DNA of 48,740 nt from an uncultured Coriobacteriaceae bacterium (GTDB lineage Bacteria > Actinomycetota > Coriobacteriia > Coriobacteriales > Atopobiaceae), in the NCBI GenBank assembly GCA_902795065.1, contig CADBJR010000007.1, positions 1 through 48,740 of the forward strand, read 5' to 3'. Shown here piece by piece: positions 1-48,740 of the stretch. The notes under the pieces were generated by a model. It saw only the letters and a list, made by a program, of their open reading frames with translations, did not search any database and was not told the DNA's origin. A program made the translations under genes and the position numbers. How positions within the stretch are numbered: the first letter of the stretch is position 1; each line of letters starts with the position of its first letter.

Positions 1-17
1 ATCAAGAGCGACCTGGA

Positions 18-515
18 CTACAGGAGCCCAATGCAGTACCGCAAGGATTTGGGTTTGGTCGCATAGGATCGTTTGGTCCAAAAACTCCACCGCAGTCCCT
101 TTTGACCAAATGGATTTGGACATTCTGTCCATTTGGACAAATTGTCCAAATGGACAGAATGGCCCAATGGGAGCTTCTCCGCGAGGTTGTAAACGATGGT
201 GTAGCTTTTCCTCCTATCGAACCCTCCGTGTTGGCATGTTAGGACGAGCCCTTTTTCGATAAGGCTGTCGAAGAGACGCCGTATTGTTTTCTCTCCGCCC
301 ACGGGGACTTCCTCCACCCATTCACGGATCGAATTCCAGGCCCATACATGCCCGTCCCAGATGTGGTCGTCGCTCTGCTCGTTGATTTTCAGCCAATAGT
401 GCAGCTGCTGGAGGAGCATCGCTTCCTCAATGCTCAGCATGTCGCTGACATAATCGGTGTAGATGGGAATGGCCCTCCCTCGGAAGAAATCCCGGGGCTT
501 CTCATAATCCGGCAT
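18..515 (-). CDS. Replication-initiator-like winged-helix protein of a mobile element
   Basis: 165 aa. Residues 1-115 have the layout of phage and plasmid replisome-organizer helix-turn-helix proteins: an IPIYTDY start, then LSIEEAMLLQQLHYWL, then WNSIREWVEEVP, a GGEKTIRRLFDSLIEKGL recognition helix and a YTIVYNL wing strand. The tail after about residue 118 is low in recognisable motifs and is encoded by a block of DNA repeats (positions 54-161), including a 41-bp palindrome. The gene begins 12 nt after the excisionase-like gene, so the two are probably one operon. It is shorter than many initiators of this type. The likely role is to start element replication at repeats inside its own gene. 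The family assignment is by motif memory only; it could also be a plain transcription regulator. Confidence 0.6.
   Translation of the reverse strand: MPDYEKPRDFFRGRAIPIYTDYVSDMLSIEEAMLLQQLHYWLKINEQSDDHIWDGHVWAWNSIREWVEEVPVGGEKTIRRLFDSLIEKGLVLTCQHGGFDRRKSYTIVYNLAEKLPLGHSVHLDNLSKWTECPNPFGQKGLRWSFWTKRSYATKPKSLRYCIGLL
54..161. repeat. Heptamer cluster with a 41-bp perfect palindrome
   Basis: TTTGGTC or TTTGGAC heptamers occur at 54-60, 72-78, 115-121 and 132-138. Their reverse complements are at 76-82, 104-110 and 144-150. Positions 121-140 and 142-161 form a perfect 20-bp inverted repeat around a single A at 141. The cluster lies inside the coding sequence of the initiator-like gene, as origins do in several phages (for example lambda O). 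A role as iterons is inferred. Confidence 0.7.
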
Positions 516-527
516 CTTGATGGTGCC

Positions 528-725
528 CTACTCGTCTACGCCAGCCCAGTCAGCGAGCTTCTTCCTGGAAAAGTACCAGCGTCCGCCGCGCTTGACGGCA
601 GGAATCTGACCCGTACGTGCAAACTCGAGAAGACAACGCAGGGAGATGCCCAGCCATGCAGCAGCCTCCTTGGCTCCGATTGGACGTTCGTATATGTGCC
701 TCGATTCCTCGAAAATCCCTTCCAT
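528..725 (-). CDS. Excisionase-like helix-turn-helix protein
   Basis: 65 aa. The sequence has the MerR/excisionase winged-helix layout: IGAKEAAAWLGIS (helix-turn-helix), a linker with GQIPAVKRGGRWYF (wing strand with the typical RxGxxW pattern), and a short final helix KKLADWAG. Such proteins bind attachment-site DNA and direct integrase towards excision, or act as small regulators. A strong Shine-Dalgarno (GAGGAG) lies a few bases before the ATG. It is the tRNA-proximal gene and is followed 12 nt later by the initiator-like gene. A role as a transcription factor rather than true Xis cannot be excluded because no integrase is in view. Confidence 0.75.
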   Translation of the reverse strand: MEGIFEESRHIYERPIGAKEAAAWLGISLRCLLEFARTGQIPAVKRGGRWYFSRKKLADWAGVDE

Positions 726-805
726 GCTCTTCTCCTCAATTGTTGATGTGGAGCAATGCCGGGATCATTGTATGGGGCTTCAAATACTTATTGAGAAACT
801 GCACC

Positions 806-963
806 ACTGTGTTTGTATACGTTCTACTGTGTTCGTCTTCTTCGGCGCTGCACTACTCGCCCGCACTCGAAAAACCGCCGTTTGCCGATGGCGTTCATCC
901 AATTTGTGTTTGGGAGCGCACATGTAGTGCCAAGGTAGTGCCCTCGTAGTGCCTTTTAGTGCC
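806..963. repeat. Short direct repeats between the xis-like gene and tRNA-Asp
   Basis: TAGTGCC occurs four times at 925-931, 936-942, 947-953 and 957-963, spaced 11, 11 and 10 bp, close to one helical turn. A second pair, ACTGTGTTTGT at 806-816 and ACTGTGTTCGT at 826-836, is spaced 20 bp. Helically phased copies next to a tRNA 3' end fit arm-type integrase or excisionase sites. The function is inferred. Confidence 0.65.
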
Positions 964-971
964 TTTAAACG

Positions 972-1002
972 AAAACAGGCCACGGATTATACCCGTGACC
1001 TG
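972..1002 (-). terminator. Rho-independent terminator after tRNA-Asp
   Basis: Reading on the minus strand, a 10-bp stem with one G-U pair (993-1002 with 976-985) and a 7-nt loop is followed by four U at 975-972. It starts 9 nt after the CCA end of the tRNA. Confidence 0.75.
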
Positions 1003-1011
1003 CGAAGTTTC

Positions 1012-1088
<77 letters not shown>

Positions 1089-1106
1089 GTAGCAAGTGCA
1101 TAGGTA

Positions 1107-1135
1107 ACTTTAGCGAAAAACTCCCTGTCTGTAAA
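1107..1135 (-). promoter_or_regulatory. tRNA-Asp promoter
   Basis: A TTTACA -35 box (1135-1130) and a TAAAGT -10 box (1112-1107) are separated by exactly 17 bp and lie about 19 bp before the tRNA 5' end. Confidence 0.7.
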
Positions 1136-1163
1136 GAGCAAATCGCGCGTCCAGAAGCATTTT

Positions 1164-1844
1164 TTAGAGCGCGAACCGCGTCGATGTGCCTGCGGAGTCC
1201 ACCACGACGAGCTCCGACCCCTCCAGGTGCGCGTCGGCGATCTCGCCGGTGCCCTTGAAGGCCTCCCCGTCCTTCATGATGGGCGACGCCTGCGACTCGG
1301 CGCCGACCACGTAGGAGATCACGTCCCAGCCGTCAGGAAGGTTCTCGGGGATCAGCAGGATGCCGTCGTAGAAGAGCACGCAGGTGGGCGTGCCCCTGAG
1401 CACGAACAGGCTGCGCTGGTTGCCCGATTCGTCGGTGGCGACCACGGCGGAGGTTCCCTCGAGCGCCACGAGCGAGTAGGTCTCGCCCCTGTACTCGATG
1501 GTGCCGGAATCGACCGCGCCGGTCGCAGGATCGACGCTCACCTCGGCCTGCTGCACCTCCTCCTGCGCCGCTCCGGGCGCTCCATCCCCGACACCCTGCG
1601 GCTTGTCGCCGAGGATGGTGCGGAAGAGCAGGAAGCCGGCGGCGATCACCACGATCGCGGCGAGCGCGACGCCGATGAGGATGCCGCGCGTCGGCGTGGA
1701 GGACGTGCGCTTCTTGGGCTTCGCTGAGAACGCGCGCGCACCCTCCCCGGAATGGAGCTTGGTGATGGAGTCGCTCGCCATCGGGCTTGCCTTGACCTCG
1801 CGGTCGAAGTCGTCGGTGTAGCTCTGCTTGAAATGCGATGCCAT
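1164..1844 (-). CDS. Hypothetical single-pass membrane protein
   Basis: 226 aa, no family recognised. Residues 1-50 are charged and cytoplasmic-like, with a KPKKR stretch just before one transmembrane helix at about 54-76 (ILIGVALAAIVVIAAGFLLF). This is followed by an acidic Ala/Glu/Gln-rich linker and a beta-rich extracellular domain (IEYRGETYSLVALEG and similar strands). The basic-inside topology suggests a type II anchor. The start has an AGGGAG Shine-Dalgarno. It lies 18 nt after recR and may be the last gene of the dnaX-ybaB-recR operon, although a link to DNA repair is not implied. Confidence 0.7.
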   Translation of the reverse strand: MASHFKQSYTDDFDREVKASPMASDSITKLHSGEGARAFSAKPKKRTSSTPTRGILIGVALAAIVVIAAGFLLFRTILGDKPQGVGDGAPGAAQEEVQQAEVSVDPATGAVDSGTIEYRGETYSLVALEGTSAVVATDESGNQRSLFVLRGTPTCVLFYDGILLIPENLPDGWDVISYVVGAESQASPIMKDGEAFKGTGEIADAHLEGSELVVVDSAGTSTRFAL

Positions 1845-1862
1845 GGCTGTCTCCCTGCGAAT

Positions 1863-2471
1863 CTAGAGCTCGCTGCGCCCTTCGATGGCGCGTGCGAGCG
1901 TGATCTCGTCTGCGTACTCGACCTCGCTGCCCACCGGCAGGCCGATGGCGAAGCGCGAGACGCGGATCCCCAGCGCGCGGATCGTGCGCGAGAGGTACGT
2001 TGCGGTCGCCTCGCCCTCCACGTTGGGGTTGGTCGCGATGATGACCTCCTGCACCTCGTCGGACGCGAGGCGTGCCAGCAGCTCGCGCACGTGCAGCTGC
2101 TCCGGGCCGATCTTGTCCATGGGCGAGATGACCCCGCCGAGCACGTGGTAGAGCCCGCGGTAGACGCCGGCGCGCTCGATCGCAGTCACATCGCGCGGCT
2201 CGGACACCACGCAGATCGTCGAGCGGTCGCGCGTCTCATCGGCGCAGATGGAGCAGGTGTCGCCCGTGGCGTAGTTGAAGCACACGGGGCAGAAATGCAC
2301 CTGGTCGGTCACGTCGATGATGGCCTGCGCGAGGCGGCGCGCCTCCTCCTTCTCGGTGGAGAGCAGGTGGAACGCGATGCGCTGCGCGGTCTTGGGTCCG
2401 ATGCTCGGCAGACGGCCCAGCTCGTCGAGCAGGCGCTGCAGGGCGCGGCCGTCGTTGAGGGCGCTGGCCAC
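1863..2471 (-). CDS. recR: Recombination mediator RecR
   Basis: 202 aa, normal RecR length. RecR works with RecF and RecO to load RecA on gapped single-stranded DNA. Visible parts are the N-terminal helix-hairpin-helix (LPSIGPKTAQRIAFHLL), a C4 zinc finger (C61, C64, C73, C76) and the Toprim domain, which begins at ICVVSEPRDVTAIE and carries the ATNPNVEGEATATYL motif. The start is GTG, preceded by AAGG, and begins directly after the ybaB stop codon. The dnaX-ybaB-recR order is conserved across many bacteria and supports the assignment. Confidence 0.97.
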   Translation of the reverse strand: MASALNDGRALQRLLDELGRLPSIGPKTAQRIAFHLLSTEKEEARRLAQAIIDVTDQVHFCPVCFNYATGDTCSICADETRDRSTICVVSEPRDVTAIERAGVYRGLYHVLGGVISPMDKIGPEQLHVRELLARLASDEVQEVIIATNPNVEGEATATYLSRTIRALGIRVSRFAIGLPVGSEVEYADEITLARAIEGRSEL

Positions 2472-2472
2472 C

Positions 2473-2811
2473 TTAGAACAGCCCCGGGATGTTGAGGCCG
2501 CCGGTGAGCGCGCTCATCTGCTGGCTGGCGCTGGACTCCGCGGACTCGATGGCGTCGTTGACAGCCGCGAGGATCATGTCCTCGAGCATCTCGATGTCGT
2601 CGAGGTCGACGGCCTCGGGGTCGATCGAGACGTTCTTCACGCGCAGGTCGCCGGTCACCGTGACCTTGACGGCTCCGCCGCCGGTCGACGCGGTGTACTC
2701 CATCTCGCCGAGGCGCGCCTGCGCTGCGAGCATCTGCTCCTGCAGCTTCTGCGCCTGCTTCATCATCTGCTTCTGGTTCATGCCGCCCATGTTGGGACGT
2801 CCGTAGGCCAT
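2473..2811 (-). CDS. YbaB/EbfC family nucleoid-associated protein
   Basis: 112 aa. The N-terminal amphipathic helix rich in Met and Gln (MNQKQMMKQAQKLQEQML) and the later strands (VKVTVTGDLRVKNVSIDPEAV) match the YbaB/EbfC family, small dimeric DNA-binding proteins that sit on the nucleoid. The MGGMNQKQMMKQAQ start is typical. It lies between dnaX (14-nt gap) and recR, its usual place, which supports joint transcription. Confidence 0.95.
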   Translation of the reverse strand: MAYGRPNMGGMNQKQMMKQAQKLQEQMLAAQARLGEMEYTASTGGGAVKVTVTGDLRVKNVSIDPEAVDLDDIEMLEDMILAAVNDAIESAESSASQQMSALTGGLNIPGLF

Positions 2812-2825
2812 GATGCGTGCCCCTC

Positions 2826-5042
2826 TCAGTCGTCGTCCTCGGAGAAGTCTTCTTCTCCATCGTAGTCGTCGAAGTCGTCGTAGCCCGCTTCGTCGGCGGA
2901 TTCGACAGCATCTATATCTTCTCTGCCCGATTCTTCCACAACGATGCTCACGCCCTTGCCGAACGCCCCCTCGAGCATCCGCGCGATGTTGGCGATCTCA
3001 TCCTCCGAGACCACCTCGACGTTCTCGAGGGGCTCGGGTTCCGGCGCGGGCTCGGGAACTGCTTCGGGCTGCTCCGTCCCGCGCTCGGGCTCATCCCACG
3101 TGGTGGGCTGCTCGGCGATCATGGGCGCCGGGGCGGGTGCGGGCGTCGGGGCGGGTGCGGGAGCGGGTGCGGGCTGCGGCGCGATCTCGTCCCACGGCAT
3201 CGGCTCGTAGGAAGGCACGGGCTCGTACGCGGGCACGGCGTCGTATGCCGACATGGGCACCGCATCGTAGTCGGGCACGGGCTCGGGCACGGGAGCAGGT
3301 GCGGGTCGCGGCGCGGGGGCGGATGCGGGAGCGGGCTTCGGCGTCGGCACCTGGGCAGGCTGGGGTGCGGGCATCGGCGCAGGAGCCGCGGGCATGGGCG
3401 TGACGCTGTCGGATTCGCGGGTTGTGAAGGTGCGCGGCCCGAACACCTCGTCGATCGTCGCCTTGAGCAGCGTCCGCACATCGTCGCGGCGCAGCATCTG
3501 CAGGGCGAAGCGCGATCCCGTGGGGAAGGCGACCGTGAGGGTCTCGCCGTCATCCGATTCGGGGACTGCGTTGGCGAGCAGAGAGCCCTTGGCGGCGCTG
3601 GCGTTGCGGACCTTGTCGACGACCTGGCGCCACTTGCGCTGCAGATCGGAGGCGCTGCGCTGCGCGGCGGGCTGCGGTGCCGGAGCCGGCGCTGGCGCGG
3701 GCGTCGGGACGGGCACTGGCGCGGGGGCGGGCTTCGGGGCGGGCTTCGGCGCCGGAGCGGGTGCAGGCGCGGGCTGCCTCATCGGCTCCTGAACGGGTTT
3801 CGGCGCCGGTTCCGGAGCCGGAGCGGGTGCAGGAACGGGCTGGGGTGCAGCGGCGGCTCGGTTCGCGGCAGCGACGCCCGTAGGCGATGCAAGCGCGCGG
3901 ACGCTGCGCTCGAGGCTCCCCACGCGCTCCGCCACGGCCTCGAGCGTGAGGTCGCTCTTGGGGCGGGAGATGCGGGTGAGCGCAACCTCGAGCACGAGGC
4001 GCTGGTTGGTGGTGTAGCGCATCTCGCTCGCGGCGTCGGCGAGCACCTCGAGGGCGCGCGCCACACGGTCGGGATCGGCGAACAGCGCGGCCTCGGCGGA
4101 GAGGGACCCGGGATCGTCGGCACCCGCAGGCAGCACGCCCGGCGCTGCGCCGACGACCGACACCACGTAGACATCGCGCAGATGCGCGGCAAGGTCGAGC
4201 GTGAAGCGGAGCAGGTCGCGCCCGCGTTCGACGAGCGAGGCCACCTGCGAGAACAGCGCGGGGACATCGCGGCGGGCAAGGGCCTGGGTGACCTCTCCCA
4301 GCGTGGTCGCGTCCGTCTCGCCGAGCATGTCGCGCGCCGCATCGAGCGTGACGTTCTTGCTGGTGTAGAGCGCGAGCTGCTCGAGGGTCTTGAGCGCGTC
4401 GCGCATGCCGCCGCGGGCGCTGCGGGCGATGAGCTCGAGCGCGGCGGGCTCGTAGGAGATCTCCTCCTGCGCGCAGATCTGCACGAGCGTGGCCTGCAGG
4501 TCGTTGTCGCTGATGGCGTGGAAGTCGAAGCGCTGCACGCGCGACAGGACCGTACCGAGGATCTTCTGCGGGTCGGTGGTGCACATGATGAAGACCACGT
4601 GCTCGGGCGGCTCCTCGAGGGTCTTGAGCAGCGCGTTGAACGCCGCCGGCGTGAGCATGTGGACCTCGTCGATGATGTAGACCTTGTAGCTGCCGCGCAC
4701 CGGGGCGTAGCTCGCGCGCGAGATGATCTGGTCGCGGACGTTGTCGACGCCCGTGTTGGACGCCGCGTCGATCTCGAGGACGTCGGGATGGTTGCCCGCG
4801 GCGATGAGCTGGCATTCCTCGCAGGTGCCGTCGGGCAGGTGGCCGCGGCCCTGCACGCAGAGAAGCGCCTTCGCCAGCAGGCGCGCCATCGTGGTCTTGC
4901 CCGTGCCGCGCGGCCCGCAGAACAGGTACGCGTGGCTCACGCGCTGCTCGCGCACGGCCCGCTCGAGGGTCTCGACCACGTGGTGCTGGCCGACGACCTG
5001 GTCGAAGGTCTGGGGACGGTACTTGTTGTATAGGGACTCCAT
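2826..5042 (-). CDS. dnaX: DNA polymerase III subunit gamma/tau
   Basis: 738 aa, the AAA+ motor of the clamp loader. Walker A is GPRGTGKTT at 43-51. Zinc-binding cysteines lie around C62, C74 and C77, and Walker B IIDEVH at about 123-128 is followed by the TPAAFNALLKTLEEPP segment and the LSRVQRFDF arginine-finger motif. After the clamp-loader core (about 1-370) comes a long Pro/Ala linker with PAPAPAP runs, a tau-like domain (QRKWRQVVDKVRN at about 455), another Pro/Ala-rich stretch and a very acidic end (YDGEEDFSEDDD). I saw no A-rich slippery site for a programmed gamma frameshift. First gene of the dnaX-ybaB-recR cluster. Confidence 0.97.
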   Translation of the reverse strand: MESLYNKYRPQTFDQVVGQHHVVETLERAVREQRVSHAYLFCGPRGTGKTTMARLLAKALLCVQGRGHLPDGTCEECQLIAAGNHPDVLEIDAASNTGVDNVRDQIISRASYAPVRGSYKVYIIDEVHMLTPAAFNALLKTLEEPPEHVVFIMCTTDPQKILGTVLSRVQRFDFHAISDNDLQATLVQICAQEEISYEPAALELIARSARGGMRDALKTLEQLALYTSKNVTLDAARDMLGETDATTLGEVTQALARRDVPALFSQVASLVERGRDLLRFTLDLAAHLRDVYVVSVVGAAPGVLPAGADDPGSLSAEAALFADPDRVARALEVLADAASEMRYTTNQRLVLEVALTRISRPKSDLTLEAVAERVGSLERSVRALASPTGVAAANRAAAAPQPVPAPAPAPEPAPKPVQEPMRQPAPAPAPAPKPAPKPAPAPVPVPTPAPAPAPAPQPAAQRSASDLQRKWRQVVDKVRNASAAKGSLLANAVPESDDGETLTVAFPTGSRFALQMLRRDDVRTLLKATIDEVFGPRTFTTRESDSVTPMPAAPAPMPAPQPAQVPTPKPAPASAPAPRPAPAPVPEPVPDYDAVPMSAYDAVPAYEPVPSYEPMPWDEIAPQPAPAPAPAPTPAPAPAPMIAEQPTTWDEPERGTEQPEAVPEPAPEPEPLENVEVVSEDEIANIARMLEGAFGKGVSIVVEESGREDIDAVESADEAGYDDFDDYDGEEDFSEDDD

Positions 5043-5128
5043 GTGCCCTCCGCAACCGCATTCTGCTCGTATCGTTCAAGTATACGGCATCGACGGGATG
5101 GCTGGCCGATTCCGCCGTCGGGCGCCGT

Positions 5129-5203
5129 GTCCGTCGAGGTCGGCAAAAAGAGACAAAATTCGTCGAATATTGTCCGTTTCTGCCGACCTCGGCCGGCCAA
5201 ATC
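5129..5203. repeat. 75-bp palindromic repeat, copy A
   Basis: This copy is identical to copy B (6385-6459) except at 3 of 75 positions. The core is a perfect inverted repeat whose outer arms are GAGGTCGGCAAAAA or one base different, with further pairing (GACA, ATTCG) towards the centre. It lies 8 nt after the stop of the AbiEi-like gene and upstream of dnaX. It could fold into a terminator-like hairpin or be a REP/MITE-type element. Confidence 0.85.
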
Positions 5204-5211
5204 ATGCGGGG

Positions 5212-6279
5212 CTAGGCTGCTTTCGGCGAGAAGTACCTGAACGGGAAGACCTCGCCGTTCAGACGAAGGCTCGAAGCCCCCGTCTCGACCCATGATCTGC
5301 CGTCGAGCGTCCTCATCACGTGCGGGATGCGGAAGGTCCGGAGCAGCCGATCGAAGAAGCGCCTGTCGCAGACATCCCGGTAGGAGAACCGCATGATGGG
5401 TGCCCCGCACGCGCTGATGCGCGACTCGCGCAGGCGCTCGTCGGCGAGCACGTCGACGACATCCCTGCCGCCGGTCATCTCGGGATTGACGTACTTCTCG
5501 CGACCGTCGAACTCGCCGATCACCTGCGAGCCGTCGGGCAGCGTCCAGAGGAAATCGGCGCGGTATCTTCTCCGCCGCTCCAGCGGATCATCCATCTCGA
5601 CCTGCAGCTCGGGGAGCAGGAACCCGAGCTCGGCCATAACCGCGCGGGCAATCGACTCGCCGCCGCTCTCCGACCGGCCGTCCGCGAACGCCGCCGCACG
5701 CCGCGCCGTCACCACGCCCCTGTTCCCGCGCGGGCAGTACCCGTCGAGAAGCTCGCAGAGCTGCATGCTCGTCATCCCCGAAGCGCGCAGGGCGGAGTCG
5801 GCGATTGCAACGCCTTGCAGGAACCCCGAGGCGCAGAGGCAATCGACGACCGTCTGCTCGAACGAGGTGACGGGAATCCCGTTCTCGTACGAGCGCTCGG
5901 ACCCCCTTGAGATGTGGCACACGATGTCCGGCGTCCTGTCTGCCCGCGAGCCCCTGCGCGAGACGCGATGGACCGTCGCCATCTGCGCGAACGAGACCGA
6001 GAGGCCGTATGCGATCGCCGCAGTGAAATGCGAGAACACCCAATCGGGATGGAGCTCGTGGAGCGCCCGCGCGATGAAAAGGTGGCGCTGCGCCGCCGTC
6101 AGGCTGCTCCAGTGGTCGGGGTCTGCGTAGAGACCCTTGATCGGCGAGATCAGCTCTCCTCTCGCGAGCATCCGCTTAAGCTGCTTCCGCATGCTCGGGC
6201 AGTTCGCGACGAGGCACCTGCCCTTCCGCTGCGCCTCGCGCATGAGCACGCCGTATTCCTCCTTGACGATGCATGACAT
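5212..6279 (-). CDS. AbiEi-antitoxin-like protein with C-terminal nuclease-like domain
   Basis: 355 aa. The N-terminal part resembles the AbiEi-type antitoxin winged helix (KQLKRMLARGELISPIKGLYADPDHW), followed by the region usual in these proteins (HPDWVFSHFTAAIAYGLSV; GIPVTSFEQTVVDCL). The C-terminal third (about 255-330) contains RADFLW and VIGEFDGREKY, a pattern like the PD-(D/E)xK endonuclease fold of DUF559-type proteins. The start has a strong AGGAGGGG Shine-Dalgarno. No AbiEii-type nucleotidyltransferase toxin is adjacent, so this is an orphan. Copies of a 75-bp palindrome lie on both sides. Such orphan genes are common in actinobacteria and a defence role is unproven. Confidence 0.7.
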   Translation of the reverse strand: MSCIVKEEYGVLMREAQRKGRCLVANCPSMRKQLKRMLARGELISPIKGLYADPDHWSSLTAAQRHLFIARALHELHPDWVFSHFTAAIAYGLSVSFAQMATVHRVSRRGSRADRTPDIVCHISRGSERSYENGIPVTSFEQTVVDCLCASGFLQGVAIADSALRASGMTSMQLCELLDGYCPRGNRGVVTARRAAAFADGRSESGGESIARAVMAELGFLLPELQVEMDDPLERRRRYRADFLWTLPDGSQVIGEFDGREKYVNPEMTGGRDVVDVLADERLRESRISACGAPIMRFSYRDVCDRRFFDRLLRTFRIPHVMRTLDGRSWVETGASSLRLNGEVFPFRYFSPKAA

Positions 6280-6384
6280 CCGCCCCTCCTTCGCGTGAAT
6301 TGCTCATCACCATATCGGTTGGAGGAGGCGTAACGGGTCAGTTTTCGATGGGCGGAGGAGAAACCCACGATCCATCACATCTTG

Positions 6385-6459
6385 GTCCGTCGAGGTCGGC
6401 AAAAAGAGACAGAATTCGTCGAATAATGTCCGTTTTTGCCGACCTCGGCCGGCCAAATC
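6385..6459. repeat. 75-bp palindromic repeat, copy B
   Basis: Direct repeat of 5129-5203 (72 of 75 identical). The inverted repeat has 14-bp perfect outer arms (GAGGTCGGCAAAAA with TTTTTGCCGACCTC) and imperfect inner pairing. It sits 26 nt after the stop of rlmKL and upstream of the AbiEi-like gene. Both copies therefore lie just downstream of a minus-strand gene. Confidence 0.85.
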
Positions 6460-6485
6460 GGAGATCGGGTGTCGGGGCAGGCGGT

Positions 6486-8615
6486 TTAGGCGCGTGAGAT
6501 GAGCCAGCAGAGGTGAATCTTGGGCGTCCGCTCGAAATCGTGGGGAATCGTGCGGGCCGTGACGTCCTCAACCGCGAAACCCACAGCTTCGAGGGCCGCG
6601 TCGTCGATCTTGAACGTGCGCGAGCGAGCCGTGAGGACGAGCCGTCCGCCCGGCGTGAGCGCATGTGCCGCCTGCAGAAGCGTCTCCTGACCGGGGAGCG
6701 CGGATGCGTCGGCGTAGATAAGGTCGTAGCGGGACGCACGCGCAAGCCAACCTGCGATCTCCGCACGCTCGGTCCGCGCGCGCACGCCGTTGGCCTCGAG
6801 GTTCCTCTCCGCCCAGGCGAGATAGGACGATGCGGGATCGACCACCGTAACCTCGCACGCTCCTCCAGCGGCAGCATACACGGCGGGGGCACCGGTGTAG
6901 GAGCCCAGGCTTAGGAACCGTGCACCGTCCGCGAGGTCGGCCAGCAGCTCGCGCGTGGCGCGGTGGTCGAGCGGAAGGCCCGTGTCCTGCAGTGCCGCGA
7001 GGTTCACCTCGAACACGTGCCCGCCCTCCCCTACGGAGACGACCAGGGGCTCGTGCTCCTCGCGCTTCCTCGAGAGCGCCGCAACGCGGGACGGCTCGAG
7101 ACCGAGCACCGCGCGAGCGAGCGCGCAGGCGTCGGCGAAGCGGATATCGGCGCGGTCGGCGTCGATGCTCGCGGGCGCGGGATGCTCCTCGATGCGCGCG
7201 CAGAGCCCACGGTCGGCCGTATCGAAGACATCGACCGAGAGCGCGTACTCCGGCAGGTCCGCGTCGTAGATGCGGTAGCACGAGACGCCTGCCCTGCGCG
7301 CCCATTTCGCGCGCTCCTTGGCGACCTTGCGCAGGCGCGCGGCGAACTGCGCGCTGTTCTGCTCGGCCACGGCGACCTCGCACCGCTTGCCCGCGAGCGA
7401 GACGACCTCGGTCTGCCTCCGCTGCGACGGCACCGCATCGTAGAGGCGCACGGACGCGCGCAGCGGCCCGTTGTAGCAGGCGATCGTACGGTCCGCACGG
7501 CTGCCGAGCGCGGTGTCGATGCCCGCGTCGGGGGTGATGGCGGCCATGCGCCACCCCGACGGCAGAGCGGCGAGGCCGCCCGAGAGCGCAGCGTAGGTGG
7601 ATGAGAGCTGCTCGGGCGTTTGGAGCCGATGCCCGTACGGCGGGTTCACGGCGACGAGCCCGCACGCCGGCATGCCGCCGGGAAGCGCTTCGAGCCGGCG
7701 GCCGAGGTCGGCGGCATCGGCGACGGAGAAGCGGATGAGCTGCGCCACGCCCGCGCGTTCGGCGTTGGCGCGCGCGATCAAAATGGCGTCGGCGTCGAGG
7801 TCGCCCGCGATGATCGAGCCGGCATACGCGCCGACGGCCTGGAGACGCGCCTCGTCGACCAGAGCGCTCCACAGCGCGTCATCATGCTGCTTCCAGCCCG
7901 TGAACCCCCAACGCGTGCGCAGAAGCCCTGGAGCGGCTCCTGAGGCGATGAGCGCGGCTTCGATGGCAAGGGTGCCCGAACCGCACATGGGGTCGGCGAA
8001 GGAGGCACCTGCGTCCGCAAGCGCATCCCAACCCGCAGCGAGCAGGATGCCCGCGGCGAGCGTCTCCTTGAGCGGGGCCTCGGTCTGGACGGACTGCTCG
8101 CGGTAGCCGCGCCGATGCAGCGACGGTCCGGAGAGGTTCAGGAAGAGGGTCGCGTGGTTCTCGTGGATCGAGGCGTCGACCTCGAAATCGGGGTCGCGCG
8201 GGTCGACGTCGGGCCGTGCGCCGCGCCGGTCGCGCAGGCGGTCGCAGATGGCATCCTTCAGCTTGAGGGCCGTGAACTGGGTGTTGCGCAGCGCGTCGTT
8301 GGTGCCGTGCGCCTGCACCGCGATCGTGGCGCCCTCCGCCACATGCTCCTCCCACGGCATCCGCACGGCGCCCGCGTAGAGGGCGTCGGCGTCACGCGCA
8401 TCGAGGCGCACGAGCACGAGCTGGATGCGCGTGGCGACACGGCTCAAGAGGCATGCGCGGTAGGCGTCGCCCAGCTGCCCGAAGAACGCCACGCCGCCCT
8501 TGAGCGGCCTCACGCGGCGTGCGCCGAGCCCCTTGAGCTCTCGCGCGAGCACGGGTTCGAACCCCGCGGCGCACCGCGCGAAGAACTCCGATCCGTTGTC
8601 GTTCTGGGGTGCCAT
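6486..8615 (-). CDS. rlmL: Bifunctional 23S rRNA methyltransferase RlmKL
   Basis: 709 aa, close to the E. coli fusion (about 700). The N-terminal THUMP RNA-binding domain (about 50-155) is followed by the RlmL-type Rossmann methyltransferase with FADPMCGSGTLAIEAALIA and the catalytic NPPYG motif near residue 325. The second, RlmK-type methyltransferase has FLSLGSYTGAPAVYAAAGGA (SAM loop) and VTVVDPASSYLAWAERNLEANG. Known activities are m2G2445 and m7G2069 on 23S rRNA. The end differs slightly from the E. coli protein and no internal breaks are seen. The DedA gene lies just upstream (18-nt gap), so the two may be co-transcribed. Confidence 0.92.
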   Translation of the reverse strand: MAPQNDNGSEFFARCAAGFEPVLARELKGLGARRVRPLKGGVAFFGQLGDAYRACLLSRVATRIQLVLVRLDARDADALYAGAVRMPWEEHVAEGATIAVQAHGTNDALRNTQFTALKLKDAICDRLRDRRGARPDVDPRDPDFEVDASIHENHATLFLNLSGPSLHRRGYREQSVQTEAPLKETLAAGILLAAGWDALADAGASFADPMCGSGTLAIEAALIASGAAPGLLRTRWGFTGWKQHDDALWSALVDEARLQAVGAYAGSIIAGDLDADAILIARANAERAGVAQLIRFSVADAADLGRRLEALPGGMPACGLVAVNPPYGHRLQTPEQLSSTYAALSGGLAALPSGWRMAAITPDAGIDTALGSRADRTIACYNGPLRASVRLYDAVPSQRRQTEVVSLAGKRCEVAVAEQNSAQFAARLRKVAKERAKWARRAGVSCYRIYDADLPEYALSVDVFDTADRGLCARIEEHPAPASIDADRADIRFADACALARAVLGLEPSRVAALSRKREEHEPLVVSVGEGGHVFEVNLAALQDTGLPLDHRATRELLADLADGARFLSLGSYTGAPAVYAAAGGACEVTVVDPASSYLAWAERNLEANGVRARTERAEIAGWLARASRYDLIYADASALPGQETLLQAAHALTPGGRLVLTARSRTFKIDDAALEAVGFAVEDVTARTIPHDFERTPKIHLCWLISRA

Positions 8616-8633
8616 GGGCCTTGGGCGAAGGGC

Positions 8634-9299
8634 CTACTGCTTCTTGGACCCGCTCAGCCGCGAGCGGATGAGCGTCATGAGCGTGGGGATGACCGAGATG
8701 AGGATGATGCCGCCCACGAGCAGCCCGAAATGCTCCTGCACGGCGGGAATGCCGCCGATGAAATACCCCAGGAGCGTGAAGGCGGTCGACCACGTGATGC
8801 CGCCCATCACGTTGTAGATGACGAAGTTGCGCCAGTGCATGCCGCCCATACCCGCGAGGAACGGGACGAAGGTGCGGATGAACGGGAAGAAGCGGCCGAG
8901 GAAGATGGCGAGGGGGCCCCACTTCTCGAGGAAGGCCTCGCTCTTCGCCATGCGCTCGGGCGTCATGGCCTTGACCTTGCCCGAGTCGACGATCTTGCGG
9001 CCGAAGAAATGACCGATCATGAAGTTCATCTGGTCGCCGAGGATGGCGGCGACCCACACCAGACCCAGCAGCACCGGCAGGGTGAAATGGCCTTGCGGGA
9101 GGCTCTCCGGATGCGAGAAGTAACCCGCCGCGAAGAGCAGCGAATCGCCGGGCAGGAACGGGAAGAACACCACGCCCGTCTCGATGAAGATGATGAGGAA
9201 GACGAAGCCGTATGCGGCGACGGGCCCCATGCCGATCCATGTGGCGATGGCCGTGCGCGGATCCTTGAGGAGCTGGAAGATGTAGTTGATGAAGCCCAT
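8634..9299 (-). CDS. DedA family membrane protein
   Basis: 221 aa from the ATG at 9299. The longer upstream reading would run through the SRP RNA gene and its N-terminus is unlike DedA. DedA/SNARE-associated proteins are polytopic membrane proteins linked to lipid flipping and envelope homeostasis. Typical motifs are FFPFLPGDSLLFAAGY, the ILGDQMNFMIGHFFGRK segment, and FLGRFFPFIRTFVPFLAGMG with the conserved arginines, followed by GGITWS and the last helices ending in a basic tail (RSRLSGSKKQ). The Shine-Dalgarno is weak. It precedes rlmKL on the same strand. Confidence 0.92.
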   Translation of the reverse strand: MGFINYIFQLLKDPRTAIATWIGMGPVAAYGFVFLIIFIETGVVFFPFLPGDSLLFAAGYFSHPESLPQGHFTLPVLLGLVWVAAILGDQMNFMIGHFFGRKIVDSGKVKAMTPERMAKSEAFLEKWGPLAIFLGRFFPFIRTFVPFLAGMGGMHWRNFVIYNVMGGITWSTAFTLLGYFIGGIPAVQEHFGLLVGGIILISVIPTLMTLIRSRLSGSKKQ

Positions 9300-9340
9300 G
9301 CGATCCCATCGGACGGTCGGAAACGGGCGCGAGCGTGCTC

Positions 9341-9429
9341 GATGGGAACGGGCGCCCGCCAGTGACTCCTTATGGCTGCTGCCTCCCGGCCCTGACCAGG
9401 TTCGGGGTATGGCGTCGCCCGCACCCATC
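9341..9429 (-). ncRNA. ffs: Signal recognition particle RNA (small, 4.5S type)
   Basis: Reading on the minus strand, the apical domain shows the SRP signature GGTCAGGGCCGGGAGGCAGC followed by AGCCATAAGGA, with the internal loop nucleotides expected for Ffh binding. The flanks pair into the long helix: GATGGG at the 5' end with CCCATC at the 3' end, and GCGGGCG with CGCCCGT. Length of about 89 nt fits the bacterial small form. The ends are set by the terminal pairing and may be off by a few bases. Confidence 0.92.
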
Positions 9430-9793
9430 CAACACGCTCAGGTAATCAATGTACCATATGGCGGCCGTCCGCGCTTCCGTGACGCCGCTCCGAACCATGA
9501 TGCCGAGAATGGACGAGGGCCTCCGATGCAATCGAAGGCCCCCACTTTGTGATGCTTCAGACCCGCTTCGGGTCCGGGCGGTCGACGGTCTCGGCCGAGT
9601 CAGAATTCCTGCCGTCATCCGCGCAAACAATCATCGTCCATACCGCACGCCCGCGCGGATTCCGCGCGCAAACGGACTGTTTCCATCGGCAAGCGTATCG
9701 ACCGGTCGGTACCGACAAAACTCCTCCACATCGGCTCCACGCGTCCTCCATTCGCGGTAGGATTAACGGGTGCTCACACGGATCGGGGGACCC
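9430..9793. other. 364-bp gene-free stretch with a hairpin and stacked palindromes
   Basis: No gene is supported here. It contains an 11-bp hairpin with one mismatch (9517-9527 with 9531-9541) without a clear U-tract. Two overlapping perfect palindromes, CGACCGGTCG (9699-9708) and GTCGGTACCGAC (9705-9716), lie about 80 bp before the start of the next plus-strand gene and could be a regulator site. Open frames crossing it lack plausible starts and codon use. Confidence 0.5.
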
Positions 9794-10360
9794 ATGGCCA
9801 AGAAGAACACCAAGAACGCAGCGCCCAAGCAGGAGCGTCCGCGCCACGATGACGAGAAGTACGGCGAGGTGCTCTACTCGTTCTCATACGACATGGACGA
9901 CATCAACCTCTTCAACGCGAGCAGCCTCATCGGCCCGAGCCGCATCCATCAGGTCTTCCCCATCGCATCGATGCTGCTGCTCTTGGTCATCATCGGATCG
10001 CTCTACGACCGCGAGCACCCCATCTACCCGCTTGCCATCACCGCGTTCGTCCTGTTCATCGGCATCAGCTCCATGATCAACAACTGGACCAAGGTGCGCG
10101 ACTGGTACGTCACGAAGACCAACCTCATGCAGCCCGGCGACCCTGAGCGCCGTGTGGTCGTGACCGCCGAAACGATGGTCGTCGAAGGACCCGACGACGC
10201 CGTCACCACCTATCCCCTCTCGGAACTCAAGGCGGTCGCCCTGGATGAGGACGGCGCGCTCGCCAAGTTCGGCGGCAAGCGCTATGTGTACATCCCCGCG
10301 CGCGCCCTCTCCGACACGCGCTACGCAGCGCTCGTGAAGATGCTCCGCAGCAGGAAGTAG
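9794..10360 (+). CDS. Hypothetical two-helix membrane protein
   Basis: 188 aa from the ATG at 9794, chosen for its GGGGGA Shine-Dalgarno; an earlier in-frame ATG at 9770 lacks one. The N-terminus is lysine-rich (MAKKNTKNAAPKQERPRHDDEKY). There is then a short soluble part (VLYSFSYDMDDINLFNASSL), two transmembrane helices at about 52-70 and 77-92, and a cytoplasmic beta-rich domain. The sequence WYVTKTNLMQPGDPERRVVVTAETMVVEGPDD resembles the PH-like domain of YcxB-type proteins, but this is a loose likeness. It is the first plus-strand gene of the window, convergent with pgi, and the two share a bidirectional terminator. Confidence 0.75.
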   Translation: MAKKNTKNAAPKQERPRHDDEKYGEVLYSFSYDMDDINLFNASSLIGPSRIHQVFPIASMLLLLVIIGSLYDREHPIYPLAITAFVLFIGISSMINNWTKVRDWYVTKTNLMQPGDPERRVVVTAETMVVEGPDDAVTTYPLSELKAVALDEDGALAKFGGKRYVYIPARALSDTRYAALVKMLRSRK

Positions 10361-10412
10361 CCGCAGTCTTTTGCAGATGGGGGATACTCCCCGAAATGCG
10401 AAGCGGAAAAGA

Positions 10413-10444
10413 GGAAGGCCCCGTGCGGGGCCTTCCGTCGTTTT
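10413..10444. terminator. Bidirectional terminator
   Basis: A perfect 10-bp stem GGAAGGCCCC with GGGGCCTTCC (10413-10422 with 10427-10436), a GTGC loop, and TTTT at 10441-10444 on the plus side. An A-rich run on the other side lets it also serve pgi from the minus strand. Confidence 0.8.
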
Positions 10445-10473
10445 GGGAGCATCCCTTATGGACGCTGCGGCTG

Positions 10474-12165
10474 CTAGGCGCGGTTGGCGCGGTAGAAGGC
10501 CATGAGCGCCTTGGTGCTGGCATCCTGCTTGGCGAGCGCATCGTCGTCGTCGAACGCGGGGACGATCTGCTTGGCGAGCTGCTTGCCCAGCTCGACGCCC
10601 CACTGGTCGAAGCTGTCGAGGCCCCAGACGGTGCCCTCGACGAAGGTGATGTGCTCGTAGAGGGCGATGAGGGCGCCGAGCGTGAACGGCGTGAGCGCCT
10701 TGCCGAAGATGCTCGTGGTGGGACGGTTGCCCTCGAAGACGCGGGCCGGTACCATCCACTCTGCGGTTCCCTCGGCGCGCACCTCGTCGGCCGTCTTGCC
10801 GAACGCGAGGGCCTTGGTCTGGGCGAGGTAGTTGGCGAGGAAGACCTCGTGCACGTCCTGGTCGCCGTCCTTGGTGGGGTTGGGCGTGTTCACGAAGGCG
10901 ATGAAGTCGGCGGGGATCATGCGCGTGCCCTGATGGATGAGCTGGTAGAAGGCGTGCTGGCCGTTGGTGCCCGCCTCGCCCCAGAAGATCTCGCCGGTCT
11001 TGGTGGTGACGGGGGTGCCGTCCCAGCGCGTGCCCTTGCCGTTGGACTCCATGGTGAGCTGCTGCAGGTACGCGGGGAAGCGGTGCAGGTACTGGCAGTA
11101 CGGCAGCACCGCGTGGCTCTCGGCGTCGAAGAAGTTCACGTACCACACGTTCATGAGGCCCATGAGCGCGGGAACGTTCTTCTCGAGCGGTGCGGACGCG
11201 AAATGCTCGTCGATGGCGTGGAAGCCGGCGAGGAACTGCTCGAACTTCTCGCGACCGAAGGCGAGGATGAGCGAGAGGCCGACCGCGGAGTCGACGGAGT
11301 AGCGGCCGCCGACCCAGTTCCAGAAGCCGAAGGCGTTCTCGGGGTCGATGCCGAAGTCGGCGACGAGCTCGAGGTTGGTGGAGACGGCCACGAAGTGATG
11401 CGCGACGGCGTCGGCGGCAGCCTCGGGAGTGTTGTTGATGGCGCCCTGCTCGCGCAGCGTGTCGAGCAGCCAGGTGCGGGCCTCGCGGGCGTTGGTGATG
11501 GTCTCGAGCGTGGTGAACGTCTTGGAGACGACGATCACGAGCGTGGTCTCGGGATCGAGGCCGCGGAGCTTCTCGGCCATGTCGTTGGGGTCGATGTTGG
11601 AGACGAAGCGGCAGGCGGGACCGTCGAGGTACGGGCGCAGGCTCTCGTAGACCATGACCGGGCCGAGGTCGGAGCCGCCAATGCCGATCGAGACGACGTT
11701 CTTGATGGCATGGCCGGTCACGCCGCGCCACGCGCCGGAGCGCACGCGCTCGGCGAAGTCGTACATGCGGTCGAGCACGGTGTGGACATCGGCCACGCAG
11801 TCCTGCCCGTCGACCATGACCGTGCCGACCTCGTTCTTCGGACGGCGGAGCGCCGTGTGGAGGACGGCGCGGTTCTCGGTGGTGTTGATGTGCTCGCCGG
11901 CATACATGGCGTCGCGGCGCTCCTCGATGCCGACCTCGCGCGCGAGCTGGACGAGCAGGGCGATCGTCTCGTCGGTGACGAGGTTCTTCGAGAAGTCGAA
12001 GTGAAGGTCGGCTACGTCGAAGGAGAGCTTGCCCACGCGGTCGGGATCGGCTGCGAACCAATCCTTCAGGCTGATGCCGGCCTCCTCGAGCGCCTCCTTG
12101 TGCTCGGCGAGCGCCTTCCAGGCGGGGCAGGTTGTGGGATCGACCGGGGCTTTGATCGTGCTCAT
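10474..12165 (-). CDS. pgi: Glucose-6-phosphate isomerase
   Basis: 563 aa, near the usual length of the long bacterial form. It interconverts glucose 6-phosphate and fructose 6-phosphate in the cytoplasm. Signature segments are [20 protein letters not shown] (substrate phosphate loop), [31 protein letters not shown], and the [38 protein letters not shown] block compressed around catalytic Glu and His residues. The ATG follows an AAGGAG Shine-Dalgarno. In this genome it would connect fructose from the GH32/fructokinase pathway with the glucose branch. Confidence 0.97.
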
Positions 12166-12193
12166 GGATGACTCCTTCTCGCTCGTGTTTCCA

Positions 12194-12739
12194 TTAGTAG
12201 GGCTCGCCCAAGGGCGGCAGCGTCTTGAGGCGTCGCCACATGATCTGCTTCTCTCGATTATCGCCCAACGCGGCGGCGAAACCGCCTAGGTTCAGCGTAC
12301 GGATACCGCGAACGACGGTAAGCGCACCGGGTGCGAGCATCGCCGCATCGAAGTCCGCGAGCCGGGCCAGATCCTCGGCGAACACATTGCGCGCGAGGTC
12401 GGCCGCAGCCTCATCGCACAGGATGAGCGTTGCCGGATCGAGGGCCATGATGGCGGTGAGGAACAGGTCGTCGGCGAGCGGTGAGCCGTCCGCATCGCAC
12501 GACAGCAGCGCGCTCCAATCCTCGGGGGCATAGCCGAGCGCCATGAGGGCATCCCGCAGCGCGCGGCCGTCGGGACCCGAGAACGGTGCGGCTCCATCCG
12601 CCTCCGGCTCGCCCTTGACGAGCGTCACCGAGGAGAACGCGTTGCCGGCGAACAGGACGCCCCGCTCGGCGAGCGAGGCGATCTCCGTGCGCGTCTTTGC
12701 CGCATATGCCTCTCTGGTTCCCGCGCGATCGCGTGCCAT
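12194..12739 (-). CDS. Uracil-DNA-glycosylase-superfamily-like protein
   Basis: 181 aa, not firmly identified. The order of segments resembles a family 4/5 uracil-DNA glycosylase fold: [18 protein letters not shown], a [19 protein letters not shown] segment like the PFVGRAG motif, [31 protein letters not shown] like the lower Rossmann half, and a late [13 protein letters not shown] tail. The usual catalytic GEGPG loop and the iron-sulfur cysteines are not evident, so activity is doubtful. It starts with ATG close to the thioredoxin gene, with a shared control region between them. Alternative: an unrelated Rossmann-like protein. Confidence 0.6.
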
Positions 12740-12762
12740 GGCACCTCCCCGAAAACGCCGTA

Positions 12763-12806
12763 CTACAGTATTGTAGAAGAGGGTATACCCCTTGTATCAC
12801 TGATAC
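12763..12806. promoter_or_regulatory. Three adjacent palindromes between a divergent gene pair
   Basis: Between the starts of the glycosylase-like gene (minus) and the thioredoxin gene (plus) lie CTACA-GTAT-TGTAG (12763-12776), GGGTATACCC (12781-12790) and GTATCA-C-TGATAC (12794-12806). Their centres are about 15 bp apart. They look like operator sites; no regulator is identified. Confidence 0.5.
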
Positions 12807-12831
12807 CTGCTTTTTCATCCCGGAGGTTGCC

Positions 12832-13149
12832 ATGTCACAGGAGATCACCGCCGCCACGTTCGATTCCGTGCTCGCCACGAGAGAGCTCCCCGTCCTCGTC
12901 GACTTCTGGGCGCCTTGGTGCGGTCCCTGCCGCGCGCTCGGCCCCACGCTCGAGCAGGTCGCTGCCGAGCATGCCGACAAGGTCGCCGTCTACAAGTGCA
13001 ACGTCGATGACGAGGGCGACCTCGCCATGCGCTTCAACGTCGTCTCGATTCCGACGCTCATCCTCTTCAAGGGCGGCCAGCCCGTTCTCACCATGATGGG
13101 CAACCAGTCCAAGGCCGCGCTCGAGAGCCAGCTGCTCGCCGCGCTGTAG
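12832..13149 (+). CDS. trxA: Thioredoxin
   Basis: 105 aa, normal thioredoxin length. The active site WCGPC has C30 and C33. The family-wide features VDFWAPWCGPC, the buried Asp in the preceding strand, the cis-Pro loop (SIPTLILFKGG) and the final helix are all present. It reduces protein disulfides together with thioredoxin reductase (not in the window). The start at 12832 follows CCGGAGG; the longer in-frame reading to 12697 runs into the divergent gene and is rejected. A short hairpin, CCCGC-ATAG-GCGGG (13159-13172), follows the stop. Confidence 0.97.
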   Translation: MSQEITAATFDSVLATRELPVLVDFWAPWCGPCRALGPTLEQVAAEHADKVAVYKCNVDDEGDLAMRFNVVSIPTLILFKGGQPVLTMMGNQSKAALESQLLAAL

Positions 13150-13175
13150 ACGCGGAAGCCCGCATAGGCGGGTGG

Positions 13176-13181
13176 TATAAT
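13176..13181 (+). promoter_or_regulatory. -10 box for the PAP2 gene
   Basis: Perfect TATAAT with an upstream TGG, 67 bp before the GTG start. No good -35 is seen. The leader also contains an 11-bp hairpin (13200-13210 with 13215-13225, one G-U pair). Confidence 0.5.
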
Positions 13182-13247
13182 CCATATCCATGATTGCTTT
13201 GGCGGCGTGCCATGCGGCATGCCGCCCGCTTATCGGAAGGAGGCGGC

Positions 13248-13934
13248 GTGCCCGACGCCAAGGATCGCGAACAGGTCCCGGACAAGGAGAGCATCCTGCG
13301 CGGCGCGCTGCGGCTCGCCCGCGAGAACCGCATGATCATCGTGCTGTCCATCGCGCTGCTCGTCTTCGTCTACCTGCTGCAGAACGTGATGTCGGGCGAT
13401 ATCCGCCGTATCGACGGCATCGCGTACCAGTTCTTCGTCGTGCGCCTGCGCCGCGATTGGCTCACCCCCATCATGCAGAGCTTCACGAGCCTGTCCGCGC
13501 CGGTCGTGCTCGCGGTCATGCTGATCGTGGTGGCTGCGTTCGCGCCGGGCCGCATGCCGGGACGCTTCGCCGCCGCCAACCTCGTGGGCATCGTGGCGCT
13601 CAACTATGCGCTCAAGGAGATCGTGCAGCGCCCGCGTCCCGAGGGCTTCCGCCTCATCGCTGAGACCGGCTACAGCTTCCCGTCCGGCCACTCAATGGTC
13701 GCCGTCGCGTTCTACGGGTTTCTGATCTGGTTGATCATCCGCTTCGAGGAGGATCGGCTCCAGCGGTGGATCTGGTCGCTCGCTCTGTTCTTCGTCGTCA
13801 TCATGATCGGCATCAGCCGCGTGTACCTGGGCGTCCACTACTTCTCCGACGTCGTGGCGGGCTACTGCGTGGCGGCTGTGTGGCTCGTCGTCTTCACGCG
13901 CATCATCGTCCCCGCGTTCCAACCTGAGGATTAG
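13248..13934 (+). CDS. PAP2 family phosphatase
   Basis: 228 aa with a GTG start, chosen for the GGAAGGAGGC Shine-Dalgarno directly before it; the in-frame ATG at 13194 has none. The three PAP2 signature motifs are in order: KEIVQRPRP, PSGHS and SRVYLGVHYFSDV (catalytic His and Asp). About six transmembrane helices surround them, with the first at about residue 30-47. Members dephosphorylate lipid phosphates such as undecaprenyl pyrophosphate or phosphatidate. The charged ends (PDAKDREQVPDKES, QPED) are cytoplasmic-like. It follows thioredoxin on the same strand but has its own -10 box. Confidence 0.92.
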   Translation: MPDAKDREQVPDKESILRGALRLARENRMIIVLSIALLVFVYLLQNVMSGDIRRIDGIAYQFFVVRLRRDWLTPIMQSFTSLSAPVVLAVMLIVVAAFAPGRMPGRFAAANLVGIVALNYALKEIVQRPRPEGFRLIAETGYSFPSGHSMVAVAFYGFLIWLIIRFEEDRLQRWIWSLALFFVVIMIGISRVYLGVHYFSDVVAGYCVAAVWLVVFTRIIVPAFQPED

Positions 13935-13962
13935 CGCAGCGGGAGCACTCCCCCATCGACGC

Positions 13963-14076
13963 GCACATGGGGACAGGTTGTTCGTTCCCTTTTGGCACAT
14001 AGGGACAGGTTGCCCCTAGGAACGGGCAACCTGTCCCTATGTGCCAAAAGGGAACGAACAACCTGTCCCCATGTGC
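13963..14076. repeat. Perfect 53-bp inverted repeat with nested REP-like units
   Basis: Arms 13963-14015 and 14024-14076 are exact reverse complements around an 8-nt centre. Each arm holds two copies of GCACATRGGGACAGGTTG (13963-13980 and 13995-14012), so the element is four REP-like units, two in each direction. Elements with the GGGACAGG motif are often mobilised by REP-associated tyrosine transposases (family knowledge); none is seen here. It lies between the PAP2 stop and the terminator of tRNA-Leu. Confidence 0.95.
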
Positions 14077-14086
14077 GGAACGGCAA

Positions 14087-14114
14087 CGAAAAAGGCCCCC
14101 GACTGGAGGCCTTC
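14087..14114 (-). terminator. tRNA-Leu terminator
   Basis: Reading on the minus strand, AAGGCC (14113-14108) pairs with GGCCTT (14097-14092) across a short loop and is followed by a run of U. It starts about 10 nt after the tRNA CCA end. Confidence 0.75.
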
Positions 14115-14123
14115 TCGTAATCA

Positions 14124-14210
14124 TGGTGCGGGCGAAGGGACTTGAACCCCCACGAGATCGCTCTCATACGGACCTGAACCGTACGCGTCTGCCAATTCCG
14201 CCACGCCCGC
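14124..14210 (-). tRNA. tRNA-Leu (CAG)
   Basis: The 87-nt class II tRNA has an encoded CCA (14124-14126). The acceptor stem is GCGGGCG with CGCCCGC and the discriminator base is A, as for Leu. The anticodon arm is TACGG-TTCAGGT-CCGTA with anticodon CAG. A long variable arm and the T-arm GGTTCAAGTCC are present. Confidence 0.95.
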
Positions 14211-14220
14211 GTGCGTTAGC

Positions 14221-14249
14221 ATTCTACTCTCAACCTGCGGTTCGGTCAA
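14221..14249 (-). promoter_or_regulatory. tRNA-Leu promoter
   Basis: TTGACC (-35, 14249-14244) and TAGAAT (-10, 14226-14221) are separated by 17 bp, about 10 bp before the tRNA 5' end. Confidence 0.75.
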
Positions 14250-14272
14250 GCGAGAATGCAGCGCCGTACCAG

Positions 14273-14755
14273 CTATTCCTCCTTCACGCGCTTGCCGCGC
14301 ATGTGCTCGGGAACCAGCGCGAATACCGCCGTCGCCTTGGCCAGCTTCGCGATCTCGCCCTCGATGTAGTCGTTGTCATCGGTGAAGCGGTACGAGAGCC
14401 GCCGCGTCATCTCCTCGTGGAACTCCCCGTGCTCGACAAGCTCCATGCGCCCGTAGATGATGACGCTGTCGACGAGGCGCGCCCAGCCGCTGCCCGGGAT
14501 CGGACCAGCGTCGCGCATCACGGTGAAGCAGGCCCTCCCGTCGCGCGCGATGCAGTCGTTCTTGTAGCCCTTCTTCGAGCTGTGGAAGTAGATCCGCCCG
14601 TCATCGGGGTTGTAGTAGAAGTTGATCGGCAGGCAGTACGGATACCCGTCGTCGCCGTTCACCGCAAGCACACCGCGGAGCTCGCTTTCGAGCACCTCGG
14701 CGCACTGCTCGTCGGTAAGCCGCTGCTTGATGCGCGCCAGCTCGCGAAACGCCAT
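14273..14755 (-). CDS. Pyridoxamine 5'-phosphate oxidase-related FMN-binding protein
   Basis: 160 aa from the ATG at 14755, chosen for GGGGAGGAG upstream; the longer frame has no such site. The split-barrel flavin-binding pattern resembles the NimA/PNPOx-like family: CAEVLESELRGVLAVNGDDGYPYCLPINFYY, IYFHSSKKGYKNDCIARDGRACFTV, SVIIYGRMELVE, and a late FALVPEHMRGKRVKE strand. Members bind FMN and reduce varied substrates; some give nitroimidazole tolerance. The substrate here is unknown. It follows a flavodoxin gene by 11 nt, so the two are probably one operon and may share a redox task. Confidence 0.85.
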   Translation of the reverse strand: MAFRELARIKQRLTDEQCAEVLESELRGVLAVNGDDGYPYCLPINFYYNPDDGRIYFHSSKKGYKNDCIARDGRACFTVMRDAGPIPGSGWARLVDSVIIYGRMELVEHGEFHEEMTRRLSYRFTDDNDYIEGEIAKLAKATAVFALVPEHMRGKRVKEE

Positions 14756-14766
14756 GCGCTCCTCCC

Positions 14767-15252
14767 CTACAGCCAGGTCTGGGCCCACGCGGCGATCGTG
14801 TCGGCCGAGACGTTCGTGTCGAAGACCTTGCCCGCGGCCACGCGCGCGTTAGGCGCGAGCGCGTTCATGTTCCTGCCCGAGTCGCCGATGCCGCTGCCGC
14901 CGGAGGTCGCGAACGGCACCACGGTCTTGCCTGCGAAGTCGTAGGCCTCCATGAAGGTGTCGATGATGGACGGCTCGCGGTACCACCAGATCGGGAACCC
15001 CACGAAGACCACGTCGTACCGCCCCATATCGTCGACCTGCGACGCGATAGCGGGGCGGCTACCGCGGTCCCCCATCTCGACCGAGCTGCGGCTCTTGGCG
15101 TTGCGCCAGTCGCAGTCGGCCTTGGTGTAGGGCTGCGCAGGCACGATCTGGAACAGATCGGCGTGGATGCGCTCGGCGAAACGCGCGGCGAGCTTGCCGG
15201 TGACGCCCTCCTCGCCCAGAACGCTGAAATACGCAACGAGAACCTTCTTCAT
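14767..15252 (-). CDS. Flavodoxin-like protein
   Basis: 161 aa from the ATG at 15252, which has the Shine-Dalgarno GGGAGGAG; longer readings run through an inverted repeat element and are rejected. The flavodoxin_4-type fold shows MKKVLVAYFSVLG (FMN phosphate loop variant, without the full TxTGxT), a long segment with the IVPAQPYTKADCDWRNAKSR motif typical of this subfamily, VVFVGFPIWWYREPSIIDTFME and PFATSGGSGIGDS. Such proteins are FMN-dependent electron carriers or reductases. It precedes an FMN-binding PNPOx-like gene. Confidence 0.9.
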   Translation of the reverse strand: MKKVLVAYFSVLGEEGVTGKLAARFAERIHADLFQIVPAQPYTKADCDWRNAKSRSSVEMGDRGSRPAIASQVDDMGRYDVVFVGFPIWWYREPSIIDTFMEAYDFAGKTVVPFATSGGSGIGDSGRNMNALAPNARVAAGKVFDTNVSADTIAAWAQTWL

Positions 15253-15323
15253 GGTCACTCCTCCCGCCCGGATAACGAAACCACCTTCATTGTATAGACC
15301 TTCCCAGCTCTGGTTTCCTGTAT

Positions 15324-15465
15324 CGCCGCGGACAGGCCGCATATGGTAATGCTCTGCAGGAAAAAGGTCTCGGCAGCTCGAAACAGAACGATAGCATCTG
15401 GGCAAACGTGTGCCGTACTCGAACTGCTTCGCGGGGACGTTACCATTTGAGGCCTGTCCGCGGCG
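15324..15465. repeat. 142-bp element with 29-bp terminal inverted repeats
   Basis: Positions 15324-15352 and 15437-15465 are inverted repeats with 26 of 29 matches, the outer 15 (CGCCGCGGACAGGCC) perfect. The interior has no open frame. A clear target duplication is not seen. It lies in the gap between the flavodoxin and DUF2804 genes and could be a MITE-like element or a large regulatory hairpin. Confidence 0.7.
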
Positions 15466-15515
15466 CATAACGCGAGGGGGACGCGAGTGATGGTCCGGAA
15501 CCCTCCGTTAAGCGC

Positions 15516-16541
15516 CTAATAGCGGTTGTGGACCTTCTCGGCGAAGCACAGCACGTCCTTGATGTGGAGCTCCGTGCCGTCGTCGAGGATCGCGGTGCCG
15601 GACATGCGGCCGAAGACCTGGTGCTGGTCGGAGACGATGACCTTGAAGTCCATGTCGGCGGCGCGGTCAAGCACGGGCACGAAGTCCATCTCGAAGCGGC
15701 CGTCCGAGGACGTGAAGGTCCACGGCGCATACCAGTCGTCCTCGGGGATGTTGAACGTGACGTCATCGAGCTTGTGGGCCACACCGTCGTAGAACAGGAC
15801 GTTCTCGCTGGCAGCCGCGGTGTTGCCGAAGCCGTAGCCGATGTTGAAGCCGAAGGCATGGCCGTCGAGGTCAGCGTTGCCCGAGCCCCAGAACCACGTG
15901 TTGTCGTAGGTCCAGACACCGCGGCCCCAGTCGAGCGTGCCGAAGTCGGTGGCGGGATCGAACTCGTAGCGCGTGCCGTCGTACTCGATCCAGCCGCTCG
16001 CGCGCATGCAGTTGATCTTCTGGTTGTAGTAGAAGTGGTGCTTCTGGTCCCACGGCGTGGCGATGACCATCGAATCCATGGGCGGCTGCGCGAGCACGAT
16101 GTCGGCTTTGAGGCGCTTGCCGTCACAGAACTCCTCGAAGTTGCAGCGGATATGGCGTGTCTCGCCCTCGACCGAGAAGGACATCTGGAGGCGCTTGTCG
16201 CGGTAGGTCGTGAAGCCCTTCTCGGAGCTCGACGGCAGGCGCACCTTGCCCATCGGGAAGGGATTCAGGATCGTCTCGGTGTGCTGCCAGGACCTCTCGC
16301 CGAACGTGAGCAGCGACACCGACTGAAGGCCGATGTAGCCGTCGTCGGAGATCGTGAACGCCGCCCCGAAGCTGTCGGCGAGCACCAGGTAGTAGTCCCA
16401 CTCCTTGATGCGCCACGCCGGCGCCTTGATCATGGAGCGCCGATACTCCTGGACCAGCGAGCGCGACCAGCCCGGCTCGCGCAGCTCGCCCTCGTCATCG
16501 AGGAGCAGCTGACGTGTCGTGACCTCGTGATTGCGTGCCAT
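15516..16541 (-). CDS. DUF2804 domain-containing protein
   Basis: 341 aa, the usual length of the family. Visible hallmarks are the tryptophan- and glycine-rich beta-strands, for example FDPATDFGTLDWGRGVWTYD, NTWFWGSGNADL, GHAFGFNIGYGFGN and the end IKDVLCFAEKVHNRY. DUF2804 proteins have no proven biochemical function; the strand-rich sequence suggests a beta-barrel or jelly-roll lipid- or sugar-binding fold. There is no signal peptide. The gene lies 21 nt downstream of the surface protein gene, but a functional link is not known. Confidence 0.88.
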   Translation of the reverse strand: MARNHEVTTRQLLLDDEGELREPGWSRSLVQEYRRSMIKAPAWRIKEWDYYLVLADSFGAAFTISDDGYIGLQSVSLLTFGERSWQHTETILNPFPMGKVRLPSSSEKGFTTYRDKRLQMSFSVEGETRHIRCNFEEFCDGKRLKADIVLAQPPMDSMVIATPWDQKHHFYYNQKINCMRASGWIEYDGTRYEFDPATDFGTLDWGRGVWTYDNTWFWGSGNADLDGHAFGFNIGYGFGNTAAASENVLFYDGVAHKLDDVTFNIPEDDWYAPWTFTSSDGRFEMDFVPVLDRAADMDFKVIVSDQHQVFGRMSGTAILDDGTELHIKDVLCFAEKVHNRY

Positions 16542-16562
16542 GGTTGCTCCTTCCCGAATGCG

Positions 16563-18548
16563 TCAGACCTCGTCGAGGGGCTTGACCCTCGTGCGCCATT
16601 TCCTGTGCGAGACGTACGCGAACCCCGCGACGACCGCGAGGAACGCCGCGATCGCGACCACGACGTTCCCGCCCGGATGGGGGATGCCGATCTCGACCTC
16701 GGTGGCGGGGGCGCTGCGGTCGTTGGGGTTGTAGATGGTCTCGGCCTTGATCGTCTCGCCGTAGCCGGGCGTGCCGACCACGTTGACCTCGCCCGTCGCG
16801 GGGATCATGATGACCGCGGGCGGCTCGATATCGACCATCTTGGGCGTGTAGCCCGCTGCGGGCTTCACCGTGAAATCGCCGTGCTCGCCGGTGTCCGCGG
16901 CGAGCGCGATGCCGTTCGCGGCGGTGCTGTGGAGGACGTAGCCGTCCTTGGAGCAGGCGAACTCGAAGCCGCCGCAGACGACGCCGAAGGTGATGGCATC
17001 GTCGGAGGTGCTGCTCACCGCGCACTCGAGGTTCGCATCATCCATCGCGATGGCGCGGTCCGCCTCGACGCCGATGGTCTCTCCCGCGGAGACGACCGTC
17101 GCCTCGAGCCTGCAGTCCCGCCCCATGTCCAGGGCTCCGCTGATGGTGACGCCGCCCGCGAACGGGACATCGGGCGTCTGCACGGTGACGAAGACCTTCG
17201 ATGCCCCGGTCATCGTGAGGGCGGATTCCTCGCCGTCGCCGCTGATGCCGTAGCAGCTGACGAACCAGTCCCCATCAGCATCCCCCTCCGCCATCTCGAC
17301 GGTGACGGTGCTGGAATCGACGCTGAGGTTGCCGAGGTACGCGATGCCCACGAAGTTCGCGAGACCCGAGCCGTACGGCAGGAACCGCTCGGGATCCGCG
17401 GCGCCTTTGATGGCGACCGTCGCGCCCGTGATGGAGATGGATCCGTCGGCGTTGATGATGCTCTTCGCCGTATAGCCCACCGACACGCGCGGCGGCACGG
17501 AGACGATCTCGACGGTCGCGCCCTGCCCGATGCTCAGATCGCCCTTCGCTCGCAGCCCCGTCCCGTTGGCGTTCAGGGTGAGCTTCGCGCCGCTGCCGAT
17601 GACGATCGAGCGCCCGGTGATGGCGTCGCAGTAGTGTTCTCCGTCGGGCTCGGTGGCCAGCGTGGCGTCGATCTCGATGTCCGCGTCGGAATAGATCGAG
17701 TAGCTGCCGCCCTTGAGCGTGAGCATGCCCGCGCCCCCGATGATGACCGTGGGCGGGTTCGGGTCGTCGCCCGAGCCGAAGAAGCTGTTGAGCACGATGC
17801 CGCCCGCGTTGTAATCCGGGTCGTAGAAGGTGTCCTCGAAGACGTTCTCGCCCACGAGGTTGAAGCGGTATTCCTGCGCGGTGCCGTTCCTGCGCATGAG
17901 GAACAGGCCGAGCGAGGGCGAGAGCTGCGTGTCGAACGTCATCTTCGCCGTGCTGAGATGCACGTTGTCCAGCGTGATGGTGGTGCCGTCGCGCTCGAAG
18001 ATGACCGTGCCGCTGCCGAGCGTCGTGCTCGCGAGGTCGAGCCGCTGCCCCGGCTCCAGCGCATGGTCGCCCACGTAGAGGACGGTCTTGTCCTCGTAGC
18101 GGTTCAGGTTGCGCAGGACGCCCGGCTCGGACTCGATGGTGTTGCCGTCCCTGTCGGTGATGACGCAGCGGAAGTACAGGTCGTTGCTGTCCTGCTCGGT
18201 GGAGGGAACGACGATCGTGTCGGTGGTCGCGGTCTCGCCATCGAGCACGAAATCGGTGAAGCCGTCGCTGACGATCCACTGGTACGAGGCGACCCGCGCA
18301 GGATCGGACACCTCGACATGGAACGACGCCCCCGCGGGGTACTCGACATCGACGTTCTCGGGCTGGGCGGTCACCGCGAGGGGCTCGGGCTCAGCCTTTC
18401 CCTTCTTCTCCGCATCCGTGCCCTGCGCCGCCCCCTCCGCCTGCTCCGCAGGGGCTTCGGGCTCCGCTGCGGCGAGAGACGGCGTGAGGACCAGGCAAAC
18501 AGCCAGCACGAGGGCGGTTCCAAGGGACAAAACAGTACGCCTGAGCAT
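16563..18548 (-). CDS. Cell-surface protein with Ig-like and repeat-rich carbohydrate-binding-like region
   Basis: 661 aa from the ATG at 18548, which follows GGAGGGG and gives a clean signal peptide (MLRRTVLSLGTALVLAVCL, cleavage near AAAEP). After a low-complexity Ala/Glu stretch come an Ig-like segment (PENVDVEYPAGASFHVEV ... YQWIVSDG ... YFRCVITDRDG) and a long series of short beta-strands around IGGAGMLTLKGGSYSIYS and IGSGAKLTLNANGTGLRA. These resemble the right-handed helix of DUF4353-type carbohydrate-binding domains. A C-terminal helix (NVVVAIAAFLAVVAGFAYV) with a basic tail anchors it; no LPxTG motif is seen. The partner or glycan is unknown. Confidence 0.8.
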   Translation of the reverse strand: MLRRTVLSLGTALVLAVCLVLTPSLAAAEPEAPAEQAEGAAQGTDAEKKGKAEPEPLAVTAQPENVDVEYPAGASFHVEVSDPARVASYQWIVSDGFTDFVLDGETATTDTIVVPSTEQDSNDLYFRCVITDRDGNTIESEPGVLRNLNRYEDKTVLYVGDHALEPGQRLDLASTTLGSGTVIFERDGTTITLDNVHLSTAKMTFDTQLSPSLGLFLMRRNGTAQEYRFNLVGENVFEDTFYDPDYNAGGIVLNSFFGSGDDPNPPTVIIGGAGMLTLKGGSYSIYSDADIEIDATLATEPDGEHYCDAITGRSIVIGSGAKLTLNANGTGLRAKGDLSIGQGATVEIVSVPPRVSVGYTAKSIINADGSISITGATVAIKGAADPERFLPYGSGLANFVGIAYLGNLSVDSSTVTVEMAEGDADGDWFVSCYGISGDGEESALTMTGASKVFVTVQTPDVPFAGGVTISGALDMGRDCRLEATVVSAGETIGVEADRAIAMDDANLECAVSSTSDDAITFGVVCGGFEFACSKDGYVLHSTAANGIALAADTGEHGDFTVKPAAGYTPKMVDIEPPAVIMIPATGEVNVVGTPGYGETIKAETIYNPNDRSAPATEVEIGIPHPGGNVVVAIAAFLAVVAGFAYVSHRKWRTRVKPLDEV

Positions 18549-18638
18549 GAAGAACCCCTCCATGGCGCGAGAAGGGCGGCTGTACAGCTTCGCCGCCCTG
18601 GAGCATCTGCACTCAATTGTGCGATTCGACCTGCATAT

Positions 18639-18678
18639 TATCAAGCGGCGCCGGGTAGACTGCTCCACCCGGCGCCGC
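18639..18678 (-). terminator. Terminator after fructokinase
   Basis: A perfect 12-bp stem (18667-18678 with 18645-18656) with a 10-nt loop, followed on the minus strand by TTGATAATA. It starts 22 nt after the scrK stop. Confidence 0.75.
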
Positions 18679-18699
18679 AATCCATCCGGTCAGCTGCGC

Positions 18700-19650
18700 C
18701 TATGCCAGGACGGCGAGGACCTCCTCGCGCGAGGGCATGGCGGGGATGGCGCCGCGCTTGCGCACGCACAGCGAGGCCACGGCGTTGCCGAAGCGCGCGA
18801 AACCGGCGGCATCGTCGATGCCGACCTCGGCGGGAGCGAGGCCGCTCTCGACGAAGGCGGCGAGGAAGCCGCCCCAGAACGAATCGCCCGCACCGGTGGT
18901 GTCGACCGCATCGACGCGGAAGCTCGGCACGATGCGCGCGCCGTCCTTGGCGGCGACGTAGGCGCCGTCGGCATCGAGCGTGACGCACACGACCGAAGCG
19001 CCGCCCGCGAGCAGCGCTGCGGCGGCGGCCTCGGGGTCGGACTCGCCGGTCATGAGCGCGCACTCCTCGGCGGAGATCTTGATGAGATCCATGCTGCCTG
19101 CGATCGAGCGCATCTGCTCCGAAGCGGCCTCGGGGCTCTCCCACAGGCTCGCGCGGTAGTTGGGGTCATAGGACATGGTGCAGCCGGCGGCCTTGGCGCA
19201 GGCGATGGCCTCGCGCGTCGCGGAGCGGGCGGGCTCATCCGTGAGCGAGAGCGAGCCCACGTGGAAGACGCGGCTTCCCTCGATCAGGTCGCGGCGCAGG
19301 TCGGCGGGAGCGAGCTGGGTGTCGGCGCCGGGCTTGCGTGCAAACGAGAAGGAGCGGTCGCCGTTCTCGTCGAGGGCGACGAAGGCGAGCGTGGTGAAGA
19401 AGTTGGGATCGGAGACGAGGCCGGTGCAGTCGATGCCCGCGTTCACGAGCGTCTCGCGCAGGAAGACGCCGTGCATGTCCTCGCCCACTTTTCCGATGAA
19501 GGCGACATCATGGCCGAGGCGCTTGAGGGCCACGAGCACGTTGGCGGGCGCGCCGCCGGGGTTGCGCTCGAACAGCTTCTGCCCGGAAGCCGAGATGCCG
19601 GCGTCGGTGAAATCGATGAGGACCTCTCCAAGAGCAGTGACAACGGGCAT
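18700..19650 (-). CDS. scrK: Fructokinase (PfkB/ribokinase family)
   Basis: 316 aa. The N-terminal GEVLIDFT and ERNPGGAPANVLVALKRLG (first PfkB signature region) and the C-terminal VDTTGAGDSFWGGFLAAF (second signature, catalytic Asp and anion hole) identify the PfkB family. FNPGGA-type sugar binding and SRVFHVGSLSLTDEP fit fructokinases. It should phosphorylate fructose to fructose 6-phosphate with ATP. It lies divergent to a LacI regulator and in the same region as a GH32 enzyme and sugar ABC transporter, which supports the role. Alternative substrates such as other ketoses are possible. Confidence 0.9.
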   Translation of the reverse strand: MPVVTALGEVLIDFTDAGISASGQKLFERNPGGAPANVLVALKRLGHDVAFIGKVGEDMHGVFLRETLVNAGIDCTGLVSDPNFFTTLAFVALDENGDRSFSFARKPGADTQLAPADLRRDLIEGSRVFHVGSLSLTDEPARSATREAIACAKAAGCTMSYDPNYRASLWESPEAASEQMRSIAGSMDLIKISAEECALMTGESDPEAAAAALLAGGASVVCVTLDADGAYVAAKDGARIVPSFRVDAVDTTGAGDSFWGGFLAAFVESGLAPAEVGIDDAAGFARFGNAVASLCVRKRGAIPAMPSREEVLAVLA

Positions 19651-19705
19651 GTGATTCTCCTTACATTCGGAAGATTAAAACGTGCATTTTCCTGCTATTT
19701 GTCTC

Positions 19706-19739
19706 ATTATATAAGACGTTGGGGATGTGATTTGTCACA
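19706..19739 (-). promoter_or_regulatory. scrK promoter with a TGTGA-N4-TCACA operator
   Basis: Minus-strand -10 TATAAT at 19711-19706 and an inverted repeat TGTGA-TTTG-TCACA at 19726-19739, overlapping the -35 region. The spacer of 4 is shorter than the CRP type. It lies between scrK and the LacI regulator; ATGCACA repeats further right may be regulator sites too. Confidence 0.55.
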
Positions 19740-19831
19740 GAAAATACAAATGCACACTAACACTAGGGTATATGCACAGAGTGTATTTGCTCGGTGTGTT
19801 AGAATGTCGCAAAATCCGAAAGAGAGGAACC

Positions 19832-20878
19832 ATGGCCGACAAGGTCACCATCCAGGATATTGCCGACGAGCTCGGTCTCTCGCGCAATACCGTCTCGAAG
19901 GCTCTCAATGGTGCAGAGGGCCTTGCCGAAGCCACGCGCGAGCGCATCATCAACAAGGCGATGGAGATGGGCTACAAGCAGTTCATCTACGCCCAGCTCA
20001 TCACGCAGTATAAGGATGACAACCAGGGAATCATCCCCACCCTGGGCGATAAGCGCGAGGTCGCCGTGCTCTCGACCACCTATCTGGCCGCTCCGCACTT
20101 CTCGTCGCTCATGCTCGACGGATTCCAGAACGAGCTGGCGCACATGGGCCTTACGCTCAACACCCATCGTGTGGCGCAGAAAAACATCGAGAGCCTCACC
20201 CTCCCGGCCTCCCTCGATCTGAGCCGCGTCGCCGGCATCGTCTGCATCGAGATGTTCGACTGGCGCTACGACGAGATGGTCTGCGCACTCGACGTCCCCG
20301 TGCTCTTCGTCGACGGCCCCGCGCGCCTCCATGGCGAGAACCTCCCCTGCGACCAGCTGTACATGGAGAACACCACCCAGGTCATGCGTCTGGTGAACGA
20401 CATGCTCGGAAAGGGTTACCGCCGCATCGGCTTCGTAGGCAACTGGGAGCACTGCCAGTCGTTCTTCGAACGCTACACCGCCTTCCGCACCGCCATGGCC
20501 TTGGCGGATGTCCACGTAGAGGGCCGCTTCCTCATCAGGTACAACACCATCAACGAGATGCATCAGGCCATCAGCGGTCTGGACGAACTCCCCGACCTGT
20601 TCATCTGCGCCAACGACTTCGTGGCGCTCGACCTCCTCATGATCCTGCGCGAGATGGGCATCGACGTTCCCCGCGACGTGATGATCGCCGGTTTCGACGA
20701 CTCCGCCGAGTCCCGCCGCAGCATGCCCAAGCTCACCACCATCCACATCCACACGCAGGTCATGGCATTCTCCGCAATCCAGCTCCTGCGCACCCGCATC
20801 AAAGAGCCCTCGCTTGATTTCCGCCAGGTGTATACCGAGACGGAGCTCATCTACCGGGCGTCGACGATGCGGGAGTAA
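19832..20878 (+). CDS. LacI family transcriptional regulator
   Basis: 348 aa from the ATG at 19832, preceded by AGAGAGG. The LacI-type DNA-binding domain is at 1-55 (VTIQDIADELGLSRNTVSKALNGAEGLAEATRERI), followed by a hinge and a periplasmic-binding-like sensor domain (REVAVLSTTYLAAPHFSSLM; YRRIGFVGNWE; LPDLFICANDFVALDLL; GFDDS near the end). The hinge region is longer than in classical LacI. Such proteins repress sugar genes until a sugar binds. Its place, divergent to fructokinase and near the sugar ABC and GH32 genes, suggests control of fructoside use. Confidence 0.9.
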   Translation: MADKVTIQDIADELGLSRNTVSKALNGAEGLAEATRERIINKAMEMGYKQFIYAQLITQYKDDNQGIIPTLGDKREVAVLSTTYLAAPHFSSLMLDGFQNELAHMGLTLNTHRVAQKNIESLTLPASLDLSRVAGIVCIEMFDWRYDEMVCALDVPVLFVDGPARLHGENLPCDQLYMENTTQVMRLVNDMLGKGYRRIGFVGNWEHCQSFFERYTAFRTAMALADVHVEGRFLIRYNTINEMHQAISGLDELPDLFICANDFVALDLLMILREMGIDVPRDVMIAGFDDSAESRRSMPKLTTIHIHTQVMAFSAIQLLRTRIKEPSLDFRQVYTETELIYRASTMRE

Positions 20879-20899
20879 CCTCAAGAAAGGTCCCGTACT

Positions 20900-21574
20900 A
20901 TGGCGCGTATCTTCTCGTATGACAGCAAGTTCAGCTATATCGTCTTTCGCATTGCATACGGGTGTTATCTCAACGCGCTATGGATCGTGTGCAGCCTTCC
21001 CATCTTCACCATCGGCGCCTCGACCACCGCGCTCTACTACGTCACGCTCAAGATCGCCGGTGACGAGGAGGGCGACGTCATGCAGCAGTTCTTCCGCGCC
21101 TTCAAGCGCAACTTCAAGCAGGCGACGGTCGTCTGGCTCATCCTGCTCGCCGTGGGCATCCTGCTGGGCGTCGACATCTACGTCCTGCTGCATCTGAGGG
21201 AGACGACGACGGGCGTCCTGGCCGTTACCTTCACGATCGCCCTCGCCATGGTGTTCGCGGCGTGCATCGCGCTGGCCATCGTGCTCATGTACGTCTTCCC
21301 CCTCATCGCGCGCGTCGAGAACACCAACTGGAACATGATCAAGAACTCCCTGCTCATCGGCACGCACTATCTGTTCTGCACCATCCTCGTCTTCGTCATC
21401 CACGTTGCCATGGCCATCGCGATTATCTCCGTCTTCACCCCGCTCATCGTCTTCGGCGAGGGGCTGTGCGCCGTGCTCAGCTCGTATCTGCTGCTGCCCG
21501 TCATGCGCGCGGTCTCGAAGACTCCCGAGGAGATCGAGCAGATGAAGAGGATCGAGAAGGTCGGGGAAGACTAG
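20900..21574 (+). CDS. YesL-like DUF624 membrane protein
   Basis: 224 aa with about five transmembrane helices. The N-terminus FSYDSKFSYIVFRIAYGCYLNALWIVCSLPIFTIGASTTALYY has the DUF624 signature (LPIFTIGAST), and the end carries a conserved loop (YLLLPVMRAV). DUF624 (YesL) proteins accompany carbohydrate ABC transporter operons in many Gram-positives; their role is unknown. The gene begins 21 nt after the LacI regulator and is followed closely by another membrane-anchored gene, so it is part of the regulator operon. Confidence 0.9.
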   Translation: MARIFSYDSKFSYIVFRIAYGCYLNALWIVCSLPIFTIGASTTALYYVTLKIAGDEEGDVMQQFFRAFKRNFKQATVVWLILLAVGILLGVDIYVLLHLRETTTGVLAVTFTIALAMVFAACIALAIVLMYVFPLIARVENTNWNMIKNSLLIGTHYLFCTILVFVIHVAMAIAIISVFTPLIVFGEGLCAVLSSYLLLPVMRAVSKTPEEIEQMKRIEKVGED

Positions 21575-21594
21575 GACGGCGCGGAGTAGGAACC

Positions 21595-22320
21595 ATGAAG
21601 CTTCCCGAGAGCGAACGGGAGTTCAACCGCGCGGCGTTCCGCGCCATGAGCATCCCCGAGAAGGCCGATTACATCTTCGCCTACTACAAGCTGCCGCTGG
21701 TCCTCATCCTGATCGCGCTCATCGCGATCGGCTCGGCCATCCACCAGATCGTGACCCACAAGGACGCCGTCCTGTACGCTGCCTACCTGAACGTGGTCCC
21801 CGATGAGGAGACCGACTCCACGCTCACGGGAGGCTATCTCGAGCGCATCGGCGCCGATCCCGCACGCAACGAGGTGCTCTGCTACCACGAGCTGTACATC
21901 TCCACCGACGACACCATCCAGAACCACCAGTACGCCTATGCCTCGAAGCTCAAGCTCATGGGCGCCATCGACGGCGAGCAGCTCGACGTGGTGATCATGA
22001 ACCGGGAGGCGTACGATCTGCTCTCCGCCTGGGGCTACCTCCTCGACCTGGGGGATGCCTGCGCAGCCAATCCCCGGCTGGAAGCCGCCCTCGTCTCCAA
22101 CACCGTGATCTCGAGCGATAACCGCGTGGAGGTCGAGCTGAACGAGGCGGACGCATACATCGCCGAGACCATCGAGATCGCCAACGCCGTCGAGCTCGGG
22201 GATTCGCCGCTCTTCCCGGATTTCGCCGCAGACGAGCACATCTATCTGGGCGTCATCGCCAACACGCCGCGGCAGGAGCAGTCGCTCGACTACCTCGACT
22301 ACGTGCTCGGGCTCCAGTAG
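21595..22320 (+). CDS. Membrane-anchored hypothetical protein paired with YesL
   Basis: 241 aa from the ATG at 21595, with a weak GTAGGA Shine-Dalgarno. One transmembrane helix at about 35-53 (LVLILIALIAIGSAIHQI) follows a charged N-terminus (EREFNRAAFRAMSIPEKADYI). The outside part is an alpha/beta domain with LDVVIMNREAYDLLSAWGYLLDL and HIYLGVIANTP, loosely like a binding-protein fold. I do not recognise the family. Located 20 nt after the DUF624 gene, so it probably works with it, for example as a sensor or assembly factor for sugar uptake. This is inferred. Confidence 0.75.
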   Translation: MKLPESEREFNRAAFRAMSIPEKADYIFAYYKLPLVLILIALIAIGSAIHQIVTHKDAVLYAAYLNVVPDEETDSTLTGGYLERIGADPARNEVLCYHELYISTDDTIQNHQYAYASKLKLMGAIDGEQLDVVIMNREAYDLLSAWGYLLDLGDACAANPRLEAALVSNTVISSDNRVEVELNEADAYIAETIEIANAVELGDSPLFPDFAADEHIYLGVIANTPRQEQSLDYLDYVLGLQ

Positions 22321-22330
22321 CGCTGCGGGC

Positions 22331-22921
22331 CTAGATCTCGCCCGTCCAGAATCCGAACGCATTCACGATCCTCGTGCCGCTGGGATGCTGCAGCTCACGT
22401 GGGATGATGCCGTAGTCGAGATGGGTGTGTCCGTGCAGCAGAAGCCGGGGCCTAAACCTATCGAGCAGCCAATTGAAGCATTTGAAACCCCGATGGGGAA
22501 GATCGTCGAGATCACCGTACCCGCGTGGCGGGGCATGGGTCACGAGCACATCGATGCCGCCTCGTGCCAGCGCCTTCGCGGCAAGCAGGAGCACCTTTCC
22601 CCTCATCTCTCCCTCGGTGAAGCCCACGATTCCCTCGCGATAAGCATACGACCCGTCAAGTCCTGCGAAATTGAGACCGTCGATACGGACGACATCGCCA
22701 TCAAGCGGTGTACCGCCCATGTCGAGATACCCGCGCTCGTCGGTGTCGTGGTTCCCCCGTACGAAGAGGAGCGGCGCGTTGGCCGTCGTGGCGATACAGT
22801 CCAGATACCCCGGCCTGAGGTCCCCGCATGACACGACAACCCCTGGTCCCTTGATCTGCGCTCGCTCAATCCGTGCCGAGAGCAGGGAGTCCTCCTTGTC
22901 GGAGATGGCCAGGATGTCCAC
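22331..22921 (-). CDS. Metallophosphoesterase (YfcE-like)
   Basis: 196 aa. Metallophosphoesterase motifs seen are VVSCGDL (GD), LFVRGNHDTDERG (GNHD), LVTHAPP and LHGHTHLD (GHTH). The first motif, normally D-x-H, is here AISDKED, so one metal ligand may be missing or replaced. Substrates in the family are phosphodiesters or phosphomonoesters, often cyclic nucleotide-like; none can be assigned here. Convergent with the plus-strand YesL operon, with only 10 nt between the stops, and 6 nt after the BMP gene, so it may be co-transcribed with it. Confidence 0.85.
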   Translation of the reverse strand: MDILAISDKEDSLLSARIERAQIKGPGVVVSCGDLRPGYLDCIATTANAPLLFVRGNHDTDERGYLDMGGTPLDGDVVRIDGLNFAGLDGSYAYREGIVGFTEGEMRGKVLLLAAKALARGGIDVLVTHAPPRGYGDLDDLPHRGFKCFNWLLDRFRPRLLLHGHTHLDYGIIPRELQHPSGTRIVNAFGFWTGEI

Positions 22922-22927
22922 CGTTCG

Positions 22928-24952
22928 CTATCCCTCCGCGTCGGTATCCTGCGAAAGGACCCCCGACGCTTCCACGTCATCGCGGCCGCCCTGCGTGAGC
23001 TCCCAGCTCTTGGGGAGCCGCCCCACCACGTTCTCGTTGAGCCACCGCATGCTCGCGATGCGTTCATCCGAGAGACCCTGGGGGCTTTCGGGCAGCGAAC
23101 CCACACCGTGCTGGTCGGTAAGCACCCCGGAGAAGGGCACGAGCCTGCCATCGGCGATATCGCGGGAGAGCAGCTCGACGAGGCGGTGCTGTTGGGCGGA
23201 AAGGCACTCCTCGGTCTCGACGCGCACCACGCCTGAGGACATGCCCCACCAGTAGTTGAGCGCCTTGTCCCTGTGGACCTCGGCGTCCTTCTCCCACGTA
23301 TCCTTGCGGATAGACCGGACGATGAGCTCATAGTAGCGGCCCCAGTCCCACACCGGGGTGGCGATACGCTCTCGCCTTCCGTCGGGGAGCATGCGGTACA
23401 GGCCGAACGGAGCGTCGGGGTTCATCGGGTCGGGATGGTCGCGGCCGGCGATGATGTCGACGCCCTCCTCCGCGAGCTCCCGCTCCCAGTCGATGCCCTC
23501 GGTGGAAAGCCACCTCAGATACACGGTTGCCTGGCGGTCGACGAGGGCCGCGCCGAGCGCGAAGGCGTTGATCTCCGAGACGCTGCCGTAGATGGGAGAG
23601 AAGGCGAGGTAGCCGATGCGGTGGTTCTCCGACATGCTCGCCGCCAGGGCGCCCATGACGAACTTCGCCTCGTACATGCGCGCGTAGAACGTGCGGACGA
23701 CGCCGCTCGAGAGGTTGATGGAGCAGTTGATGAACCGGTAATCGGGGTTGGTGACCGCCGCACGGCGCGTCTGCTCGAACTGGCGGGGCGAGCAGGTGAC
23801 GATAAGGTCGCTCTCATCCGCGACCGCAGCCTTCACCGCATCCGCGAACGAGGCATCGTCGGCACGCAGGGCGAACGCGGTGGTCTCCACCTCGTCTCCG
23901 AGGCGCCGCTCGAGGTCGAGCCGGCCCCTCTCGTGGAGGGCGATCCACCCCGACGTCTCGGGGCTCCGGTCGTAGATGAAGGCGACGCGCAGCGGCTTCG
24001 CCGAACGCACGATGTCCTTGATCTGGGGGATGACGCCCTGCTTGTCGGCAGGCGGCTGCTCGACGTAGTCGATGGGCGCAGGCTGTGCGGCAACCACCAA
24101 CTCGTACCATGCGGTGCGCACACGCTCGTCCATCTCGTCCGCAACGGTGGTGAGCGGATCGGAGCTGGCATAGCCCTTGAGGTAGGCGAGAAATGCATCG
24201 GCATCTGAGATCTTCAGCATCTCCCCTCCCCGCTTTGCGAAGGAGCTGCTGAAGAGCTTGAATGCGACGTCGAGGCGATGCACGTCGTGCTGGGGCCAAG
24301 GCTCATCGAGCGTGTGGCCCAGTAGGTGCGCCATCTGCGCAAACGATCCCGGCTTGGAGAAGAAGAATCCGTAGAGCGGTGCAACCCGGTAGAACGCAAG
24401 AAACTCGTCGTAGAGCGTAGCGGTCGTCTCGTCGACATCGTTCGGCGCAACCCGCATGACGACGGCCGTGATGACGGGGTTGTCGAGCCAGCGGAGAACC
24501 GACACGCGCTTGTTGCCCTCGAGCACGTAGAAGCGTTGGAGGTACTCGTAGACGACGGCGGGGTCGCGGATGCCCTCGTTGAGCTGAGACTCGTAGAGCG
24601 CGGCCCACTTGATGGCGAATTCGCTTCCCGGCTCCGCTATGGGCAGGAAGCCGTTGGAGAACATGTTGCTCCGGGCTTTGGTGACGGTTCCGACGATGAG
24701 GTCGGCGGGGATGTCGATGGTCCCCACCATCGTCGCCTTGGTGATGGCCTCGGAACCGACCATGTCGTCGAGCGCAGGAAGATACGGGTAGTTACCGCGC
24801 CCGAACGCTTCCCTCACCTGGCGCATTCCCTGTTTGCGCGCCTTCGCATAATCATCGATCACGTTACGCACCCCCCGTGACGCCTCGTCCCGTACGTACC
24901 GCCACCGCTCGAGCGGCAGATGCCGTGCGCCCTTCTTGGCGGACGCGAACAA
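22928..24952 (-). CDS. BMP-type sugar/nucleoside-binding domain protein with ParB-like N-terminus
   Basis: 674 aa. The C-terminal half (about 315-640) matches the BMP family (periplasmic-binding type, like PnrA/TmpC): RVAFIYDRSPETSGWIALHERGRLDLE, DLIVTCSPRQFEQTRRAAVTNPDYRFINCS and VMGALAASMSENHRIGYLAFSPIYGSVSEINAFALGA. There is no signal peptide or lipobox. The N-terminal half has a ParB/sulfiredoxin-like segment, FYVLEGNKRVSVLRWLDNPVITAVV. The start is a TTG codon with a weak Shine-Dalgarno, so the true start may be some residues later. It follows pyruvate kinase by 33 nt. A cytosolic ligand sensor is a plausible inference. Confidence 0.85.
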   Translation of the reverse strand: MFASAKKGARHLPLERWRYVRDEASRGVRNVIDDYAKARKQGMRQVREAFGRGNYPYLPALDDMVGSEAITKATMVGTIDIPADLIVGTVTKARSNMFSNGFLPIAEPGSEFAIKWAALYESQLNEGIRDPAVVYEYLQRFYVLEGNKRVSVLRWLDNPVITAVVMRVAPNDVDETTATLYDEFLAFYRVAPLYGFFFSKPGSFAQMAHLLGHTLDEPWPQHDVHRLDVAFKLFSSSFAKRGGEMLKISDADAFLAYLKGYASSDPLTTVADEMDERVRTAWYELVVAAQPAPIDYVEQPPADKQGVIPQIKDIVRSAKPLRVAFIYDRSPETSGWIALHERGRLDLERRLGDEVETTAFALRADDASFADAVKAAVADESDLIVTCSPRQFEQTRRAAVTNPDYRFINCSINLSSGVVRTFYARMYEAKFVMGALAASMSENHRIGYLAFSPIYGSVSEINAFALGAALVDRQATVYLRWLSTEGIDWERELAEEGVDIIAGRDHPDPMNPDAPFGLYRMLPDGRRERIATPVWDWGRYYELIVRSIRKDTWEKDAEVHRDKALNYWWGMSSGVVRVETEECLSAQQHRLVELLSRDIADGRLVPFSGVLTDQHGVGSLPESPQGLSDERIASMRWLNENVVGRLPKSWELTQGGRDDVEASGVLSQDTDAEG

Positions 24953-24985
24953 CCCGGGTTGCCTTTGCCCGCCGGAGGCGCAGGC

Positions 24986-26450
24986 CTACTGCACCTGGGC
25001 GACCATGCACATGTTAGTCGATGTGGCGTAGTCGCCCATGCGCGGCGAGGTCTGGACGTCGCCCGCGGTGATGACCACGAGGTCGCCTGCTTCACGAGAC
25101 CGTGCTTGCGCGCTTGAATAAGCGCGTCGTAGTAGGTCTCCTGCAGGCTCCACTGCTCGGTCGACTTGATGGACTTCACGTCCCAATAGAAGCAGGTGCG
25201 CCTGATGGCATCGTCGCTCGGCGTGGTGGCGATGATGGGAAGCCGCGGACGGAAGACGCTCATGAGGCGGGCGGAGCGGCCGGAGTGCGTCGGGCAGATG
25301 ATGGCGGAGGCACCCACGCGGCGTGCGGTCTCGACCGCAGCGAATCCGATGGCGCCGTTCACGTTCTTCACACCGCCGCGGTCGTGGTAGGTATGGCGCT
25401 CGGGAAGATGGCGCTCGGTCTGGCGGCAGATGGATGCCATCATCTGGACCGACTCCACCGGATAGGCGCCGGCAGCGGTCTCGCCGGAGAGCATGACGCG
25501 GTCGGTGCCGTCATAGATGGCGTTCGCGACATCGGTGACCTCGGCGCGTGTCGGACGCGGGTTGCGGATCATGGAGTCGAGCATCTGCGTGGCCGTTATG
25601 ACCGGCTTGTAGTTGAAGTTGCACTTCTCGATGATCTCCTTCTGCACATGGGGCACTTCGGCAGGCGGGATCTCGACGCCCAGATCGCCGCGTGCGACCA
25701 TGATGCCGTCGGAGACGGCGAGGATCTCGTCGAAGTTGGCGACACCCAGCGCGCTCTCGATCTTGGGGAAGATGAGCATGTGGTGCGAACCTGCGTTGTG
25801 GCAGATCTCGCGGATGCGCTCGACCGCCGCGGCATCGCGGATGAAGCTCGCAGCGATGGCGTCGGCCTTCATCTCGCAGGCGAACTGGATGTCGAGGATG
25901 TCCTGCTCGGTGACGGCGGGAAGGCCGACGGCCACGTTGGGCACGTTGACACCCTTGCGCTCGCCCAGCTCTCCCCCGTTGGTGACCACGCAGGAGATGT
26001 TGTTGCCATCGACGCGCTCGACCTCCAAGCCAATCAGGCCGTCGTCGATGAAGATGACCGAGCCGGGCTCGACCTCGGCGGCAAGGTCGGCATAATCGAC
26101 CGAGAAGCGCGCCGCGGTTCCCTCGATGACCTCGGTGGTCACGATCACATGGTCGCCCGTCGACAGGGGCACCTTCGCATGGTCCTTGAGCATGCCCGTG
26201 CGGATCTCGGGACCCTTGGTGTCGAGCAGGATGGCGACGGGGACGCCGAGCTCGGCGGACATCGCCCTCACGCGCTCGATGTTGGTGCGATGGTACTCGT
26301 GGCTGCCGTGGCTGAAGTTGAGACGTGCGACGTTCATGCCTGCGATGATCATCTTACGCAGGACATCGTCATTATCGGTTGCGGGACCCATGGTGCAGAC
26401 GATCTTCGTACGCTTCTGCAGACGATCTTCGTACGCTTCGTATCGCTCAT
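24986..26450 (-). pseudogene. pyk: Pyruvate kinase, interrupted by a tandem duplication and a frameshift
   Basis: The reading frame encodes a pyruvate kinase (phosphoenolpyruvate plus ADP to pyruvate plus ATP), with MNVARLNFSHGSHEYH, DTKGPEIRTG, IFPKIESALG and the signature VARGDLGVEIP; NPRPTRAEVTDVANAIYDG is also present. As read it is broken twice. Just after the ATG at 26450 (good GAGGAG site) a 23-bp unit is present twice (26394-26439), shifting the frame before CTMGPATDN. Near 25086-25087 one G is missing, shifting the end GDLVVITAGDVQTSPRMGD into another frame. Removing 23 nt and adding 1 restores exactly 481 codons (480 aa). True mutation or assembly fault cannot be told apart. Confidence 0.88.
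26394..26439. repeat. Tandem 23-bp duplication inside pyk
   Basis: Two perfect tandem copies, 26394-26416 and 26417-26439. It sits between the start codon and the KIVCT strand of pyruvate kinase and causes a frameshift. Confidence 0.95.
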
Positions 26451-26510
26451 GACGGCTCCTCGAGAAACGCAGGTGGGAACAATCGCGTGCAATCCCTACT
26501 ATAAACCATG

Positions 26511-26541
26511 TGCCCCGCCCCGGGGATTAGGGGGCGGGACA
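26511..26541 (-). terminator. Hairpin between the transporter ATPase and pyk
   Basis: An 11-bp GC-rich stem with one G-U pair (26531-26541 with 26511-26521) and a 9-nt loop. It lacks a strong U-tract. Just downstream, a TATAGT -10-like box (26503-26498) precedes pyk. Confidence 0.45.
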
Positions 26542-26612
26542 CTGGGGAAGGAAGGAAGGCGGGTTGGGCAAATTTGAGGATGTGAGCCATCAACCCGCCA
26601 ACAGGGGAATCC

Positions 26613-27767
26613 TTAGAAGTCGTAGCTCCTGCAGACCGGCTCGTTGGCCGCAACGGAGGCCTCGTCGTACCAGATGAGGTTGTTGCTGGTGGCCTTGTCG
26701 AAGAGCTGGACCAGGTCGGGCTGGGTGGTGAACTGCACCTTGGCGCCCATCGACACGTCGGCCTCGAGACCGACGGTCGGAACGACCATGACGACCTCGT
26801 CCTCGTTGGAGCGGGCATGGATGTTGTACTCGGAGCCCATCATCTCGGAGACCTCGACGACTGCGGAGAGGTCGCCCTCGCCCACGGTGATGTGCTGCGG
26901 ACGGATGCCGCACACGATCTCGCAAGGCTCCTGCTTGTTCTGCTTGAGGGCCTTCTGCTGGAAGTCGGAGAGCTTGAACTTGACGCCGCGGATCTCAGCG
27001 TAGTAGACGCCGTTCTCGAGGAGGAGCTTGCAGTTGTCGAAGAAGTTCATGACGGGCATGCCGATGAAGCCGGCGACGAACAGGTTGACGGGCTTGTTGA
27101 AGACCTCGACCGGGGTGCCGATCTGGTTCACATAGCCGTCCTTCATGATGACGATGCGGTCGCCGAGGGTCATGGCCTCGGTCTGGTCGTGCGTGACGTA
27201 GATGAACGTCGTGTTGATGCGCTGGCGGAGCTTGATGATCTCGGCGCGCATCTGGTTGCGGAGCTTCGCGTCGAGGTTCGACAGCGGCTCGTCCATGAGG
27301 AAGACCTTGGGGTCGCGGACCATGGCGCGGCCGATGGCGACGCGCTGGCGCTGGCCGCCGGAGAGGGCAGCCGGCTTGCGGTCGAGGTACTGGGTGATCT
27401 CGAGGATCTCGGCGGCCTCGCGGACCTTGCGGTCGATCTCGGCCTTGGGGGTCTTGCGCAGCTCCAGGGAGAAGGCCATGTTCTGGTAGACCGTCATCTG
27501 GGGATACAGCGCGTAGCTCTGGAAGACCATGGCGATGTCGCGGTCCTTCGGGGCGACGTCGTTCATGAGCTTGCCGTCGATGTAGAGCTCGCCGTCGGTG
27601 ATGTCCTCGAGGCCTGCGACCATGCGCAGGGTGGTGGACTTGCCGCAGCCCGACGGGCCGACGAGCACGATGAATTCCTTATCGGCGATCGAGATGTTGA
27701 CATCGTGGGTACCCACGTAGCCATTCTCGTAAACCTTCTTGATGTCTTTCAGCACAACCTCGGACAT
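26613..27767 (-). CDS. Sugar ABC transporter ATPase (MsmK/UgpC type)
   Basis: 384 aa. Walker [10 protein letters not shown] is at 37-45, the Q-loop at [13 protein letters not shown], the signature [16 protein letters not shown] near 135, Walker [21 protein letters not shown] near 155-165, and the H-loop at [12 protein letters not shown]. The C-terminal TOBE-like regulatory domain (about 250-384) contains [18 protein letters not shown], typical of multi-sugar ATPases shared by several permeases. It energises import through the two permeases encoded upstream. The gene is separated from GH32 by a short hairpin (27791-27809). The ATG has an AAGGAGAAC Shine-Dalgarno. Confidence 0.95.
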
Positions 27768-27790
27768 GTTTGCTGTTCTCCTTCCGTAAA

Positions 27791-27809
27791 GCCTGCTCAG
27801 CGAGCAGGC
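27791..27809 (-). terminator. Intercistronic hairpin between GH32 and ATPase genes
   Basis: A perfect 8-bp stem GCCTGCTC with GAGCAGGC and a 3-nt loop, followed on the minus strand by TTTACGG. It may attenuate or stabilise the mRNA rather than stop it fully. Confidence 0.45.
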
Positions 27810-27815
27810 GTACTG

Positions 27816-29327
27816 CTATGCAAGGTCATACTTCTCCACGTCCATGACCGCGCACCCATCCGCGAAGAACGAGATGCCGTCGAAGACGGGGTCGGTGAGG
27901 ATCGTCATGGTGAGCGTCTGCTCGCCATCTCCCACGAACACTTCTGCGCTGAAGCGGTCGAGAAGGATGCGCAGGCGCAGCGTGCCATCATAGTTAACCA
28001 GCACGCACTTGCGGTCCTTCACCACGGCGCGGCGCAGGGCCGAGTGCTTGCGGTTGATCTTGATCATGCGCTCTGCGGGGCTGAAACGCACTGACGAACG
28101 GAACTGGTCGCCCTGGGCGAACCAGATGGTGAACTCATGGTAGGGATTCTCCACGTCCTCGGGCCTGACCGTGACCGTGAGGTCGATGATGCGCCCGGAG
28201 ATGCCGTCGAGCTTGAGCTCGCCGCTGACGGGGACGCCCTTATAGGCAACCTTGTTCTTCCTGATGGACTCGAGCTCGCGGACCGGCCACTGGTAGAGCC
28301 TGCCGTCGCGCACGGAAAGCTCGCGCGGGACGGTGACCTGGCCGAACCACGACCTCCTGCCACCCATGGAGATGCAATCCCAGTTCTGCATCCAAGCGAC
28401 CATGATGCGCCGGCCATCGGGCGAGAGGATCGTCTGCGTGGCATAGAAATCGATGCCGTAGTCGATCGCCTGCATCGACTCCTCGACCAGCGCGCCGGTC
28501 TCGGGGTCGAGATGGCCGATGAGCGCCAGGGTGCCGTTGCCGCTGGCGAACTCGTCGCCGACGGCGAGCATATCCTGCGGGCTCACGAGCAGCACCTGCT
28601 TGCCGTCGAGCTCGAACGTGTCGGGGCATTCCCACATGCTGCCGACGCGGTAGTTGTTCTCCGAGAGGACGCACTCGAACTCCCAGTTGATGCAATCACG
28701 GCTCTTGTACTGCAGGATCTGTCCGCTTGCCAGGTCATCGCGATCGACGATGTTGCAGGCGCCCATGATGCAGTGGAAAAGGCCGTCATCCCCGGCCCAG
28801 ATCTTGGGGTCGCGGAAGTTCTGCGGATCCAGACCCTCGGGGAGCTGGTCGGCATCGATGACCGGATTGCCCTCGTACTTGAAGTAGTTCACTCCGTCGC
28901 CGAAGGCGATGCACTGCGTCTGGCGGCTGTCGACGGAGCCGTCGGGGTTCTTGCCGATCTTCTTTACGCCCGTGTACATGAGCAGATGACGGCCGTCGGA
29001 GAGCACGATGGCGCTGCCCGAGAAGACGCCGTAGTCGTCGTAGGGCTGATCGGGCGCAAGCGCTGCGGGCAGATGCGTCCAATGCAGCAGGTCGGCGCTC
29101 ACCGCGTGTCCCCAGTGCATGGGGCCCCACTTGGTATCGAAGGGATAGTACTGGTAGAACAGGTGGTACTTCCCCTGATAGAAGGAGAACCCGTTGGGGT
29201 CGTTCATCCAGCCGATACGGGCGGGCAGATGGTAGACGGGCCGATCGCTCTCGGGAATGTTCCCGCTGAACAACACTTCGTGGCGGCGTGCCGCGTACAG
29301 GGTTTCGCTGTCGTTGTAGTCGTTCAT
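27816..29327 (-). CDS. Glycoside hydrolase family 32 (sucrose/fructan hydrolase)
   Basis: 503 aa from the ATG at 29327. A TTG at 29366 is also possible, but its Shine-Dalgarno would be inside the 3' arm of a hairpin. The N-terminal five-bladed propeller has the GH32 catalytic motifs: GWMNDPNG (nucleophile Asp), FRDPKIWAGDDG (transition-state stabiliser) and MWECPDTFEL (acid/base Glu). The C-terminal beta-sandwich (about 350-503) follows. There is no signal peptide, so it acts inside the cell on imported sucrose or short fructo-oligosaccharides. It lies between the transporter binding protein and the ATPase genes. Whether the substrate is phosphorylated cannot be told; no PTS gene is nearby. 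Confidence 0.92.
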   Translation of the reverse strand: MNDYNDSETLYAARRHEVLFSGNIPESDRPVYHLPARIGWMNDPNGFSFYQGKYHLFYQYYPFDTKWGPMHWGHAVSADLLHWTHLPAALAPDQPYDDYGVFSGSAIVLSDGRHLLMYTGVKKIGKNPDGSVDSRQTQCIAFGDGVNYFKYEGNPVIDADQLPEGLDPQNFRDPKIWAGDDGLFHCIMGACNIVDRDDLASGQILQYKSRDCINWEFECVLSENNYRVGSMWECPDTFELDGKQVLLVSPQDMLAVGDEFASGNGTLALIGHLDPETGALVEESMQAIDYGIDFYATQTILSPDGRRIMVAWMQNWDCISMGGRRSWFGQVTVPRELSVRDGRLYQWPVRELESIRKNKVAYKGVPVSGELKLDGISGRIIDLTVTVRPEDVENPYHEFTIWFAQGDQFRSSVRFSPAERMIKINRKHSALRRAVVKDRKCVLVNYDGTLRLRILLDRFSAEVFVGDGEQTLTMTILTDPVFDGISFFADGCAVMDVEKYDLA

Positions 29328-29370
29328 AATCGGGAGCTGTTCCTTATCGCAGATGGTCGTTGGCAAGGGT

Positions 29371-29400
29371 CCTGCTCCGCTCCCGGAGGAGCGGAGCAGG
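29371..29400. terminator. Intercistronic hairpin between binding protein and GH32 genes
   Basis: A perfect 13-bp stem CCTGCTCCGCTCC with GGAGCGGAGCAGG around a CGGA loop, with no U-tract. Such hairpins after the binding-protein gene often protect its mRNA 3' end and raise it relative to downstream genes. Confidence 0.6.
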
Positions 29401-29413
29401 CAGGGGGACGGTA

Positions 29414-31102
29414 TTAGGCGTTGTACGCGTCGAAGTACTTCTGGTGGATGTCGATGAACTCCTGGAGCTTGTAGCCCTCAAGGTCGCTCTGGAGCTTGTT
29501 CCAGGCAGCGTCATCGAAGCCGTTCATGACGGCATCGGACTTGAAGGTGTTGATGCACTTCATGATGTCAGCCATGAGGTTGGAGACCTGGGTGGTGTCC
29601 TCGGTGCTCATGAATGCGTTGGGGTAGCAGTACTTGAAGTTCATGTCGGGGGTGTAGACGTTCTTGATCCAGTCGAGACGATACTTGGCGTCATCCGGGC
29701 AGGTGACGTAGACATCGTAGTAGCTGTCGAGGATGGCGAGCGGGCCGTTGACGGACTCGGCCTCGCGGACCTCGACCGGGGAGGCGTCGCCGAGCCAGGT
29801 ATGCTTGAGCATGGGCTCGCCGGCAGCGTTGGTGCTCATCTCAAAGATGTCGAACTCGTCGTCCTCGCCATAGGTGCCCCAGTTGTTCTGCGCGGACTGG
29901 ATCGGGTCGTACATCTTGTCGATCCAGGAGGCGATGAGGGCCGGGTTCTTGGCGACGCCGGTGATGACGCAGCGGCCGCGCTGGAAGCCGGAGGTGAAGG
30001 AGCCGGTCTCGGGCGTGATGTTGACGGTGTCGGCCTTGAGCGCGGGCAGGGGCACCCAGCCCTTGCCGGCGATCAGGTCGTCCATGCTGACCTGGGCGAT
30101 GTTGGCGACGTCCCAGGTGAAGCAGACGCCGTAGCGGCCGCTCTTGCCCTTGGCGACGTAGGTCGCCCACTCCTGCGTGAAGGCCTCGGCGTCGATGAGG
30201 CCCTTCTCATAGAGGCCGTGCAGCCACTCGGTGCCCTTGCGGAAGCCCTCGGAGTTGGCGACGCAGACGACCTTGCCCTCGTCGGTGACGCAGATGTGCT
30301 TGCCGCGGTCGGGATCGCCGTAGCCCTCGCCGAAGCCGTTGATCAGGATGTAGGGATCCTGGCTGCCGTCGTTCATGATGCAGGACATGGGGATGATGTC
30401 GCCGTCGATGCCGAACTCGCTCTTGAGCTTGGCGGCGTTGTCCTTGAAGGCCTGAAGGGTGCTCTCGAACTCCTCGACGGTGGAGGGGACGGGGAGGCCC
30501 AGGAAGTCGAGCCACCACTTGTTGATGAAGGGCATGTTGCCGATGACCTGGATGGCGGTCTTCTCATAGCCGAGCTGCTCGATCCAGGGGAAGCCCCAGA
30601 TGTGGCCGTTCTCGTCCGTGCACATCGTGCGGTACTCGGGAGCCTGCGCGAAGACGGCCTGCAGGTTGGGCATGAACTTGTCGATGAGCTCCTCGAGCGG
30701 GATGATGACGCCCTGCTTGGCGTACTTCAGGAGCTCGGTGTCGCCGAAGCCGGCGTTGAAGATGAGGTCGGGAAGGGTGTTGATGTTGGACATCTCGAGC
30801 GCGATCTTGTCGCCCCACTGGTCGCTCTGGATGGTCCTCCAGTCGATGTGGACGTTGGTCTCCTCCTCGAGGCGCTTGAAGATGGTGCGCTTGTTGGGGT
30901 CGGGCTCGGTGCCGACGGGGAAGTTGGTGAGCGCGGTGATCGTGGCGGTCTCGGCGAGCGGGAGGGTGACGTCCTCGATGCTGACATCGTTGTGGTCGAC
31001 GTCGTGGCCGGCCTCGCCGCCACCGCCGCAGCCGGCGAGCACGGCTGCGCTGGCGGCTGCGGAAAGGGCAAGGAAGTTACGACGGGAAAGCTTGTTGTTC
31101 AT
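29414..31102 (-). CDS. Sugar ABC transporter substrate-binding lipoprotein
   Basis: 562 aa. The N-terminus MNNKLSRRNFLALSAAAS combines a twin-arginine-like SRRNF motif with a lipobox LAGC (lipid-anchored C25). The mature part is large, as in the LipO/LplA group of binding proteins that pair with LplB- and YtcP-like permeases: PDLIFNAGFGDTELLKYAKQG, GFPWIEQLGYEKTAIQVI, YGVCFTWDVANIAQV, and an aromatic C-terminus (HQKYFDAYNA). It should bind the fructoside or other oligosaccharide at the cell surface. Third gene of the transport operon; 56 nt after the second permease. Confidence 0.93.
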   Translation of the reverse strand: MNNKLSRRNFLALSAAASAAVLAGCGGGGEAGHDVDHNDVSIEDVTLPLAETATITALTNFPVGTEPDPNKRTIFKRLEEETNVHIDWRTIQSDQWGDKIALEMSNINTLPDLIFNAGFGDTELLKYAKQGVIIPLEELIDKFMPNLQAVFAQAPEYRTMCTDENGHIWGFPWIEQLGYEKTAIQVIGNMPFINKWWLDFLGLPVPSTVEEFESTLQAFKDNAAKLKSEFGIDGDIIPMSCIMNDGSQDPYILINGFGEGYGDPDRGKHICVTDEGKVVCVANSEGFRKGTEWLHGLYEKGLIDAEAFTQEWATYVAKGKSGRYGVCFTWDVANIAQVSMDDLIAGKGWVPLPALKADTVNITPETGSFTSGFQRGRCVITGVAKNPALIASWIDKMYDPIQSAQNNWGTYGEDDEFDIFEMSTNAAGEPMLKHTWLGDASPVEVREAESVNGPLAILDSYYDVYVTCPDDAKYRLDWIKNVYTPDMNFKYCYPNAFMSTEDTTQVSNLMADIMKCINTFKSDAVMNGFDDAAWNKLQSDLEGYKLQEFIDIHQKYFDAYNA

Positions 31103-31158
31103 GGTGAGAATCCTCTCTTGACGCTGTCTTTTTCTCTATACGGGAAGCCGGTGTTTGC

Positions 31159-32070
31159 CTAACCCTTGACAGCGCCGGCCATGATGCCGCTGTCGAAGTA
31201 ACGCTGGAAGAACGGGTACATGACAAGGAGCGGGATGCTCGAGATGATGATGGTCGCGTACTTGAGGAGCTCGGCGAGCTGCGCGCGCTGAGCGGTGGAC
31301 TGCATGTCGGAGACCATGCCGGGCTCGGGCTGGCTCTGAATCAGGATGGAGCGGAGCACCAGCTGCAGGGGCTGCTTGGAGGCGCTGTTGAGGTAGATCA
31401 TCGCGTCGAAGTAGCTGTTCCACATGCCGACGAAGTTCCACATCGCGATGGTGGCGATGATGGGCGTGCAGACCGGGAGCAGGACGCGGAAGAAGTAGAC
31501 CATCTCGTTGGCGCCGTCGATCTCGGCCGCCTCCTGGAGGTCCTTCGGAATGCCCTGGTAGTAGGTGCGGGCGATGATCATGTTGTACACGCCGAACGCA
31601 CCGGGAAGCACGATCGCCCAGATGGTGTCGAGCATGCCCAGGCTGCTGATGAGCAAGTAGGTCGGGATCAGGCCGCCGCCGAAGAACATGGTGATCATGA
31701 AGATCAGGCTGAAGAAGCCCTTGCCCTTGAAATCGCTGCGCGACATCGGGTATGCGGCGAGCAGGGTGACGACCAGCGAGAGGACGGTGAACACCACGGA
31801 GTAGATGACGGCGTTCTTGAAGCCGATCCAGATCTGGCCGTTGGAAAGGACGCGCTCGTACGCGGTGGTCGTCCACTTGCTGAAGTCGAAGGTCAGGCCC
31901 TGGTTCTGGAGGGTGACCGGGTCGATGAACGATGCCAGGATGATGTAGATCATCGGGAAGACGATCGCGATGCAGAACAGGATGAGGATGGCATAGCCGA
32001 TGACCATGATCACCTTATCCTCTGCAGGGAGCTTGGCGAACTCGCTCTTCTTTTTCTTGGTAGTTGCCAC
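31159..32070 (-). CDS. Sugar ABC transporter permease (YtcP/MsmG type)
   Basis: 303 aa from the GTG at 32070, which has GGGGGG just upstream and starts directly with VATTKKKKSEF; the longer reading overlaps the upstream gene end. Six transmembrane helices. The EAA loop that docks to the ATPase is PKDLQEAAEIDGANEMVYFFRVLLPVCTPI. The PMIYIILASFIDPVTL N-terminal helix and the ending YPFFQRYFDSGIMAGAVKG are characteristic of the YtcP group. Works with the LplB-like permease encoded 14 nt upstream. Confidence 0.93.
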   Translation of the reverse strand: MATTKKKKSEFAKLPAEDKVIMVIGYAILILFCIAIVFPMIYIILASFIDPVTLQNQGLTFDFSKWTTTAYERVLSNGQIWIGFKNAVIYSVVFTVLSLVVTLLAAYPMSRSDFKGKGFFSLIFMITMFFGGGLIPTYLLISSLGMLDTIWAIVLPGAFGVYNMIIARTYYQGIPKDLQEAAEIDGANEMVYFFRVLLPVCTPIIATIAMWNFVGMWNSYFDAMIYLNSASKQPLQLVLRSILIQSQPEPGMVSDMQSTAQRAQLAELLKYATIIISSIPLLVMYPFFQRYFDSGIMAGAVKG

Positions 32071-32083
32071 GATTGCCCCCCTT

Positions 32084-33031
32084 CTAGTACATGCCCTTGC
32101 CGTCATTCATCTTCTTGACGATCTGGTTCATCGAGATGAGGAGAATGACGTTGATGACGGTATTGAACAGGCCGACGGCCGTTGAGAAGCCGTAGTTGCC
32201 GTCGAGAAGACCTACTTTGTACACGTAGGTCGAGATGATCTCTGACGTGGCCAGGTTGAGGTCGGTCTGGAGGGCGTATGCCTTCTCGAAGCCGACGCTC
32301 ATGATGTTGCCGACGCTCATGATGAACTGGATGAGGACGGTATCCTTGATCGCGGGCCACTCGACGGCCTTGATCTGCTGGATGATGTTGGCGCCGTCGA
32401 TGACCGCGGCCTCCTTGAGGTCCTTGCTGGCGTTGGAGAGCGCGGCGGTGTAGATGATGGATGCCCAGCCTGCGCCCTGCCAGATGCCGGAGGCGATATA
32501 GATCGTGCGGAACGCCGAAGGCATGGTCATGAAGTTGTAGTTGGCACCGAGCACCATGTTGACGAGGCCCGTGGGCGACAGAAGGATGCGCACGATACCG
32601 CAGAGAACGATGACGGAGATGAAGTTGGGCATGTAGAGGATGAGCTGGATCTTCTGCTTGAGCTTGGTGCTCAGGACCCTGTTGAGCAGGAAGGCAAGAA
32701 GGATGGGTGCGGGGAAGCCCCAGAGCAGGCCGAAGAAGCTCAGCTTGAGCGTGTTCATCAGGTAGCGCATGAAATCGGGCGACGACAGGAAGCGCTGGAA
32801 GTGCTGGAGGCCGACCCACTCGCTGCCGAAGACGCCGCGGAACGGGTTGTATTCCTCGAACGCGATGAGGATACCGCCCATGGGGATGTAGCGGAAGACG
32901 ATCGTCAGCACGAATGCGGGCAAGATGAACAGCACGTAGAGCTGCCAATGCTGTCTCACGTACAAGAAGAAGTCGCGGAGCTTTCCACCTCCTCCAGCCG
33001 TCTTGGTGGTGGCAGGCTGCTTGCTGCTCAT
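32084..33031 (-). CDS. Sugar ABC transporter permease (LplB type)
   Basis: 315 aa, six transmembrane helices, first at about 32-50. The EAA loop is SKDLKEAAVIDGANIIQQIKAVEWPAIKDTV. GGILIAFEEYNPFRGVFGSEWVGLQHFQRFL and the ending YGFSTAVGLFNTVINVILLI are typical LplB segments. The start has an AAGGAGGG Shine-Dalgarno. First gene of the operon LplB, YtcP, binding protein, GH32, ATPase; a promoter with an inverted repeat lies upstream. Confidence 0.93.
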   Translation of the reverse strand: MSSKQPATTKTAGGGGKLRDFFLYVRQHWQLYVLFILPAFVLTIVFRYIPMGGILIAFEEYNPFRGVFGSEWVGLQHFQRFLSSPDFMRYLMNTLKLSFFGLLWGFPAPILLAFLLNRVLSTKLKQKIQLILYMPNFISVIVLCGIVRILLSPTGLVNMVLGANYNFMTMPSAFRTIYIASGIWQGAGWASIIYTAALSNASKDLKEAAVIDGANIIQQIKAVEWPAIKDTVLIQFIMSVGNIMSVGFEKAYALQTDLNLATSEIISTYVYKVGLLDGNYGFSTAVGLFNTVINVILLISMNQIVKKMNDGKGMY

Positions 33032-33108
33032 GACGGACCCTCCTTTCCCTGATTTCTGCGCAAAAAAAGCATTGAATCGTCACTGAAACGACAATACTTC
33101 GAGTATCA

Positions 33109-33141
33109 AGTTTACGTTTGCACTATTGTATATGTCAATAG
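33109..33141 (-). promoter_or_regulatory. Promoter and operator of the sugar transport operon
   Basis: TTGACA (-35, 33138-33133), 18-bp spacer, TAAACT (-10, 33114-33109). An inverted repeat CTATTG-N7-CAATAG (33123-33141) overlaps the -35 box and could bind the LacI regulator. The stretch 33142-33327 shows no gene. Confidence 0.6.
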
Positions 33142-33327
33142 ACAAGGGGTGCGATTGCGATTTCAAGTCTGTTATGAACTAACTATTTGAATTCATTTGC
33201 ACACATGGCAGATGAACGTTTCGTTGTGCCGTCAGGCGATGGAATCGCGATAGCGCTTACGCAAAAACGGGATCGAGATGCTGGGTTTTCGGTACCGCTC
33301 GCCGAGGTGCGAACGGCTTGGGCGGCG

Positions 33328-34230
33328 TCAGCCCAGCTGCTCGAGGAACCCCTCGAGCACCGCGCGGTACGCTTCGGGGGCCACGATGGCAGATTCCGCA
33401 TGCCCGGCGCCGTCGATGAAGTGGATCGCACGCGGTCCTCTCGCTCGCCCGAACATGCGCTCCGAATTCTCGGGCGCGATCAGGTTGTCGTCGGCGCCGT
33501 GGATGAAGAGGACGGGCACCTCGTTGGCATCGAGCGCATCGATCGGCCGCGCGTCCTTGAGCGCGAACCCATAGCGCATGCGCGTGCCGAGATCCGCGAG
33601 ATCGACCAGGAAGACGGGGACGCCGGCATTGCGGTAACCCGCGCGCAGCACGCCCTCGATATCGGAGAAGCCGCAGTCGGCAACCGCGAAATCGACCTCG
33701 GGCCCGTATGCGAGCACGGCGACCGTAGTGGCGGCGCCGAGCGACTCGCCCTGCAGTCCCAGCTGGGTGATCCCGGGGTAGCGTTCGCGCGTATCCTCGA
33801 TGACGCGCACGAGGTCGCGGCTCTCGAGGATGCCGTAGGTGGTGGCCGCCGGCGCGTTCAGGCCATGTCCGCGCAGGTCGTAGATAACGCAGCTGAAGCC
33901 CAGACCGAGGTAGATGCGTGCGTACTTGAGCGCGCCCATGCGGTTGTCGGTGTAGCCGTGGCTGATGATGACGTAACGGTCGGAGGGCACGGGGCTCTTG
34001 AGCAGCTTGGCATGGAGGATGTAGCCGTCAGCGCCCTCGACGGTGTACTCTCCCCCGTCGCATGTGTCGTAGAACGACGTGTCGTAGCGCTCCTGCTGCC
34101 ACGCGCGCGCCTCGTCGAGCGTCTGGCGCGGACCCGACGAGACCGAGAACCCTCCCAGGAAGAACGCCGCGGCGACAACCAGCGCGAGTATTACGACGGC
34201 GATGATCGCAACGATAATCGTCGGGGTCAT
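33328..34230 (-). CDS. Membrane-anchored alpha/beta hydrolase
   Basis: 300 aa. A transmembrane anchor at about 4-27 (TIIVAIIAVVILALVVAAAFF) is followed by an alpha/beta-hydrolase fold: YVIISHGYTDN (oxyanion region), SCVIYDLRGHGLN, LGLQGESLGAATTVA (nucleophile elbow GESLG, Ser), VLFIHGADDNLIAPENS (acid Asp) and IDGAGHAES (catalytic His). Probably faces the outside. The substrate is unknown; similar proteins are serine peptidases or esterases. The start codon overlaps the stop of the upstream protease gene (ATGA), so the two are translationally coupled. Confidence 0.9.
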   Translation of the reverse strand: MTPTIIVAIIAVVILALVVAAAFFLGGFSVSSGPRQTLDEARAWQQERYDTSFYDTCDGGEYTVEGADGYILHAKLLKSPVPSDRYVIISHGYTDNRMGALKYARIYLGLGFSCVIYDLRGHGLNAPAATTYGILESRDLVRVIEDTRERYPGITQLGLQGESLGAATTVAVLAYGPEVDFAVADCGFSDIEGVLRAGYRNAGVPVFLVDLADLGTRMRYGFALKDARPIDALDANEVPVLFIHGADDNLIAPENSERMFGRARGPRAIHFIDGAGHAESAIVAPEAYRAVLEGFLEQLG

Positions 34231-35408
34231 CGCGCCTCGCCTCCGGCTCGAGCAGCCGCCTCATCCGCAATCGCCATCAGCTCCCGCTCGCTCACGATAT
34301 CGCTCGGATAGGGATGCGCTGCGGCCATCTTGTCGAAGCTGCGTGCAACCTGCGCGGCCTTGTCCGCATCCCGCTCGTGGAGCAGGGCGGAGGCGTACTC
34401 GGTGCGGAGCACGCTGGGGTAGTCGCGCATGGCGGTCATGAACCGCTCCTGGTCGTCGGTGCGCATGCCCGCGATGGCATCGGGGCGGTTCTCGCCGATG
34501 AGCTCGACGAACAGGCGGTCGTTGACGAGCAGCTGGCGGTAGAGGCCCGCCATGCCGCTCTCGATCGAGAGCAGGCGCTCCATCAGCGCATCTGCCTCCG
34601 CGAAGCGGTGCTCGTCCATCAGGCGGTTGGCTGCGAGCGGTCCAAGGGACGCCGCCATGCTGTTGGCCATGTCCGCATCGGACGGGAGGGCGAACCACTC
34701 CTCGGGCATGTCCTTCACACGGACGCCGCGCGCGGTCATCTCGCTGGCCTTGAGCTGCACCCAGAAGGAGCGTCGTGCCGCGGCGCTGCGCGTAAGCGCG
34801 ATGGTATTCTTCCCGTCGTTGTCCACGTCGCCGATGCTCAGGGGGATGCCGTTGATCGCCGCCATGAACACCCCCACCACCGCTGGGAACGCGAGCAGCG
34901 TCGAGGCGATCGGCCACGCGGAGCACAGACGCGAGAGCACCAGGAAGAAAGCGGCGCTGATAAGGTTCGCAAGCACGCCGCCGAGGTTGTAGAGGGCTGT
35001 GGGGAACGAGCCGTCGTTCAGGTCCGGCGGCGACATCAGGCACTGCCCACCTGTGCCCGCGATGGACTGGCGCGCGAAACGTACCTTGCCGTCCGCCTTG
35101 ACCCAGGCGAAGCCGCCGATGCGGAAGGAGAGGAACGAGTAGCCCGAGAGCAGCCCGAAGACCAGGTGACCTGCCTCATGGATGACGGTCTCGACAAGGA
35201 ACGCCGCGTACATGCCCACGACGAGCGCGGCAAACAGCAGCGACCGGTATCCGCGCGGGGCGCCGTCGGGAACCGCCGCTTCGAGGCACCGCATGATGAG
35301 CATGCCGGACACCATGCCCGCGAACATGAACAGCACGATGCTCACGATCCGCCCGACGGAGCCCCGCCTTCCTGCGCTCTTCGCCGTCGTTGCCGGACGC
35401 TCCCCCAT
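34227..35408 (-). CDS. Membrane metalloprotease-like protein with HEAGH motif
   Basis: 393 aa from the ATG at 35408 (GGGGG five bases upstream). A multi-pass N-terminal half has an early helix (IVSIVLFMFAGMVSGMLIM) and the metal-binding HEAGH within VETVIHEAGHLVFGLLSG near residue 78, as in M50/site-2-type proteases. A second motif in a later helix, AAINGIPLSIGDVDNDGKNT, fits the NxxPxxxxDG element with a metal-ligand Asp. The C-terminal half (about 225-393) is soluble, helical and TPR-like. Its ATGA overlap with the hydrolase gene suggests a joint task. The function is unknown. Confidence 0.82.
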   Translation of the reverse strand: MGERPATTAKSAGRRGSVGRIVSIVLFMFAGMVSGMLIMRCLEAAVPDGAPRGYRSLLFAALVVGMYAAFLVETVIHEAGHLVFGLLSGYSFLSFRIGGFAWVKADGKVRFARQSIAGTGGQCLMSPPDLNDGSFPTALYNLGGVLANLISAAFFLVLSRLCSAWPIASTLLAFPAVVGVFMAAINGIPLSIGDVDNDGKNTIALTRSAAARRSFWVQLKASEMTARGVRVKDMPEEWFALPSDADMANSMAASLGPLAANRLMDEHRFAEADALMERLLSIESGMAGLYRQLLVNDRLFVELIGENRPDAIAGMRTDDQERFMTAMRDYPSVLRTEYASALLHERDADKAAQVARSFDKMAAAHPYPSDIVSERELMAIADEAAARAGGEAR

Positions 35409-35417
35409 CACCGCCCC

Positions 35418-35738
35418 CTACAGGGTCTCTTGTATATAGCGCGTCGTCACATCGCTCTCGACGACCAGCACCGACTCCTGGCGGAAGAACACGCAGAGGT
35501 CGCTGGCGATCTGCTCGACCGTATCGCCGTCGATATCGAAGAAGGAGAGCGCTAGCGTCCTCTCCTGGGTGAAGTCGCCGTTCTCGTGGAAGTATCCGCC
35601 CTCGATCACCGAGAACGAGAAGGGCACATGATAGCTGAAGCAGACCTTCTTCAGGAGAGAGGTGTACTTCTCCGTCTCGTAGCGCTGCTCCAGGGTGAAG
35701 GCGTCGTTCAGTCCTACGTAGACCTTCGTCTCAGTCAT
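35418..35738 (-). CDS. Small hypothetical protein
   Basis: 106 aa, no family recognised. An alpha/beta pattern begins with TKVYVGLNDAFTLEQRYETEKY, continues with VPFSFSVIEGGYFHENGDFTQERTLALSFFDID and ends with LVVESDVTTRYIQETL, suggesting a compact ferredoxin-like domain. The gene ends 9 nt before the HEAGH protease gene and is likely its partner in an operon of three (small protein, protease, hydrolase). The ATG at 35738 has a moderate Shine-Dalgarno. Confidence 0.75.
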   Translation of the reverse strand: MTETKVYVGLNDAFTLEQRYETEKYTSLLKKVCFSYHVPFSFSVIEGGYFHENGDFTQERTLALSFFDIDGDTVEQIASDLCVFFRQESVLVVESDVTTRYIQETL

Positions 35739-35775
35739 GGCTCACGCTTTCTCGAATGGGGCCGTCTCCTACACT

Positions 35776-36207
35776 CTACTCCCCCGGCAGGACCTCGATC
35801 ACCTCGAACTCCTCGAACACCACCTTGAGGTCCTCCGAGAACGTGTAGCCCAGCTCCTCTCCCTCCGCGCGGAAGAAGCGCTCGTGGTTCCTCCTCCACG
35901 ATTCGAGCGAATCGTCCTCGCCTTCCAGCTTCGTGATGGCAAACGTGATATCGCCGTATCGCATCACCCGAACCGCCGTCGTCATGACCACGCATCGGGG
36001 AACCCCATCCCAATCGGTGATGACGCTCAGGTCGCCCGCCTTCGGAATCTCCTCCCCTTCCATCCGATAGGAGAGCAGGCTGCTCGAAGTTGCGCGTTTC
36101 TTTCCCGCGAGCACGAGGTCGAGCAGCTGGTTGCATGCGCTCTCCGTGAGCTCGAAGTGCCAGTGCTCGAGCCTGTCGATGTCGGGGATATCCATCGCCG
36201 GCATCAT
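35776..36207 (-). CDS. ASCH domain-containing protein
   Basis: 143 aa from the ATG at 36207; the start overlaps the GNAT stop codon (ATGA), which sets the start over the longer out-of-frame reading. The ASCH fold shows LVLAGKKRATSSSLLSYRMEGEEIPKAGDLSVITDWDG and PRCVVMTTAVRVMRYGDIT, then ESWRRNHERFFRAEGEELGYTF near the end. ASCH domains are thought to bind RNA; some act as amidohydrolases on modified cytidine. Translationally coupled with an acetyltransferase. Confidence 0.88.
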   Translation of the reverse strand: MMPAMDIPDIDRLEHWHFELTESACNQLLDLVLAGKKRATSSSLLSYRMEGEEIPKAGDLSVITDWDGVPRCVVMTTAVRVMRYGDITFAITKLEGEDDSLESWRRNHERFFRAEGEELGYTFSEDLKVVFEEFEVIEVLPGE

Positions 36208-36650
36208 CCAAGCATGAGGACAAGCTCGATCTCGTCGTCGTACACGGCGCCGGTTGGTACGAAGCCCTTGCGCTCGTACAGCCTCAGTGCGGCAGCGTTG
36301 TCCTTGTTGCAGGTCAGGGCGACCCTGTCCGAATCGCCGAACGGCTTCGTCCTGATGTAGTCGATGACCTTGTCCAGCGCCTCGCTGCCGTACCCGCGCC
36401 CCTGCAGCGACTCGTCGATCATCATGTGCCAGATGTCGTACTCGGGGATGTCGTAGTCGTAGATCACCATGACGTAGCCGACCATCGTGCCGTCCGCATA
36501 GATGCCGAACGGCTGGCACTGGTCGCGGTAGACGTACGCCTGCGCAAGGCTCCGTATGGGATGGGACACGAACTCGTCCTGCCCCGGCGCCAGCTTGAGG
36601 TTGAAGGCGTCGATGAAGTTGTCTTCCGTTATGGGTTTGAGCTCTACCAC
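36204..36650 (-). CDS. GNAT family N-acetyltransferase
   Basis: 148 aa with a GTG start after GGAGG. The GNAT core carries YVMVIYDYDIPEYDIWHMMIDESLQGRGYGSEAL (acetyl-CoA loop QGRGYG) and ALRLYERKGFV. The N-terminal MVELKPITEDNFIDAFNLKL and length resemble spermidine acetyltransferases of the BltD/SpeG-like group, but the substrate is uncertain. The stop overlaps the ASCH gene. A fragment of a similar N-terminus lies just upstream at 36681-36773. Confidence 0.9.
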   Translation of the reverse strand: MVELKPITEDNFIDAFNLKLAPGQDEFVSHPIRSLAQAYVYRDQCQPFGIYADGTMVGYVMVIYDYDIPEYDIWHMMIDESLQGRGYGSEALDKVIDYIRTKPFGDSDRVALTCNKDNAAALRLYERKGFVPTGAVYDDEIELVLMLG

Positions 36651-36680
36651 CTAGACCTCCGCGTTGTTGTGAATGATTGC

Positions 36681-36773
36681 CTATTCCTGCTCGCCCGACG
36701 CGTCCTCGCGCGCGGAAAGCGCAAGCACGGCCTCTCGATTGTCATTGTTGACGGGTTCAAGTTTGATGCTCAT
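36681..36773 (-). pseudogene. N-terminal fragment of a second GNAT acetyltransferase
   Basis: A 30-aa frame MSIKLEPVNNDNREAVLALS... ends early at a TAG codon. Its start resembles the N-terminus of the adjacent GNAT protein (VELKPITEDN...). It looks like a truncated relic left near the island junction. It could be a short unrelated frame. Confidence 0.4.
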
Positions 36774-36804
36774 GTCAACAGCACCTTTACAGGATTAGAC
36801 TCGG

Positions 36805-36840
36805 CTAGGCCCTTGCCATTGATACGACCGTCTCGACATG
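36805..36840 (-). pseudogene. Relic of an rlmD 3' end (HVETVVSMARA)
   Basis: On the minus strand the frame HVETVVSMARA-stop matches the C-terminus of RlmD encoded at 39464 (HVETVVLMSRKDT). The preceding sequence is unrelated. Taken as the original rlmD end displaced when the island between was inserted. Confidence 0.6.
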
Positions 36841-36930
36841 CCTGGAGACGCCATCGTGAATGTCAGCGGTACACCCGAATTGTTTATGGTCAAGTGCCTC
36901 CAACCGAATAAGTCTACAAGCTGCAATTTG

Positions 36931-37497
36931 TCAGTATCTGTCTCCACATTCCTTTCTTGCTTCTGCCGTCCATTTGGAGATGAAATCTGTCTTTGCATCT
37001 GTATAAGCGTCCCGGTTGTGCTCAAATTGCTTCCAAAGCCTGAGCTTCAGTGTTTCATATTCTTTTGCCACGTCAGGATGGTCATTTAAATAATCACGGA
37101 AGTACAGTTCATCATTGTCCCCGGCGTATCGCAGATGGATATGATACACCTTGTCCGCAAATCCATTTTCAGTATATCCCTTATTGAGCGAGACCCGGTT
37201 TGCCCCGAAGGACATGATGGTAAAGCCGCTCTGTTCCAATATTTGCGCCATAGCTTTCATTTCAACACTTTGTGGAATCTCAACCATCACGTCAACGATA
37301 TTCTTGGCCCATATTCCCTGAATGGCGGTGCTTCCGATATGACTGATCCGAATGACAGTCTGATCGGCTAAAAGCCCGGAGAGCTCTTGCTCGATCTCTT
37401 TGTAATAAGCTTCCCACCGTTCATCGTGCGCCACAAGGAAAATGGGGAATAATACCCAAAACTCTTCCAAAGTCATTTTTGACAAGTCTTTTCCCAT
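36931..37497 (-). CDS. GrpB family protein (UPF0157)
   Basis: 188 aa. The nucleotidyltransferase-like GrpB fold shows IRISHIGSTAIQGIWAKNIVDVMVEIPQS (with the GSTA turn and D metal ligand), YHIHLRYAGDNDELYFRDYLNDHPDVAKEYETLKLRLW and a C-terminal TDAKTDFISKWT. The family is common but poorly characterised. The DNA here is AT-richer than outside the island, typical of Firmicutes donors. The stop lies near the left island repeat. Last gene of the island set. Confidence 0.88.
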   Translation of the reverse strand: MGKDLSKMTLEEFWVLFPIFLVAHDERWEAYYKEIEQELSGLLADQTVIRISHIGSTAIQGIWAKNIVDVMVEIPQSVEMKAMAQILEQSGFTIMSFGANRVSLNKGYTENGFADKVYHIHLRYAGDNDELYFRDYLNDHPDVAKEYETLKLRLWKQFEHNRDAYTDAKTDFISKWTAEARKECGDRY

Positions 37498-37529
37498 GCT
37501 AAGAGTCTCCGTAAAACACGATTTGATTT

Positions 37530-38132
37530 CTATTCCTCTAAAGCTTTGATTGCACCCAGACAGTGGATTCTTACGACTCGATTCACGTCGATTTCGGATA
37601 TCTGCCGCAGCTGCTCTACATACGGTCTGACGAACTCCGGTCTGCGTTTGCCGAGGACACGGAAGATCTCCGGCGCTTCCATCCGAACCTTATCATTTGC
37701 GTCATGCAGGAGCTTCTCGAATACCGGCATATAATTCTCATAAATGTCGGGCGTGATCGTGGCGATGTTTTCTGATGCCCAGATGAACGCCAGACGAACC
37801 TTTGGCTCCTCGTCGGAAGCGAAGCGGAACAGGGCCGTCCAGCATGGCTCGATTATGCTATAGCATCCCCGCCCGATCCTGCCGAGGGCGTTCAGCGCAC
37901 GCTCCCGCAAAAGCGGCTCTGGGCTGTCAAGGAAGGAAGCGATAGCTGGAACCGTGTTCTGCACGGACTGAGGGTAGATGAGGCCCATCTCACCCAGCAG
38001 CCAGAGGGCCTTAGCCTGTATCTTTACGGAGTCATGGGTGAGGAGAGACAAAACATATGGTATGTTCTCTTTCCATTCATCCTTTTCTTTTGTCAGTGCT
38101 CCAAGCTCTTTATAGAGTTCTGCTTCGGTCAT
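37530..38132 (-). CDS. HEAT-repeat protein
   Basis: 200 aa, all helical. Repeated helix pairs such as VLSLLTHDSVKIQAKALWLLGEMGL, ASFLDSPEPLLRERALNALGRIG and LFRFASDEEPKVRLAFIWASENIA, then LLHDANDKVRMEAPEIFRVLG, give HEAT-type repeats that form a curved protein-binding scaffold. Similar small HEAT proteins occur near phage and defence genes, but no function is certain. Coding DNA is AT-richer than the host. It lies between the GrpB and S66 peptidase genes. Confidence 0.85.
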   Translation of the reverse strand: MTEAELYKELGALTKEKDEWKENIPYVLSLLTHDSVKIQAKALWLLGEMGLIYPQSVQNTVPAIASFLDSPEPLLRERALNALGRIGRGCYSIIEPCWTALFRFASDEEPKVRLAFIWASENIATITPDIYENYMPVFEKLLHDANDKVRMEAPEIFRVLGKRRPEFVRPYVEQLRQISEIDVNRVVRIHCLGAIKALEE

Positions 38133-38172
38133 ATCACTGGCCTCTCAGACCTGATTGCAGTATCGATCTCTC

Positions 38173-39201
38173 TCAATCGGCAAATCGGATCATCTGCTTT
38201 TCTACATCCACAACCGCTTCAACACCAAATGGAATGATGCACCGAGGCATTGCATGTCCAATGTTCAGGTTGAAAACAATCGGGAGATCAGACCTGCCTA
38301 TGATCTGAATCAACAGCTGCTTATATTCTTGAGCATAAGCTTCATCCATAGGCTTTCCAACCAACACGCCAGAAACAGTTTCAAACACGCCTCTTTCTTT
38401 AAGGTACTCAAGAGATTGCCGATACTTTTCCGGAGAAGGTTTTTCTTCGCTGGATTCCAGAAGCAGTATGCGTCCTCTCCAGTCCTCTGCATCAGGGAAC
38501 AAATGATATTTTTCACACAGATCCGGCATATCCGCATAGCGCTCAGTGTTAAAGAAATCATACATGGAGTCGATACATCCACCGAGTATTATCCCTGAGA
38601 ATGCAGGAGATCCCTGCAACAGTTCAAACCCATAATTGGGATGAGCAATCAGTGGCTTGCCAATCTGATCGGATGAAAAGCTCTTTCGTTCTTCATACCA
38701 GACATCACTGGGAGTTATTTCCTTAATGGTTCCGGTGGAAAGCAACTCCTCAAAATACTTTCGTGTATAGGGGTGCATTTCTGAACTCAGTTCGCAGATA
38801 TCCGGAAGAAACGCCTGTCCGTAAAAAGAATTCAGCCCAACCTTGTGAAGCATCAAATGGTTGACTGTTGTATCTGAAAATCCGAGAAAGATTTTGTCAG
38901 TCACAGCATCCGCAAGCTCATTATGATCGAACAAATACGGTAACATACGGTAAGTATCATCTCCGCCGATTGCACACAGGATCATGTCAATCTGGGGATC
39001 ACGGAATGCCTGCAATAAATCCTCGGCTCTTTTTTCCGGATGCGCTTTGATATAGTCCAGCCCCATTAGAGCATGCGGCATAAACTGTACATTCAGACCA
39101 TATGCTTTCAGTCTGCGAATCCCTATATCCGTTTCAAAACGGATAAATGATTCACCGATGATTCCACTCGACAAACTGACAATACCAACCGTCTTAATCA
39201 T
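38173..39201 (-). CDS. S66 family peptidase (LD-carboxypeptidase/MccF-like)
   Basis: 342 aa from the ATG at 39201, which has a perfect GGAGGAAGT Shine-Dalgarno; the longer reading enters a repeat region. S66 motifs include VGIVSLSSGI, ILCAIGGDDTYRMLPYLFDHNELADAV (nucleophile region here GGDDT, in the position of GGSNT), FLGFSDTT, the ALLESSEEKPSPE segment and NIGHAMPRCIIPFGVEAVVD with the catalytic His. Members cleave LD-peptides of peptidoglycan or inactivate microcin C. The nucleophile Ser of the canonical GGxxS is not obvious, so activity is uncertain. First gene of the island set. Confidence 0.85.
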   Translation of the reverse strand: MIKTVGIVSLSSGIIGESFIRFETDIGIRRLKAYGLNVQFMPHALMGLDYIKAHPEKRAEDLLQAFRDPQIDMILCAIGGDDTYRMLPYLFDHNELADAVTDKIFLGFSDTTVNHLMLHKVGLNSFYGQAFLPDICELSSEMHPYTRKYFEELLSTGTIKEITPSDVWYEERKSFSSDQIGKPLIAHPNYGFELLQGSPAFSGIILGGCIDSMYDFFNTERYADMPDLCEKYHLFPDAEDWRGRILLLESSEEKPSPEKYRQSLEYLKERGVFETVSGVLVGKPMDEAYAQEYKQLLIQIIGRSDLPIVFNLNIGHAMPRCIIPFGVEAVVDVEKQMIRFAD

Positions 39202-39229
39202 ACTTCCTCCGATTATTCTTTCGTTGCCG

Positions 39230-39347
39230 CCCTGACATCTAAACCACAGCCACAACCTGCCGTTATCCAAATCACTAACTCAACCCTGCCGCAAAAACAT
39301 CCCAACCGGCCACTCAACCCTGACATCTAAATGGCCTACTCAACCCT
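39230..39347. repeat. Clustered short direct repeats at the island end
   Basis: CCCTGACATCTAAA occurs twice (39230-39243, 39318-39331). ACTCAACCCT occurs three times (39278-39287, 39312-39321, 39338-39347). Such repeated sites are seen at ends of IS21-like and other transposons. No transposase frame is present. The gap 39202-39463 otherwise holds no gene. Confidence 0.65.
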
Positions 39348-39463
39348 CCGAACGAAGCGATTGATATGTTCTGACAGAACGATTTTTATGGTCAAATCCG
39401 CTCTCTGCCGCTGACGGTCAAATGCCCGAAAAGCCCGGAAATACGGCACTATTTTTTCAAGCC

Positions 39464-40651
39464 TTATGTATCTTTCCGTGACATCAATACTACGGTCTCG
39501 ACATGCTTGGTGTGGGGGAACATGTCCACCGGTGAGATGCGCTCCACGCGATAGCCCCGCTCGCGGAAGAGGGCGAGGTCGCGCACCTGCGTGACGGGAT
39601 TGCATGAGACGTACACCACGCGCGCCGGCGCGAGCGCGGTACATGCGTTGATAAATTCGGGCGTGGATCCTGCGCGCGGCGGGTCGAGGATCACCGTGTC
39701 GAAACGCTGCCCATCGCGGGAGGCGCGCGTCATCCACACGGTTGCGTCCGCGCGCTCGATGTGCACGCGGTCCTCGACACCGTTGGCCGAAGCATTGCCG
39801 CGTGCCATGGACACGCCGCCTGCGTCGCGCTCCACGCCCACGACCTCGACGCCGTCCGCCTGCGCCGCAGCGCAGATGCCGATGGTTCCGCAGCCGCAGT
39901 ACGCGTCGAGGATGCGCTGGCCCGCTTCCGGCGCCGCACCCTCCAGCGCCAGACGGTAGAGCACCTCGGTCTGGGCCGGATTGGTCTGGTAGAAGCTCGT
40001 CGAGGTGATGGCGAAGGTGCAGCCCAGCAGCTTGTCATGCATGGTGGGGCTGCCCCACAGCGTGCGGCACTGCCTGCCGAGCATGGCGTTGGTGCGCTTG
40101 TCGTTGATGTTCTGGACGATGCCCGTGAGCTCGGGATGCTCCTCGACGAGCGCATCCACGAGCTGCTCCGCGCGCGGCAGCTGCTGCTCGCGCGTCACGA
40201 TCGTGAGCAGGACGTCGTCGGTCGCGTAACCCGCGCGCACGATAGCGTGGCGCAGGTGCCCCGTGTGGGCGTCTTCGTTGTAGGCGGAGATGCCGAGCTT
40301 CTGGGCTATGCGCCCCACATCCGAGAGGAGCGCGCGCAGGCCGTCCTTCTCCACGAGGCAGGCGTCGCAGGCCACGATGCGGTGGGTGCCCTTCTCATAG
40401 AAGCCGCTCCGCACGCGCTTGCCGCCTCTGCCTCCCGGCGCAAAGGGCGTCGCAGCCTTGTGGCGGAACGCGAGCGGCTCGTCCATCCCCGCGATCCGCT
40501 CGAGCACGGCACCGTCGGCTTCGACGATCTCGGAGAAGAGCTCCTCCATCGCCGCCTGCTTGCGGTCGAGCTGTATGGGATAGGGCACGGCGAGCCATTC
40601 GCAGCCGCCGCAGCTCCGTGCTATCGGGCAGGTGTAGGTACGGTATCCCAT
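39464..40651 (-). CDS. rlmD: 23S rRNA (uracil-C5)-methyltransferase RlmD
   Basis: 395 aa. The N-terminal [4Fe-4S] cluster ligands are C8, C14 and C17 (CPIARSCGGC) with a fourth at ACDACL. The SAM-binding part shows ILDAYCGCGTIGICAA, the substrate segment FDTVILDPPRAGSTPEF and the catalytic YVSCNPVTQVRDL. The C-terminus ISPVDMFPHTKHVETVVLM is the family's typical end. The last residues (SRKDT) come from the inserted island; the native end appears as a relic at 36805-36840. No clear Shine-Dalgarno precedes the ATG. Methylates U1939 of 23S rRNA in characterised relatives; RlmCD-like dual specificity is possible. Confidence 0.92.
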   Translation of the reverse strand: MGYRTYTCPIARSCGGCEWLAVPYPIQLDRKQAAMEELFSEIVEADGAVLERIAGMDEPLAFRHKAATPFAPGGRGGKRVRSGFYEKGTHRIVACDACLVEKDGLRALLSDVGRIAQKLGISAYNEDAHTGHLRHAIVRAGYATDDVLLTIVTREQQLPRAEQLVDALVEEHPELTGIVQNINDKRTNAMLGRQCRTLWGSPTMHDKLLGCTFAITSTSFYQTNPAQTEVLYRLALEGAAPEAGQRILDAYCGCGTIGICAAAQADGVEVVGVERDAGGVSMARGNASANGVEDRVHIERADATVWMTRASRDGQRFDTVILDPPRAGSTPEFINACTALAPARVVYVSCNPVTQVRDLALFRERGYRVERISPVDMFPHTKHVETVVLMSRKDT

Positions 40652-40692
40652 GGTGCATCAAGTGTAACGCCTGAAGCGGTTATCTTAAACGA

Positions 40693-40738
40693 CGGCCTGC
40701 TCTGCATTCCTTGCGTTCGCAGGTTGCAAAGCAGGCCG
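40693..40738 (-). terminator. Terminator of the kinase/division cluster
   Basis: Long hairpin: CGGCCTGCT pairs with AGCAGGCCG (40693-40701 with 40730-40738), with extra TGCA/TGCA pairing inside, followed on the minus strand by TCGTTTAAG. It lies 28 nt after the kinase stop. Confidence 0.65.
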
Positions 40739-40765
40739 AAGCGTTCTCAGCGAAGGTGGAGCGGT

Positions 40766-42702
40766 TTAGTTACCGCCGCCGCCTCCCTCGGGCGTATCGG
40801 GCGTTGCCGGTCCCGTGGAGATGGAGAGCGTGATCGTAGTGCCCGGGACAGCGGTGCCCGTGGGCGACTGCGCCACGATGGTGCCGATCGCGGAATCGCT
40901 CTCCGCGTAGCTGAAGTCGACGTAGAAGCCGGCATTGTTGAGGATGGTCGTGCCGCTCTCGTAGTCCTGGCCCACGACGTACGGGATGTCGATGTAGGAC
41001 GGACCCGTGGACACGTAGATGGTGATCGTGGAGCCGTGGTCGACGGACTCGCCGGGCTCGGGCGAGGTGTAGACGATGCGGCCGGCGTACACGCTGCTGG
41101 AACTCGTGTAGCTCACCTCGACCTTGAAGCCGTCCTCCTCGAGCGTCGCCTTCGCGTTGTCCTCGGTGTCGTTGATGACGTTGGGGACGGTCGCCTTCTC
41201 GGTGCCCTTGGACATGTGGTAGACGATCGTGTCGCCTGCCTTCATCTCGGTGCCGGGCGCGGGCTCCTGCTGGGCGACGTGGCCGGCGGGCAGGTCGGAG
41301 TAGACCTCGTCGGCGGCGCGGCCGATGAGCTTGAGGTCGCGGAGGATCTCGTCGACCTCGGAGGCGGTCTTATCGGTCAGGTTTGGTGCGACGACGGTCT
41401 CTGCAGGGGTCGGGCCCTTCGAGATGACCAGGTCGATCTTGGTGCCGTCGGGGAACTGGCGGTTGGGTGCGGGCGTCTGCTCCATGACGCGCCCCTCCTC
41501 GACCGTCTCGGAGTAGCTCTGCTTGACCTCGCCGAGCTCGAAGTGGTCATCGGCCTCGATCTGCGCGATGGCCTCGTCCTTGGTGAGGGTCAGGTAGTTG
41601 GGGACGGGGTACTTGGCATCGGTGCCGCCGAGGACCGACGTCACGAAGTAGATCGCGCCGGCGATGACCGCCGCGCATGCGAGGAAGCCGAGGATGGCGT
41701 TGCGGACGCGGTGGCGCTTGCGGCCGTACTCGATCTGCTGCGCCTGCTCGGTCGCCGTGATCCTGCGGTACTGGCCCGTGGCGCCGGACGTCACGGTCTG
41801 CGGACGGACGAAGGGTCTCGTGGAGCCCTGGACGGCACCGCCCTGGTCGAGGTTGGCCGTATCGGTGATGGTGTTGACCTGCGTGACCGCGGGGATGGCG
41901 GAGATGCGGCCGGCGAGGTAGTCGCGCAGCACGCGGTAGAGCTCGTTGGCGCTCTGGAAGCGGTTGGCCGGGTCCTTCTCCATGCACTTGAGGATGATGG
42001 CCTCGAGCGCGGGATCGATGTTGGGGTTGATCTGGCTGGGCGGCACGGGCAGCTCGTTGACCTGCTTGAGCGCCACGGAGATAGCGTCATCGCCCTCGAA
42101 GGGCACCTTGCCCGTGGCGGCCTCGTACATGACCACGCCGAGCGAGTAGATGTCGGTGGTGGGACCGAGGTCCTTGCCCTGCGTCTGCTCGGGCGAGACG
42201 TAATGGGCGGTGCCGAGCACGGAGTTGTCCTGCGTGAGGTGGCTGTTCTTGGCGCGGGCGATGCCGAAGTCCATCACCTTGATGTTGCCGTCGGGCTGCA
42301 CCATGATGTTCTGCGGCTTGATGGCTTGTGGGCGACGGAGAGCGCCTGGGCGATCTGGGAGCCGATCTGGGCGACCTTCTTGCTGTCAAGGGCGCCGTGC
42401 TTGCGGATGCCGCTCTTGAGGTCGGTGCCGCGCAGGTACTCCATGACGATGTAGTAGGTGTCCTCGTCCTCGCCCCAGTCGTACACGCTCACGATGTAGG
42501 GGCTCTGCAGCGCGGCGGCTGCCTGGGCCTCCTGCTTGAAGCGCGCGGCGAACGAGGGGTCGGAGGCGTATTGCGGCAGCATGGTCTTGATCGCGACCGT
42601 GCGGCCGAGCACCTCGTCGAGGCCCCGGTAGACGGTGGCCATGCCGCCCGTCCCGATCTTGTCCTGGACCGTGTAACGGCCACCGAGCATCTTCGACACC
42701 AT
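40766..42702 (-). pseudogene. pknB: PASTA-domain Ser/Thr kinase (PknB type), frameshifted at the catalytic loop
   Basis: The gene encodes an Hanks-type kinase with a glycine loop GTGGMATVYRG at 17-27, Lys39 in VAIKTM, then DFGIARAKN and SPEQTQGKDLGPTTDIYSLGVVMYEAATG. A transmembrane helix follows (AILGFLACAAVIAGAIYFV), then four PASTA domains that bind peptidoglycan fragments. As read the frame breaks at 42323-42324: after ALSVAHK the expected HGIVHRD segment is missing and the frame shifts into KPQN..., consistent with a 19-nt deletion. The deletion removes the catalytic Asp. Restoring 19 nt gives 652 codons. Last gene of the FhaA-FhaB-PstP-SEDS/PBP-PknB cluster. Real mutation or assembly error is unresolved. 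Confidence 0.88.
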
Positions 42703-42748
42703 CGTTACTCTCCTTCATCCACGCGCCGGACGGCGCGATCGTTCCCTA

Positions 42749-45601
42749 TCACGAAGCTCCCGCCGACTGGATTGCCAGGCATTCGGCGATGACCTGCCCG
42801 GCGACCACGGTCGCGACGCCCTCGACGTCCTCGCCGAGGCCCTCGATGTAGACCGACACCACGACCGTGGGGCTCTCGTACGGGGCGAAGCCGACGAACG
42901 CGGAGTTCACCTGGCCGTCGCCCACCTGCGCCGTTCCGGTCTTGCCCGCGACGAGCGCGCCCTCGATCTGCGCGCGCCAGCCCGTGCCGTGGTCCACGAC
43001 GGCGAGCATGGCATCCTTGACCTCCTGGGCCGTCTGCGGGCTGACGGCCTGGCCGAGCGAACGGGGCTCGGTGGTCGCGATGACCGCACCCTCGGGCGAG
43101 AGGATGTGGTCGACCAGGTACGGGTTCATCACGACGCCGTTGTTGGCGATGGTCGCCGCGACGACGGCGTTCTGCATGACCGTGACCTGCGGGCCCGCGG
43201 GGCTGTCGTGCTCGCCCACGGGCTGGCCGCATGCCGCCCACGCCGTCTCCCAGTCGGTCATCTCGGCGGGGTTGGGCATGAGCGAGATGGAGGTCGAGAA
43301 GTCCTGCCCGAGCGTCGTGCCGTAGCCGAAGGCGCGCGCGTAGCGCACGAGCGTGTCGGGTCCGATCTGGACGCCGAGCGAGCCGAACGCGGTGTTGCTC
43401 GAGAGCGCGAGCGCCTCGCGCAGCGTGGGCTCGCCGTAGTCGTTGTGGCCGTAGTTCGCGACCTCCGCGCCGCCGATCTCCATCTCGGGCGGGGCCGGCA
43501 CGATGGTGTCGAGCGTCGCGGCGCCGGAATCGAGCACCGCGGAGAGCGTGACCACCTTGAAGCTCGACCCGGGCGGGTAGAGCGCGTCGACCGTGCGGTC
43601 GAGCAGCGGCGCGTTCTCCGAATAGCCGAGGATGTACTCCTCGAGGTCGTCCTCCGAGAAGCCCGGCGACGACGCCTTGGCGAGGACCGCGCCGGTCTGG
43701 GGGTCGAGCACCACGATGGCGCCGACGTAGCCGTCGAGCGCGTTCTCGGCGGCGGCCTGCATCTGCGAGTTGATGGTCAGCACCACCGACGAGCCCGGGG
43801 TGGAGACGCCCGCGAGCGAGTAGAGGGCGTTGCGCCAGTTGGAGTAGTCGGCGTGGCCGGTGAGCGTGTCGTTCATGGACGACTCGATGCCGGTGGTGCC
43901 GAAGCGCACCGAGACGTAGCCGACGGTATGCATGGCCATGCTCCCCTGCGGGTAGACGCGGAGGTAGGAGCCGTTCTCCTGCTGGACGCTCTCGGCGAGC
44001 GTCACGCCGTCGGAGGTGATGATGGCGCCGCGCTGCACGTAGGCGCTGCGCGCGATGGTGTGGTTGTTGCCGGGCATGCGCCTGATCGCATCGGCGTGGA
44101 TGACCTGGATCCACGTGAGGTTGGCGATGAGGGCCGCGAAGAGCACGGCAAACGTCGTGATGGTGACGGTGATGCGGTTGGCCAGCGCGACGCGGCCGAG
44201 CACGCCCGACTCGGGCGAGAGCAGGCCGAAGCTGCCGCGCGCATGGGCGCCCTTGACGACAGCCGCCTCGGCGCCGCGCATCGAGGGACCCTCGCCGCCG
44301 GCGCTCTCGATGAGCGTCCCGTGGCCAGTGCCCTCGTCGCCGCAACGCAGCAGCAGGCCCACCGAGATGAAGCTCGAGAGCAGCGACGAGCCGCCCTGGC
44401 TCATGAAGGGCAGGGTCACGCCCGTGAGCGGCAGCAGCTTGGTAACGCCGCCGATGATGAGGAACGCCTGGAAGGCGATGGCGCAGGTGAGGCCGATCGC
44501 CGTGAAGGCGGAGACGTCGGATTTGGCGCGCGCGGCGGTGGTGAGGCCGCGTGCGGTGAAGACCATGAAGAGGATGATGACGGACGCGCCGCCGAGAAGG
44601 CCCATCTCCTCGCCGATGGCAGAGAAGATGAAGTCGCTCTCGACGACGGGGATGAGCGTGGGCAGGCCCTTGCCGATGCCCGTGCCCACGAGGTCGCCGT
44701 CCGCGAGCGAGTAGAGCGACTGGACGATCTGGTAGCCGCCGCCCTGCGGGTCGGCCCACGGGTCGAGCCAGATCTCGACGCGCGTGCGCACGTGCCCGAA
44801 GAGGAAGTAGCAGGCGACGCCGCCCAAAAGCAGCAGCAGGATGCTCACGACGACGTAGCTCATGCGGCCGGTCGCCGAGTAGAGCATCACGACGAAGAAC
44901 GCGTAGAACAGCAGGGCGCTGCCCAGGTCGCGCTCGAAGACCACGATGAGCAGGGACAGGCCCCACATCACGAACAGCGGCAGGAGCATGCGCGGGCGCG
45001 GGACGGAGAACGGCCCAATCTTGCGCGCGGACATCGAGAGCGCCTCGCGGTTGGTCGCGAGGAACGCAGCGAGGAACAGGACCATCAGGACCTTGGCGAT
45101 CTCGCCCGGCTGGAACGAGAAGCCCGCGATCTGGATCCAGAGCTTGGAGCCGTAGATCTCGACGCCGAAGATCATCGGCGCCACGAGCAGGACGACGCCG
45201 GCGAGGCCGAGCGTGTACTTGTAGCGCGCGAGGTCGTCGATGTTGCGCACGAGCACCATGGTCACGATCATCGCGATGACCGAGAGGAACAGCCAGATGA
45301 CCTGGTTGACGGCGAGCGACGGCGCGAGGCGCGTCACGAAGGCGATGCCGATGCCCGAGAGCACGAAGACGGTGGGCAGGATGGCGGGGTCGGCCGCGGG
45401 CGCGAGGAAGCGCACGGCGATATGGGCGACCGTGAACGCGCCGAAGAGCGCGAGCGGGACGGCGAGCGTCTGGACCGTGATGTCGGTGGTCGTGTTCGCC
45501 ACGTACATCGCGTAGAGGAGCGTGACGGGGATCGCGCCCAAGATGAGAAGGCCCAGTTCGGAGCTGCGTCCGAGCCTATGTTCCGACATCTCGCCGGCCA
45601 C
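42749..45601 (-). CDS. SEDS (FtsW/RodA)-penicillin-binding protein fusion
   Basis: 950 aa from the GTG at 45601, chosen for GGGGGAGG nine bases upstream. Residues about 15-415 are a SEDS glycosyltransferase with about ten helices, [37 protein letters not shown] and [16 protein letters not shown] linker of about 50 residues (charged, Gly/Ser-rich) leads to a transmembrane helix near 470 and a class B transpeptidase with SSFK near 678, SSN near 733 and KTGTA near 884. In most bacteria SEDS and PBP are separate, often adjacent genes; here one chain makes both the glycan polymerase and the crosslinker. No frame change is seen at the junction. Confidence 0.92.
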
Positions 45602-45603
45602 GG

Positions 45604-46911
45604 CTACGCACCTCCCCCGCTGGACTGGCCCTCGGTCTGCGCTGCGCTGGCGCCGGCGGCGGCTTCGCCCTCAGGCGCCTCGTTCGGGTCGGTGACGGTC
45701 GCGCCGGTGGGGTCGCCGCCGTCCGATTTGGCCTCCTCGGCCTTCTCGGCGGCGCGGGTCTTCTCGGCATCGATCTGGTCGCGGTACGACTCGACGATGG
45801 CGTGCGCCTCGGCCTCGGTCGAGACCGGGATGCCGCGCTCGAGCTGCGTCTGGACCGCGTCGGGCAGGTCCTTGATCTGCACCGTGGTGGGTTCGACGAG
45901 CGTGTAGAGCGGCATGCCCGCGAACTCGCCGTTGATGCCCTGGTAGATACCCACGGTATCGCCGTCGGGCGCGAGGTACCACTCGCTCTTGATGAAGGCG
46001 AAGAAAAGGGCTGCCACGGCGATGAGCGTGACGAGCACGCCCGCCGTGAAGGTGCCGATGCGCTGGAGGAGGCGCTTGCGCGCCGCCTCGGCAATGCCGT
46101 CGTTGAGGATGTCGATCACGAGGACGGTCACGTTGTCGGCACCGCCCGCGGAGAGGGCCGCCGAGACGAGCTTGTCGGCAGCGGCCTGGGGGCTCGCGCT
46201 CGAGACGGCGAGCAGCTCGATCTCGGCGTCGTCGATCATCGACGAGAGGCCGTCGGAGCACAGGATGATGCGGTCGCCGTTGTGGACGTCGAGCGTGAAG
46301 TGGTCTGCGTACATCTCGGGGTCGGAGCCCAGCGCGCGCGTGATGACCGAGCGCGACGGGTGCACGCGCGCCTCGTCCTCGGTGATCTCGCCGGCGTCGA
46401 CGAGCTCCTCCACGAAGGAGTGGTCGTGGGTCACGCGCACGAGACGGCCCTCGTGGAGCAGGTAGGCGCGCGAATCGCCCACGTGGGCGACGGCCATGTG
46501 CTCGCCCTTGATGAGCACGGCGGTGGCGGTGCAGCCCATGCCGGGCTTGCCGCGGCCCTCCTCCGCGCCCTTGATGATGGCGAGGTTGGCGGCCTCGACC
46601 GCAGCGCCGAGCAGGATGTCGTCGGCTTCGGCAGGCGCCTGCGCGCCGATCGTCTCGACGGCGATCGAGCTCGCGACCTCGCCGGCCGCGTGCCCGCCCA
46701 TGCCGTCGCTCACCACGAACAGCGGGGTGCGCACGATGAAGGAGTCCTCGTTGTGGCCGCGGACGAGGCCCACGTCGGAACGGCAGCCCCAGGAGATGAA
46801 ATGGTTCGAGCCCGACACGGCATCGGCGCCCACGCGGTTCTCCACGGGGAGGATCGCGCGGCCGGGTGCCTCGACGGGCTCGATGGGCTGGGTGTTCTGC
46901 TCGTCGCTCAT
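45604..46911 (-). CDS. PP2C-type protein phosphatase (PstP type)
   Basis: 435 aa. The phosphatase domain (about 38-265) has [30 protein letters not shown] (metal Asp/Gly), [28 protein letters not shown] and [13 protein letters not shown] transmembrane helix (about 293-312) and an acidic extracytoplasmic tail follow. It dephosphorylates targets of the adjacent PASTA kinase. Its stop is 2 nt before the SEDS-PBP start and its start overlaps the end of the FHA gene by 4 nt, so translation is probably coupled. PP2C, FHA and SEDS/PBP order matches actinobacterial pknA/B clusters. Confidence 0.95.
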
Positions 46912-47321
46912 CGGCGGCTCACGCGCATGATCGTGTCGCCAATCTGGACCTCATCACCGTCCCTGAGGGTGACGGCCTGGTCGATGGGGTGGTTGTTGAC
47001 GAGCGTTCCGTTGAGGGATTTGAGGTCCTCGAGCACGAGCGCGGGGCCCTGGAGCGAGAAGCGCGCATGGGTGGCCGAGACGTACGGCTCGTCGACCACG
47101 ATGTCGGAGGACGGCGAGCGGCCGACCACCACGGGGCCGAGGATGTCGACGTGCAGGCCGCGGAGCGACTGCATGCCCTTCTCCACGTCGACCGACCAGA
47201 TGGCGGCGTCCTTGCGCTGGCCGCGCACGAGGCCGACGCCTGCGCGCATGGCCGCGAACAGGAACACGTACATCAGGACGACGAGGAGGATGCGTCCTGC
47301 GAACAGGACGAGGTCGATCAT
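46908..47321 (-). CDS. Membrane-anchored FHA domain protein (FhaB type)
   Basis: 137 aa. One transmembrane helix at about 4-24 (LVLFAGRILLVVLMYVFLFAA) is followed by an FHA domain (about 60-135) with VVGRSPSSDIVVDEPYVSATHARF, NGTLVNNHPI and VTLRDGDEVQIG. FHA domains bind phosphothreonine, so this protein is expected to recruit kinase substrates such as the SEDS-PBP to the site of growth. Start codon adjoins the end of the larger FHA gene; the stop overlaps the phosphatase gene by 4 nt. Confidence 0.93.
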   Translation of the reverse strand: MIDLVLFAGRILLVVLMYVFLFAAMRAGVGLVRGQRKDAAIWSVDVEKGMQSLRGLHVDILGPVVVGRSPSSDIVVDEPYVSATHARFSLQGPALVLEDLKSLNGTLVNNHPIDQAVTLRDGDEVQIGDTIMRVSRR

Positions 47322-47322
47322 G

Positions 47323-48288
47323 CTAGTTCTCCCTGAACTCGAGGTTGGTGAGACCGACCGTGATGAGGTCGCCGTTGTGGAGCACGACCTCGTCGATGTC
47401 GATATCGTTCACGAGCGTGCCGTTGGTGGAGCGCAGGTCGACGATGTGCCAGTAGCGGCCGTCGTACTTGAGCTCCGCGTGGCGGCGCGAGATGTTGGGG
47501 TCGGTGAGCGCGACGTCGACCTTGCCGCGCTCGCGGCCGATGACGCCCGAGGGGGCCGCGACCTTGAAGGTGCGCCCGGACTGGCGGTCGATGAGGAGGC
47601 ACTCGGCGACGGCGGGTGCCGGCGCGGGCGCGGGTGCGGGGTCGATCTCGGGGATCGCGGGCGCCGCATGGCGGCGCTTCGTCTCGGGGACCTCCGGCGC
47701 GGGCGCGAAGTCCAGCGGAGTGATCGGCTGGAGCTCGTCGATCGGATCGCCGTCGATGACGTCGAGGCCGTCGGCCTCGTCCGCGAAGCTGTCGAGCGGC
47801 TTGAGGCCGGGCGTGAGGGCGGCGGGAATCGCCACGACGCCGGACTGCGCGGCAGCGCCGCCGACGCCGGCGTTGCTGCTCAGGAACTCCTTCTCCTCCT
47901 TGCGTAGGCGCGCGAGCGTGACGCCGTCGATGTTCTCGGCGAAGACGGCGAACCTGCCGGACTTGAGGGAGGGGTCGACCATGAAGCGCACGAGCGGGCG
48001 GCCGACGAAGGTGTAGCCCTTCTTGTTGGCCTGGGTCGCGACGAAGGTCGAGAGCTCGTCGGTGATCGACGCGTAGAGCGGGCGCATGAGCGCGTCGTCG
48101 GCGGACGAGACGAGGATCGTGTAGAGCGCCGGCGCGGTGTCGATGCCGTCGATCTCGTACGTCTCGGCCTCCATCTCCTTGGCGGCGCGCTTGGCCAGCT
48201 TCTTGAAGGAGAAGGGCTCGACGTATCCCTGGGGTGCCGTGTCGAACAGAGCTGCGATACGGCCTTCGAAATCGGAGAAGAAACTCAT
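47323..48288 (-). CDS. FHA domain protein with DUF3662 (FhaA type)
   Basis: 321 aa from the ATG at 48288 (AGGCGAAG upstream); the longer frame has no plausible start. The N-terminal DUF3662 domain (about 1-125) shows SDFEGRIAALFDTA, AKRAAKEMEAETYEIDG and KKGYTFVGRPLVRFMVDP. A variable acidic and Pro-Ala-rich linker follows. The C-terminal FHA domain (about 225-320) carries VIGRERGKVDVALTDPNISRRHAELKYD, DLRSTNGTLVNDI and LHNGDLITVG. In mycobacteria FhaA binds phosphorylated MviN/MurJ. The start overlaps the upstream membrane gene by 4 nt. Confidence 0.95.
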   Translation of the reverse strand: MSFFSDFEGRIAALFDTAPQGYVEPFSFKKLAKRAAKEMEAETYEIDGIDTAPALYTILVSSADDALMRPLYASITDELSTFVATQANKKGYTFVGRPLVRFMVDPSLKSGRFAVFAENIDGVTLARLRKEEKEFLSSNAGVGGAAAQSGVVAIPAALTPGLKPLDSFADEADGLDVIDGDPIDELQPITPLDFAPAPEVPETKRRHAAPAIPEIDPAPAPAPAPAVAECLLIDRQSGRTFKVAAPSGVIGRERGKVDVALTDPNISRRHAELKYDGRYWHIVDLRSTNGTLVNDIDIDEVVLHNGDLITVGLTNLEFREN

Positions 48289-48740
48289 GAATCTTCGCCT
48301 TCCTGGTCCCATTCGAGCGGACCTCTCAGGACTGTTGCAATGCACATACAGATGGTTAATGATACCGCGCACGCGATGGTGGGGGCGTCTGGAGGCGCCC
48401 ATATACCGCCATTCTCCATGTGAGCAGCGTAAAGGAGACCCGCCACGACGACCGCGCATCCGATGGCCTGGCCGGCGATTCCGGCGCCGACGCTGCCTCG
48501 TCCGACGAGGGCGGAGCCCACGAGCGCGGCGAGCCCGCACGCGAGCGCGCCGAGCCAGACCGTGGGCTGGATGAACGTCTCGGCGACGGCGGCGACGAGC
48601 GGGGTCGCCGCGAAGCCCGCCTCGCGGATGAGCGAGAAGAACGTGCCGAAGAGGTAGCCCACCATGCCGGTGGCGAGCGCTTCGGCGGGTTCGAGCGCGT
48701 AGATCGCGAGCGCGACGCCCGCGAAGGGGAACGGCGTCGC
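48285..48740 (-). CDS. Hypothetical membrane protein (partial, runs off the window)
   Basis: The frame is open to the window edge (48740) and remains hydrophobic there (GVALAIYALEPAEALATGMVGYLFGTFF), so the start lies outside; an internal ATG at 48665 is a fallback start. Several transmembrane helices follow: FIQPTVWLGALACGLAALVG, GIAGQAIGCAVVVAGLLYAAH and PTIACAVSLTICMCIATVL, with a short acidic C-terminus. No family recognised. Its end overlaps the FhaA start (ATGA), so it heads or belongs to the division cluster. Confidence 0.7.
   Translation of the reverse strand, partial: ATPFPFAGVALAIYALEPAEALATGMVGYLFGTFFSLIREAGFAATPLVAAVAETFIQPTVWLGALACGLAALVGSALVGRGSVGAGIAGQAIGCAVVVAGLLYAAHMENGGIWAPPDAPTIACAVSLTICMCIATVLRGPLEWDQEGEDS

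Follow-up and report, generated by a model that had tools for sequence, protein, structure and literature searches.

What event placed a second copy of the rlmD gene end some 2.7 kb beyond the working one, with a block of AT-rich genes between them? The DNA examined here (the window, 48,740 nt) is a whole contig of a 2.24-Mb draft genome of 53 contigs, 97.5% complete. A preliminary description of the locus had claimed that the C-terminal coding segment of rlmD is duplicated around an AT-richer block, and both observations were borne out. The two copies form an imperfect 35-nt repeat, in which 28 of 35 positions are identical, 12 nt of them in an exact run, at a spacing of 2665 nt; HVETVV is encoded by both (Table 1). 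The GC content falls from 0.59-0.69 in the flanks to approximately 0.45 over 36.8-39.5 kb, with a 0.53 stretch inside the HEAT-repeat gene. The assignment of the rlmD-proximal copy (...KHVETVVLMSRKDT-stop) as the working end and of the far copy as a relic also stood.

Chance similarity within a local cluster of AT-rich genes would account for a repeat whose copies are just 80% identical; however, the next best match of the 35-mer anywhere in the 48.7-kb window reached 22/35, and evidence from other genomes also counts against it. This reading was refuted by the recurrence of the island end in other genomes, the sharing of a unit array and the half-site geometry of the far copy, and its probability is negligible. 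We consider it probable that the island, which lacks an integrase, is what is left of an element specific for rlmD, or a passenger of one, and that a serine recombinase acting on attB and attP inserted it.

Table 1. Features of the rlmD locus and the island (window coordinates).
Feature	Position	Strand	Support
rlmD (RumA), 23S rRNA U1939 methyltransferase	39464..40651	-	TIGR00479, 316.7 bits against a cut-off of 183.55
Putative element-supplied rlmD end, HVETVVLMSRKDT-stop	39464..39505	-	tail recurs in other genera
Predicted attL, consisting of half B (rlmD side) and the element half-site TCGAGACCGTAGTATTGATGTC at 39480-39501	39476..39510	-
Att-half-site-like unit 1, TTGAGTAGGCCATTTAGATGTC	39322..39343	-	starts 158 nt from attL half-site
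Att-half-site-like unit 2, TTGAGTGGCCGGTTGGGATGTT	39296..39317	-
Att-half-site-like unit 3, TTGAGTTAGTGATTTGGATAAC	39262..39283	-
Att-half-site-like unit 4, TTGTGGCTGTGGTTTAGATGTC	39234..39255	-
S66 peptidase, MccF/MccC-like, passenger	38173..39201	-	PF02016/PF17676; 4e94, E 5e-147
HEAT-repeat protein, passenger	37530..38132	-	PF13646, E 4e-18
GrpB-family protein, passenger	36931..37497	-	PF04229, E 2e-44
Inverted attP-type half-site of predicted attR, island side, TGGAGACGCCATCGTGAATGTC	36843..36864	+	22+6+22 geometry as in other elements
Predicted attR core (relic of the preliminary description)	36811..36845	-	repeat, HVETVV reading and left-end alignment
Putative displaced native rlmD end, HVETVVSMARA-stop	36805..36840	-	compare HVETVALLSRA-stop in G002

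Attachment sites and the exchanged rlmD end

In the proposed mechanism, the block at 36.84-39.50 kb would be an element whose integration took place at the 3' end of rlmD; a large serine recombinase would have recombined the chromosomal attB, which is the native end ...HVETVVSMARA-stop, with an attP of ~50 bp in which a 6-nt spacer, NNCATG, separates two 22-nt half-sites that face each other. Integration would have swapped the last 13 codons of rlmD for element-encoded ones and moved the native end beyond the island. The rlmD-proximal copy is accordingly predicted to be attL, with the element arm inside, and the far copy attR, and the last 13 residues of RlmD are predicted to be supplied now by the island.

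Serine integration demands that the far copy possess an island-side element arm missing from chromosomal rlmD, and this arm was present; the far copy is asymmetric, its island side being an attP-type half-site and its outer side an rlmD end that looks native (HVETVVSMARA-stop). Sites from the window and from other genomes were then scored against a geometry of a 22-nt half-site, a 6-nt spacer and a second 22-nt half-site (50 bp in all), the spacer being NNCATG or NNCACG in most of them. In 11 of the 15 far copies, the island-side half reached a score of 8 or more out of 13 (9 in the window), whereas 0 of 49 rlmD-internal left halves scored above 7 (p=0.0007 against the far copies), with a half-site consensus that was built partly from the tested sequences, the left halves of the far sites having been excluded from its building. 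The poorly fitting far sites were those of L119 and L033 (scores 1 and 2), both of which adjoin an element of the SR314 type, and one of L121 (score 3). In a separate search for dyads, four of the six reconstructed junctions had one and the same CA, that of CATG, as their centre; the window's was the one junction that shuffles seldom matched (6/500). Between the window, G229 and G342, the left ends can be aligned over ~100 nt.

These site data also bear on an ordinary horizontal insertion by homologous recombination, in which the repeat would be a gene fragment produced by tandem duplication. Fragments of rlmD can duplicate, as is seen in G072 (L085:2643-4970), where part of a second C-terminal segment, matching query residues 311-341, is found ~1 kb beyond the end of rlmD, close to the contig edge; but the exact 22+6+22 geometry of the far copies, a non-coding end common to elements across phyla and the repeated use of the same codon make such an origin very improbable.

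The claim that the island provides rlmD with a new end was supported by the finding of an element-type tail in other genera. The tail TTGATGTC...GGAAAGAT/CA recurs in five genomes (G196, G193, G060, G240 and G268), mostly followed by AT-richer DNA, and the form TTGATGTC-N-NGGAAAGATACATAA is common to genera and families whose rlmD genes are otherwise far diverged, as expected if the tail arrives with the element. The drop in GC content after rlmD was 0.146 with the TTGATGTC tail versus 0.098 without it (p=0.021), a comparison that lends weak support because the loci were picked partly by that tail.

It had further been predicted that in relatives without the island the GNAT genes would directly follow an rlmD with the ending VSMARA; a search of the genus relatives for an empty site with this flank found none. 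G001 and G002 possess a full-length rlmD free of the insertion repeat, but with other genes downstream, and the GNAT gene that adjoins the relic is located elsewhere in both, so that the ancestral flank is uncertain; in the closest genome, G004, the contig breaks at rlmD and in the flank. Just outside attR, an open reading frame at 36680-36780 (minus strand; MSIKLEPVNNDNREAVLALSAREDASGEQE-stop) resembles the start of the neighbouring GNAT gene and may be a truncated GNAT. On the other side of rlmD, the gene of a PASTA-repeat kinase of the PknB kind falls into two frames (42274-42702 and 40766-42304, minus strand; break near 42323); relative to G002, a 19-bp deletion has shifted the frame and taken away the sequence around the catalytic HRD motif. 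This deletion may be genuine, or it may stem from misassembly.

Island cargo and the missing recombinase

The names given earlier to the three island genes (GrpB-like, HEAT and S66 peptidase) and to rlmD agreed with the Pfam and TIGR00479 matches, and 4e94 is a solved relative of the S66 protein. As the S66 protein is MccF/MccC-like, it might possibly confer immunity to a peptide-nucleotide antibiotic, for this one gene alone; the island cargo as a whole is likely to be neutral or mildly useful. The suggestion that the three genes form a resistance or defence cassette was not supported: a search for the set elsewhere returned relatives of GrpB, HEAT and S66 that occur singly, at unrelated places in other genomes, and the three island proteins gave no hit to a known or candidate defence protein in PADLOC at E 0.01. 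A conserved three-gene operon was rejected because the genes occur apart. In G178 the same hotspot, downstream of the rlmD paralog, holds a relative of GrpB, and the S66 DNA is 85% identical to its copy in a Murdochiella prophage; the Murdochiella and Oscillospiraceae S66 copies have neither HEAT nor GrpB nearby, and neither of these two genes was found on an element bearing the array described below.

No integrase was found among the island genes, in agreement with the preliminary description, and the island is devoid of recombination, conjugation, phage structural and lysis genes. The host genome gave no match to the PF07508 recombinase family, so that a large serine recombinase is absent from both island and genome; a tyrosine integrase was discounted, since a crude motif screen of the compared loci flagged serine recombinases only. 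A decayed or passenger element, as originally proposed, fits a locus of att sites and cargo alone, and the absence of serine recombinase genes from island and genome marks the island as a derivative, and not an autonomous member, of the recombinase-triplet elements considered below. The recombinases and other autonomous parts would have been lost later, presumably by deletion, or the island would always have been a passenger moved by a helper. With the recombinases missing and the att sites and cargo left, the island would be fixed in place unless a recombinase of the family reaches it, to act in trans or in tandem.

The preferred reading has a sub-variant, differing in that the island would be not dead but mobilisable: a non-autonomous, CIME-like cassette that is still spreading with the help of related serine-recombinase elements. 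Neither att site looks damaged, small islands without an integrase are found repeatedly at the rlmD site in several genera, the order rlmD-S66-att in L044 resembles a single-gene cassette, and tandem arrangements with other elements are present in L033, L032 and G188. Against this, no near-identical three-gene island was found in another genome and the host genome is now without a large serine recombinase; we regard continued spread as conceivable, though somewhat doubtful.

Recurrent insertion at rlmD and the half-site array

Within the class Coriobacteriia, an rlmD-type end close to CAYGTNGARACNGTNNTNNTGATGTCNCG was present in 32 of 396 genomes. When 58 stretches surrounding such ends or relatives of the island were scanned for second copies of the end, these were found 1.2-7.4 kb downstream of rlmD or a paralog in G178, G224, G288, G219, G188 and G324, besides the window. 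The cargo between the copies varied, and included toxin-antitoxin-like pairs, methyltransferases, alpha/beta hydrolases, a SIMPL-domain protein and an AAA/DUF4143 protein.

Between rlmD and the start of S66, a stretch of 260 nt contains four further 22-nt units, overlooked in the preliminary description, of the form TTGAG-N10-GATGT and spaced as in the att core itself; unit counts were well above those of mononucleotide shuffles. The distance from core to array is nearly constant (158 nt in the window, 157 in L033, 156 in L032, 155 in G196, 153 in G188 and ~156 in G021). The non-coding island end (39223-39520) recurs at 78-92% identity in other genera among the 396 class genomes, with other cargo behind it, and the S66-rlmD stretch is kept at 78-92% in G196, G395, G342 and G250. 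In G395 (L074:216-400) and G342 (L075:943-1000) the array runs into a common inverted repeat, GTTGAACGA.GGTC...GACC.TCGTTCAAC, and not into an rlmD end.

An array ~155 nt from the core was found in some triplet elements, not all. In two other Coriobacteriia genomes, the att-plus-repeat end has a triplet beside it and occupies the 3' end of rlmD or of its paralog: in G188 the array adjoins three serine recombinase genes (537, 157 and 521 aa), and in G021, from another family of the class (L127:2948-9723), the array at an rlmD paralog precedes aminoglycoside-nucleotidyltransferase-like, hexapeptide acetyltransferase-like and MFS genes, behind which the same element holds a triplet with a shortened third member. 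In G188 (L119:17861-19358), a separate 1.2-kb element between two rlmD-end copies stands in tandem before the triplet element and holds a single 314-aa serine recombinase without a zinc ribbon; contig ends suggest the same order, 314-aa recombinase then triplet, in Murdochiella.

A promoter reading of the array (TTGAGT...TAGAT) was set aside because the ~10-nt spacing does not fit, and the multiple terminal repeats of IS21-type elements were considered as a comparison, although no transposase of that type was noticed close to the arrays. A scan of viral contigs with the array unit returned 87 single, chance-like matches and no array, and plasmid searches with the island end returned nothing useful. 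We tentatively propose that triplet elements docking at rlmD in Coriobacteriia and Bacillota carry an integrase-side tandem array of 3-6 units, 153-158 nt from the core, which could be bound by the small third protein of the triplet and thereby control integration or its direction. This protein (138-157 aa; phrog_7701) has a partial Recombinase DNA-binding domain and no catalytic domain. If the proposal were true, the array would be an accessory-site architecture unusual for serine integrases, which normally need ~50 bp per site. The locus supplies a series of natural att sites, accompanied by a repeated, putatively accessory array and by a partner protein devoid of catalytic function, and this bears on the division of work within triplets. 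Tandem att-half-site repeats may be undescribed so far; a limited literature search gave no description of a tandem half-site array, or of triplet elements at rlmD in Coriobacteriia.

Prophage relatives and known rumA elements

The closest DNA match to the island end is a prophage of Murdochiella (Bacillota; L033), with the order att core, 22-nt repeats from ~157 nt, S66, serine recombinases of 522, 138 and 519 aa on the same element, and then phage genes (GH25 endolysin, holin and tail genes); its alignment with the window runs from the core via the array into S66. At a contig edge, the rlmD of Murdochiella closes with an element-type tail, followed by DNA like that after the G188 rlmD, consistent with a tandem insertion that interrupted assembly. 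An rlmD-like gene is the site of Ruminococcus phage NatCom_38182, which has the same att core (31 nt, 93.5%) and a triplet 52/31/41% identical to that of G188; no half-site array was detected in it. In L044 (Clostridia), rlmD is followed by S66 and then by a displaced native end, HVETVTLITRA-stop, so that the arrangement recurs outside the phylum of the window.

Site-specific insertion at the 3' end of rumA/rlmD, as first claimed, is thus supported by the repeat, the att geometry, the array and the shared element end. The rlmD-side end of the island (att core, array and S66) would be the end of an rlmD-targeting triplet element, best matched by the prophage, and the source element was probably a prophage, as judged mainly from one contig (L033) and one phage record. 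Since the island end and S66 match a prophage end in a distant bacterium, the rlmD site appears to be a cross-phylum crossroads for mobile elements, a docking site common to phage-like and ICE-like serine-recombinase elements in two phyla of gut bacteria; the cargo carried there includes the S66 peptidase and, in G021, the aminoglycoside-nucleotidyltransferase-like and MFS genes named above.

The island might instead be what is left of a rumA-specific ICE or IME of the streptococcal or CTn5 kind, with a single serine integrase. In G229 and L251, rlmD has a long C-terminal extension, which we take to be of the CTn5/enterococcal rumA type, and the left end of the island aligns with the att junction in G229. 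Moreover, streptococcal ICEs and IMEs with a single serine integrase are known to insert at rumA, exchanging the 3' part of the gene, and CTn5 of C. difficile also targets it (PMC4701971, PMC5357655, PMC4320837). However, it is a phage-gene-bearing triplet element, and not a single-integrase ICE, that matches the island at its rlmD-side end, and the island has no conjugation gene; this origin is unlikely, the phage genes of L033 having caused an ICE-only reading to be dropped as first choice. Of the streptococcal pattern suggested in the preliminary description, insertion at the rumA/rlmD 3' end stood, but the closest relative proved to be a Bacillota triplet prophage and not a streptococcal ICE.

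The preferred reading, a remnant or passenger of a triplet element, can be set beside known systems. Streptococcal ICEs and IMEs and CTn5 share with the window the target gene and the exchange of its 3' part (PMC4701971, PMC4320837). An ICE of the streptococcal type has one integrase, with att inside its gene, whereas L033 has a triplet, with att outside it; streptococcal serine-recombinase triplets have been reported at hsdM, traG and mutT (PMC4701971), so that a triplet at rlmD is a difference. CIMEs keep their att sites, have lost their recombination genes and carry 1.2-13 kb of cargo (PMC7563491); the island is likewise flanked, by sequence, by attL and attR and holds cargo only, but CIMEs stem from ICEs or IMEs, whereas its source looks phage-like, the closest end being on a prophage. 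Serine recombinase sites are usually ~50 bp with inverted repeats, and the gin element in gerE of B. cereus has three serine recombinases and an inverted-repeat att within the gene (PMC5595907); its girC stands apart from the other two recombinases, and its target differs from rlmD. The Murdochiella prophage shows the att core, array and S66 in the same order as the window. It and NatCom_38182 have a triplet of Resolvase/Recombinase proteins, whereas the island, without a recombinase or phage gene, carries HEAT and GrpB where these prophages carry recombinases and phage genes.
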